Shown piece after piece: positions 1-64,000 of a stretch of 64,000 bases of DNA. Position 1 is the first letter of the stretch; each line of letters begins with the position of its first letter. Both the position numbers and the translations under genes were made by a program. The notes under the pieces are model-generated. The model was not told where the DNA came from and did not search any database. It saw only the letters and a list, made by a program, of their open reading frames with translations. The DNA is from Sipunculus nudus (taxonomy: Eukaryota; Annelida; Sipuncula; Golfingiida; Sipunculidae). The stretch is taken from the NCBI GenBank assembly GCA_026874595.1, contig CM049309.1:49512079-49576078 (forward strand), read 5' to 3'.

Positions 1-164
1 GTCCGAGTGTGTTACAGTGTTCACATAAAGAGTGAATCTGTGGCTCATTGTATCGGCATCCATCCAGGCCCCTTCTCTGGCAAGTAGTTGACCACTCCAA
101 GTTTAGTTTACGGCTACCCACGTGACCACTATATAGCTCTCACTTTATTTTCTGCTTCTGCCAG

Positions 165-296
165 TTGCAGCTTATATTGATTCAATTAGATAACAATTAA
201 TATTGATTTTATGAGATAACAATTATATTTATATAAATATATATATATACTTACATATATATATATACTTAAAAATATATATATATATATACTTAC

Positions 297-352
<56 letters not shown>

Positions 353-404
353 TGAAATATATATATCTGTGATTGTTATCTAATTAAATCAATATAAGCT
401 GCAA
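165..404. mobile_element. Palindromic MITE-like element with (TA)n core
   Basis: Two 33-base arms, 165-197 and 372-404, are inverted copies with one mismatch (arms start TTGCAGCTTATATTGATT). Between them lies 170 bases of AT-rich sequence, mostly (TA)n. The layout fits a small non-autonomous DNA element or a foldback element; target-site duplication is not obvious. Confidence 0.5.
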
Positions 405-1336
405 TTAACATGTTTATTGTACGCTCGTCTATGACAGGACGTATTTTGGTACACCCGCGGTCCGTCCGTACGTTAACAGTTAGTGTCGCCGTGACAATAC
501 CTGGGCTTTGATGGATTTTCACGAAGCTCACCATTACTACTTACTAATATATCATCTCAGGAAAGTTCGATTATGGGCAAAATCCAGAATATTTAATAAG
601 GTCAGAGGTCAATAGGCTATTTTGTGGTGTCAACGCGGTAATTTACCAGGAATATGATGGCTTTTGATAAACTTATGGATCTTATGGATTTTCATGAAAC
701 TCATTATGAATATTAACCAATACAGTTTTATACCTGAATTACATTCTCAGCAAAATTCACGCATATTTAATAAGGTCAGCGGTCACAAGATATGCGATGG
801 ACGTATTATGCACCATTTGCGGTGCTTTGTTTTTACTTATAATACTGTTAGGGACGTCATGTTTTAGTGTGAATGAAAGTTTTATATGCCTGTATTAATA
901 ACTTTGTAAACTTTATCAACTTCGTTTATTCATCATTTTACTAGTAAAGCGCAGTCCTTTTTATTTGCCAGCATATTTTTTTTTCACGATGACACAGGGA
1001 GCGAGCATTTAACAATTAAATGATATATTCTGCCATTCTACAAAACTTTTGATTGCACATTTTGATGAAACTGATGCAGTTTTCATAAGTTCAAATGTCT
1101 TTGTACCTGTACCTGTACCTATGTACTTTCTAAAGTATCTATACCTATATACAATTGTACTGTTGCATGAACCTGGCCCCAGCCCTATGACGTACAGGCC
1201 AAACCTTCAAAGCACGAGAAGAGTTCAACGATCAGTTTCCCTGTACACCCATAAACATGAGGGGTCACGGGCTGTAACTTTCACCGCCGCTTAAACCAAT
1301 TTAACTTTGAGGCTCGGCATGTTTGAGTTGTTACCA
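405..1336. other. Gene-poor upstream region with a divergent tandem duplication
   Basis: No coding region is supported. Segments near 509-620 and 680-790 are diverged copies of each other: both contain GGATTTTCA, GAA/AAACTCA and TATTTAATAAGGTCAG in the same order. The short ORFs here have no recognisable features. Confidence 0.35.
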
Positions 1337-1489
1337 TATAAACAGGCCGTGCATTGAGTGATCGGGGAGGTTGCTGCTGGTCCGTGCGCCCACAGCGATT
1401 CTCTATCCGTGTCATCATTCAGACTTGCCTCAGCCGCCACCAGCTGGCATTATTTCTATGAATTTAAAAACGGCATGTAAAACATTAAG
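1337..1489 (+). promoter_or_regulatory. Possible core promoter and 5' UTR exon of the EAR gene
   Basis: TATAAA occurs at 1337-1342, an initiator-like TCATTC near 1414, and the GC content rises compared with the flanks. A consensus donor AAG|GTAAGC at 1490 would end a 5' UTR exon and splice to the acceptor near 2173, just before the ATG. This is inference from motifs only. Confidence 0.28.
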
Positions 1490-2187
1490 GTAAGCCTTTA
1501 TATTATTAACCATATATACAAGACCCAGTTACTTTGATATATATATTTATCTACATAATTACATATATGTACTCTTGGCCAGCTGCGCATATGGATTTAC
1601 CTTGGCTGCAATTCCACGTTATTAAACTTTTCCATAAACCTCTGAAAAAAGCTAAAGAAAAACAAGAATGGGCCCAAATCATGTAAAAAGTAATAGACCT
1701 ATGCGTGTCACGTTTCTTTATAACATATTTTAGTCTTAATAGAAAAGATAAATAAATTAAAAAGACCTGTGTACACTTAGTCCATAATACTGATTTTTTT
1801 AAATATTTAAAAAACTGCAAGTAATCTATTGTGAGATTTTTACAGGAAGCTCAGAAAACATTGCAGAGGTATAATGTGCTATTTTACTATATACAGAATA
1901 GCAAATATATCTTTAAATGTATTTTTTCGCCGCTGACGGAGTATGTCCTTGGAAATGTTGGTAATTTGTTCAAATGCAAAAGTTCCTAAAAGAATTCTTA
2001 AAGGTTTGGATTATGGACAAATTCCAGTGTTAGGCATATTCCCCATTTCAATAACTGAAGGATCTTTTAGTAATTTCCAGGCTGGCTTGCAAAATTCCAC
2101 TTATTTTTTTGTTCCCAGAGTCAATCATTTAATAAAAATTTTGTTGTGTTCCTTGTTAGGAGTTTTCGTGCAGCAGAAACCACGAAC

Positions 2188-2708
2188 ATGGATGATCATG
2201 AATCAGATCAAGGAGACATCGGGAGAGCGGAAGATATAGAACTAGACAACACAAACGCAGGCGGGACACACCCTGGACATACTGTCGTCATCACTGTGGA
2301 AGAGGCGTCTGATAACAGTGGTCCTTACGTATCCACGATCCTCAGTCAGAACGAGAATGAAAATGAAGATGGTGAAGTAGGAGAAGAAAATGATGATGAC
2401 GAACTGAGATCCAATAACTCAGGAAGCGGGGAGCTCCAACACCAACCTGCCGCCATTGACGCGGTGGCTGTACCGGAAGATGTACCTGCACATGCGCAAA
2501 TCAGCTCCACTGAAGCAGAAGGAACGGCCAGTGACGATATCACATCAACCATTTCATCAACGACGATAGAGACTGATGAAGACTCACAAAATATTGCCGG
2601 AAACGTGCCTCAGCCCTGGATACTCATCCCGTGGGGTGGTCCCCGCCGTGCTAGATACGCCACACCGAAGACGACGAGGGAGCCTGGTGACACGGATTCT
2701 CAAACAGA
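2188..2708 (+). CDS. EAR gene exon 1: acidic Ser/Thr-rich N-terminal region
   Basis: This exon encodes residues 1-173 and two bases of 174. It is rich in Asp, Glu, Asn, Ser and Thr, has no recognisable fold and is probably disordered. It includes the run NENENEDGEVGEENDDDE. The donor is AGA|GTAGGT at 2709. A likely acceptor lies 15 bases upstream of the ATG (CGTGCAG ending near 2173), so the 5' UTR is probably split. The reverse-strand ORF across this exon is a shadow. Confidence 0.75.
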
Positions 2709-2743
2709 GTAGGTCACACAAATGTAAAAATCACAAATGTGAT

Positions 2744-2787
<44 letters not shown>

Positions 2788-3041
2788 TAATAATAATAAT
2801 AATAAATTTACATTGTTCACACCAATATTAACCCTTCCATGAAAACAGCTACTGTATGTAAAATGGCTGATCATGTTATTTTCTTTTCTTTTTTTCCGAA
2901 TTGATGCTTCAATAATACGGGGTTGAATACTATATTGTATACTGTTGTATATATTATGTATTTGTTTTAATGGAGAAGCAGCATTCTTCTTAAATTAGTG
3001 CGTTATATTAAGTTAAAAATGTATTCATACATTGTACAAAT

Positions 3042-3086
<45 letters not shown>

Positions 3087-6000
3087 TTGTTGATAAGTCT
3101 GAGTGTTACAGATTGTTAGAGAAGAAGAACAGTGGCTGCAGCCCCTGGTACTGCGTGATCATGACGTGCGTGACCCTACTGTTTCCCGCCGTTCTGCTGG
3201 CCATCATGTTACCAATAATTATGGGTGGTAGGACACCCATCGATGAGCTTAAAGGGTAAGTGACGTCATTGATTCACGCGGTATAGTATTCTGGGTCTGG
3301 ACGAGACGTGAAATAGGCCCAAAAGCGAAATAACTATGTCACATCAATAAAAACAGATTGAAAAAAAATTATATTACCAATGCTCTTTATATAGTATATA
3401 TGAGAGAGGTATCACTCGACCTATGTCAAGGAACTCCTGTGTGGCCAAGACTCGGAAAAAAATCAGTTTTTAGACGAAAAGCGTCGTGAACGATGCCTAG
3501 TGTGTCCTAGGGCGGGGTTATTTTTTATATTTTAATGATAAATAATGAGACATTTGAAATTCCTCCGCAAAGGGACTATCAAATATATGAGAAACTACGC
3601 CTGTATTTCCAGTGGTTGAACTTGCAGCGCCATCTGTTGTATTTAGAATAAGCTGTTGTCGGAGACACCAAACCCGCTCTTAATTGCATGGATGATCCTC
3701 CCTGCTGTGTCGGGCTAAACACCTGTCATGGTGACCCCACCCCAAAATATATCCAGTAAAAAACCATCCGCTGATACCGGCCAGTAGCTCTATTATAATG
3801 AAATAGCCGTAACAATATGACAGAACAATTGAATTATAATTACTCATGATCCAGATTACCTCTAAAATCTAAAGAATCAGTGGCGGATCCAGAGGGGCAG
3901 CTTTGGGGGCTGAAGCTCCCCCCCCCAAAGATGGAAACATTGTTATCATTTTTAACCAGAGAAGATTTTCTTTATATTATTTCCAGTATTGCTTTTATTT
4001 GCCGAATTAATTATTCTTCTGCGAAGGAAGGTTTATCATGTAATTACCGACGTTGGTCGATTCGTCTCTTAGCAGCTGTACTCAACATTTATGATTTATG
4101 AGGAGAGCCAGAAAAAAAATCAATCCAAAATGATTTAGAGTTTACCTGGATCACAATAATATCTCACAAATATATTTATAAAAAGATTTTTGGTTTTAGG
4201 GTAACATTTAATTGGATATAAATTTCCGAAAGGGGCGAGCAGACCGGTTATGAAAAATCAAGTTGGTGAACTTGCCCCACATCTCTCTTGAATTTATATA
4301 ATCCTCGCGCTATGAACTGTAATTTCACAAAATATATTATACACATAATATGAATTGTCTGCATATTAAAGTCTGAATTTACATTTAGTCTCAACTTTGT
4401 TAATTAGTTTCCAGTTGTAAACTATGTCTCGGGAAAATATTGTTGCATATCTGTACCCATTTACAAACAATTTCACAATTTACAAAATGTCAGATCGTAT
4501 ATGAAGTGGGAAAATACAAAAGGTATATTTGGATATCTATAGCCGTGGAGTTATGTTTTGTTAGTTTCAAGTTTGCCACTCATTTAATGTTAGATTGAAA
4601 CTACGACTACATGTTCACAAGAGATTGAATGTGGTACTGGCCATCCGGTACCTCTATCTCTAATCCATCAATAACAGTTGATTTTTTTTAAAAATAATTA
4701 TTCCGAAGTTTATGAATAGAAAAAGGGCAGATTTTCGTTTTTAAAAAACGGCAAAGAATTCCGGTTTTTATAGGTATAAAGTGACTTAAATTCAAATAAC
4801 GTATGCGCCGTATATATGATTATGCAAAGTATCGACTACCCCCCCGCCCCCCCCCCCCCACACACACACACTTGCAAAATCCTCGATTCGCCCCTGTGGA
4901 TTATTCGCCGGGGTTTTTTCTCACCCTCTACAATGTCAACAACACCTGTTCAAAACATTTTGCGTAAATTTGCAGACAGGAAACCAAGGGTAAAAGTATA
5001 ATACATCTCACCACCTGCATGGGTTGAGTATAATTAAACAAAACTTGTCTTCACTCTAAAAGTGCAAAATAACTAACGGATAATAAGGTATAGTTTTGAT
5101 AAGAACTGATATACGAACCTCTAAGGAGAGGTGATGGGGCCACTTGCAGATACTGAGGGTACGCATCCTTTTTCTTATTTTCCAAGAGAAAGAGCTGATC
5201 TTTGAAGGAACGTAAAATGCAGAAAATGCACATAACAATTGTTCTTCATTCATTGATTTGTGTATTTATATATAATACAAAACATACTTAAACTATACTT
5301 CTTGTTACTGTCATGGGACAGTCACGGATCTTCACTTATCCACACCCATCCCCCGAATTCTCCCACTTATCTTTTATTCATCACTAACAGTTTGGGAAGA
5401 ACTGTAGTTCTGTAAAACCGAAATTAATTTAGTAGTTCCTTCTTGAGTTTTAATGATGAGCTGAAAATGCTGACGTCACATTTTCATAATTTGCATACTA
5501 TTAAAAAACATCTGGAAGGGCATTGCTATCAAACTTGTCACAGCACTCCTACATTTTTAATGGCACATGCATGCTTGTAAAAGATTCAACGTTCTAGGTC
5601 AAATGGTTTACTGGTAACCTATCTGAAAAGTTATGGATTCGTATGAGTGAATCGAAAAAAATTGCTTAAAATTGCTGGAAACCAGGCTTGATAATGACAT
5701 TTTATCCATTTGTCTGAACCCCTTATAAATAAGGTATAACCGCCATTATAAATCTTAAAAATGCACTTTTTGACCCTTGTGACCTTGAAAAATAGACCAG
5801 GGTCACTGAAACTGGGTCAAAGTAATTGGGCCATAGTAGGGTACAACTTAGGTAAATATCAATGGAAGCGGAAGAAAAAAGTTGCAGTATTATAAGAAAA
5901 TAAAAAGAAGAAGAAGAAGAATGCCAACAAAAACCAATTATCTTCACCTATGGATAGGTAGAGATCATAACATATACAGATAATGCTTTATATATTCAAT

Positions 6001-9000
6001 TAATGAAGAAATTGCACCCAGTCACACCAAACTGTACGCTGAATGTTTTCTCATCAGGAGGCCACCGTTGCTGGCGATTGCAGGCGACAGTCCAGTTGAG
6101 ACAATGGCTGCTACTGGGCCACATCGTTGGTACACGTTCAAGGACTCAGCAGGGGGAACGTTCGGAGTTTTACTTCACACAACTCGATATGCGATCCTGA
6201 ATGTTGCACTTGGCAGCGACGGTTCGTATGGGTACATGGGTAGCCCTATTGACAGATCGGGCATTTACATTTGGACTTCCGATGGATTTAAGCTGATACA
6301 AGTAAGACCTCACTGATAACAATAATCTGACATGAAAACCACACTACATGACAACCAATCAATCTGTAGGCATTCAACAGTGATGGGACTCGAGTCCGGA
6401 CCTGGACTCGGACATGGACTCGAGGGTCCTGGACTCGGACTTGTACTCGGACTCGTTTAGGTAAGTACTCGATAAATCAGGCCAAGTCTATCTTGAGTCC
6501 AGTAGAAAATGAAAAGCTATTTCAAATAATGCGAAGAGGTTTACACATGTGCGAACTAAATGCATACTTACATAATATTTAAAAAAGCTATGTATTTCCA
6601 ATCTTTTGCTCTGCATATATGTAATTACACATTCAAGTAAAATCTGTGTAGAAATAATTTACATAAAAACACAGGATAATCTAAAGTATCCCCATTTCAA
6701 TTTCTTTTAATAAGGAGAGTTATAATGGAGTCGGACTTCGACTCGGGTTAGAATTAACTTTGACTCGAAGAAGGTTGACTTGGACTCAAACCTGAAGGAC
6801 AAGGACTTGGACTTGAGTGTCCCGAACTCGGACTTGCCCTCGGACTTTGATAATGTTGACTAGACCACACTAGGTCGCATTCCATTCTTGTGGTCCATTT
6901 CATTCGACACACTGCTCCCATGCACGGGGAACGTATGCACGTCTCATTGGTCGGAACTTTTTTTTTAATTTTGCGTTATCGCTAGTATGGTTTTGGCTAT
7001 CAAAGAGTAATTTAAGCTTTATTTCTTGATAAGTCGAATATATTAATATTTTCTCCCCTTGAGTACTTACATTCCCCTGTCATTAACACAATATTTGACT
7101 TTATAATATTTTTGTATAGTCCAAGATTTTCGATCTGTCATTTTCTAGAACCATTTTATGCGACGAGTATTCAGGATACCTACACCGTATAAAAGCAGTT
7201 AATGTTCACCAGAAACGATAGATGGAACAGACCACAACAGAGGTCGCACAAAAGCAGGTCACACAGGTTTCATTTACATTAGACAGGTCGAATAGAAATT
7301 AAATGGGTTATTCTCCAGAAAAGGTACATCGCTCAAGTGAATAAACGAATGTTTTCTGGTCCAATTTTTTTTTTATTTTATGAAAAGAAAATAAACCTTG
7401 AACCTACATTTTGAAGTCGGCAAAGCTCGATCAATGTTAGAAAAATTTATGTTTGACCTGAAAGTTCACTAAGACTCAGTTTTTATGTCATTATATGCAT
7501 GGTGTTACAGACCTAAATAATGACATAACACTTAAACGTTCAATAAAAAATAAAGAAAAATTTGCTCTCTGACCGATCACCTAAACAGGTGTCACTCTTG
7601 TAATAAATGTTAAACTAATCACTCACTAGGAAAAAGAATAAAAACAGTACGTCTAAATGTCACGTAGCTTTAAAGAACCCGTACTAACAAGAGTAACAAG
7701 AGTACCCATTCATTCCTGTACTGCTTTGTTTTTCAGCAGCCAGAACTTTTGCCATTTTATCTGATAATGCTAATATAGAAACAGATTAATACAGCAGAGT
7801 ATTTTGGGATCGTATATTTTCTTAAAACAAACAAACTTGTCTAAATTCAGCTCTAAAGGTCATTAGTGTTACCATGGGTCACTGGGGTTACCAAGAAAAC
7901 TGTAACAATATTGACCAGTCAAACCACTGACATTTCATTTAAAATTATAACTTGTCCCTTCTTATAGCCATTGTTTTCAAAACTGAGTATTTGTGGCTAC
8001 TATAGGTAACTCACTTTTCAAGAAAACATGAGAACACCACTGACTGTGAATAAAAACAGGCATAGATTTTTTTTTAATGTTTATATTGGGAATAAACTGT
8101 TAAAAAAATACTCACCATTTTTGCCCAGCGTCCGCTTCAATGAAGTTTGAAAAGCTCTCTGGTGTTGAAAAAGCTCTACGGATCAGTTATTAGTTTTGTT
8201 TTCCTTTTTGTCTCAAGTAACACCACTGACAGAAAAATAAATCAGTGACAATGAAATGAGTTTTGAAAGCTATGACAAACAATGCAAAAAACCTTCCATT
8301 ATTACACTGTTGTGTTCCTTGCAATTACATTAATCAATGATCACTGACAGTTTGATTTTAAAGTTCAAAACTTTGAAGTAAAATCAGATAGATTAATGGA
8401 ACCACAGGAGAGTAACCGTAGGTAACTGTACATTTTGCTCCTAAGAACTTAGAAAATAATTAATTAAATTAATAGCTAGTTCACCTTTTCACATTTATTT
8501 TAGTAGATTTGTCATAATTTTAGATAATATTAAGGATTAAAATATTCAAAGTGATGTAATGTTCATATTTTTTAGAGTAACTCAGGTTTGTACTTTTTTT
8601 GGAGGATGATCCAAATTACTTTCCGCCAGTCATTGGCTTAATTCAAAAGAATTCAATAGAAATAACCATTTGAACAGCCGCTTGTGTTATATGATATTTT
8701 AATGGGAAATCGGAGCACGTTTACTTGAACAGACGCAGCTGAGTCGAATAGTTTCACAGTCGAACAAAGTGTGGCAGCACCGCTACCCCTGACTAATGGT
8801 AAACGTGAAGCGGACCCCCATTTCAGGAGCACTGTGTTGCATTTTCTCTTTTAGTTCTTTTAGATTTAATTGATATGAGTCTTTACTCTAAAATATATTC
8901 TCTTTTGCAACTGGTCTTGTAAAATACTCTCCCTGTTCCCCCGCGTGTAGTGCCTATAATCCGTTCCATCACCTCTTGTCCACCTGTTTTTTTGGCATAA

Positions 9001-12000
9001 CAAATTGTATTTCTTTACATGTTGAGGGTTGTGGCAGGGAACAAGATTAATGGACTTAATTTTGAACAAGAGAAATAAAAACCTACCTTAAATATTGCTT
9101 AAAAACAGCAATATTTAAGAAAATATGAAAACAGTCTACATTTTACCATGTATCAGCCCCACTTATGACACTCAAGGTCACTGGTCATATGCAAAACAGC
9201 CTCATTTGAGAGCTGCTGATTGGACGATGTCATGTAAAGACAAAGATGGCTACTCATGCTCGGGAGATCAATTGAAAGAGTGAAAAAGTTCTGAAATATA
9301 AGGCTGATGTATATTTTAAAGTTAGTGACTGCTATATTATGTCTTCACTTCATGTGAAGCTTTCAAGGAAATATTTGAAAAAAAAACTTTGAATAACATT
9401 TTCATCAAAGAAAAATACAGAGTGACATAGGTTTGTGGAATATAGTATAATATTATATTGATAACTATACCAATGCTGACCATGGACAGTTCAAGGACGA
9501 TGATCAGCTGGATTCAGGCGAAAACATGCACTAATTTCACACATGTTTAGTAAGGCCCATCTGCCACCCAAGACTGCAACATATATAAAAATGAAATAAA
9601 ATTAACATATAACGTATAACACATGCCGCTGTGTCTCCTAATTTGATTAAACACCGCGGATCTCGGGTCACTTTGTTCGGCACGCCCCAGACACTGAAAT
9701 TTGATTTACTTTCAGACAATTGAGACAGATGGCGCTTATGCCGCGGTGGCCTTTTCAGTTGGCAGAAAGACGTTACTTGTCATAGCCAACGCCGGGACAG
9801 GCGGCTCAAGAGTGACGTATAGCCGAGTCTACCGGGTAAATCCAGGCTCGGAGAAGCTTACTTTGGTAAGTATATAACACTCCCGATATCTGTAAGTGAT
9901 AAAGTATACCCACATGATTCATATCTATCACATTTATTGATGTCCAGAAGAAAAAAATAAAAACATTCAGGTGCCAGAGCTTTTACGGAAAGTGGCTTCC
10001 TGGGGAAACACTGTTTCTTTATAAATATATAATATTATAAAGTAGTTGCAACATCTAGTTCTATCCATCATTTAAAGGATCTTATTATGATTTAAACAGT
10101 CATCCACATTTGTTCAATATGGTAACCATAGTATCAAAATTGAAAGAAATGATTCAAATGTTGATCTTTGTTTATTCATTTTCATTCGTTCGTTGACAAA
10201 CAATTCTTAACAATCTTTTCTATATTTAATTGTTTGTAAGATTTTTTTCATGATAATACCCAAATATTTTAATACTACCATTCAGTGGAATATTTTTGAC
10301 CTGAATCTGAAATGATAACTTTCAAATCTGACATATACTCTATATAATGTATACACATTAAAAGTTTAAGGTTGCACCTACAGTCATGCTATAAATACAC
10401 AAAATTAATTTGTATATACCTACCAGATAGCCACATATATGGAACCCTGGTTGGGCTGAAATTTATTAAAATGTTACATGACGCTTTAGTTTTATTAAAA
10501 TTATTTGATTATACAGTGAAACCTCGTTGTGTCGAAGTCGAAGGGACTGGTGAATTTACTTCGACACAACCGGAGTTCGAGACAACCGATGTTCATTATA
10601 TTCAACCCTCTTCAGCCTTGATTATTATAAATAAATTCTGCACCTGTATAGGGCCTTTATCATATTGTTCTCACAAATGTTTTCATGAAAAAAACCAACA
10701 AATTTTATATACATTTTTTTATTTATAATAAAAAAACACCTAAGTACCACCAAAATTAGTATTAGGTTAATCAAGAAAGTGAAATAAGAGCACATACATG
10801 TACGTGTATAAAAGCATCCAAATAAAAAAAAATGATTGGCTCAGATCATTATCAGTTCAACTATATCCTAGACACTTCAAAGGTAAGGATTGGATAATGT
10901 TAGGTTTATCAATAACTTCTCATTAATGCTTTGTCGGCGAGAGAAGAAAGGCATGTTCATAAGTAACTAATAGGCCAAACAAGTAAACAACTGACTAGGT
11001 ATGTCGGCCATCGCGCGTGATGTGAAAGATCCTTGCTGGTAATATCGCGGCCGTATGTATGATTGTTGGACCGTGCACAACTGTTGTCTAAACATTAAAG
11101 CGGCATGACCTTGAGTCGACAGAGCCATCACGCTTGATGAGTAAGAACCTGGTCTTAAATTAGTAAGGTTTTAACTATTTTATGCAGGGACCCCACGTTC
11201 GACCTCGACACATGCGGGAATTCGACTTAACCGAGTTCGACACAACGAGGTTTCACTGTATTTCGTTCGAGAATCCTTGAACAAAACTTCAAGGTGTTAA
11301 AAAATTGTTCAGCTCTAATGTTCACAGAATACAATTAAGTAATTTTAACATATTCTTGAGGTCTCAAAGGAGATTTAACAAAGATTTATCTGATGTCAAG
11401 TTCTGATTTTAACAGGTTTATACCGTTCAATCGGGGCGGCACAGATTATATGACTAGCAATGTTAATTCAAATGTACCCATTTTAAGTCCATTCTCTGTA
11501 GGCCTTTCTGTTTGGAGCTCCTATTCTTTGAAATATTTTATCTAACCATTATATCTAATTGCATGAAGACAAAAGTTTACATATTGTACTTGCAAACACT
11601 AAATATGACAAATTAACTGATATTGTATTCACTTCGTCTTTTAAACAACCGCAAAACAAAGAACCACTGAACATTTTCTTAGAGAGATTTACGCTACGGC
11701 AAGTGTGAATGAAAGGAAACTACATTAGTTATACCGTTTGTATTTTAGGACTTAGTGAATCGTGTCTCGATTGGCATGTCGACCATATCAGCGGAGGGTA
11801 GAAGTCTATACATTCTAGGGTTAACAGGATAAACCCCAATTACACGCTGGATCATGCAACAGACTGCTTTACATAAACGTGGCTAATGCTATCAAAGGTC
11901 AATACTGCGGGAGCTGAGTCTGGGCGAAATCGACCAACATTTTACCTTAAGTAGTCTATATATCACGTTTATTATATCATTTATTCTGTTCTGTTCAGCT

Positions 12001-14197
12001 GCAGAACATCCCGACTCTGGCCGCCACAGATCTGACCCTTTTTAAGTACAATGGGAACGATTACGTCACGTTCTGCAGCAATGTTACACGTGCAGGGTCA
12101 CGTGCTACCTATCGCTGGGATTTTCGATTGGATCGCTTTGCGCATGCGCCTGAAATGGATCTTCCAGTCGCCCGATGTCGTGCGGTAGACGCCCTGACAA
12201 CGGGAGGAGAGCTCTACGTAGCCTGTGGCGGCACCAGCAATGGCGCACTGCCTTACCAGGAAATGTACGATATAAATCGGGTAAAATCATCCCCAGCAAA
12301 AATCCATTCAGACCCATTAACCTGGTGTATCTTTCTATCTGAAGGTATATGCGTTTATGAAATTCACATTTATAAAAATATTTATGCAAATTCTAATTTT
12401 TAAAGGGTAAAATATTTTAGGCAACCATTAACAACAAACAATTTTTCAGTTGGCTAACATCAGAAAACATGAGAATATCTCGTTTAAAATTCAATTAAAT
12501 TTTTTTTTAATCAAATTTGAAAATAATGGTAGACAGAAACATGATAGATAAAAGTTTGAGATTTTATCATTTACATAATCAGTTAAAAAGAAGTTTGCAG
12601 TCAAAGGTTTAAAAATCTTAAAATTTTTCAGAATATTAAAATATCATAGAAATATTAATATGGCTTTATAAATACATATACCATTAAAACTTCGACCAAA
12701 TTTTAAAATGTTATATACCGTATGGGGTAATGTGTAATGTACATTTGAAAACTTTTGGATTGATTTTAAATTTTAAGAGGTTCGACCATTTATACTACCT
12801 TAAGCAACTATAGAAACAATGGGAGTGACAACAATGATTTAACAGAACACATTGACAGAGAAATATTTGTTCAAGTTTGGAATAAATATCCCTCATGATA
12901 ATTAATTTTGTTTTACAGTCATAGGATGTAAATTTCCACGACAATTTCATTTAAATTATCTTTTAAAATAATTAAAAAAAAACATAAAGGGTTTAAACAA
13001 CATATAAATGTGGTACGTATATTCATGTGTGCAGAACGAGACTGTGAACTGATATTAAATGTAAAGCATTTCAGAAGAGTTTAATTGTTACATTAGGGAA
13101 TAATCCTTGTTTTCAGGTCGACTGTCTTTTGGTACAATGAAACGTCTTCTCAGTTTGTGATACATCAGATATTATACACATACGCCACAACGGATGTAGG
13201 GTTTTTCAAGATGGGTAGCGGCGTATATTTACTGATCGGTAACGCCGCTCAAGACTCACTGGGGCAGAGAAACGCGCACCTGTACGAGCTCGATAGGGGG
13301 CGCTTCAGGCAACACCAGCTTATCAGAGCGATGGGCGTGGAAAGAATGCATGTCACGCCGGTGTCTCTGGACAAAGGTAACACTTCTTACGTCTATAGTA
13401 TAATCATTAAGCCTTCCCGCATTATGGAGATGAAACTTACAGAGGTTGTGTTTTTCTTTATCAATATTTGGGTAAATTTTAGGTGGATGCACTTTCGTAG
13501 GTCCTCCACAGTGTAAAACTTTCGAATACAAATGTCTTTTCCTTCTTATTCTTTCCGATGCCCGTGTTTGCTCTAGATCTTAGATATGACTGACTTTCAA
13601 AACTAACCTTTGGGCACAATATTAGTCAGCGGTCATGGATTTGCATATGATATTTTATTTTTCGACTTTGACCTAAATGCCAATGTCTGACACTCCGTGG
13701 CCGACTCAATTATCGCCCAGTTGTCCCCCCCCCCCAGTTATGATTTTGCGATTGCGAAAAACTAGTTTATACGAATATATATGTGGTAATAGGAGTTATA
13801 ACACTGTTAGAACTTGGTACAATGGGGCACATCACATCAACTCTTGTCACTATTATCCTGCTGTGACGTAATCTACAACAAATATCTTTCCCAATTCGTC
13901 GGCATAACGCCTGTCTCTGATTAAATCTAATGAAGTACGATATAGTTTTGTTAATAAAACACATTTGGAACATATTTGTTATTCTTTTCAGTATACTTGA
14001 CGATAGCAACATCCGGCGGGGATTCGGCCATTTACGGATGGAATTCAATGGAAACCAAGTTTGATACAGTATGGAAAGGGGACCCATCTCAAGATCTGAA
14101 GTTGTTCACAGCGACATCTGTCGCGGACGACGAGAAATTATTTCTAATTATGGTGCACAAAGATCCTGCAAAAACAGATATTTTCACCCTGGAATAG
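2188..14197 (+). CDS. Membrane-anchored EAR-repeat (EPTP) beta-propeller protein, seven coding exons, complete
   Basis: Joining 2188-2708, 3112-3255, 6058-6301, 9716-9865, 11999-12264, 13117-13376 and 13992-14197 gives one open frame of 596 residues plus stop; all junctions are GT-AG and phases match. Residues 1-174 are acidic and Ser/Thr-rich with a basic stretch near the end (PRRAR). A hydrophobic segment (about 188-211) follows Lys-Lys, so a type II orientation, N terminus inside, is likely. Residues 223-596 hold about seven repeats of roughly 50 residues with EAR features: a hydrophobic strand ending in LLVIANA or YLLIGNA, a loop, then S-x-V-[FY]-W/R and a trailing F. In the EAR family (TSPEAR, LGI proteins) these repeats form an extracellular seven-bladed propeller used for protein binding; the ligand here is unknown. 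The ATG at 2188 sits in AACATGG, a good start context. No signal peptide is seen, consistent with a signal anchor. The family call is strong; topology is inferred. Confidence 0.82.
2748..2804. repeat. (TAA)n microsatellite in EAR gene intron 1
   Basis: Runs of TAA with one AAA interruption, 40 bases after the exon 1 donor. Confidence 0.9.
3043..3084. repeat. (GA)n microsatellite next to the exon 2 acceptor
   Basis: About 21 GA units end 27 bases upstream of the chosen acceptor of the transmembrane exon, occupying the place where a pyrimidine tract is usually found. Confidence 0.9.
3112..3255 (+). CDS. EAR gene exon 2: transmembrane segment
   Basis: The exon encodes residues 174-221: a short Lys-containing stretch, a Cys-rich juxtamembrane segment (SGCSPWYC), then about 24 hydrophobic residues ending IIMGGR. 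The acceptor is GTTACAG at 3111 and the donor GG|GTAAGT at 3256. A second acceptor at 3084, at the end of a (GA)n tract, would also keep frame and add nine residues (FVDKSECYR). Confidence 0.75.
3879..4897. mobile_element. Degenerate hAT-like element in EAR intron 2 (tentative)
   Basis: The left end CAGTGGCGGATCCAGAGG and the right end, which reads CAGGGGCGAATCGAGG on the - strand, are similar inverted termini, each followed inward by a poly-C run. CAGTGGCGGATCCAG-type ends are common in animal hAT relics. I see no transposase and no clear 8-base target duplication. Confidence 0.35.
5742..5835. repeat. GACCTTGAAAA / GGTCA-type dispersed repeat
   Basis: The stretch has TGACCCTTGTGACCTTGAAA and GGGTCACTGAAACTGGGTCA. 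A related piece occurs at about 46128-46165 (GTGACCTTGAAGGTCAAATG). These look like diverged copies of one dispersed family. Confidence 0.35.
6058..6301 (+). CDS. EAR gene exon 3: first EAR blade(s)
   Basis: The acceptor TCATCAG at 6051-6057 and donor CAA|GTAAGA at 6302 bound an 81-codon exon in phase with exon 2. It reads through YAILNVALGSDG and SGIYIWTSDGFKLIQ, the blade end pattern of EAR repeats (Ser, aromatic-x-Trp, then Phe). Confidence 0.8.
6378..6850. mobile_element. hAT-like non-autonomous element with GGACTCGG repeats, EAR intron 3 (tentative)
   Basis: The left end begins CAGTGATGGGACTCGAGTCC and contains several GGACTCGGAC-type units; related units recur at 6725-6845 on the right. 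Subterminal GACTCG clusters at both ends of a roughly 470-base element without an ORF suggest a hAT MITE. The right terminus is degenerate. Confidence 0.35.
9070..9400 (+). repeat. Dispersed repeat family A, copy 1
   Basis: The segment resembles 28195-28580: both run through AAATATGA, CAGTCTAC, TTGGTCA/CTGGTCATATGCAAA, GCTGCTGAT/GCTACTGAT, GATGGCTACTCATGC and TCAAGGAAAT in the same order. A third, shorter match lies near 56183-56240. No coding potential; class unknown. Confidence 0.45.
9716..9865 (+). CDS. EAR gene exon 4: a single EAR repeat
   Basis: Exactly 50 codons, phase 0 at both ends, between TTTCAG at 9715 and TTG|GTAAGT at 9866. The exon equals one EAR repeat, with AVAFSVGRKTLLVIANAG and YSRVYRVNPGSEKLTL as core strands. 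It is the clearest match to the family in the gene. Confidence 0.85.
10514..11258. mobile_element. pogo/Tigger-like non-autonomous DNA transposon in EAR intron 4
   Basis: Perfect 23-base inverted termini begin CAGTGAAACCTCGTTGTG and are flanked by a TA duplication (10512-10513 and 11259-11260). The subterminal regions carry repeated TTCGACACAAC and GTTCGA units. The 745-base element has no transposase ORF. CAGTxAAACC ends with TA targets are typical of the pogo/Tigger branch of the Tc1/mariner superfamily. Confidence 0.7.
11999..12264 (+). CDS. EAR gene exon 5: about two EAR repeats
   Basis: The acceptor is CTGTTCAG at 11998. Reading is phase 0 through LFKYNGNDYVTFCSNV, YRWDFRLDRF and GGELYVACGGTSNG. 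Two donors are possible. GT at 12265 (GAAAT|GTACGA) leaves two bases and keeps frame with exon 6. The GTAAAA at 12281 would put exon 6 out of frame with an early stop. I therefore chose 12264, which also gives the repeat pattern MSTVFWYN across the junction. Confidence 0.7.
13117..13376 (+). CDS. EAR gene exon 6: about two EAR repeats
   Basis: The exon begins after TTTTCAG at 13116 and ends AAAG|GTAACA at 13377, entering in phase 2 and leaving in phase 1. It encodes STVFWYNETSSQF, VGFFKMGSGVYLLIGNAA and HLYELDRGRFRQHQLI, all typical EAR strands. Confidence 0.8.
13992..14197 (+). CDS. EAR gene exon 7: terminal EAR repeats and stop
   Basis: The acceptor TTTTCAG at 13991 joins in phase to VYLTIATSGGDSAIYGWNS and ends KTDIFTLE and TAG at 14195-14197. 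The protein ends right after the last blade strand, as expected if the terminal strand closes the propeller. No clear AATAAA follows within 250 bases. Confidence 0.8.
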
Positions 14198-14433
14198 ATC
14201 CTTGGTGACACTTGTAAACTCTTTATAAAGGAAGCCCTTGATTATCAAGAATATAAATGATCATTTTTAGTATTCACCACCTACAGGTTATATATGTTAA
14301 GGACTATCACTTTAAGATTCTTAATAATCATACAAGTAGGAGCATAGGTTTGTTCACTTTTATACCAATGGCAGATTGATATTCCTATAAAAAATCAGTT
14401 GCCTATTTATATTTTATTGTTTTCACTAAGTAC

Positions 14434-14467
<34 letters not shown>

Positions 14468-14473
14468 GAGAGA
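14434..14473. repeat. (GA)n microsatellite
   Basis: About 20 GA units with one GG interruption, 240 bases after the EAR gene stop. Confidence 0.9.
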
Positions 14474-14549
14474 TTCATCAATTTTTACATTCACTTATTC
14501 GGCCCATATTCTCGGGTTCATTCGTATATATATGACTGTACATATGTGA

Positions 14550-14760
14550 ATATTTCTTGATGACGTTCCTGAATCCGCATCATGTGCCGGATCCACACCC
14601 AAACTAATCTATTCTTCATTTGCCCACTCATAAATGTCTTGAAAATTTCATGAGATTCCGTTCATGATTGCGAGAGTTATGTTGTGAACAAACACAAAAA
14701 CACACCCACACACACACACGAAGGTGATAAACGCTTACCCTCCTGGCGGGGGCAATTAAT
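14550..14760 (+). repeat. Dispersed repeat family B (RTE/SINE-like 3' tail), copy 1
   Basis: The segment ends with TTGTGAACAAACACA, a (CA)n run, then GAAGGTGATAAACGC. The inverted copy near 42730-42840 has the same order (GTTCACAAC, GTGTGTGTGTTTG). Molluscan RTE-type and SINE elements often end this way; the class is inferred. Confidence 0.4.
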
Positions 14761-15893
14761 TATCTGAGCTGGTGAGAATGTGTGTGTGTGTGTGTGTGTG
14801 TGCGCGGTGCGTTAATTTAAGTTAGCTGCTGAACGTCTCAGGAAAATTTAGTCAATATAATTTAACATTTGGCACAGTGTTCCAGGAGATGGTCGTGAAG
14901 GTCGCGAAACAATCAAGTCAATTCGATCCGGGATCGACAGAGATATTTTATATCAGGGCCTCGGCAGCCTACGGGAGACATGCGGGGGATGGCCGCACAT
15001 CCCAAAATTTCATCCTTCTTTCCCAGGGTATTACTTGGAAGTTGCTTGAGTGGGGAGATCCTCTTGGGAACTGGCTTCAGGGTGAGCCGCTAAGCCAAGT
15101 ACCATGTTTAAGCGGGGCACCTCGTGCCTGCAGCCCAAATCGTCCATTCACCATGATCCGGGGCCAGCGCAGCGAAAGAAGGATGTCTGTTGTGTTTGCA
15201 AATTGAGATCGAAAGGGCCTTTCTGCCTCTAAATAACAACCATTTGTTACAATGAGATTTCGATCCTCTATTTTACTTAGCAGCTGTCTTAAATTCCCGC
15301 CGGTAGGAAAAACCACGGGACTGGTACAAGTGGAAGGTTGGCCTCGTGGGTCCTGTACTAAGGAGAAGCCAGCTCCGGCCGTGGTGAAAATGCTTAAACA
15401 ATCTATTGAGGTTTTATACTCATGATATATTCCAATCATTTTAATGCATTCCCATAAGAAAACCAGGTGAAGATTTAGGCAAAATTCTTAAAGAAATATA
15501 TTGTAATTTTTTTCCTCAAATAAAGCGGAATCTAATGGCAAAAATGCTACATTCTGTGTTTCATTTTTTTAAATTCACCCTCATATAAGTAACACCAACA
15601 TAAGTTAAACCATCCGTTATATGTGTTGTTTGTAAATTTTGTTAAAACATGACGCATACGAAATATAAAATTATGTATTGCTTACGGTTTTTTAAATAAA
15701 AATGTGAAAAAAGCGAATGAAATTCAGCACATTGTTTATAGGCAATTTTATTTATTCAAATCGTAATTTAGGAATTATCTGAGTTTAAGTATGCATTGCG
15801 TATTTTTACATCTTAGCAGAGTTAGATCAGTTATGTAGATATTATACACATATTGTCAACCACTACTTTTCGTAAATAGTTCTTTTGTTTTGT

Positions 15894-15898
<5 letters not shown>

Positions 15899-15945
<47 letters not shown>
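15899..15945. repeat. (TA)n microsatellite
   Basis: About 23 TA units followed by CATACATATG. Confidence 0.9.
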
Positions 15946-15949
<4 letters not shown>

Positions 15950-16289
15950 CATATGCTACATGTTATACTGATATGAGAAATAGTAATTTACATGAACACT
16001 CTGTGAGTATAACTAACGGTATAACCATATTTCGGCATGCGACCTGTGACATTCGGGTTTTAGTGTTAAGCAGTAGGAGACTCGGAGACGAGGGCGGGGG
16101 GACGTGATAAAAAAAATTCTCCAGAATCCTGAACAGCGACAGCAAAATCTGTCTGAGGGACGTGAGAGGCAAAATATTAAGCAGAACATCGCTTTCTTTG
16201 GACTACCCCATAATCTTCAAATTATAGTAGGATGGCGTTACTGATTAACAAAATTATATAAATATAGGACTATATATATGTATTGTTAA

Positions 16290-16661
16290 CGGGTGACATA
16301 AATGCGGACCGAACTAACTCGCTAGTGAAGCTTGCTTTTCTCTTGAAGCGATTGGAACGCGGGACATGTGCGCCACCGATATGGGTTCGAATCCCGGATC
16401 GGCCAAATGTTTTCCCCTGAGCAATTTGTGTTCGTATAACAAATGGAGGGCCCGTCTAAATACCGGCAAACTTTGTGGCGCGTGGAATGGTGGTCTAGTA
16501 ATTGGAAAATGACCATCTGGTTCACCAAAAGTGTGACTCCTGGGATAGTTAATCTTGTTCTGATACCAGAACGCTCTTGGGAAAGGGGGATGTTACGGGT
16601 CGGCATGGGTTCGAATCCCGGATCGATCCAATATTTTCCCCTGAGCAATTGATCTTCGTAC
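16290..16661 (+). mobile_element. Two-headed tRNA-derived SINE, copy 1
   Basis: Two tRNA-like heads, each with an exact B box GGTTCGAATCC (16384-16394 and 16608-16618), are separated by about 215 bases of body. The order is head, body (AAAGTGTGACTCCTGGGATA, TCTTGTTCTG, ACGCTCTT), then a second partial head. The same order occurs on the - strand at 37035-37417, which defines a family. It ends at a short (TA)n tract. Confidence 0.65.
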
Positions 16662-16679
16662 CAATATATATATATATAT

Positions 16680-19600
16680 GAAAACTTTGAATACTGAATA
16701 TCTGACTAACATTGAAATGGTTATAAAAAACCAATGGACAAGTCAGTCAAGGATAACTTATGTAAGAAATTAAGAGATACATACATTTAAATATTTGCAT
16801 TGCCTCTGTTAAGTTTAGAATATATATCAAATTCCTACTTTTATTGTTCCTATTTCTGAAAATGAATGGAAAACATTCCAGCCACGGCTGTAATCACTTG
16901 AATTTTTCACTTGTTAACGCGAATATGTGTAGGCAGTGTTAATAACATATATGTGAGTGGCGGAGTATAGGCATACATGTATATTTATATATAATATATA
17001 TGTGTGTGTATAACACGGTGAGAAAAAAGGCCCCCCCCCCCTCCCCTCCCCCGTCCTCACTCCCCTATTAAGAACTTTGGTGTTGCGCCTCTCATTTTTT
17101 TAATCCTGGATACGCCACTGGGTCCGAACCAGATGTGTCCTTTCTAAATATTCACGTAAGTTTATACCAACAGAAGATCATAACAGCTTTCTTTAGTAAT
17201 AGTATATCTCATAGAAAAACAAGAATCTTACAGTTATAGTAGTAGCTCATTAGTAGCTCCAGTTTCAAGAATTACTGTCAGTTATAGGACTTTTTTCTTG
17301 AGCTGATACGGAAGCCGCCTTGTGTGTATATAATGAAGTCAGTAACCACACAATGCCGGACCAGTGATGACGTCATACTTAACCGACAAACGAGGGCCCT
17401 CCTCTCCCACGAGAGGACGATCATCCTGACAGATACAAAAAAAAAGGAAACTAATTGACCAGGTTCTTCATAAAACTGCATCATATTGACACGGATTGAA
17501 CAGTGTCACGCTTTGATCGTGTAACGAGAACGAGAGCTTAGCGACTTTACTGGGCTATCTTGCCGCCAGGCGTTGAAGGGGTCCCAAGAGTGTGCTCATC
17601 AAAAGCGGTGTACTTTATGGAACCATTGTGTAGTTTAGATGCTAGTCAAGTCGCGCGCTGAACTATGTTCTACTTTCTGTCTTAATATAAACAACTTTTT
17701 TTTTGTCAGCCTACGCCATACTCATTCGGAATAATTCATATTGATTGCCGATTGTTATTTTTGTTTATCTACAAACTATCCCTGTCAACAATTTTTCACG
17801 GGCGATCTCGTTTTTAAAAGGGATAATAATTAAGCGAAATGTTATATTCCAAAGTTTCAATATAATTTAGTGCAAACAGTTCACTTTATCTGGGTCAGTT
17901 GTCCTTGTCTGCACAATAAGTGTTTTACTAAGCTAGTTGTAAGATAAAGGTCATATTTGAACACGTTAAATGATGTTTAACGTAAAGCAACATTTCCGTC
18001 AATAAAGTATCGCAGAAAAGAGTGAAGAAACTTTGGAAGTAATTTTGCTCAATCTAGACGTACGCTTTTAAAAGTGAGAGTTAACATAGCCGGTGCTGTA
18101 ATCAGGTTAAGAATTAAGTCAAATACCGGCTTACTCCGATCAGCATAGAATGAGGGAATTCCAATTAAAGCAAACCAGTGATGCATTACGGTTGTTACCG
18201 CATGGCCCCCAGGGCATAATAAAAACTAGTGAGACATCGCAGACCCACCAGTTTCCATTTATCATAATATGTCTCGCACTTTTCATTTGTGTCCAATTTA
18301 CACTCCGTTATCAGCTGAGCGTAGTGAGGTGAAATGTATTATTAAGCACGCGGCTGGTAATCTTTTGGATGGTGCTTATCAGAGCAGGCGGCACGCGGCT
18401 GAAGGAAACACTGATGACCCTAACACTAAAATGCAGACTTTCATATTTGGCAGCGGTAACCTGACGTGGAATGTAAGAGCTCTTTGCTAATATGATTTTT
18501 TTGGGTTTGAGTGCAAAGTCATGTTGGTCTAAATAGGGGGAACACGCCTAACAAGTAAAGATGGGATATTGACAGCTGACACTTGCCGATGCCATATAGA
18601 AATAGGAAGGCGCATCAAATGAACTATAGCGCGGCCTGTACCTATAGGCTGTCTGCGCACAGCTTTGAAGTGAGAGGAGGAAGATAGATTTTGAGTAAGC
18701 TGGCCCTCTGAGCTTCCTGACTTTATCATTGGTTATCCAACCCAAAACGCACAGTGTGACTGTGCCGAGACCAGTCGGTGTCAAACCGACCTTCTACACT
18801 CAGGGACCCCTTCAATAAATACCCGCAGATGCTAATTCACTGCACATTCTTAAAGCCTGTACACTCCAGCTACGTGAAATATTATGTAAACCATGAGTTT
18901 CACGGGGAATATTTTTTCTTATTTATTTATCTGACATTTTTACACAGGAGATTTACAACTGTATATCTATTAAATGATGAAAGGTAGATATTGAAGAATC
19001 AACGCAAACGTGGTGACCCCTGCGAGCGAACAATCAATCTTCTTATTTCCCTTGGTATCGTGAAGGGACTATTCTTGATACCCTAAACCTACAGGGGTTC
19101 CATGGTGTTCTATATCATCCGCCTTGGACCAAAATTCGCCAGACGTATTAACCTAATTCTTCCGGAGAGAAACGTTCAACAGGTTCAATTAAAACCAAAC
19201 TTATCATCTGTGAAGTATCAGTTCGGGTGACACAGAAGTTACGTTAGTAACTGTATATAGGTTATATTTGATAAAGTGTTGCCGATAAAGTTTTCGTATT
19301 AAATATATATGTCCACGTCTGTCAAGAAAGAAGACAATGCTATCTAAAAAACGTCTTTCAAAGTCCATTTTTTCTGTACTAATGAAGTGATTATATCATG
19401 TGAGTAATGTAATACTATAGTTCTCGAAGCTCGGCCACATATCCACTTCCATGAAAAATGTTCTGGTAGCTTGATAGTAAAATTCATGTTTACATATTGC
19501 AGAGAACATGACTTATTGCTGGACGTAATATTATTGTCATATATAATTAGTTATGTGACGCGAATAATATCAATACAAAATGTCTATACACCTAACACCA

Positions 19601-21065
19601 AAGAGTATAAATAGTATACCTACGAAAGTGAACTATTGTATTTCGGTTCTTAACTGAGACGACAATTAAAGGTTTGAGTTTGCAAGGGATATGTTTAAGA
19701 AATGTCCAACATGTGCAAGACTTAAGATAAAAGTTTGGTTTATTAAATAAATGTTAAAAGAATAAAGGTACGGTGGCGGAGGTATGAGCTCTCGGGGTGC
19801 TCTCTAGTCCCTGATCTGAAATGCATTTTCCATGAATGCGTCAGGTCCCATAAAATGAGCAATAGGCTGTCCATGAAATGTTACTGACAGTCATAATGGC
19901 GGGAATATGCTTCTACAAAACGATATATTACATATAAATGTCACCAAGTCCCTGGATATAAGCTTTTATTGTTCAGACACCCGGCAGGTGTCCGAGATAA
20001 ACCAGACACGGTGTTTATTAATTAGTCCTCAACACACACAACAGACACTGAGTGAAAGAAAACTTGATGGTTAGAGTATGCTGCAATTATGACCGTTTTA
20101 CAATTTTTCTTGTAAGAACTAGCAATTAATATGTTGTGTTGTTGCATACGTTACAATGCTTCAGATGCCAAGCTGAGCGTGTTTAAGGGGTATAAAGAAT
20201 ATTGAAAAAAGCTGCTTTCTTTCTAGACCTGCATTCGTATGCTTCTGTTGTATAAAGACGTTCCTCCCACACCATCCATGAAAACCAGCAATCCATCAAT
20301 CTATCTGGACAACAGTGGAAAAAATGAAGAGTGGCGCACATGTGTCACTGTTCCGACTTTATGACCCTTTCAGCTGTTTCATAATAATCAGCAACATATA
20401 AAACTGACATTAATTTGCAAGCGAGAAATCACGGCTTGTGATCATGGCAGGCCATAAAACCCGTAGTTTGGGTCTATATAAATTCATGCTTGCCTCCTGG
20501 ACCATGCGTTACTGGTTTAATTGGCGCTCCGAGGTTCTGCTACAGGCGTGGTCTGACGGGATGCTGTATCTTCCACCTGACAGCCTTTTGAACTCTCCCA
20601 TAAAAACCTTTCTAGTCTCGATCTGCCTATTTTCACGTATGTCATAAGTCATTTTCATATTCTGCAGTGTGTCGTCTGTGAGCGTGTTAACATTCTCCAA
20701 GATGTTGTGTTCTTTGCGGTTTGCTTTTTTCGCAGGAAGACTCTGGTAACACTTTTCCAAGCATAACCGGTTTTATGGAAAAATAAACACTTGTGGCAAG
20801 GGGCAAGATGAAAGCAGAGACGCTGTGTGAGGCAAGCAGAGAACCTGAGAAAATTTATGTTCCTGGGCTGGACTTGACTCATTCATCCTGGTAACAAGAC
20901 ACTCTAGTCCCCCGTGACTTCCTATGAATGACCCAGGAGCAGGCGGGCTGCATCACCTAACATAAAATCATAAACCATGAATCATAAACGATACTGTTCC
21001 ATGGGCTGCCACGAACGAAAAAGAATAGTTCCATTAGTGTCATCGCCCGCGCAATTATATATGAC

Positions 21066-21066
<1 letters not shown>
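16680..21066. other. Gene-free intergenic region
   Basis: No coding region or RNA gene is supported. A poly-C tract lies at 17031-17051, followed by GGATACGCCACTG at about 17107, which resembles a hAT-type terminus in reverse. A short motif GCGGAGGTATGAGCTCT with GTGCTCTCT at 19775-19806 recurs at 33514-33546. The remaining short ORFs look random. Confidence 0.45.

Positions 21067-21115
<49 letters not shown>
21067..21115. repeat. (TA)n tract abutting the Penelope-like element
   Basis: About 24 TA units end within three bases of the left inverted arm of the element at 21118. Confidence 0.9.
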
Positions 21116-21117
<2 letters not shown>

Positions 21118-21118
<1 letters not shown>

Positions 21119-21189
21119 CTGAAGAAAAACAACACTGTTAAATCACAACAGACTGTTTCACGGGATGCGACCCGATCATCAGGTGAATG
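21118..21189 (-). repeat. Left inverted arm of the Penelope-like element
   Basis: The arm matches 22598-22669 in inverted orientation with two differences. On the - strand it lies about 580 bases downstream of the ORF stop and carries a hammerhead in the same sense as the ORF. Confidence 0.85.
21141..21188 (-). ncRNA. Hammerhead-type ribozyme, left arm
   Basis: On the - strand the same core is present: CTGATGA (21182-21176), stem II CGGG/CCCG, GAAA (21059+100, that is 21159-21156) and a short stem III with loop GTC. Stem I is ATTCAC with GTGATT, so one pair of six is lost compared with the right copy. It lies in the 3' untranslated part of the element, in ORF sense. Confidence 0.7.
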
Positions 21190-21766
21190 TGGTTAGAATG
21201 AAGCTAACGGCGTGGTTTGAAAAGCCGAGACTTTACGAGATTACGAGATTATGCTTTGTGCGATTCGGGGCGAGGGGGGGGGGGAGGGGGCATGTGAAAG
21301 ACTGACACTGATCCTATTGTCCTCGGGTGCACAATAGGATTGGTCGGGGTACACGTGCGATACTGGAACATAACAGGGCAGGGCAAAGAGGTTATTCATT
21401 GTTGTAAATTTTATATATAATACAAAGATATATACCAGGATGCTCAATTAGCATATTGAACTGATTTCTAATAGGGTCTTGGAAGCAGTGAACATATCAG
21501 TAGTATACATATGATGTAAATACACATATACTATAAAAATAAACAATATACAAGGCAAATATACAATATAAAAGGCAAATATACTATACTATACTCATAC
21601 CAAATGCGATCCTCTCGGTAAACTCACCATGATGTAGTGGTAACGCCATGTCCCTCATCACTGCAAAGCAGTGAGAGAACAACTACCTGAACAGGTAAGT
21701 CTGCCCAGCGGGTCCTCGTGGGGGGGGGGGGGGGTTAAGGGGGCACGCTGAATATTAGTACGAATG

Positions 21767-22600
21767 CTAGGTTTTAAAATATTTCAGGGTGAATTTGTTT
21801 TGATGGCGGCACTTGGAGAGAATTTCAGCTCTTGAGTTCAACAATGATCCAGTGGGGGCCGTTGCTATAAGTAGCTTTTCAGACAAGCAGAGATCACACT
21901 CCCTAGTCCCACAGAAGAAAGGTGCTGCCTTCGCAGATATTTCCCAGGAGAGCTTGTAATTGATATTGTTGTCTTTTAGTGACCAAATGTGTTTAGACAG
22001 TTCAGTATTTTTAGCGTGGGATCTGTTCCGAAAGGATTGTTTGTGGTTATTGTATCTTGTCTTGAAATCACCTTCAGTACACCCTATGTAGTGTTTCACG
22101 TCATTGCCTGTTTTTACTGTTGCCTTATAGACAATGCATTTCAGCTGACATTGACCATTCATAGGACATTCGTCTTTTTTACGGCAGTTACATTGTTTTA
22201 GAGGTACATTCACAGCATTGTCAGTATTTAAAACCTTCATATTATGTTTGCTGATCAGGTTAGACATGTTAGGTAGACAGCTATAGCTAATTTTCAAATT
22301 GTTCCTGTTGAATAACCTGTGGTACCGGTGATGTTGAGGGAAGTGTTTTTCAACTAGTTTCATGAATTGTCTGCCAATGTTGGTTTTTACATGACGGCTG
22401 TAGGGGGGATTAAACCATATTATTTTCCTTTTCCTGTTTCTTTTGCTTTTCACTCTGGGTTCAACATATTTTAAGCTTTCTGAGAACCCGCTTTTCGCTA
22501 AAGCTTTGTCATACATGGGTTTGGCTTTCATAAATAGCTCTTTATTGCAGGAGTTGTCAGATACATCATACATGTATGACAAAGCTTTAGCGAAAATCAT
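21767..22600 (-). CDS. Penelope-like ORF, C-terminal part with zinc motif and GIY-YIG endonuclease
   Basis: The 277-residue open frame has IIWFNPPYS at 60-68 and YSCLPNM at 106-112, both typical of the Penelope region after the reverse transcriptase. Next come a Cys cluster (C137, C139, C145, C151) of the kind found before the nuclease, then the GIY-YIG domain: VYKATV 157-162, YIG 171-173, Arg182, His186, probable catalytic Glu241 and Asn256. The family cuts DNA to prime reverse transcription. The reverse transcriptase domain is missing, so this copy cannot move alone. The first 10 or so residues derive from the inverted chimera at the right end and are not native. No internal stop, so the insertion may be fairly recent. 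Confidence 0.85.
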   Translation of the reverse strand: MIFAKALSYMYDVSDNSCNKELFMKAKPMYDKALAKSGFSESLKYVEPRVKSKRNRKRKIIWFNPPYSRHVKTNIGRQFMKLVEKHFPQHHRYHRLFNRNNLKISYSCLPNMSNLISKHNMKVLNTDNAVNVPLKQCNCRKKDECPMNGQCQLKCIVYKATVKTGNDVKHYIGCTEGDFKTRYNNHKQSFRNRSHAKNTELSKHIWSLKDNNINYKLSWEISAKAAPFFCGTRECDLCLSEKLLIATAPTGSLLNSRAEILSKCRHQNKFTLKYFKT

Positions 22601-22669
22601 TCACCTGATGATCGGGTCGCATCCCGTGAAACAGACTGTTGTGAATTAACAGTGTTGTTTTTCTTCAGA
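22598..22669 (+). repeat. Right inverted arm of the Penelope-like element
   Basis: Inverted copy of the left arm, upstream of the truncated ORF. Its hammerhead reads on the + strand, opposite to the ORF. Confidence 0.85.
22599..22646 (+). ncRNA. Hammerhead-type ribozyme, right arm
   Basis: The + strand has the whole hammerhead core in order. Stem I is ATTCAC (22599-22604) with GTGAAT (22641-22646), all pairs formed. CTGATGA is at 22605-22611, stem II is CGGG/CCCG with a six-base loop, GAAA is at 22628-22631, and stem III is ACA/TGT with a three-base loop. The cleavage triplet GTU puts the cut after 22640. Base 10.1/11.1 is U-U rather than the usual G-C, which may weaken stem II. Short stem III hammerheads are known from Penelope-like elements. 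Confidence 0.75.
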
Positions 22670-22732
22670 GTTATACCGCTCTGGCCTAGTCTGTAGGCCA
22701 TATAGCACTTTACATCGGAGGGTAACACTACC

Positions 22733-22735
<3 letters not shown>

Positions 22736-22787
<52 letters not shown>
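22736..22787. repeat. (TA)n microsatellite right of the Penelope-like element
   Basis: About 26 TA units, 66 bases beyond the right arm. Confidence 0.9.
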
Positions 22788-22789
<2 letters not shown>

Positions 22790-23302
22790 ATACCCAGCAA
22801 TGATCAGGTCTGCCAACTTTGACCCATTTATGAACACACTTGTGTTAACAGATATATTTTGTAGATTAAATGACTGTTATAACGTTATATGCGAGTGATC
22901 ATAATCGCATGTCATGATAATGTATTATAATAATAATAATTATTATAATAATATGTCCTTGTGCGGACAGAGTAATCGAATTCTCGATCCGGATTATTTG
23001 CTAGGATTATTTGATACCGCTGCAAACAGAACGGACTTAAACGGACCAGACTACTCAGGGCAAACAGACTGGACCGGACTGGATGCAAGTTAAAGCAGGC
23101 AGCACACAGAGCGGACGAGAATAGATTGGATCGGACCGGACTAAAAATCCTGCAGAGAACGTCACAAATTTCCTGGTCCGGCCAGCTCCTAGAGAGGAAT
23201 CCCCTCTGTGACCTATTTCTCAATGGGAGGAAACCCCTATCTGTGCAAATTAGCTCAATTGGGCAATCCTAGACATAAAAAACTATCGCTTCCCAGAAAG
23301 GA

Positions 23303-23303
<1 letters not shown>

Positions 23304-23372
<69 letters not shown>
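23304..23372. repeat. (TA)n microsatellite
   Basis: About 34 uninterrupted TA units, followed by a decayed DNA-element-like stretch with GGTGGTCG and CGACCACC units (23400-23550). Confidence 0.9.
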
Positions 23373-23374
<2 letters not shown>

Positions 23375-23399
23375 CTAACATTGATTGCAACACTTTTCA

Positions 23400-23580
23400 T
23401 GGTGATAATTGAACCCCACAATTACGACCACCATGGGTCGGAATTTGGGAGTGGTCGTTTTTGTGAAATTCTAAGTTACCTGGATCATATATTTGGAACC
23501 AAACTATTGGTCATAATTTTGGGGTGGTCGCACATGTTAGGTGGTCGCAAGATATTAAATTATTTAGGGTAGAGTAACTT
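23400..23580. mobile_element. Relic with CGACCACC/GGTGGTCG units (pogo/Tigger-like, tentative)
   Basis: Two inward and outward copies of GGTCG-type units (TTACGACCACC near 23422 and GGTGGTCGCA near 23540) match units in the MITE-like piece at 60787-60910. Ends are not resolved. Confidence 0.3.
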
Positions 23581-24911
23581 CACAAGATGCACATAATTTT
23601 GTACACATTAAGAACCAATATCATCCTTGATAATGTACTATAACATATAACAAGGCCTTATGGAAAATCAAAAAACTGAAAAAGGCCTCCGTATGGTTTG
23701 AAAATGACACTCTGAATACATTTTTTTTATTAAAATAAATAGATAAATATGTTTATGTTCAATTCACAAATTTGATCATACTAAACTATCGAAAAAATGG
23801 TCAACATAATTCTATCTTTGGTTGTTATTGTTATATTCCATGGCAATAACACGTGTCCTTTATGTAGTCAATAGGTTAGTGATGAGGTGAGCAACACCAA
23901 CCTTGTAGCAGGTATACTATTACTATAAATAGCTAAAGAGAACACCAGTCTTCATGTGTCCCCCATAGAGCATCTGAGGGGAATTTTTGGGGGCGGTACA
24001 AAGAGGTTTCCGCCCCCCCCCCCCATCCCCGTATTCTTCTTAATGTACCCATTCAAATTTAAAGAATTATTGAATTCTGTCTTCTCTTAAGCCCGACGCA
24101 ATTTGGCCTTGGCAACGATAATAGAAAATGGACTGCAAGAGAAAGATACACTGGAACGTTTCATTGTTTTTTTTCTGCATAAAAACCATACATACTTTCA
24201 TGCATATACTTTATATGTAAAGATTAAATGAAAAAAAGATTGGGCTTTTAAGATTACATAAAAATGCACGAAAAGTTTCGTGTTTTATGAAAATGATGAG
24301 AGTTAAGTAACTACTATTCTAATGTAATTAAAATTTTGCACGTTACGTTATTGACGCAAAAACAAACCATAACACAGACGGCTGACTATAAGCCTAATTT
24401 AATTGTTCATTAACAACAGTTATCATTGTAACAAATCAAATTCAGCAAGACTCAATATAACCTCAATGGATGAAATTTACAACGGATTACTCGCACTACA
24501 TTTCATACATCTCAGGCTTTCAATATACTATATAGTATATACAAAACCAAATTTTTCAATGACGAAAAAGCTACTGAAACGTGGAAGAATTAAAAATATA
24601 GTTACCCTGATATAGAAAGCAGTTAAACTAATCCGATGGATCACCACGTACCAAAGCAGGCACAGGTTCGTCATATATAATAACTTATTCATAGCAGCAA
24701 GCGTTCTGTCCCTCCAAAGATATAGACCCGAATTTCAGATCGACAGTGGAAGCTGTATCAATGACTGCTATGATTTTTGTTAAAATCTCCATTTTTTTTA
24801 CATACAAAACCTGACGGTTAACATATTTCAGACTGAATCATGTTCTTTAAAGAATGAGCAAAAGAATGTTCAAATTAAAAAGAGCTAACGGAACGGACTA
24901 CCCAAGGCCCT

Positions 24912-24985
24912 GTAGGACGTAGCGTAGTGGTTAAGGCGTTGGACTTCGAAACAGCAGGTCCCTGGTTCGAACCCCGCCAATCGCA
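24912..24985 (+). mobile_element. tRNA-derived SINE head / tRNA pseudogene
   Basis: The pol III boxes are textbook: A box TAGCGTAGTGG at 24920-24930 and B box GGTTCGAACCC at 24964-24974, at tRNA spacing. The acceptor and T stems do not pair well (5' GTAGGAC against 3' AATCGCA), so it is not a functional tRNA. It is probably a SINE head or old tRNA pseudogene. Confidence 0.55.
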
Positions 24986-26321
24986 CAATGGTGTATCTCG
25001 TTGAATCTCAGAGAGTCGCTCTTATGTCTTACCGACCAGTTATGATTTCTCGATTATTCCTAACCCCGTGCATATTTAACCTGAAATCCAGAAGATTTAT
25101 TAATAACATTTCCCTCTTAACGTATGGGTACCTTCATCCTCATTCAATAGACAGTGCCACAAACTATCCTTAAAAAACACAGAAAACACGAATATCCTGC
25201 TGGCGTAGGCAATAAAACAATGACGTATAAGGTAAAACGAAAACCACCTGGTGAAATTTACCAGATGAACTTTTAGTACAAAAACACCATTAAAATATTT
25301 GTAGGCGATCAATTAAGTGTCTAAATCAAGAGATAAACGGATCTGAGATTTTACCCAAAAAACATACAAAGATCAGCTTAATTTAAAAGAAGCGTTCAAA
25401 ATTCTGCTGATTTTTAGCTTTGCCATAGGGCACGTGGATAAAGACCCGTACAACTCATAGAGCTTCCTAATCACGTGATGAACCGCCCCATGTCAGGGAA
25501 AAACATGTAAAATAGATAAAAGAAGGCCAGCTACGATAAGTGTACCTGGCGACTACCAATGAATGTTTTAATTCGGTAAAAAATATTTCAAAACATTTGA
25601 TGAAGAGATCAATGATTCAAGAACACCATTAAGAAAATTCCTGCTGAATCTTCGATAATTGAAATGTAAGTCAAGCAAAGACACACGCACATATAAAAAA
25701 CCCATGTTACGTGTAGAGTTTCTAGGTTAGGAGATGAACAGACCCATGATTTCAAGTAAATAAATAGTAATAAACGACGAAAATGAAAAATAAAAAACTT
25801 CACGTTTGTGGCAGTTGCTTAGAAACCCATTTATACTCAATACTGTTCAGAATTAATAAGATGCACACACACGATTTTGTATTAAAGAAAACTAAAAAAA
25901 TAATACTTACTTTAATAAATAAATGCTCGGCCCACCTGTTACATCTCTAACACCAGCATTCAAAAGCACATATTGCAATGACAGGACGTAGTGGTAGCAG
26001 TATAAGTAGTTGAGGCTTGGACTATATATCTAACCCTTTATTTAAACCTGTATATCGACATACAATTATTTTTTAATATTGGCCAAAACGCTGATGAAGG
26101 TTTACAGTTTGATGTGTTCGTGAGTCTGTGTATAGGTTTGTGTGTGACCCCCGCCCCTCTTTGAAAAAATCCTGGAATCGCACCTAACTCGCACTGGATA
26201 GCCCACCTGCACGCGACACACGAAATGACTTGTTACCATAGAGATGGATTTATACTTGTGGGATGGTTTGTGAGTCCACGTGTATTATTTTGTATTAATT
26301 TATCACTTATATCATAATTAC

Positions 26322-26512
26322 CGGTTGATTTCCACGATAGCGATGTCAGCCGTTGCAGTTAAAATACAGACTGAGTATTGACTTATAGCATTAAACTCCG
26401 CCGGTGCCTCAAGGAAAATGGTGAAATTTGGGACAGAACCTCGGAGAATCGCCGTGATGTATACACGACAGATTATTGCTTCCGGATTATAGATAGATCC
26501 ATGCATATAAAA
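26322..26512 (-). CDS. Candidate orphan exon of an unknown gene
   Basis: On the - strand, a good acceptor (CTTCTTTATTTCTAG) is followed by 191 bases open in one frame and a donor CCG|GTAATT. The segment is more GC-rich than its flanks and encodes HGSIYNPEAIICRVYITAIL and SVPNFTIFLEAPAEFN. I do not recognise a domain and found no partner exon nearby. It could be a real exon, a relic or chance. Confidence 0.22.
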
Positions 26513-28194
26513 CTAGAAATAAAGAAGGCTTAACTTTAAGAAATCATTATTTTTTTTTCGTATAATCCTATATGGTTATTTTCATCCTTATACCATCGGC
26601 AGTGCCACCGGAAGGCCATGGGCATATCTTTTAATTAAAAAAAACAGGCGATATATATGTACATCAAGCCCATGTTAATGACATTTACAAAGCATGGGCA
26701 TTAACAGACACATAAAAATATAAAGAAATAAGCAATTCCATAATGAAATGAAGAAATCATGCTATCATCCTGCTGAAGGTTCACTGCTTGAAAGCTGGGT
26801 CCGTCAAAAAACGCCCTGAGGATTGTCCATAAACCAGGAAGCGGCATCTGGTGATAGGGAGCCCCCCTCGCCGACGTTTGATATATGTTTTAGACATTAC
26901 CACAAGGGGCTGAAATAAATTAACTTGTGCAATTCAGTGACAATCCATTTGTTATGACAGGGGCACGGACCGGGATGTATCAGGCAAAATGTATTTCCTA
27001 AGGGAACATAATTGCAAATGCAATTGAGTTCCTTCAGGTCTGAAAGCCTAATTCAGGAACTTCCTTCAATTGAATCTGGGTTAAAAAAAACTAGCGATGG
27101 AGGAAACTGGTAATTTGTTCTGCTTCCGAACACTACATCAGTGTACACAAATAGATACACCAGGGTGTTTGACAGAAGCGCGGGGAGGTTGAGGTTAAAA
27201 CAAGATTCATATATCTGCCGAAGCTCTGGTAGAAAAGATAAACGTTTTCCTCCGTTGAGGTGCGGGCAAATGGAAGCAATTCTCAGGATAATTTACTTAA
27301 AAGGTCAGCTTTGGTTTGGATGAAAGCTTTCATGAGCATCTTTGAAAAGGAGCAGGCCGCTATAAATTGTATATATGTTATTTCTGGCATTTTGAAAATG
27401 GAAAACAGTATCAGTTTAACAGTAAGGATCATGACCGGTCCATCGCAATGACTATGGGATTTCTTGACACAGAAGTAAGAGAAAGGTTATTTGATTATAT
27501 TTTTTATTTTTGGTCGGTATTATCTGTTCATCTGACTGCGATACTTCTGAGCTCGAACATTATATTAGAACTGGTTTCTGGAGAGTGTGGACACTTTCTC
27601 ATTTTTCTTAGTACCATAGGTTTTCTTGTGAAGCACGTGACTTCAACTTCAATTGCTAACTTACTGTTCTTATTATTTCTTATTTTTAAAATGCGAAATT
27701 TAGATATTTTTTTCAATGAAACATGATAAATCTTACATAAGAATTTCGGTGCTGTTTACTTATATGCAATATGTACTAAGAAATTTAATTGAAAAGAAAG
27801 AGGTAGGTTCATTTAATAATCCTTTTGAGTTAAAATTAATTAATAATTTGTAAATGAGACACGTTGATAATTGGTCATCTTCTGTTCCCTTACCCCATTA
27901 GATCTAAATAGAAATTTTCAAATAAAACAGCTGTTCGCTTTAATTAATCAGCCACAAATAAAGTCAATTTACCCATATCTTAGGAAATACACTTTTGAAT
28001 TTATCATTACGGCCGAGAGGCTTGGTAGTCATTAACTAACTGCCTACAAGGATCAAGGTAGAAAAGGGTAAAACCAATTTTAGAACGTTGTTTATCTGTC
28101 TGTTTCATCCCCACCTTTTTTTTTGCTATGAAACTTTTTATTTAAGTTACGTTTCAAGGGAAGCAATTATAGCGTAGAGAAGAGGATGAAAGGA

Positions 28195-28580
28195 CCTAAT
28201 TTTCAACAAGGTAAATAAATAACTACCTTACACCTTATTTTAGAAGCAGAATAAGTTGAAAATATGAGAAATCAGTCTACGTTTTACAACATATCAGACC
28301 AACTTATCGCGGTCAAAAATTATTGGTCACATGCAAAAACAGACTCAATTAACAGCTACTGATCGGATGATTCATGTAAACACTAAAAATTATAACCAGC
28401 TGAAACAGAGATGGCTACTCATGCAGGGACACATTATATCTACTAGGTAATTGTGAAGAGGCCAAAAAAGCTGTGAAACATAAACTTGGGATTTGTTGTT
28501 ATATTCTTATAATTTTCATATTAGGATGTAATTCTCTTCAAGGAAATAATAAAAAAAATATAACTATTTAGAATATTATC
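28195..28580 (+). repeat. Dispersed repeat family A, copy 2
   Basis: Diverged copy of 9070-9400 in the same orientation; the shared blocks include GAGATGGCTACTCATGC and TTCAAGGAAATAAT. Both contain TTGGTCA or CTGGTCA followed by ATGCAAAA. Confidence 0.45.
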
Positions 28581-31277
28581 TACGAAATAACCGGTGGACA
28601 GCGGTTGGTAAAACAAACTATGGCCTCTCAAAGAGCTAAGCCATCTCCATTTACTATAAATTTGATTTCACATAACCTGGGATAGTAACCTGTTACAAGT
28701 TACCCCTCAATCATGAATGGGTCATGTAAACCGATTTAGCCTTGGCCGATTTAGTTAAAATAGTTAAGTTTCTCAACAACAAAGATCCTTCGCTCCCAAG
28801 GCAGCGGCAATCTTGGGTTTCTAAAGAAGCTACTGATATTCACGCTGCCTGCTTTGACCGTTTATGATGCACTTAAACACCAAGTGGTGCACATGGGCCT
28901 GTCTGCTGAAAAAATTGCTGATGTGACGAGCTGCAAACCAAATGCATGTCAACAAACACTCGACAGGCATCTGGCTCCGCCCAGAAACCACTTGTGGGGC
29001 AATTTCTCTCTGAGCCTGTGGCCTGTTCAAACAGTCGCCGGGGTGATAAGCTGTCACTCAAAACGAAATGAACAACATTGGCTTCGTGTATTCCTCGCTT
29101 GGCTGGTAAACCATTTTGCCTTCAGGACAGGGTCTCATCCGATTGGACCAAAATACAGTGCTTCCCTCTGGTGTAGAGATTCAGCATACAAGTTCATAAC
29201 AAACAGCGCTTACGAAATAGATAGTTGGCCTATAAAGTGTAGGGGCATATGTAGCAAATTTGTCCTGAGTAAATTTTGTTTGTAAAAATGTGACACCCCA
29301 TGCATTTTTGTTCTTCACCTTTCTTTGAAGCCTTAAAAACATGGTGCCAATTTTTTTATTCAGTTTGACATGTTTTTCAGCTTGTATTAAAATGCTATAT
29401 AAAACGTTAAATAAATAAATTGTGACACAAAATTAGTTCTCTGAACAGTTTCGGATTGTCTAAAATCATTTTTTGTTTATATGAAATGTACCTATTCACA
29501 TACCAAGTATATTTAATCTTCTAATACTTATAAAAGGAATTCAGTTCACGTTTGTTCGCGGTGTTCTCTAAAACCGCGTTGTGTAAAATATTGTGCCATA
29601 CATCATTTTAAAGGTTATTATCCCCGCAGTGACATGGCGATATGAAAATAAATAATTTTTAGTATACACATAATTTAGAGTGATTTTTCCGTTTTTTTCC
29701 GGGGAACAACCGAATTGCCTTCGGCAATCACCGGAATGCGTGCATCGTGGTCACTTAACCTCTAACAGTAAGGAATATTGTTCATATGAATAACGCTTGC
29801 TTTCAATGAGGGATTTGACCCACGTGCGTGGTCAGTAAAAGAGAAAAAAACACGTTTCTCGCTTTATGAAATGGAGAGTTCAACCCAGGAGGATTAATGA
29901 CAAAACCTAATTCAAGGTCCCGAATTCAGGAACAGGGCTGAGGTGGTGTCGGGGGTCTGAAAATGGGATACGGACCCACTGCATGGAGTCTCGCTGGGTC
30001 CGCTTCTGCTACTTACGATGTATGTATATTTCTGTTTCCTTCTTGAGGAAGTTTCCTTGCAACGTACATTTAATTAATCTAATGTGTTCCTCACATCAAC
30101 CTATTCTTTGTACGTCCAACGATAGAAACCAGTCAAATATCAACGAAACACTGTATGCCTCCGCGTCTCATTCCGGTTCGCAATGTAAACCATCACTGAC
30201 CAGGTCTTTAAGATAAACATACCGGGACATGATTTTTGCTACGAGCACAGCGCCACAAAATAACAGTAAAAATTATTTGTACATATTGTATTCCGAGAGT
30301 ATCCCACTAAAAATCTATATTTTCTTTTAACTTTTATCATAAAAAATGAGCAAACCTTCAATATCTCAGTAAATATATCTCCCAAACCGCGGTGAGAAGC
30401 CCGGTATACCGGGTTTATCAGCTAGTATACACATAATTGTGTTATATGCTTTATATACATAGCTTGATTTTTTCCTTAAAATATGATCGTATCTGCTAAT
30501 ATTTCATTGTAAACCGTTTAAGTACTCCTGTGCATAAATGATGTAAGGTTTGCGAGAACAGTGGTACAAATATAAACATGGCGCGCACGCCAACTGGTGG
30601 CCATGCCGCGCTTCTGTACAAATCAAGATTTTTTTTCAAGCATAAACACAGTTTTTCTTGTGTTTTTTTCTGTCATATAATTTCTCCTAGTTTGGGAATT
30701 TCGCAAGCGCAAGATCAGAATTCTGATTATGGTCTACAGTCTTGTTATAGTAGACAGACACACGTGGACTTTGTTTACTCACAAACAGAACCATATCAAT
30801 GAATGACACAGGTGAATTGGAGATTGTCAGTGGTTTCGCCAGAAAAATGTTGCACTCAGCCAAACTAATGAACAAATGGCGTGTGACATACTGTTATAAA
30901 TGTGTATGTACCTATACATTTTTCTTCAGGGGATGTGTTATTTTTTTTTCTAAAAGCAATTGTAATCTCTAGTCATTTAAGTTATCCGGGAGGTAGCTCC
31001 CACCCGTATTGTTTCCTAGACACTTATTTTCCTATACATTGAGGTAAAGATGAATGGCGCGCACACACACACACACATATATATATCACGCACACACACA
31101 TATGTTGAGAGTAAGAGTGATAGTAACATGTTTATTAATATTAGTCCATCTAAAAGGCGTCACGCTTACTCAAAACCCACACTTCGACTACAGGCTAATA
31201 CGGCTATACCACTTATCATTATATTAGTGTATATATATAAGTATATTATATAATATTATATATTAGTATATATATAT

Positions 31278-31280
<3 letters not shown>

Positions 31281-31336
<56 letters not shown>
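31281..31336. repeat. (GA)n microsatellite
   Basis: About 28 GA units, preceded by a short TA-rich run. Confidence 0.9.
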
Positions 31337-31339
<3 letters not shown>

Positions 31340-34300
31340 TGACCTCGATGGCATTCATACACAATTGTATTTTCTTCCAAAATCATTTAAAATAAAATAT
31401 TGTTTAACAAGACACGTTTTAATCTTTAATATTAACATTTGCCAAATGAACATACAAATAAAGATTTAATTATTTCTACTTTTTAACAATTTATTATTAA
31501 GGTGAGTTCATTAAGCAATATGTTGGACAAGCAGTAAGAAACACGAACAAAGTTCAGATTCTTTGAGACTTAGGTACTTGAAATTTACTTGAAAATGTGC
31601 CATATCAGACAAGTTAAATGTACTTAAAAAGGAGTTTTAATGTTAAATGTTAAAACAACCTTAATGTTGACTTCTTCTAAACCGACCCCAATATTTTAAC
31701 CTAAACAATTTGTTATTGTTTTTATGGTTTTTATTAAAATTACAATAACTTAATATGAAAAAAAAAAAGAAATGCAAAAACCTTTAATTACATTCAAGGC
31801 GTTTGTTTCTTGTATAAGGCATATGTCATTTTGTTAGCTTGTGCACGTAATAACAATTGTTCTTAATCACGATTCAAGGGAAACGAGCATCAGGTAAGAA
31901 GGCATACAATGCTTTAATTTTTGTCTGGAGTTATTTGCTATAAAAATGACAAAAAGAACAAGGGCTTCAATCAAAGATGTACATTCCGCTGCTGCATCTG
32001 ACATCCCCTGCATTTAATGACATAACCAATCAGATTTTATAAATATCATAATAGTTCTATTCTTCATTCCACATTTCGTAGTTTGCATTATATATAGATA
32101 GTACAGGCTGTGTGCTACTCATTGTCTACAGATTACTATTTTCATAAAAAAAATGTTGTACCAGTGATCTTGTTCGGAAGGATGAAGCCTATATTGCCAT
32201 TGTACCATCACAAGTCATTGAAGGATAAAGACATAAACGACAAGAGTTCAATAATAACAAACATTAACTTAACCGTTGTTATATTTAAACTTTACCATTA
32301 GTTTTACCATAGTTTATGTTAAGATTTGTCCGTTTTTGTAATTGTACTGGTATATCCTGAATGCCTCGGTTTATAATTCCCATAAATCGTTTTAAAAATA
32401 GACCTTCGGGGGGGGGGGGGGGGGGTGAAGATGGAATAGAAGAAAACACGAACAATAACATTATGACTCATGATGAAACTTTTTTTGTTATGATTTGATA
32501 TTTAATTTCAAATTTGTTTCCTTCAACCTGACTTTTTTTAAACTTCTACATTTTCTAGGGTCCCTTTGTTATTTTTTATTGAAACACTCTCCTTAATGTA
32601 TTCTTCAGCAAGACATGCATTTCATTCAGTGTTAATTATGTCTTTTACATGTCTCATTCTACTGTAAATATCTGTAAATAGTTGTCTGCTTTAAACTGAC
32701 TAATGTGCCAAGCTTATACAAATGATTTGCAATGAATAGTAAGATAACTGATGAGAATAGCTACTCCAAAGAAGGTATAATTGCTTCCAAATGATATGAT
32801 ATTCCCGCACAAAGCTGAGGTTATATGATCACCGTTGTTATTATGATCATTATTTTTTTTCTTAAAATGTACTTCATTTTACTGTGAATGTTGGACTAGG
32901 TAGCATTTTCTAAAACTTTGGGTTGGGTTAGTGAGGATCTGGCAATAAATCAAGACAAAGTTGTCCTTTTTGTCTGTTGTTTATTCTTCACAAAATATCT
33001 AAAAAAATAGTCATCCGCCTAAAACTTTTATAAATTATTTCTTTGATCATGACCAAAACATAAAAATACTCCTTAGAATTTCTTAGGAACCTGTAGAAAT
33101 ACTTTGGTTAAACTAACCGTAATAGCAGGTTGCTATACCCTCACCATCAGCGAGCGGATAGTGATGATAGTAATGTAATAATCGAACCATTGGACAGGGC
33201 AATAGCAAAATCATATTAAATGGAAGAATAACAGGGCAATTTTCATATGCTATGTATGAATGAAATAAATATTTAGTCAATGGTTATAACCAGGGAAAAC
33301 GGAGCCATACTGTATACGATACAGGTTATCTGAAATGAGCAAGTGGTCCGCCAAACACATTCCACAAACTACCCAAGGATACCTTGGTGTCTATATACAA
33401 TTTTTTAATTATTTTATCAATGCAATTTTCTTAAACAATATACTGGTGGCCATACAACGGCTGATTATTTTTTCCTGGTTCGTCTGATGGATCTTGATGC
33501 GGATCCATATGTGAGCGGAGGTATGCGCTCTACCAGTGCTCTCTAATATTGGAATAAATGTCTTAACGCAGTCTTTGTGTGTCTAGTCTAGTTTATTGTG
33601 ATGATATATATCTTACCAACCATTTTGAGGTGATTTGTTGCTAAAATTCCCTCTGTTATAAATATTTATATTTATTGACCCTTAATTTTACTCTAAAATT
33701 AAAATTTACCTGAAAAAATGACAAAACCACCATGGAAAAATTGGCACCATATTTTTTGTAAAGGTTACGGGGTAAGAATCACAAACATGTAGGGTGTCTA
33801 CTTTTTACAGGGATAAATTACTCGCCGACATATGCCCCCACGCGAATAGGTAAAGCGCTGTGTAAAGAGCGTACAAAGATACAAGAATGAATTGTTAATA
33901 TTTAAACAAAATATATGGTCCTTACACAGCGCTTCACGTACAGGCCTACTTCCTATATCTAAAGCTTGTTTCGAAGCGTTAAATTTTCCGCTGCCTCTAG
34001 ACTAAAAATTAATCCGAATTATTTTGATGACATCCTTACACTAGAACAAACCGCATAATGCATTCTATAAACACCAAATATACATAAATTTCACAAATTT
34101 GAGGAATCAAGAAGAAAGAAAAATAAAACAATGACAAGTATATTTACGTATAAACAAACATTTTGAAGAGATACTTTGAAATCGTACGGAGAACAGTGAA
34201 ATCTGTTCCAAATTACCGCCGTTCTATTAAAATTGAGCTATGGAAGGTCCGGGGATGGGTGTAACCAGATGATTTTCTGAATAATAAGGGAAACTGAACA

Positions 34301-34619
34301 AAGTGGACTAAGGTATCTGAATTGAGATTGAAGAAACTGAGGACAGATTGTTAATATAATATGTGGAATATGCCTAAGGGGTACAGGCTTGGGAAAACAA
34401 GGTGCAGATACTGTCATATGAAAATGGTGACATTCCATCTGAGGTCCATATAATCATGTGCTTGATCCAAATATTTTTCCTTATCAAAACAACGCGCTTT
34501 TGAGAGGTATGACTAAAAATAAAGGTATTCTCATGCAATGATTAATTTTTTGGCGAAGGTAACAACATCCATTTTTCATGCTAAATTATTTAGTATTTAC
34601 ATCTGGAGAATTCCACTCG

Positions 34620-34896
34620 GTTTCGGAATTCTTGACAGGGCGGAGACCACCGCACCTGCGGGCATTGGGTGGGTCCAACTGCTGTGTCATACCACCAAGA
34701 AACCTCCGAAAGGCGCACTCGATTGTGAATGAAACACGGCCGACGGGACCGACCTTCCCATTAAGCCTGCAAAGCGCTCACCCTTAGTGGAGACCGACCC
34801 TGAACAATCTCAATGCTCCTCCTCGGCTGAGTTTTGAACTCCCGAGATCGTAGCCTTGAGTTCTGTGCACTTACCCTAGACCACGGAGGTCGGTAC
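34620..34896 (-). mobile_element. tRNA-derived SINE (second family)
   Basis: On the - strand, a tRNA-like head (34896-34822) has an A-box-like TGGTCTAGGGTAAGTG and a B-box-like AGTTCAAAACT, followed by a GC-rich body (TCGGTCTCCACTAAGG, GGTCGGTCCCGTCGG). The body is far more GC-rich than the flanks. It differs from the two-headed SINE family and from the 24912 head. Confidence 0.5.
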
Positions 34897-35392
34897 CTCA
34901 TGTAACATTGAAAGTTCAATTTCGAATAAAAAGTATAATAATAGAGTAGAATAACATGAGTAGAATAATAAAATACTCTAGAAACTTATAAATTATCTGA
35001 TACTTCCAAATAATGACTGCGTTCTGTCAAATTATGCCCCAGGTTGCATGTGTTCCAGAATCATGAATCAAAATAAAACGCACAAGAACTGTGAAGCATA
35101 CGGATGGCTTATCAGCTCAATTCAACAGCAGCTGTGTCCCCATAAAATACTAATGAGAATAAAACAACAAAGCCTTGCATTATTCTGATGGTCTGTTGCT
35201 GAGACTGATGACTTACTTCCCTTTTCCACATTTAGTTTTTAAACAATTTTAAGTGTAAAATTGCAAATTGTATACGCTAAAAATTGGAAATAACACGAAT
35301 ATTGACTTATTCAGCATGCGAAAAGTAATGGGAACACATGAATGTCAATCCCCCCCCAAAAAAGAACACTGATAGTCTTGATTCATACAACG

Positions 35393-35394
<2 letters not shown>

Positions 35395-35454
<60 letters not shown>
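35395..35454. repeat. (TA)n microsatellite at the 3' end of the LINE
   Basis: About 30 TA units; they create false ORFs of Tyr-Ile repeats on both strands. Confidence 0.9.
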
Positions 35455-35457
<3 letters not shown>

Positions 35458-36604
35458 GTTTCTGTGTGTCTGTGTATGGGTGTTTCTGTGATTATTTCTA
35501 CGAATTGCAACATCATGTAAAAAAATAAGGTATAAACCTTCGTTAGTTATGGGCCACCAAGAATTAACTATTTTGCCGTCCAGGCTAATACTAAATGATT
35601 CCATTGATATATGATCATTCGATAGCTCTTTGCACCTTACCCCGCCAATTATTCTCTATGTATCCTGCATTGCTATAATTTGGAAACTTTATTAGTTATA
35701 TTTTCATTCCTTTTCAAATTTGTATGGCCCAAGTATTTCAATATCTGCTGAAAGCTCCAATCCGATAACCACTGTTTTCTGTGTATTAACATAAAATTTT
35801 GACATATAAACAAATTTATCTGTTACATCTATGCAGTTATGCATAGTGATGCTTCATCGCATACAAATATATTAATATCATCAGTATACTGTCATATTTT
35901 TAATTCACAGTTACCGTCCGGAAGCTTTATCGCCTTCACTAAATTGCTTTTTCAATTTTAAAAGCCAGTATTTCAGACCCGAGAACAAACAAAAGAGCAC
36001 TTAGTGGACACCCTTGACGGACACCACGATCCATTGTACACCATCCTGTGTGCCATCCCGCATCAGAAACGCAGCTATGTCTCCCTGTATTAAAATCCAT
36101 TACCCATCGAGTACATTTTGGACCGAAATTGTACATTTCTAGAAGATTTAGAATTTAAAGAAATACAATTAAAGGCCCGAGTATAATCGACTGCTAAGAT
36201 AGCTGCTTCGACATTTTTTTTCTTTATCAGCAAACCATTATATCTCAATTGAATATGCCTTATTTTATAATACATTTCCCTCCCGTTAATGTAAGCAGTC
36301 TGATATGTATTTACAAAGTAAAGAAAACACCGGCACCTATTTTATATTCTGAGCACGGAGGTGATATTTGCCTAAAAGATTGCAAGTTATCTGTAGATTC
36401 ATCCACACACTTTGGTATTAATTTCATCAAACCCTTTTTCTGGGAACTAGCTGACTTCCCCTTAATGAAGGTTTCATTTACAGAATTTACCATTCGGTGT
36501 TTTATTCTAGGCCAGAAAATTCATAGAATTCTGGCTCAAGACCGTGCAGTATAGGACTTGTATTATCTCTAATTGCTTTCACCATTTGCCAACATTCTTC
36601 TGCA

Positions 36605-37034
36605 TTAAAGGGGCCCAGTCACCTATAAAGCATGTTGAATTAACACGAAAAATAGCCTCTTCCCTTTAAAATAAATGTCCCTGCCAAAATATTGCCTTGA
36701 AACCGTTTGCCTACTCATGTAAACGAGTGTTAAAAACAGTGGACTGGGCGCGATCACAGGTGTCAACATAAACACATGCGCGTGGGACAATGATCATCGT
36801 GAAGCCACAACACTTAACAATTAGGAGATACCCTGACTGACTTGGGCCAAAAATGTGATACATGTTCCACCGTGTGTTGCGGCTCATAATCGGACCCCCG
36901 AAACAGCCAAATACGAGTTACTGAGACGATGTGGTGGGGTGGTTTAGTTGGGAAACTTTTGTATATAGCAAAACTGAACTAATTGTATGAAAGATAAGGG
37001 ATAATATTGCTCCTGATTATGTCCCTTTTAACGT
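36605..37034 (-). mobile_element. Unclassified insert within the LINE
   Basis: The insert interrupts LINE coding sequence at GCATTAAAGGGGCCC, where TTAA followed by AGGGGCC might be a terminus with a TTAA target. It lies next to the two-headed SINE. Its first 80 bases and the LINE junction recur at 40228-40371. Class unknown. Confidence 0.4.
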
Positions 37035-37417
37035 AGACAAATTGTTCAGGGAAAAACATTGGGCCGATCCCTGTTTCGAACTCATGTTGGTGGCGCACAG
37101 GTCCGGCGTACCAACCGCTTTGCTAGCAAAGCAAGCTGCACTAGCGAGACAGTTCGGTCCGATTTTATGTCACCCTGAACACACCCCCTCTTAAGAGCGT
37201 TTTGCTACCAGAACAAGATAACCTATCCCAGGAGTCACACTTTGGTGAGCTTAGTCCCTGGGCCATAAAGTTTTACCGTCACGTTGGACGAGCCCCCATT
37301 TTGTTTCCAAGACAAATTGTTCAGGGGAAAACATTGGACCGATCCCGGTTTCGAACCCATGTTGGTGGCGCACAAGTCCGGCGTACCAACCGCTTCGCTA
37401 GCAAAGCAAGCTTCACT
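37035..37417 (-). mobile_element. Two-headed tRNA-derived SINE, copy 2, nested in the LINE
   Basis: On the - strand, head 1 has A box TAGCGAAGCGG and B box GGTTCGAAACC (37357-37347). Then come the body with AGTGTGACTCCTGGGATA, a spacer GGTGACATAAAATCGGACCG, and head 2 (TAGCAAAGCGG, B box AGTTCGAAACA). The order matches the copy at 16290-16661. It splits LINE sequence ending LETLETVKA, so it inserted after the LINE. Confidence 0.65.
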
Positions 37418-38763
37418 GTAGCTTTAACTGTTTCTAAAGTTTCCAATTTAAGTTTGGTTTGTTCATATCGTTTAACTAATGAATAGTCAATGGGATTAAT
37501 TGCAAGTTGTCGATGATAAGTGTTCATCAATTTTTCTATCTCCAATAGCTCAGACTTCCGTATCCGTGCTATGATTTTATTATATTCAATCACAGCAAAC
37601 TTAATATTTACCTTATTTATTGTGAACACAGTATTTATTGGTGTGTTTATACGTTTATGTCGGTATATGTCTATTTCTATGTTGTTTTATGACTGTTTTT
37701 GTTAAAATAGATATTGTTAAAGAAACGCAATATTTACCTTACATAGTTCCCATAGTACCTGGTGCCCCCACAATACCTTGATACTTTACCTTTGTGCCTT
37801 TAACCACCTAATGGATTTAATCATCCAGGTGTTCACGCTGTAACAGGCATAAATTTATATATAGTATACCGGTTCCATGACAGATTTATCTAATTTCAAA
37901 TTCAATTGAACCATACCATGGTCCGATTTAGTATACTCAATAAAGCTGATAATTCATTGACAAAAACGTAGTCAAACATTTAGCTTTAAAAGGTTGCGAA
38001 CATTTTTACCTCAGCATGAAATGTTCTCCATACATAAGTTAAATTCAATGAATGAACAAAATCATCAATAACTCTTCAAGCATGTGGCTCTCCTGCAATA
38101 ACATCTAAAGCAGGGTCTGTTACAGCATTCATATCACCGGCTATAATAACATTAAAAAGTGAGGCATCAACGTTTAACTCTTCTCCGGTACACTCACTGT
38201 TTTCATCATTTGGACAATAAACATTAACTAAAGCAAATTACTCGTGTTCAATATTACATGGGCACGGTGCACATTTTGTTTAATAATATGGTATTACCCC
38301 TAGAACTGGTTGTATGGTTCAATTCAAACAGTTCACCAGCCCTTTCAGAAGCCCATCGATGTACATCAGACTCCTTTATGCAAGTTTACTGTAAAAAGAC
38401 CATATAAATGTTCTTTATTCTAACAAATTGAAAGAGGTCCTGTCTGTTTTTCCTATTCCTTAGTCCCCGTACATGCAATGTGATAATCCTGAAACCTGAG
38501 ATGAGTCACGTATATCATGTTGACACTAATTCTCTGATTTATAAGCCACTGCTTGATGGAAGCACATTTCTCTGCTCCTCACTATGGATTTTTTTTTCGC
38601 CGCTAGGTGGTGTCTGAGGTTCTGACCTTTTACCGTAGGTGTTTAAGATCTTTTAGTTCTTTCTTGCGTGTTTTGAGTATCGAGATTCACTTTCAAGCGG
38701 AATCGTCTCTCTCTCCATATCTTCAGCTAAGCAGTGGTTTATCTTCTAGATGGGAGGATTGGG

Positions 38764-38795
<32 letters not shown>

Positions 38796-40227
38796 GTATG
38801 TTTATAATACCTTTTTAGGTTCTGTATGACACATTTCAAATATATATACTTGTTCACATTTTAATTAAGTATAGTGTTTAAGAAAATAAGGTATTATGTT
38901 TCCACTATAATTTTATTCTATACCAGGTTTAGATATAATATATCATAGTAAACACATAAATGGAACCAAAGTCTATATAATTCTGTTTATGAATATAGTT
39001 CATTTGCAATATACAAGTATTGTTCTCTGAATAGTGTGGGTGGGGGTGGGGGTGGGGAGTAGGGTGATTACATTCACCATCCCCCCTTGCCAAAAAGTGG
39101 GGGAGGGGATATATAACCCCCCCCCCCCTATATTGACACCCGTGCAGCTGAGCCAGATCTCCGCCTCGGGAAAGGTAGGCCCTAAATCCTCTATCAGCTA
39201 TACATGATTCTATAGTCTCTATATACTCTATTCCTCGCGGTCTCTATAGCAACATGGCCCACTTGGTGACATTTGTAGCATACACGCTGCCCTTTTATCG
39301 CTCTTTGTCCCTTGGAACAATAATCAAAATCATGCGTTCAGGCCAAACACATTTAATTATTTGGTCCGCATGGTACACAACTGCTCTGATTTCCATTAGA
39401 GCAGGGTTAGCTTAATCTAATTCCATTGACACGAAGACGAGGGTTGGATCATTCACTGCAGATTATAAATAACGTAATAACATGATCCCAGGTACAATAA
39501 TTGGACCGTCTATAGCTAATTCATTTATATATATTTATGCAGGGGTTCAGGCACAACAACTAAGGACCGCATATAACATTAAACAAGTGTATTAACAAAA
39601 AAATGATGTACAAATACATAAACCTTCCGGCCGCCTGGATCTTTGTCTTGTTGCAGATAAATAAAGTTTACTAACAGTGAATAACCACGATATTATAAAC
39701 ACCAATGAGTCTTGAATACATATAAAACTCTTCGTGATATGGTAAAACACGACCCATGATACATTCCACTGAATGATTATGGTTTGCACAAAAGGTCAAA
39801 AACACCAGTCCAGTGGCAAAGGGTGATCACTAAGTTTTTGATCAGCTGGGTCCACGAATCCAAGGCAAGTACGGAACGTTACTACTTACAGTTCACGGTC
39901 ACGTGTCATTTGTTCCAAGTCTCTTCATACACATAATGTTCATCTCAGAATTACGATTAACAATCATGATACGCAAATGATAAAGGTGCCCATTCACCTA
40001 CCTCATGGAAAAGAATTTATGTGATTTCTTGCTTCTTCTGTGTAACATATGAATGATTTTAGAGTTATTCTGGTCATGAAATGTTCTTATAACGATTCTG
40101 TGAAGGATGTATGAACTTGTTTATCATCAACATGTTTGTAAACACAGCAATGTTGACAAACGGGAAAAAACATGTAACCTCAGGTGGTAGGTTGCATATA
40201 TGTGGAGGTAGGAAGGTCATTTGTTGC

Positions 40228-40371
40228 CAAGACCGTGCAGTATAGGATTTGTATTATCTCTAATTGCTTTCACCATTTGCCAACATTGTTCTGCATTAAA
40301 GGGGCCCAATCACCTATAAAAAAGCATGTTGAATTAACACGAAAAATAGCTTCTTCCCTTTAAAATAAATG
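40228..40371 (-). repeat. Second copy of the LINE/insert junction
   Basis: This 144-base segment matches 36538-36683 with about five substitutions and a 3-base indel. It includes both the LINE coding part (near AATTGCTTTCACCATTTGCC) and the start of the insert (TTAAAGGGGCCC). Confidence 0.8.
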
Positions 40372-42729
40372 TACGAGCGAAAGTCTGACATTACTTGACA
40401 CTTACGCACGGACGACCCTGCCATATTGCCAGACCTGTACAGAGTAAAACGCCACTCTGGGTCTCCAGACATCGAACTTGCCCCACTGAGGCTCTTAACC
40501 CGACTTCATAGAATCGTAGAGCTTCTTCCGAAACCTTGCCCATACATGAATCAAGATTAACCTACAGGCAATAATCTGCACCTAATTTGCCTTGATTAAT
40601 CAAACCACGGGGATTTTCACTCCACTGATAGCCTGACAATTTCGTTCCAGGCATGACAGCGAGCAAAGGCAAAACCCCTCTGTCTTGAATGAAGCCAAAA
40701 AATACCTGGGCTGTATAAGTATGGGTAAAATTACTCTCAATTTGCTAAATCGACGTTATAAATCTTTTTATGAGAGTTGACCAAACAAAAAGTAAAATGT
40801 TATAACGAAACTTTGCATATATTGACCGACGGTACTACGGGTGTTTCATAAACCCGCCAGGTACAATTGACAAGTCAATATTACACAATCAAAATCATAC
40901 CTACCATTTTAATTAACAATATTTGAGTTAGGCCGACAGGAATAAACATAGAACTCATTTGTGACCTGATGAAAACTGATGCAATAATTTTTTTTTAAAG
41001 TTTAAAAAGTTTTTGTTTTCAAAGTTCATGCTGTAAAATGTTTTTATACATTTCGTTTAATAATGGGTCGGGCAGATTCCAATCGCCGACCAATTTTGTA
41101 TGCAAAAAATGATTTTCAAATCCGCCCTTTACTAGTAATATCTATTCATTTTCTGAACACAACAGATGGAAAACGACATTTGTTATTGTAACTGAAAGAG
41201 AGAAATGAAGACTAGATTCACTTTATTACCTTTCTGTACACCCAAGGATGGAAATAAACTGCATACTATGAACTGTTTATATTCTCAGTTTTTAAAGGCT
41301 TTTGATATCGAAAATTTATTGCGGAAAGATAGACTATCCAGGAAATGTTTATGGGAAACTTGAAGTCCGCAGCAAACTCTATCTGGTCGACCTCAAACTT
41401 CCTTATGTGCTGCAGTAAATATTAATTATTGATAACATTGGGCAATCCTCTGTCTATATTTTTAATTTCCTTTCCAAACTGAAAACCTTAGAAAGAACTC
41501 GAAGACTTAATACAGACAAATATCTAGAGATCATAGAAATGTCAGAACCCAGGGGAAATGTTTATAGAATATAAAACTCTCTGAATTTTTATGTGTCCAG
41601 TGATGAAATATTGTGGAAAAAAGTCGGCTCATCTTATATATTCGGGTAGAGAAAGTATACTTGTCGGAAAGCACTTTGATGTGAGGAACGTAAGACAGAA
41701 TGAATAATGATCAGAAATCAATGCTAGATAATAACGGGATGCATGTGAAAGTTTGTTGAAATATATGGATTTCCGTTCACTAAAACATAGTTAATGGGGA
41801 TGAATTATTCAATAGTTCGGAGACCGCTATTGGCAAAAAGTTGTTCAGATCACTACGTGTCATATAAAGAACAAAGACATTAGTCTCAATTTGAAAATAA
41901 CCGACATGTATCAAAATTTATTATCTACTCTATACAAGTTAATGGTAACAATGGTAAATGAGGAAAAAAGAGCAAGTGCTCAGAAATATTAGCCAGCTTT
42001 AAAAAATAAGCCAAAATAGGGTAAAATTACCGACAGACTTCCCTTTATCTGCATTTTTTTAAAATCCCAAACTGCTTAAAGTTATACGTTTTACATATAT
42101 GCATAGCTCAAAAGGTCAGAAACGTACAACAGCAAACGTGTTATTGCATGAAGATAAAAGCATTTTTAATATGTTGCAATTCATGCTGGATGCCTACTCA
42201 CAGAAGAATTATTAAGTATCTCACTCTCCTTCTTACTGAACCTACTGAATCACAGTATAGTAATATTAGAATACTGAATAAAAAAGAGAAAAAATCTTTA
42301 GTAACTCTTCATGGTTTAATTATCCTCTAATAAAAGAATACATACAATGAAACAGTTTAACAATAAAATGTAACAATTAATCAATGAAAGGTTAGTGTAA
42401 ACTTTTACTTTAGTATTTCAGTGTAGATTATTTTACCTTATTCAAACAGAGGCTTAGGTATAAAATATTTAATGGTAAATACTCAGAAATGTAGTTATGT
42501 TCGTTATCATTGATATGGATAGTCATTTAAAAGTTTGTTAAAATGTTAGTTACTTTACAATGATTTGAATAACATACTTAATATTTTATATATTTTAATG
42601 CATTTTTCTAGCTGTCACACTGGAAGCAAGGCACGCAACATTGTTTCACTTGATAACCTTGATAATCTGCTAGGTCACAGTAGACTGCAGGCATTGTACT
42701 GACTGGTATGCTAAATCTCCTTGTAAAAC

Positions 42730-43080
42730 TGATGTAAACGCATGGAGGGTCTCCGTTCACTCCCGTTCGTGTGTGTGTGTTTGTTCACAACACAACTCAT
42801 ATCATAAACGGAATATCATTATCATTTTCATATTAAAGAATTTAAGTTATCCCCCCCCCAAAAAAATGACATATTCAAGGTCAAGGTCACTCTCTTAGTA
42901 AAGTTCATGACCCCATTTCAAATAGGCTTCGTCCTCTCACCCATATATCTATGCACATGTCAAGTTTGGTAAAGATCCGTTAGATTTTTTTTTTAAGTTA
43001 TCGCGCAGATAAGTTTTATCTTCGGGGACGAAGTCGGCGGCGGGACCGTCATGAAACCATAGTATTCCCCTACTTTGTCT
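42730..43080 (-). repeat. Dispersed repeat family B, copy 2, with flanking CTCACCCATATATCTATGCA block
   Basis: In reverse orientation it repeats the order seen at 14550-14760, with (CA)n next to TTGTGAACAAACACAC. The adjoining block with TCAAGGTCACTCTCTTAG and GTCAAGTTTGGTAAAGATCC reads like a molluscan dispersed repeat. Confidence 0.4.
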
Positions 43081-43232
43081 GGGGATACAAACACTAGCGG
43101 TATATCCATAATTTCGACATTTTACGTGTGACTTCCGGATTTTAGTGTGTACTCAAATGGCAGCCCAATGAGCGGTTTCAATAAACCTGTCAGGATTCGA
43201 TGATGCCACACGAAAGTACTCTGAGGACAGCG

Positions 43233-43234
<2 letters not shown>

Positions 43235-43278
<44 letters not shown>
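43235..43278. repeat. (TA)n microsatellite upstream of a LINE fragment
   Basis: About 22 TA units, about 120 bases before the LINE coding remnant. Confidence 0.9.
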
Positions 43279-43283
<5 letters not shown>

Positions 43284-43397
43284 GGTAAATCAACATGGGT
43301 AACAGGAGTGAATTAAAAATCTTTACTTTTTCAGACTGGTTTTGGTTTTATATGGATGGCTCAAGAAGTCGGTGATTGTAACTGGTTTATGTGATGT

Positions 43398-43862
43398 TTT
43401 AAAGAAAGACTGATAGATATAGCACAACAGAAGTGGAGTAGTGATGTAAAGTCAAGTAATAAGTTACAGTATTATGGTCTTTTCAAATCCATGTTGAATG
43501 TTGAAAAATTTATCAGTTGTGTTTCTAATAAATACCACAAAACCGCATTAGCTAAATTTAGATGTTCAGATCACAAGTTACAAATAGAAACAGGACGACA
43601 GAATTGCTTGGATAGAGAAGAAAGAGTCTGTAAAAATTGTATAAGGTATGGTTATAACATTATAGAAGATGAGAGTCACTTCCTGTTGGAATTTCCTATA
43701 TATAAGGAATTACGGTTTAAATATTTTGAAAAAGATATCCAAGAGTCAACAGAATATAATTTTAAAAAGATATTGAAATCAGAAAATACATGTGAAATAA
43801 CCAAACTAGCTGCTTATGTATTTCATGCTTTCAGCTTAAGGAAATCAACAATAGGAGACTGA
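43398..43862 (+). pseudogene. C-terminal fragment of a Tx1/L1-type LINE ORF2
   Basis: The 154-residue open frame has the C-terminal pattern of these LINE proteins: KWSSDVKSSNKLQYYGLFK, then ALAKFRCSDHKLQIETGR, a Cys pair (CKNC), and EDESHFLLEFPIYKELRFKYF. The usual third Cys of the zinc-like motif is replaced (EFPIY where CPxY is common). The reverse transcriptase and endonuclease are absent, so it is a 5'-truncated copy. The 3' UTR runs to about 44268 and ends with TTTCTG repeats. Confidence 0.75.
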
Positions 43863-44499
43863 TCAATTTGCATTTTGTGTATTATGTATCGTTTAATGTT
43901 TGTAACACTACCTTTACTTTAACATTTCAGCCACCAGAATACCATATGTGAGTATATTGTATGAATTTTTAATATAAGTATCCGTATTATTTTCGAATTA
44001 TTGAGTTTTTTTTTCTGTTTGTACGTTTTTGTTTTGCTTGTTTGTATTTTTTTTATAATGTAAAATTTTTTTATTTATTATTTTTTTAATAATTTTTTTT
44101 CTTTATTTTATTTGATTATTTATTTAATATTTTTTTCACTTCTTTCTCTACTTTTTATTACTTTATAACTCTATTACGCAGTTGTTGTTTGAAATTGAAT
44201 GGTACATATGTACCACATGAATGTTGGAACTTTGGGCCTGAGGCCTTGTTTTCTGTTTCTGTTTCTGAGGACAGCGTCTATCTGCGGAGAGATTCTGTCG
44301 GCAGGGGGGACTTGTGCCGCCAAAGTAAAGCGGAATAATGCTTTTCGGACCTCACCTAAGTCCTAAAATTATAGTATTGGATTAATATATTTATTGTATA
44401 AATATATTGTACAATGTATAATTCTTATTCTCATAGCAGGATTATGATTACATTGACCCTCCGATAATCTGTGTGTGGGTGTATATGTGTGTGTGTGTG

Positions 44500-44640
44500 A
44501 GGGCGGGGGGGGGGGGGGGAGATGTGGGGGCTGAATTGACGCCCCTGACGATGTCTAACAGTAGAAGTTTTTTTTTTTCATTTTCATCATAAAGCAATTT
44601 TGTTTTGAATGGGGGGGGGGGGGGATCGACCTAATTTTAA
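44500..44640. repeat. Poly-G tracts
   Basis: Two G-runs (about 44505-44519 and 44612-44624) with GGGGGCTGAATTGACGCCCC between. Long runs of G may mark assembly-sensitive sites or transposon termini. Confidence 0.6.
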
Positions 44641-44662
44641 AGTGTTCAAAAGATCTTAACAA

Positions 44663-45222
44663 ATGTTTGCTCTTTGTGGGTACACATACTATCATCACAC
44701 AACATTTACCGAATTAGGAAGTAGCTCACTGAGGACGCGACTAAGTACCTTGTCTGTGCATCTATTAAATCTCGCTTTTATTACTTCTTACAGCCTTCTT
44801 TGGTTAACCTTTAATCTTCTTGAACGCCTTCAGCGAGAGCAAAACACAGTAGCTCGACCTGTGACGGGCACGAAAAGACTAGCACATATTACATCTGTCC
44901 TCCAGAAGCTTCATTAGCTCTCCATATCACATAGAATAAAGTTCAAGGTTGCTCTACTTACATATAAAGCGCTACATGATCTGGCACCAGCTTATCTGTC
45001 TGAACTACTCACACCATACAAGCCTACCAGGACCCTTGGTAGAGCTCTACTGGTAGTGCATTCATACTATCTGAAGACCTACGGAGGGATATCATTCTCC
45101 CCATGTGGCACCTGTGATATGTAACAGCTAAACATATATCTACGAGACGCCTTTACACTTGAACAGTTTAAAAATGGACTGGAGAAATACTTTTCGAAGG
45201 TGCTTATGACCTGTAAATATTA
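44663..45222 (+). pseudogene. CR1/Jockey-type LINE, C-terminal remnant
   Basis: One frame, broken by two stops, reads LLERLQREQNTVARPVTGTK, HITSVLQKLH, stop, LSISHRIKFKVALLTYKALH, LAPAYLSELLTPYKPTRTL, LKTYGG, stop, then LRDAFTLEQFKNGLEKYF. This is the conserved C-terminal block of CR1-like LINE reverse transcriptases. The catalytic region is absent. AATAAATAAAC near 45340 probably ends the 3' UTR. Confidence 0.8.
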
Positions 45223-45426
45223 AACATAACCAATGATAAACAGAGTCAATGAATACATAATACTAGTAACTTAACTTACCTGACTTGTAATTGTATCTTC
45301 ATGTATCATATTTTAATCGTTTTAATCTTTGTCTTGAATAAATAAACTTTTATTGGTTAAACTTTTATCATCAACATTTTATTAAATTAGCGCTCGTGAG
45401 CAGTTCGCTGGATGAGCGCTTTATCA

Positions 45427-45510
45427 ATGTGCAATACTACTACTACTTCTACTACTACTACTACTACTAATAATAATAATAATAATGTTAATAATAATGA
45501 TAATAATAAA
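45427..45510. repeat. (TAC)n/(TAA)n microsatellite
   Basis: ACT and TAA triplet runs; the - strand ORFs over this stretch (Ile, Leu, Ser and Val repeats) are artefacts. Confidence 0.85.
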
Positions 45511-47789
45511 AATGCTCTGTTTATATAATGCGTTCTCACTATGGTACCAAGGCATATGGTAGAAAAGGGCATAACTCAGCATAAAACAAAGTCGCCAAAT
45601 TCCGCCAGTGAAGAGCATCATTAGATTTACATAAGAAAAGCATGCATTGAAATAAGCTGCATATTATAGCGGGAGGTGTTCCAGAAGAGAACATATAAGC
45701 AGTGAGAACGAATTTGTTCAGATTCAAACCTTTTTATTAAATAAACTTAATCAGGGCATTTGGTTAAAAAAAACTTATTAAGGTCTTTTTTATAATGAGA
45801 AGAAAATATACGTAAGAGGTAAGATCGTGTTTGTTGTATGTAAAAGACCTTTTGAAATTCATTTAAGTAAACCAAAAGTATAAGCTGCTTTATACAAGAA
45901 TATTCTAAGGGACTGATTTGATTTAATGTTTGCATAAATGCCTGTGAAAAGTCTACGATCATTCCATCAGAAGTAACGCTGGTGCACACGCTGTTACGTT
46001 TGTTACATGTTCTTACATCTAACTTTTAAAAGAAAAAAAATCAGCACGTCTCAGATTTCTCAGATCAATTTAGGGTTAAAATTGCAGGTTACTTGTAAAA
46101 TAAGGTGATAATAAAATTTTACTACATATGACCTTTTTACCTGGAACTGTGACCTTGAAGGTCAAATGCCTCCTTGGCAACCGGTTGATTATGAAACCTT
46201 GGATCCAAGTCATACTTTCTACCGCGGTTGTCAGCCATGAACAAAAGATGCCATCTAAAATCTTTAACAGGCACACTAGTGGGTTGCCCGGTCGACTATA
46301 GATCATGTTCCTACTTTTGCGTTACGCGCATGCAAACTATGTCGACATTAGCCAACAGTTTGCTACCTTTTTTTGTTTTCAAGATGTTTCACACGATGCC
46401 TCTATTTTTCTATATTTAAAAAAAAACTGATTATTGTCTTAATGATGATGTTGGCAACATGTTCCGTGTTAAATGCGTTCAGTTGTGCTTTAACTAACTT
46501 TTATACTGTTTCAAGCATTAAGTTTCCTATTTGTAAATTGAAATAAATAAGAAAAATCAGCTTTGACAGGGTCATTTTTCATTTGCTCAAGTTTCTACGA
46601 AACAATAAATGAGAACAAGCTAAGATATATCCCCAGTGAGACTATGTTTAATAATAAATCACAGAGTCAAACAGATATATATATATATATAATAATAGTC
46701 ATGGGCCTTGTTTGTTAAGAAGATGTGAGGGACCTAATCAATGATGTATAAACATACCAAAACGCGGCCAAAATCCCGGAAATAAGAGGGAAAAATCATC
46801 GGGAAATGAATGGTTGTCTAAATCGAGTCAATCTACCTGACACATTTTTTAAAAATAATTGTTCTCAGGTTCGTTTGAAGGGATTTCGGGTATTTTACTG
46901 TACATCTTAAGGTAAAATGAATTTCTTGTGAGTTACTATTCCTATAATTTAAATAAATTTCCTTGCGGATGAAGGGTTGGTATTAAAAAGTTACCTTTCT
47001 TCATTTAAATTAGGGGCATCATTGTCTCAAATAGAGTGCCTCACGGACGCATCAAGCGTATAGAACTCCGGATGCAGAGGATGTTCTGAGTAATTTTGTC
47101 GTATAAAGCCTTAAAGCAGATGGAATGCGATGCTGGGATGCAGGTTGTGTGAGAATAATGCCTGTGAAAACCTGAAATGATGACCATCACAGAAAGCCTA
47201 AACTTCTTGTCATTATTGAAAGTTCTGTTTAGTTGTAACACCATTTGATCTTTACTGATTTTCAGTAGTATGAAAAAGTGGCTGCAACATTTGGTTTAAT
47301 CCCTCAGTTTGAAAATATTTAGTGTAATTTACGTTCACGTGAAGAGCTGCAAATCGTATTTACATATATTTTTTTCTCTACAAAACGCGCTGCATGAATA
47401 TGACTTAAAACTCTTAAATTAACAACAATTTAAAAAAGTTTAAAATTTTGACAACGACACAGAAGAAGTAATTAGGAACATATGGCTTCCCTAAATCATT
47501 TAGACGAGGTTGAAAAGTTGAAAACATGTAACTTACACGAATTGGGTTACCAAAAGTCATCGTTAAAAAAAGGAATCTTTCTCTAAATATATAAGAAAAA
47601 GATAATTGGAAATAATTAAATTAATGATTAATCATGTGAAAATCTTGAAAAAATTACCACAATCTTGGGATTTTAGAGGGATAATAGATTTTTGGATTGA
47701 TTAAGAACTTTGAGATATATTACATAAAAGGTTTTATGTTTGTCAAACGATTAGGCCCTTTTTCTCATTTTACTACACTATTACAGGCA

Positions 47790-47806
47790 CCAGCGCCACC
47801 TAGTGG
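47790..47806 (-). promoter_or_regulatory. CTCF-like motif 1
   Basis: On the - strand it reads CCACTAGGTGGCGCTGG, a close match to the bilaterian CTCF core CCASYAGRKGGCGC. Confidence 0.35.
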
Positions 47807-47881
47807 AAATTGGCTGACGATTGTCCACCTTACCTGGTCTGTCATACGAAAGCTACCAGAGAGGGTAAGTTCATCAAGACC

Positions 47882-47899
47882 CCAAGCGCCCCCTAGGGG
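47882..47899 (-). promoter_or_regulatory. CTCF-like motif 2
   Basis: On the - strand it reads CCCCTAGGGGGCGCTTGG, same orientation as motif 1 and 92 bases away. The flanks are also alike (CTGACGATTGTCCA, CTGATCGTTGTCCA), so the two arose by tandem duplication. Confidence 0.3.
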
Positions 47900-48667
47900 A
47901 CTGATCGTTGTCCATTCAAGCTAAAGTTATTAATTAGAACCTAAGCTTCAATCTAATTCCAAAAAAGTAAATTTTTGCATCAATTTGAAATGAAAATAAT
48001 TATTTTATCATGTTTGCCCCCCCCCCCCCAACTAATATTCATTACTTCGCTGTGACGGATGTATAGGCTACTTTATTTACAAACTGTTAGTAAACACAAC
48101 AAACTTTACTTCACCGACGAGAAAGCACAACATGTGACCCGAGGTGGCTGACTGCATACTAGCTGTTGTTGGTGAAGCAACACTACATATTGTCATTTGT
48201 AAACCTCTGTTTCCTCTTATTTGCCGCTAGATGTCTTTGCTGGACGTGTGTAGTTTAAGATCAGCGGCCATTTTTAGCGGACCCCCACATGTTATAAACA
48301 CCTGCCATAAAAGAAACGAACCGCCTGTGCATCGTGTGATCGGCGCTTATTGGCTTTTTTTTAAGTTTCAAGCGATTTTCTTTATTAAATAAAGTCGGAA
48401 ATCGGAATAGGCCCCTCTTAAAATGACATAAATAATTTATCTCACAAATATATTGTATTAAAAGTAATTTTAATAAATAAATTAAGTACCACATGAAAAT
48501 TACATAGTCTTCTTGTTCTGAACGTTCTCTTTGTATCCAAATATCTAGCTTAATCGATTGAAGTTTTTTTTTACATTTAATTTAAATCTAATATGTCATT
48601 TTATGTGTGCGTATATTGCAGTGTGTTTTACACGCTCGAACAAAGCTGATAAAAATATTTTGTTTTG

Positions 48668-48669
<2 letters not shown>

Positions 48670-48726
<57 letters not shown>
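48670..48726. repeat. (GA)n microsatellite
   Basis: About 28 GA units, giving false Arg-Glu repeat ORFs. Confidence 0.9.
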
Positions 48727-48730
<4 letters not shown>

Positions 48731-48880
48731 GGGAGAGAAGAATATATACTGACAAAAATATTATATACATACATATGATACCAACTGTATCCAGCTTCAT
48801 ATTTATATTAAAAAAAGAACTTATTCGAAGATAACAGTATCAGTTGGAGACACTTTATTGTCATAAAACGAGAATACGTC

Positions 48881-49072
48881 TTATAAGTTATTCAGTGATA
48901 TATGACTTGGTACCATGAACTTGTCGTAATCTCTATTGATATCATGGATTATCTCCTTCCTGGAAGTCCCATCTGGCTCACCTATAGTCACTGTGTGACC
49001 TCCAAGAACTCCAGGGGTTCTCTTGTTAATCTCAACCTCTACTTCAGCCAAGAATTTGATAAATAGTGATAT
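48881..49072 (-). pseudogene. Unidentified coding remnant
   Basis: On the - strand, 63 codons without interruption encode AEVEVEINKRTPGVLGG, HTVTIGEPDGTSRKEI and NRDYDKFMVPSHISLNNL before a stop. The composition is soluble and protein-like, unlike the low-complexity frames around. There is no initiator Met; a stop lies just upstream, with an AG (CTGAAG) that could be an acceptor. It may be the last exon of an unknown gene or the end of a transposon ORF. I do not recognise it. Confidence 0.3.
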
Positions 49073-51360
49073 TTATGATATATGTGCAGTGTCCTATCAT
49101 TTCGTTTTACGACCTGGTCCATTTATCTATGTCAGGAAGAATGACACGAATGTACTGTTGGGATTTCTATGCGAATTTTGTAATGTAGCAATTCAATGTG
49201 GGCTAGAGTGATATGTAGTCCTAATATAAAATATACTAGTTTGAATTTAACAAGTTTATTTTATATGCCAGAATATAAAAATAGGAATTCAAACCTTTAT
49301 GAAATATTTTAAATTAAAATAAAGTTTCATCAATCGAAATGGGATTAAAACATTAATATTGAGGATATTTGACCGACCGTCAAAGTGACTGGAAGAACTA
49401 CTCAGTGGCTATACGTAACAGGAACACAGGATGCTTGAAATTGGAATTTAAAATGTCTGAAGATTTTTTCATGACAAATTAAAAAAGAGATAATCATTGT
49501 TAAGCTTTAGTCTTCAACTTAGAGGGATAGGAAATTTGAAATCTTAAAGTGTACTTAAAATATAATGTTTAAATGAAAAATAAATAAATTCTTTTAACTC
49601 TATTTCGCCGGAATATGTGATTCAAATGTTCATGTATTCGACATTCCATATGCCCCCTTGGTTTGGTAGTTTGAGATCTATGCCCACTATATGGAAATAA
49701 CTAAATCTGAAAATATACAACGTTTGATATAGGAATCCCAGTGATTTTTATTGTATTTTTTTACTTAGACATCTAATCTAATAAAAACATACATTTACGC
49801 CTAACGTTAATGTGCCTCACGTATCAGAAATGAACAGAGGTCTGTTCTGCCGGTACTGAAACTGATAAACATTTATTTATTTTATATGATATATTATCAC
49901 AATATATATAGCAAACGCTGGCAGTAACATACCGAGGTAAAGTCCAGTATATTGAAAATCTCATTTCAAAATCTAAAGATGTTGGAAAAAATTAAGTTAT
50001 TTTCATATGTTAAAAGTGCGAGGTTTACTTCACACAGAATTAATTTACTCGTTCTCTGGTTTATATTAATACTATAATGTACTCGGGTTTAATCTTATAA
50101 ATAACATAAAGACATGTATTTCGGGATAAATTAAGTCTGATATATTGAGCGGTCGATGATGACATGAACATTCGCAAACAATGATATGTATTGGGAAGAA
50201 AAAAATAAAAATAAAAAGTTAACTTTTTAACTCGGTAACTTATTTATGTGCACTCATATATTAGTTATTTAAGCTGTGTCATCATAACTATGCAATTTAT
50301 TTAATTTTTCAAACCATCACCGTATGCTACAGAAAAAATTAAAGAAAAAGAGGGAAAGCTATTATTATCGGTAATATGAGGTCTTTTTACAAGCTTCTGT
50401 GCATCTCAGCTAATTACGTAGACAAAACTTTTCATCAAGCAGACAAAAAACGCCCCGTGTGTTTGCATCGTGTTTGGGCTGGGTATTGTATTATTTCATA
50501 TGGAGACTGGCCTAATCGAAAGGGCATCCTTTATAAAGAGAATTCATATTGTAGGCACATAAAAGAAAACATTTAAAAATTTGGGATCATGAAAATAAGA
50601 AATGTTATTAGTATCTGAATTAAAAAAAAGCGAACACAGGAAGAATCGTCATGTGCTAGCAGAATACATTCACTATTGACAATGAAAAAGGCATGAAAAG
50701 AGGCATTAGGCACTTTTCATGTTTTGTACTCGATAGAATACAAATATATAGGTGATAGATGAGTTCGCTTTGACTTGGTGTGGTACAATTGATTTTGACA
50801 CACACACAAAACAGCTTACTTAGGTTGTGGTGGCCTGGTCCACCACCACAAAAGCGGCTTTTTCCACCTTCGTTCGGCAAGATTTCCGTCGTGAACGATC
50901 AAAGCATTCGTTTTCATTTTCAACCAGTTTCTTTTATGTATGTATCAAAGAATAAAAATACGCTCCGTTATGAATCATATATCTCCAAGGAAAAGGTACT
51001 GACACGATATACGTAGTATACTGCAATGTCAAATGAACGCGCAGTCAGTCCGTTATTTGGTTTTAGAATGTTCGAAGAATTACCTAGAATGTTCCTGAAA
51101 TTCCTAGAAGACAATAGTATTTGCTTTGTAAATATAGGTTCTGTTGTGATAGGAATGGATATATTAAAGTGTATAACACTTAAAATACATAAAATTGGAA
51201 GTGATATTTTGTTACATCATGATCAATCTAAGGCTGGATCGTCAATCTTTCTTTGATAAATCCTTAATAAGTGATACATTGAAGGCCAAAAAGGTGAAGG
51301 ACGTAAGGTTCGTCCATATGCGTGACTTGAAAATATGAAGTACAACATGACCTAGTGACG
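49073..51360. other. Region downstream of the nAChR-type gene
   Basis: No gene supported; the short ORFs have no motif. The receptor 3' UTR must occupy part of this stretch, but no clear polyadenylation signal was found on the - strand just after the stop. Confidence 0.4.
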
Positions 51361-51899
51361 TCATTCAGTAATGCCGTTCGGAAAATACTGTAGTGTAAGG
51401 GGATGAAAGAGTAATAACGATATGGCGACTATAAACAACAAGAAAAACCAGAAGAGGAAACGATCAACCACTTCCGCTACTTTTTGCCAGTCTTTTGAAT
51501 AATCTGGCTCTGCCTCGCTTTCACTGTCTTTGTCTGAACGCTTCGAAACTTTAGATGGCGAGGGCGGAAGCCGCCGTTCCCATGGCGACCCAAATGAAGT
51601 CTCGTGAGTTGTGCTCCCGCGGAGACTACCGTTTAAGGCAATAATAGGAACTTGCTCCTCAGAATCCTCCTCTACACTGTGCACTAGTTTTGAGTTTGTT
51701 TTGTTTCTTCTTTGGGGCTGGTTCCGCCGCTCTTGCTTCTCTTTTGGAACCATGCATAGTAACCTAGCTAGGTATTGCAGGAAAATGATTTGGACCCACT
51801 TGGGCACGGGTCGGTCCGTAACGCCATGCAAGTTGAGCACCAAAACTGTGAGCACCATCGAAAGTGTGGTAACAGCCATCGTACATGTCAGATAGATAC
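51361..51899 (-). CDS. nAChR-type gene, last exon: M3, intracellular loop, M4, stop
   Basis: The acceptor TCTTGTAG precedes the exon; GT at its start completes the Gly codon. It encodes IYLTCTMAVTTLSMVL (M3), PKWVQIIFLQYLARLL (post-M3 helix), a roughly 90-residue Ser-, Lys- and Glu-rich cytoplasmic loop, FLFWFFLLFIVAISLLLF (M4) and a short extracellular tail. The + strand ORF over it is a shadow. Confidence 0.92.
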
Positions 51900-52130
51900 C
51901 TACAAGACAGAATATAACTCTTAGTATTCAGGTATATACCTGATGAAAGTATAGATAATAAACCAGGATATATTTCAAGGAAATTTTAGAAATGAACAAA
52001 TATGTAATCAAGCGTTCCCTGTCAGCATAATGAGCACCTTGAGGCCCACCTAGTTGAAGGTAAATGGACCAAAGTCACCAGAGACAGAGGTCTTAATTTC
52101 AAAGTTGCACCATAACCAGTGAATCTCGGG

Positions 52131-52182
<52 letters not shown>

Positions 52183-55100
52183 CATCAGAATGGATTTTGA
52201 ATGAAAATATGAAAATATATGTCCATCAAATTTTCAGACTACACAAGTACAGGACTACATTTTCCATTTACAGTTGCATATGCCTTGTAAAACATAACAT
52301 ATTCACATGCAAACGTATAGATATACTCTAAATATTCAGGAAACGCGAGAAAACTAAAAAGAAAACGTTCTCCTAATGATACCATAATGTCTATTTGCAA
52401 TGCCCTTCTTTTATTGAATCTTGGGTTCATTATTTCAACACTGTAACATTAATATGTGACGGAATTGTTTCAAAGCTTCTTTCAAGCACTGACTACTTTC
52501 TTATTAACTCTTTAAGGTAACAGAGCTGTCTGATAAGCATGTGTTATGATTGTTCCAGTTTTTCCTTAATAAATTACAAACCGCTTGTCTCTGGTCCATT
52601 GAAATGTACATATTCTAATAGCTGATATAATGTGCTCTACATTGTGGTATATAGAATGTCTTATATTTGTTGATTATTTTTTAATATTAAAACATTTTAC
52701 TGAATTTCAGATATTTGACTAAACATAATTTATTCCAGCATACAAGTAACAGCTACAGAATACCTTTGGGCACCATCTTAAGATACAGGGTACTCTTCCT
52801 GAATTTTGTTATTAACGGTTTAACTTGCAATATTATATTTTTTTAGGATAATTAACTTCAAAATGTAATCAAATATGTACATTTTTTTGTAAATAATCAC
52901 CTATAAAAGACTTCATTAAAAATAAGCATAAATTAAAAATATGCATTTTAGAACATCTACATAATGAAAATGAAAAGTTTTGAAATATTAATTGTTTACA
53001 AATATCAGTCAAAGTATACATATATCAAACTTATAAACCTGTTAAAAATTTAACCAATTATTGAAAGCCAAAAGATGTTTTGAAATATTAATTGTTTACA
53101 AATATCAGTCAAAGTATACATATATCAAACTTATAAACCTGTTAAAAATTTAACCAATTATTGAAAGCCAAAAGATGTCATTTACCACATTTTAGAGAAT
53201 AATTTAAGCTTTCAGAATATGTACATGTTTCGGTTATATTAAGGAAAGCTGAAATAATATTAAATTAGATATTACAGACAATTCTTAGTCCTTAAAGGTA
53301 ACTTTTATGTGCATCATGGCCGGAGGACGTAGCTTTTATTGAAGTATGAAATAGGTTTCTCTTTCATCCACCGGCTTCTGTGTCTCAGGGGTAGTGAATA
53401 TATATAGTTCATATATTTATATAGTTCATACCACTTTCAATTCACAAAAAAATTTTTTTTTCAATTTTAGCATTTTATTTATAAATCTACATAACATTCT
53501 GGCCGGGTTTCTCTTGTCTAGTGTCTATATTTTTGTAATTTATAGTAATCCGGTCCAGCTTTTTTTTAAATATCTCACTTGTTCTGTAAAACGCATATTT
53601 TGTGTATATGGAGAATAAAATACAAAAATACGGTACTTTCAAATATGATTATAATTATTGCTTATAATCTTTATTTAACATTTATTTTTAAGGAAACAAG
53701 TGAATTGGTAATGAACTTTACATGATTTTTGTTTTACAGCTTTTCCTCTTAGCATGAAACTGTGGTATGAAACAGATTTCTTGTCTTGAAGCATGAATAA
53801 TGTAACTCATAAATGTCATACAAGTTCAGTTACTATAAACACCGATGTTTCCGGATGGGCGTTCTACAGAGTTTCGACATTACATTGGTAGATCGTCAGA
53901 GGGCGCTAAGAAACAAATACGATGCAATTGAAAAAAACGACTAAGCCATTTTAAACTATTGCTTAGAAATGTGTACTTGTTTCAAATATTGTCAAAAGCC
54001 GTGACCCTAAAATAAATATGCATACTAGTATAAGTATATGGTATCAAGCGTGAGATTGATTAACCATTCCGCACGGGTCTGTTCATGAATAGTGAACTTT
54101 AATAAAACAGCTCCACCAGAGCGACTTAAAATCTGGTCTGTTACAAGATCAGTTTTCGAATATTGATGTGAAATTTTGCACATGGTTATCAAATTTTAGA
54201 TGCCAGAGGGAAGTAACGTGGGACTTTTTCGCGGTCCCTGGTGAAATGGGTGATGAGACACACATCCGTTCTCACTAGGTCAGGGAAACCTGGCCACTTC
54301 CGGTTCAGTTTCAGCACGTCACTGCTGCCATGCCGTGCCATGATCTGTCGCCAGTCTGCGGCGCCAGGGGAAATATTTGTCATTTGTACATGGTGGCTCA
54401 TAACCGAATCAGGAGCCCGCAGACTGGTATGTCTAGTCGATAACGTATCCTTAATGTGCTTTTAATAACTATGCACTATCAAATTCCCATATACAGTCAT
54501 TACTTTTTTATATCAAAAGCCGCATCTTAATTTTTCACGATGTGCGATGTTTTTCCTACCATATCATATTTTATCTTTAATATTGTAAGATTATGCCAAC
54601 AGTATTGAACTGTGTGATTGTAATGAAATAAAACCTCTGTTCTCTCAAAAAATGTTTAAAAAGGTATAATTACAAACGACTGTCGGTATACTGTGTATGT
54701 TTGATAAGGGGAACCCACATTAAACAGACTGCATTAAAACTCTTCCGGAGTCACTTTCCATTTATTCAAATGAATGCGGCATTCAATCAACTTTAACATA
54801 GACCTTGGCGTACACAATTTTCCAAGGTTGTTCTAAATGTCATGACGCCAGCAGTCATCCACGGGCATTAGTCGATAATAAAATTACTTTACCCAGGGGC
54901 GACCCGGTAGATTTTGTTTACCACAGATATTTTGGATGCTGTTAAAGCTTGTTGACATTCACTCTCAATACTCCTGGGAAATTTTAACATTCTTGTGTGC
55001 CTGGCACCACATGCGGGGTGTTTCGTAATTTTATTACCCAATAATGATATGTAAAACAAAATGCAGCACCGAGCCTCTGTAGGCTTCAGCGAAATGGAAC

Positions 55101-58100
55101 AAGGGTTACTCCCTCTGACGGACGGCCAGTCCGATCAATCGGGTGATTTGCATACCAGTAGGTGTAGACTGGTTTCTTACACTAAGAGTAGACTGGTTTC
55201 TTACTCTGTGATATATATACATCACGTCAAAGTTAAAGAAAGCGTATTATTTCTAACACGAGGGCGACGCATCAGGATTAAACTCATGTTTATTCTTACA
55301 TACAGTTAATAACTGGGAAGCCAAGTTCAACGAGAGAGGTATAGGCGGCGCTGTTTTCATGGTTTTAGCGCCTCTTTCTATATGCGATTCCATGCAGGCA
55401 TAATAACAGTTAACCGTTTAAATTCACGAACAACCCAGTAGAGATATAAGGACTATATAATTAATAATTCTATTTCGAAACCTAATTTGTACTTCGCACC
55501 ACCCATCCCGGTGATAATAACTGCTGCTAGATCAGCTGGAGCTGATGGTATGTCAGTAATTTTGTACTTGGGCTCAACGGTCACTGATGTCGTATCCTCT
55601 AAACTATTCCCATTCGCTCCAATGAAATGTCTAGACTGACCGTGTTTGCAAATATTCTCGTCTCGTTGTTAATTAATGTTTGGAATGTCTGGCTTACTGA
55701 TATGTTGAAAGCCGTATAATGTGAGGAATATTATCCACATACACGAGTGTCTTTCAGGGAAGACACTAAATAGGCAAAATTGTTCGTGGGCTTGTTTTTT
55801 ATACGTTTTCGTTTTTGGAAAATGGCTTTTCCTTTTGTTGTTATTAAAAATACGACTGCTATCAAACGGTATAGAAGGAAATGTTGAACTTAAATTTTAC
55901 TGCAATTTTCAATATGATTGGTAGCACGACTTCAAGTATGCTATATGAAATTCATTTTGCAGGACCATGAAGAGTCGTGATACGCAAATATTCCGGCGGG
56001 TTACATTAAACTTTGTTCAATCGAAGGATTCCCAATGTAGTTTGGCAATAGATCGTTCGTTTTGGCAAATAGGCCTAATGCCACACGTTTTCTGCAATGG
56101 TGGAACGGGTATGAGCCGAATAAAAAGTATTTTTAAATAATCAAAATATTAGAATATATATTTTTAGTTCCAACTAATGATGGTCCTGGTCTTTGGTCAC
56201 GTGCACACAATTATGCACTGTGAAGCTGCTAATTGGATGCAGGGGGTCCTAAAAAACTATCAAAGTCAGTTGAGGACGTCATGTCACCTGCCTACATGAT
56301 TCAATCGAACTCAGAAAAAATAAAACATAAATGTTGTAAACTATAAATCTTGGACCGAAAAGAACGCTGGTGTAACCGTCTTTGACGCTCAAAATTTCAT
56401 TTGGACGGTGGGCTCTGGGGTCATTTGATGAGCAAATGTGGTGTGACCGAGAGCATCCAAGGCCACAGGCCATTTGGACTACATCAAACATACTGACGAC
56501 TGACCCTTACATTTGATTAAATGTCGCATTTTCCAGGTGCCCGTCTAAGCGAGGTCTTATTTAAAGAGCAAACAAGTTTTGGGACCGTGGAAAAGTGGTC
56601 CTTATTTTAGGTGGTCTCATACCGTGGTGCTCGTTACTTACCTAACAGCGGAATGTGGTCTGACGTCTTGGGAATGGTATCTGTAACGTTAAGGAGGAAT
56701 ATCCTGAACGACAGCAGAACCACCACCCCTATCTGAACCTTTTGACCAGGAGGACAGAAGAATATTGATAACAACAACACTGACGTCACAAGACTGGGCA
56801 GGATCACATTCATGACGTAAAAAGTATGACGTCGTTTTAGATGCACGGTAAAGGCCACGAAAGAAAAACGTTCATTTGGACAGCACTGGTATGAGAATTC
56901 GTCTCGCAGGACTTTTGTTCCTTTAATTTCCCACTCTCCATTCAGCTCGTACGAGTCCAGGTTCACAAACGTCTCCATGTTTGAAAGATTCATTTTTGTA
57001 GTATGGTAGGACCAAGCTCCGAAACGCCACGAACATGCCTGGGCGTCAAATGGAAAATAGGTAATGTCTATGTCGCACATGGTCCTGAACACCCCTCCAG
57101 GCTCCCAATGGACCAGTCCACGATGGGTTATCATCGCCCGAAATCTTTTGTAATCTCCGTAGATCTCCTCAGCCCTGTAATTAGACATTTCATGTGGTAT
57201 TCAATTACATTATTTATGCCAAATAATAATCATAATCACACAGGTTAATGTGCTTATTATCTGCTCTCAACAAATGAGACATAAAAGTAAAAAAAAAATA
57301 TGCTATGCAAAATTAAAGACTTGATCAACAACAGAATATCTTTATAGGATATCCGGCATCCTAGCCATTATCCGGTACCACTCAAAATGTCTTTCTCTGT
57401 AAGAGATAAACTTATTTGTTTTTTTTATGACATTTTTATGACAGTCAATACCAGAAGAGTCCTGTTATAACCGGGGCCCGGTGTCAGGAGCAAAATACAA
57501 TTAGTATAATAATTATGAATAACATGACAATACAAGTAAATTAATATAGCTTGCAGGATCGAGTGGAAGACGTTCAAAGATGTGAAAACTAAAATTACGA
57601 AAAAAAAGGTATTTCCTAAAAATTTCAAATCTTCTGTTTACGCAGATAAACTGAGATCTCTAAGGGACCAACTGAAAATATGCGGTAGAAAAATGGATAT
57701 ATTCATTCATAAAAAATCTGAGATGGCCTAGGAGGACCGATAAAACAAGAACCCGATAGTTTTTGTACTGTTTAAGTTGGCGTCCTGTAAGTTCATGTCA
57801 AGAGACTGACTGAAATCTATATAAAACTCAAGCAAGATATCTTGTCTGCCGAGAAAAAAAAGAGAGATTTGTTAATAGAAACTTCAAAACGGGATGCGGA
57901 GAAACAAGGACAATGGTGCTTCAGTAGTTCTACTTCCGTTGCGCGAAATGGTTCCTCGTTCTAACAACTCATGATCAGGTTATGTTTTCTAGACAATTAA
58001 ATATTACGTCATAAAACGATTTCAAATTACCCGTAGAAAGAACGGGTCTTCGTAATGACAGAAGTGGCTTTCAGTGTAATTCACAGATGGAGTAAATTGG

Positions 58101-61072
58101 AAAATTACCCTGGGTTATTAAAATGAGCCCTCTTTATAAATGGATACTGCCTTATGCATTGTTTTAGGTAATCTACACAGGAGTCGTAAAATAGATTACT
58201 CTCCACCGTAATAGCACGGGCGTGAGAGCGGGCCGGACCGGTAATATAGTCACGGGGATAATTAGTTTGTATCGAGGTGCAATAAAAAGTAGAACACGAG
58301 AGACTAAGTCTTATGGGTCCTGGTGGTCTGAAAAGAAGTTCATTTGAAATTGTTGTGGGGTCTTGTGCCGCGTGACAGATTGTCTTTTCATGCAATCAAT
58401 CGATATAAGTTAAGTAAACGGAGCTAGTTGGAACTCCGGAAGTATTTTTTCTATAGATGTAAGCGACAAGCCCACACACGCCTACTTTTGTTTGATGCTG
58501 CTTTGTGAATGGCCATATAAAACTCATTTCTATGGAAACAACCGCTATTGTAACAGAGGAAAGTGTAGCCATTCATCTTTCGTTGTCGGTTGTTAATAAT
58601 CAGCTATTGTCTAAGGTTGACATCGCTATTGTGTTCAAGATGGAGAAATCTGCGCTCATTTTTGGGTAATGATATATTGGTACTAGATAACATTAAACAT
58701 TGATTGTATCCTTATACATTATATTATAGGAGTTACATAGCGTTATATATCGTAAAATTATCTTTGTGCTGCTTATTTGTCGTGAATCTTGTATGAAAAA
58801 TTCGTCTAACATGCATGTCTCAATGATTATTTTATACCTTAAAATTAGGGCTCTAACAATGCATCGAATAATCGATGCATTGGATCGAAACCAGTCAATA
58901 ATCGATAAATGAATCGGGCATGAAATAATCGATTATTTTCAGTTATTGTAATTTCATTCATTTTCATACCTTTTCGGTCTCTAGTTCTTACCTAGGAACA
59001 GAAGAAAACGGCATACATGATGAATTAGCACTTCTATTTAACAAAGAAAGTCACCTTATATCCTTCCTTGAATGTTAGCACAATAATGGCTGAAAAGATT
59101 TAAACATTACTTGGTCTGCAGAAATTCTCAAGTATATAATAATCTTAATCTTATAGCATCATATGGGGTGAAAACTTTAAGTAGATATGCATCTCTGACA
59201 GAAAATGGTATCTGTATACAATGATCGAATCGAGAATCGAATCGAAAGGCAATAATTGTTAATCGAATTGAATCGAAGACCCCTCAGCAGTTCACAGCCT
59301 AGTAAATATCATCTTATCTGGCCTTTTCCTTCTTTCAGAAAATAGATGAGAGTTCTATAAAGAAGCAGAGTTGCATTTAAAGTAATTCAAGCGTTAACAT
59401 GTCAAAACCCACTGACGATAAAAGACCATTCCATTTGCATAATTTGTCTCCTACCGTGCATGGTATTTAGGCATTAGCAGTAATTATATCATATTTTATA
59501 GAGGATTCACAGCTGCAAGTGGTGACGTTTGAGTCATAAGTTTCCAATCGCATGTTAAATTTTTTTTATATATATAGGTAAACCCGGCTTGGACCGCAAG
59601 GGACAAGGTGAACTTCATCTATTATGGAGAGCTTACTAAAAGTGCGGGCGCCAGTGATTCTGTACAAACTAAACAGGGAGTAGAAAGAAAACAGAAGAAC
59701 GTCAAGCCATAATTAAAACACCGGACTTGAAAGTCAAGAGTGCCATTATTTTTCGGTGACTTCCGTGGAAGACCCAAAGTTAAGTGGGCCCTGTCGTGTG
59801 TGTGTTAACAATGAGAGTTTGGAACAATGTAAAACTTGCTTATTTGAGGGTTATACTCCGGGGTCACGTATTGAAATAATTCTCGATGACGGTTCTAATT
59901 CATTATAGATGATCTTCTTAGCTGGAAGCCACCCAAAAAGGTCAAACTCGGGCTGCGGTCGCATCCATCACGGGGTTCTATGGCTCATTCTAAGGGTTCA
60001 AACTGTATTCTTACTGGGGCGCAAGATTTATTGTTTCAACATTGACATTTTCGTTATAAATTGTAACCAGACTGAATTATTCTAAGAGATAACCTGTAGA
60101 AAAAACCTAAAGCACAAGAATGGGACGTTTCCTTATGAAATATCGCCAAAAGGGTTGTATAGATCGTTTTTCTCTAAATCCAGTTGTGCCGTGAAACAGG
60201 TTTTCGCGTAAAATATACTTCATGTGGAATGTAGGTGAGATACGAAAACTGCGACATGCAAGATGTTGTTATATAGGTTATTTATTAGTGTTAAGTGTAT
60301 AATGTATAAACAATACTTAAAATATGCCAGAGTTGTCAATTAAAATATGTTTCTTATCGAATGCAAACGAACCGATACAAGCTCTGGGACATTTATATCA
60401 TTGTGGCCTCAGACAAAATCAATTTTAAGCGCTTATACAGAATGTTTGTGCAATAAAAAAATAAACAATTGAAAATGTATAGACTTCCCTTATATACTCT
60501 ATTTCAATATATCACCGGTAATTTAGATGTGAGCTTTACTGATTTTTTACCCTTTAATTCATGTATTCGCATACGTTTTATATCCTGATGTATAATCATA
60601 TGCATTCAAAGTTAATATATTTTTTTTGTATCCCATCTGTATAATAAATCAATTATCATACATTGGATCCAGGGCCCTCCTTAAATTAGGAAATTAGGAA
60701 ATCATCTGTACGGGCCGTCCTGGTTACACATTCTGAACATGTGTTGCAGTCTCACATTAATAATGTTTTAACTCAACATTAAAATTCAGTAAAACCTTGA
60801 TATTACTCGTCTATCTTATATAAAGAGAAAAAGAATTGGGACCCGTAAAAAGTGGTCGTTGTATTGAGATGGTCGCTTAACTAAGGTGGTCGTTAGGTGG
60901 GGTTTGACTGTATTAAGTGATCTAGACTCCCTGTTCACTTTCGTTCACACCTCATTACTTCTTACCCGTTGATAACGGCAAACTCTGGTACCCAAAGGTA
61001 GCTGGCTTCTACAACGATCTCGTTCAGCTTGTATTGTTCCTGTGACCACCTTAGTCTCTCGTCTGTCCATTC
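51361..61072 (-). CDS. Nicotinic acetylcholine receptor-type subunit (alpha-like), last three exons; 5' part outside window
   Basis: Joining 61072-60966, 57174-56642 and 51899-51361 on the - strand gives 392 residues plus stop in one frame, with GT-AG junctions. In the partial protein: EWTDERLRW (loop D region) at 1-9, LWVPEF (loop A region) at 26-31, Cys-loop C69-C83 with 13 residues between, loop B Trp90, loop C Tyr131-Gln-Cys133-Cys134, M1 about 154-175, M2 about 182-201, M3 about 215-237, an intracellular loop with an amphipathic post-M3 helix, and M4 about 359-379. The vicinal cysteines mark an alpha-type subunit of a pentameric ligand-gated channel. M2 is unusual: Gln at -1', Arg at 12', Asn at 17'. 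The signal peptide and first part of the ligand-binding domain are missing and should lie to the right of the window. Lophotrochozoans have many divergent members, so no orthologue is named and ion selectivity is uncertain. Confidence 0.92.
52132..52180. repeat. (TA)n microsatellite in the receptor intron
   Basis: About 24 TA units within the 4.7-kb intron. Confidence 0.9.
52977..53177. repeat. Perfect 100-base tandem duplication
   Basis: The unit beginning TTTTGAAATATTAATTG is present twice in direct orientation, period exactly 100 bases, with no difference seen between copies. Confidence 0.92.
56545..56632. mobile_element. Pogo/Tigger-like MITE fragment next to a splice donor
   Basis: TTAAAGAGCAAACAAG, TTGGGACC, AAAAGTGGTC, AGGTGGTCTCAT and GTGCTCGTTA follow the same order as in 60787-60910. 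The fragment ends just before the donor of the M2 exon. Confidence 0.45.
56642..57174 (-). CDS. nAChR-type gene, exon with Cys-loop, loops B and C, M1 and M2
   Basis: The exon begins after TAATTACAG and ends CTGTTAG|GTAAGT. It carries the Cys-loop CDIDITYFPFDAQAC, GAWSY (loop B), SYQCCPNERF (loop C), M1 and the whole of M2. Loop C has five residues between the second Cys and the distal aromatic position, which is Phe instead of the usual Tyr. Confidence 0.93.
58846..59283. mobile_element. Relic with clustered ATCGAT/AATCGAATCG ends (hAT-like, tentative)
   Basis: The left end AGGGCTCTAACAATGCATCG and the right end (reverse AGGGGTCTTCGATTCAATTC) both carry dense CGATT/AATCG units. The middle has no ORF. 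Termini are diverged. Confidence 0.35.
60787..60910. mobile_element. MITE-like element with CAGTxAAACC ends
   Basis: The left end CAGTAAAACCTTGATATTAC and the right end (reverse CAGTCAAACCCCACCTAACG) fit pogo/Tigger-type termini, with GTGGTCG subterminal units. No TA duplication on the left. It lies 56 bases from the donor of the loop A exon. Confidence 0.5.
60966..61072 (-). CDS. nAChR-type gene, exon with loop D and loop A
   Basis: This 107-base exon lies between TTTCCAG and AACGG|GTAAG on the - strand and is phase 0 at its start. It encodes WTDERLRWSQEQY and YLWVPEFAVIN, the classic Trp-x-Asp and Trp-x-Pro-[ED] blocks of the ligand-binding domain. It is too short to appear as a long ORF. 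Confidence 0.92.
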
Positions 61073-64000
61073 CTGGAAATAATCATACACTCAACTTTAT
61101 TGATAGTACCGAAATAATGTCAGCAAATAAAGTTTTTGTTTGGTATAATACATATACATAAACATAAATAATTTACAGAAATAACTTAAAAGTGTAATCA
61201 TTACTACAGTATTTGCGAAAGATTGCTGGTAAAGTCAAAAGCCAACGTTCCGGTGAATTTGACATATTTAGTGAAGTCCAAAACACAAAAATATAGTTCA
61301 CAGTGGCCTGTTTTCTGGAAGGGGGGGGGGGGACAAGGATATATTACTACAGCCTATCTGCATGCAAACTTGAAACTAAGGGGGTCTAATTATGAGGCTA
61401 TATATGCCCTCCAAATAACCTCACTGCAGACATGCCATGACGCTGAATTATTATTTCATTCTCTTACCATATGTCTCCCATTAAATGACGGAGAAAAGGC
61501 TGTTACTTGTCTTGCTTACAAATACAAGTACAACTGCACAAAAATTAAGAAAATAAAAGTAGAGCTTGTGATCTTATGCAGCGGTTACGTTTCTTCAATA
61601 TCAACAAGTACGCAAAGTTCAGCTGTTCACGCTGTATTGAAAGTAAATTGCCATAAAACATGTAAACATTAGAGGTGATGTGGTTTAAGCCCGGTACCTA
61701 AAGGAATATAGGTCGCAGTGATCTCATTTCTGAAACCCTCAGAGGACATAAATATAGTAGCTCTGATACCGTTAACCGCCTTCATAAATGTTGAATAAAT
61801 TATCATTAAAGATCAAACAGATGGAAGGAGCTGAGACATAGATGTGCTCAGTCAGTCATCCACTTCTGTCTTTTGAAAGGAGATCCATTTTAACTCACTA
61901 CGCACCCGCAAATAATACTTAAACACGCGCCAAGGTGAGCAATTGAGGCAGAGTGCTTTTGGTAAGATCTGAAGCATATGTCGTTATCAAAGTAAATATG
62001 TAAGGACTGTCAGCCGGTCTTGGGTGCATCATGGAAATATGGAGCTCTTTTAACACACGAAGCGTCGATTACTACACGAATCATATTCGTGGCCTGTCGT
62101 TAGCTGCGTGATTCAAGCGCTAATTCCTAATTACAGGTAACTGTACCTGAACATGTTCCAGTCGTGCTTGAAAGGCCAGGTAATATATACACGGATAATG
62201 AGCCGAGTGTTTTTGAAACTGAAACCAAATCTTTGAACAAATACAACGACCTCTCCACTATCGCAGTCTGCAGCAGTCAGAGACAACTCTTTTTAAAGGT
62301 ATCTCCCCTCACCCATGTATGCGACAGTCTTTTCATAGGAAGTACCGATAAAATAGAAAATGACTAATTTTGGTCAGTGCCATCTCCCTTCTTGTGGAAT
62401 ATTAGGTCTCATCGATTAAAAGGTCTTGAGATCTTAATTAAACGGAACCGGAAACCATTACTTAATGGAAGCATCAAGCCCTTAAGGTAATTAATATCAG
62501 GATAGACCATAAGAAAATAAAAAATAATGTTACATTTTCAGACATCACATTCAGTGTAATGGATAAAACGTAAAGGGAAAGGTCGTTACTTACAGATTTA
62601 ATGAATATACGTGATAAAGTTCCATGTTTGATTTTTGAGCGATGGATGAATGTATTTGGCATTAGACTGCATGATTGGTGCGCAGTTTCACATAATCAAA
62701 AATGAATCTTTGATTTGCGCTTGTCTTACATTACTGCTTTAGGATGTTACGTTTTCTTTCATTGGACTCGGGTACCAATGACTTTAAAAGAAACGAGAGA
62801 TTGTCAATAATAACAAACGGAGTCATGAAAATAACAGAGGGATAACTGCAGCTGAGGACATTGGGTCTGTGACAGCAGAGTTGTCGACAGCGTTCCGTTT
62901 TGACCGGTCAACGCAAACTTTAAGACCCCAGGCCAAGGTCAGTCCGCCAGAGGTGATTTTTGCTCAAGACACAAACCTCTTCCAGTTAGGGATTGTGGTA
63001 CGGTCGGGACTACTTGTCACAACGCTCAAACTTCACAATTAGGATGTGTCACATTTCACGAAAAAGCTTTCTGATACCACTGGACATATAAAGGCTGACA
63101 TTTTACTTACTTAATTTCCCGAAAACATCGTAATTTGCCTTTAAATAAATGTGATACAACATGTGTTAAACACATTTATGTTCAAGCCATTGATGTATCT
63201 GGAAACCCCTGTGCATTGCGGGGAATCGTTTCTTTACCCACAATTCCTCACCAGCAGACTCGTACTATTGTGCGTACGATTCTGCGCAGGGCGGAGTTAA
63301 TCTAATTATTAACTGTGGGTATCATTTAGCATCTTCTTTGATTGTAAGGGTTGATGATTCCCGGAGGAGGTAATCAGGTTGTTAAGCGCCAACCTGATCC
63401 GAGTCCATTTTAACCGGGTTGATTAATAGGTTCTTTCACAATGGAATGTTTCACCATATGCAACGGTAATTTTAGGCGTGTACCTGGAAACAAATAAATA
63501 TGTTCTGTCTGTTTTTACTGAAATTTCTAAATCTATTGAATTGATTGCAAGTATACCTAAACTGTTGGATTTGTTAATTAAATTTTGGAGTTGATTAGAA
63601 TCCCATTGAGTATAGAGGGTTGTTTGTTTGTGATAGGGTATCCCATAGGTAATTCATGAGATCTTTCAACAAGATCACAGAAGGTCCAGAGAAGACCAAT
63701 GACAAGAAGAAATCCTTGTCTTTCCGATAATAATTAAGTAACAGTGGTCTGAATAATTTGATAACAGCAAGATAGCAACCCTGTCGCCCTCACATATTCC
63801 CCGAATATAAGGAGATATCCAGAAACTAAGTATAAGGGTGACTGTGGACTCATTTTGAGCTAGGCATTCGGAGAAAGTCGACCAAGTCATGGCGGGATAT
63901 ATTTCAGCCCGTGGGACACGGAACCAGTGATGGTCAGTTATAAGGACCTGCCATAATCTTCTAATGTAAGCATTCTAACCACGTTCCCAGGGTTCATAGC
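61073..64000. other. Receptor intron or 5' region; no further exon found
   Basis: I searched the - strand for the preceding receptor exon (the block ending before EWTDERL) and did not find it, so it should lie beyond 64000. The + strand ORF at 61223-61672 runs over a poly-G tract (61320-61331) and has no domain. Confidence 0.45.

Follow-up and report, generated by a model that had tools for sequence, protein, structure and literature searches.

Structure of the insertion

The window, that is the whole 64,000-nt stretch of Sipunculus nudus DNA that was analysed, carries in (TA)n DNA a 1.63-kb insert with inverted ends. Read on the minus strand, the insert begins with a reversed pseudo-LTR (22598-22737) and ends with a pseudo-LTR in the sense orientation (21112-21189 plus the sequence upstream of it). 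An inverted pseudo-LTR, an optional tail on one arm and an AT-rich target are the layout of a Penelope-like element (PLE). Positions within the element, prefixed U, were numbered along a real unit of the family (L025:1420-4343), in which the hammerhead-like motif occupies U1-49 (equivalent to 2925-2973) and its predicted cut lies between U43 and U44. The features of the locus are as follows:

21067..21111: left (TA)n target flank
21112..22565, minus strand: A-arm, PLE in sense orientation, unit positions 1527-3002, 91.7% identity to the L025 unit
21112 side, minus strand: outer end of the A-arm in the window, site A, resembling a start of reverse transcription, followed by (TA)n
21141..21189, minus strand: left hammerhead-like motif, loop GTC, one stem I pair lost; predicted cut between 21147 and 21146
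21199, minus strand: candidate transcription start (+1) at the A of TCATTC, lying 10 nt before the hammerhead and corresponding to the 5′ end of the family's short copies; placed from family data, not from the window copy
21767..22565, minus strand: C-terminal part of the PLE ORF, 5′-truncated, with a GIY-YIG-like stretch named by eye
22571..22596, plus strand: 26-nt PLE coding fragment, unit positions 1575-1600, joined to the B-arm at the inner junction
22598..22737, plus strand: B-arm, inverted pseudo-LTR, unit positions 1-140, 97% identity; ends at site B, then (TA)n
22598..22646, plus strand: right hammerhead-like motif with all stem I pairs kept and loop GAC; cut predicted after 22640
22676..22737, plus strand: tail between sites A and B, present on the B-arm only in the window copy
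22738..22787: right (TA)n target flank

The inverted arms (21112-21189 on the minus strand, 22598-22675 on the plus strand) are 78 nt long and 96% complementary; a preliminary description of this DNA had correctly recognised them, with bounds drawn slightly short at 72 bases. They differ at 3 of 78 aligned positions, one difference being a common family allele. Because the A-arm is only 91.7% identical to the L025 unit, the window copy is old. The B-arm runs through U1-140 and then jumps to U1575-1600, near the point where the A-arm stops, and the resulting 26-nt fragment may reflect either a template jump or a fold-back. In a 277-codon ORF the PLE coding sequence extends only as far as about 22565, and the opening codons sit in this fragment, which adjoins the inverted arm. 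The same fragment produced a spurious mir-148 match in Rfam at a relaxed threshold (E 0.0025), and the other relaxed-threshold matches look like simple repeats and chance hairpins. Elsewhere in the window, at 52977-53178, a 100-nt unit forms a perfect two-copy tandem repeat.

The element family in the genome

The genome from which the window comes comprises 1.43 Gb in 153 contigs. The pattern CTGATGATCGGGN{4,8}CCCGTGAAACAG occurs in it 2,059 times and the reversed control 0 times; 42 BLAST matches fall in the window and 26 fetched stretches. Some stretches contain tandem 2.92-kb units, each with a 713-codon open frame in which YRDD and a C-terminal YIG stretch were seen by eye. Tandem or partial-tandem pseudo-LTR units, as in PLEs, are found at L024/L025, L020, L029 and L017. 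Read in frame, the first ATG occurs at U223, about 174 nt beyond the hammerhead. The largest of these structures, at L024/L025 (C1:55,954,211 to about 55,966,903), is a 12.7-kb palindrome of tandem PLE units with about 2.2 units per arm and four 713-codon open frames.

Searches of Pfam, NCBIfam and PDB returned nothing usable for the window ORF or the L025 ORF, and a single-sequence AlphaFold model of the ORF (pLDDT 33) had no usable fold. The YRDD and the GIY-YIG-like stretch, both read by eye, may be the reverse transcriptase and endonuclease motifs of a PLE. The identification as a PLE is based on the layout together with these ORF motifs, which were recognised by eye. The window locus is a 5′-truncated, decayed copy of an abundant PLE, an ordinary insertion of a known kind of element whose ends record the insertion process clearly. 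The earlier assignment of a hammerhead-type motif to a PLE is backed by the anatomy of the motif, the tandem pseudo-LTR units, the ORF layout and the 2,059 genomic cores.

The hammerhead-like motif

In the right arm (plus strand) the motif consists of stem I ATTCAC/GTGAAT, CTGATGA, T-T, CGGG-TCGCAT-CCCG, GAAA, stem III ACA-gac-TGT and T at H17, with six pairs in stem I, four (plus U-U) in stem II and three in stem III. The left arm (minus strand) is the same except for the loop, gtc, and for GTGATT, which produces a single mismatch in stem I. Both arms have CUGAUGA ... GAA, A15.1-U16.1 and the H17 of a type I hammerhead. A descriptor that required at least five stem I, four stem II and three stem III pairs matched the 64-kb window once, in the right arm, and was not matched in 400 dinucleotide shuffles (51.2 Mb); the left arm fails the five-pair rule for stem I. 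The hammerhead-like cores first noticed in both inverted arms, including the predicted cut position after 22640, were recovered. The bare pattern CTGATGAN{6,30}GAAA was not significant, with 3 matches against 1.38 expected and 14 of 100 shuffles reaching 3.

The Rfam hammerhead models gave no match at the gathering level, and searches of 2-kb and 64-kb sequences relaxed to E≤10 found none either. In searches that had no PLE-type positive control, we attribute this to the limits of the models and do not count it as disproof. Hammerheads usually have G-C at 10.1-11.1, where this motif has U-U. The folding energies of the arms were ordinary (z = -0.41 and -0.65), and the minimum-energy fold of the 88-nt leader differs from the hammerhead. 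An alternative hairpin in the leader (U38-56; columns 38-43 with 51-56) would hide the cut site. One of its pairs carries a two-sided change (T-A to A-T, a subfamily) in 12 of 48 variants, and 14 of the 48 are unpaired there; as this is possibly one inherited event, it was given no weight as evidence.

Variation was read in 105 copies, which had been selected by CCTGATGATC and so do not test core conservation independently. Of these, 55 have GAC in the stem III loop and 47 have GTC, so that the difference between the two arms, previously taken to be strand specific, is a family polymorphism; the lost stem I pair, also remarked upon, is private to the window copy (one of 48 distinct variants). 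At H17 the raw column, without correction for indels, reads T 91, A 11, C 1 and G 2. Only G at H17 should resist cleavage, and this was the state of two copies; individual copies had lost other core letters (e.g. G12 in L066). Compensatory changes had been anticipated in other copies; no stem pair was changed on both sides among the 48 variants, a sample of intact cores with low power. Because the copies were core-selected, stem covariation neither proves nor disproves the hammerhead. Of the outcomes that the preliminary description named as counting against it, the lack of a covariance-model match was observed at E≤10; the core itself occurs 2,059 times in the genome. The pseudo-LTR carries a minimal type I hammerhead-like motif, a predicted ribozyme.

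Outer ends of the inverted insertions

The arms end at one of two places, usually followed by (TA)n. Site A (...CTTCAGAGTTATA) is at U78, shortly after the hammerhead, and site B (...GTAACACTACCTTCTA) is at U140, 62 nt further on, past the tail. In the L025 copy the 62-nt tail forms two hairpins when folded, of which the second has an AC-rich loop adjacent to site B; the 150-nt leader plus tail has a folding z of -3.56.

Both outer ends could be read in 26 inverted insertions. One end was A and the other B in 25 (L009, L013, L015, L016, L017 at 9727, L021, L022, L023, L024/L025, L028, L030, L034, L035-L040, L046, L047, L052, L055, L068, L078 and the window), and A plus A was found in none. The sole exception, L066, has B at both ends, perhaps in a nested context. 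If the ends were set by coin toss, the probability of this outcome would be 27/2^26 = 4e-7. The B end is 8 nt short in L021 and carries a small deletion in L055. End type played no part in choosing the 26 loci, which were taken for their similarity, because two cores lay near each other, or from the top of the list for contig C1. Outside this set lie L041, the L017 pair near 174, one insertion on the border of L012, the insertions that L090, L094 and L096 touch, and other close pairs known only as list entries. A narrow look at the PLE literature found no count of one-A-one-B outer ends.

Short single copies, counted by eye, ended at A in 26 cases and at B in five. Among the A ends, L043 is 7 nt short and L076 and L077 may be one duplicated locus; the composite L069 was left out. 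Because A-only copies outnumber B-only copies in this way, site A itself seems to be a start of reverse transcription. Target duplications of about 13-14 bp flank the insertions at L038 and L039. L076 and L077, two C1 loci 1.4 Mb apart, share the same flank and hammerhead copy and probably belong to a duplicated segment, and near position 9353 of L020 a tandem PLE copy has its 5′ end at U75, beside site A, adjoining (TA)n.

Orientation and identity of the arms

Head-to-head pairs are routine in the family, and the inverted pair in the window is not the distinguishing feature it was first considered to be. In the list of exact cores, the first 100 entries gave neighbours up to 10 kb apart that were head to head 12 times, tail to tail 0 times and in the same direction nine times. 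An overlapping list of 83 C1 places gave 7, 2 and 9 respectively. The two tail-to-tail neighbours, known as list entries, are C1:81,060,982/81,061,345 (363 nt) and C1:26,931,856/26,938,597 (6.7 kb).

In seven insertions, namely the window, L015, L021, L023, L030, L034 and L078, the A-arm exceeds the B-arm in length, and the B-arm is the longer in L009, L028 and L047. An A-arm that exceeds the B-arm implies that, in those seven insertions, both arms were primed on RNA. The aligned arms were identical in 8 of the 20 pairs compared, including L009 (346 nt) and L013 (257 nt), and the remaining pairs differed in 1 to 45 columns, partly reflecting homopolymer length and age. A 2-nt deletion distinguishes the two arms of L035; since it also occurs as an allele of a subfamily, it argues for two templates. 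The inner junctions are a few nt long. In two insertions the arms stop jointly, at U2536/2534 after two tandem units (L024/L025) and at U2744/2748 (L013); these joint stops would fit either a shared RNA or a fold-back.

The 5′ end of short copies

In 71 of the 105 exact-core copies the upstream match ends within the fetched DNA. Nineteen of the 71 end exactly at U2915, and 38 of these internal ends fall in U2914-U2920, with at most two per position in U2839-U2911. Genome-wide, ATTCTAACCA is kept upstream in 1,220 cores and seven further letters are kept in 823, a drop that is partly due to mutation. The base preceding U2915 in the 19 copies is G in 12, A in five and T in two (p=0.007 for G against one third), and it is G in 8 of 11 single copies. 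Counts of G and T at this place across the genome were 160 and 81, despite the predominance of (TA)n among the targets; p is 1e-21 for an assumed ratio of 0.18:0.32 and 2e-7 for 1:1.

A cap that has been copied usually shows as a non-templated G ahead of the first base. Position U2915 is the A of TCATTC, which we take to be initiator-like, and GGTCGC at +28 to +33 is presumably a DPE-like element. The 5′ ends of the short copies cluster sharply on a single base, a pattern that a capped RNA template would leave. Insertions of ~88 nt that run from U2915 to site A, and contain little but the hammerhead, are seen at L010, L014, L019, L027, L032 and elsewhere. If the start at U2915 marks the promoter, they would carry part of it along.

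Starts at the predicted cleavage site

Copies starting at the cut were sought at 63 sites with a match to the 3′ part, all within the first 80.6 Mb of C1, the stretch that the list of cores covers. Seventeen of the 63 lacked the exact core; seven of these are known to reach further upstream and the other ten were read. The sole candidate among the ten is L088, which starts at U40-U44. L047, with a BLAST end at U44, was rejected, as the match continues past a mismatch to about U37. There was accordingly no pile-up of insertions at the cleavage site, where at most 1 of the 63 C1 copies starts.

Because sites A and B lie 3′ of the predicted cut between U43 and U44 while the copies extend 5′ of it, the template RNA would have been uncut, or rejoined, at the hammerhead. 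In the Poseidon element from Anolis (PAc), hammerhead mutants leave insertion in vitro unchanged, and cutting by the hammerhead needs the protein (PMC11167929). The findings here agree with those on PAc.

Discussion

From these structures, end points and counts we infer two-sided priming on an uncut PLE RNA, which we consider the best explanation of the inverted arms and probably the correct one. The PLE nuclease would cut both strands in (TA)n DNA, and both DNA 3′ ends would prime reverse transcription at internal positions of the RNA, site A for one end and site B for the other. The inverted arms would then be two cDNAs from the same end of the PLE RNA, both running toward its 5′ end before being joined head to head, with the template uncut at the hammerhead. 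PAc cuts and extends both strands, and its reverse transcription starts at two adjacent sites that bound the tail, with an AC-rich stem-loop (PMC11167929).

A bolder reading, offered tentatively and not as a result, is that each PLE complex contains one capped, hammerhead-intact RNA, whose site A serves one DNA end and site B the other, once each, the hammerhead acting as a brake or in a late step. We think this is a possibility that could well prove wrong, and it is slightly weakened by the two tail-to-tail neighbours and by the arms of L035.

The inverted arms might instead arise by self-priming, if a cDNA started at site B reached the RNA 5′ end, snapped back and copied itself, joining the TA target through its own TTATA, which is site A. 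This would account for exactly one tail per insertion, for the identity of the arms in L009 (346 nt) and L013 (257 nt), and for the near-perfect palindromic centres of L013 and L024/L025; self-priming on an antisense template is proposed in PMC3846280. However, a fold-back requires the A-arm to be contained within the B-arm, and the A-arm has extra sequence in the window, L015, L021, L023, L030, L034 and L078. These A-longer insertions rule it out as the sole route, and the excess of A-only over B-only short single copies (26 to 5 by eye) also argues against it. We consider fold-back improbable as the explanation.

The predicted ribozyme may itself be questioned, in that the core could be kept for promoter or protein-binding reasons and be merely hammerhead-like. 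We take the initiator-like TCATTC and the DPE-like GGTCGC (+28 to +33) to span the core, as this reading would have it. Consistent with it are the lack of an Rfam match at E≤10, the lack of compensatory stem changes in 48 core-selected variants, the alternative fold of the leader and the lack of a pile-up at the cut site (at most 1/63 copies). Against it, CTGATGA, GAA, A15.1-U16.1 and a cleavable H17 occur together with three stems, a combination found 0 times in 51.2 Mb of shuffled sequence, and the raw H17 column of the 105 read copies (T 91, A 11, C 1, G 2) is almost free of G. Furthermore, PMC6155905 reports that hammerheads are conserved in PLEs, where they are usually minimal and have no helix III. 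A motif kept for reasons other than self-cleavage therefore seems unlikely to us.

An origin of the arms by subsequent inversion, or from two separate insertions next to each other, is very unlikely, for although the window arms differ at 3/78 positions (one of them a common family allele), so that two sources are conceivable, and the two tail-to-tail neighbours illustrate that separate copies can lie close, such origins are disfavoured by the head-to-head excess (12 against 0; 7 against 2 in the overlapping list), the inner junctions of few nt, the target duplications at L038/L039 and the A/B rule (25/26).

The family can be set beside several known systems. PLE hammerheads, inverted pseudo-LTRs, tails and two starts of reverse transcription are already published; what is offered here is the one-A-one-B count, the single-base 5′ end with its extra G and the argument for an uncut template. 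The Pen families of Adineta vaga (PMC3846280) share the direct plus inverted pseudo-LTR, the optional tail on one inverted pseudo-LTR, AT-rich targets, short target duplications and head-to-head junctions. Compared with them, the present family has ~2,000 hammerhead cores, with many insertions little more than the hammerhead, a counted one-A-one-B rule and 5′ ends at a single base. PAc resembles it in its tandem units, in the hammerhead within the pseudo-LTR, in insertion from uncut RNA and in internal starts of reverse transcription at two tail-bounding sites, with an AC-rich stem-loop at the start site. The PAc ORF begins at stem II and is cut 26 bp into the ORF (PMC11167929), whereas here the first in-frame ATG is at U223; in addition, the genomic ends here suggest that each site is used once per inverted insertion.

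The minimal type I hammerheads of PLEs and Terminons (PMC6155905, PMC7229834) have the same type I order, core letters and very short stem III, whereas the present motif, a predicted ribozyme, has U-U at 10.1-11.1 and no Rfam match. Metazoan retrozymes are likewise small repeats with type I hammerheads, producing linear and circular RNAs of about 170-400 nt from tandem repeats (PMC7229834). The copies described here differ from retrozymes in being the ends of a coding PLE with no cut-site signature: a retrozyme is a non-coding unit bounded by two cut sites, while this unit is coding and at most 1/63 copies start at the cut.

With the 25/26 count, inverted pseudo-LTRs with one tail cease to be a structural curiosity and follow a rule that can be counted and that limits how the insertion complex may be modelled. 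If a single RNA does serve each insertion, the inverted arms would be a fixed product of the insertion mechanism. The hammerhead would lie at +11 of the mRNA, across the downstream promoter element, where cutting would split the start sites from any upstream ORF, and it would not be the maker of the template. The family has ~2,000 cores, some of them in near-identical tandem units that carry long open frames, and provides a genomic readout of PLE insertion that covers which start of reverse transcription is used for each DNA end, where the RNA starts, its capping and whether it is cut.
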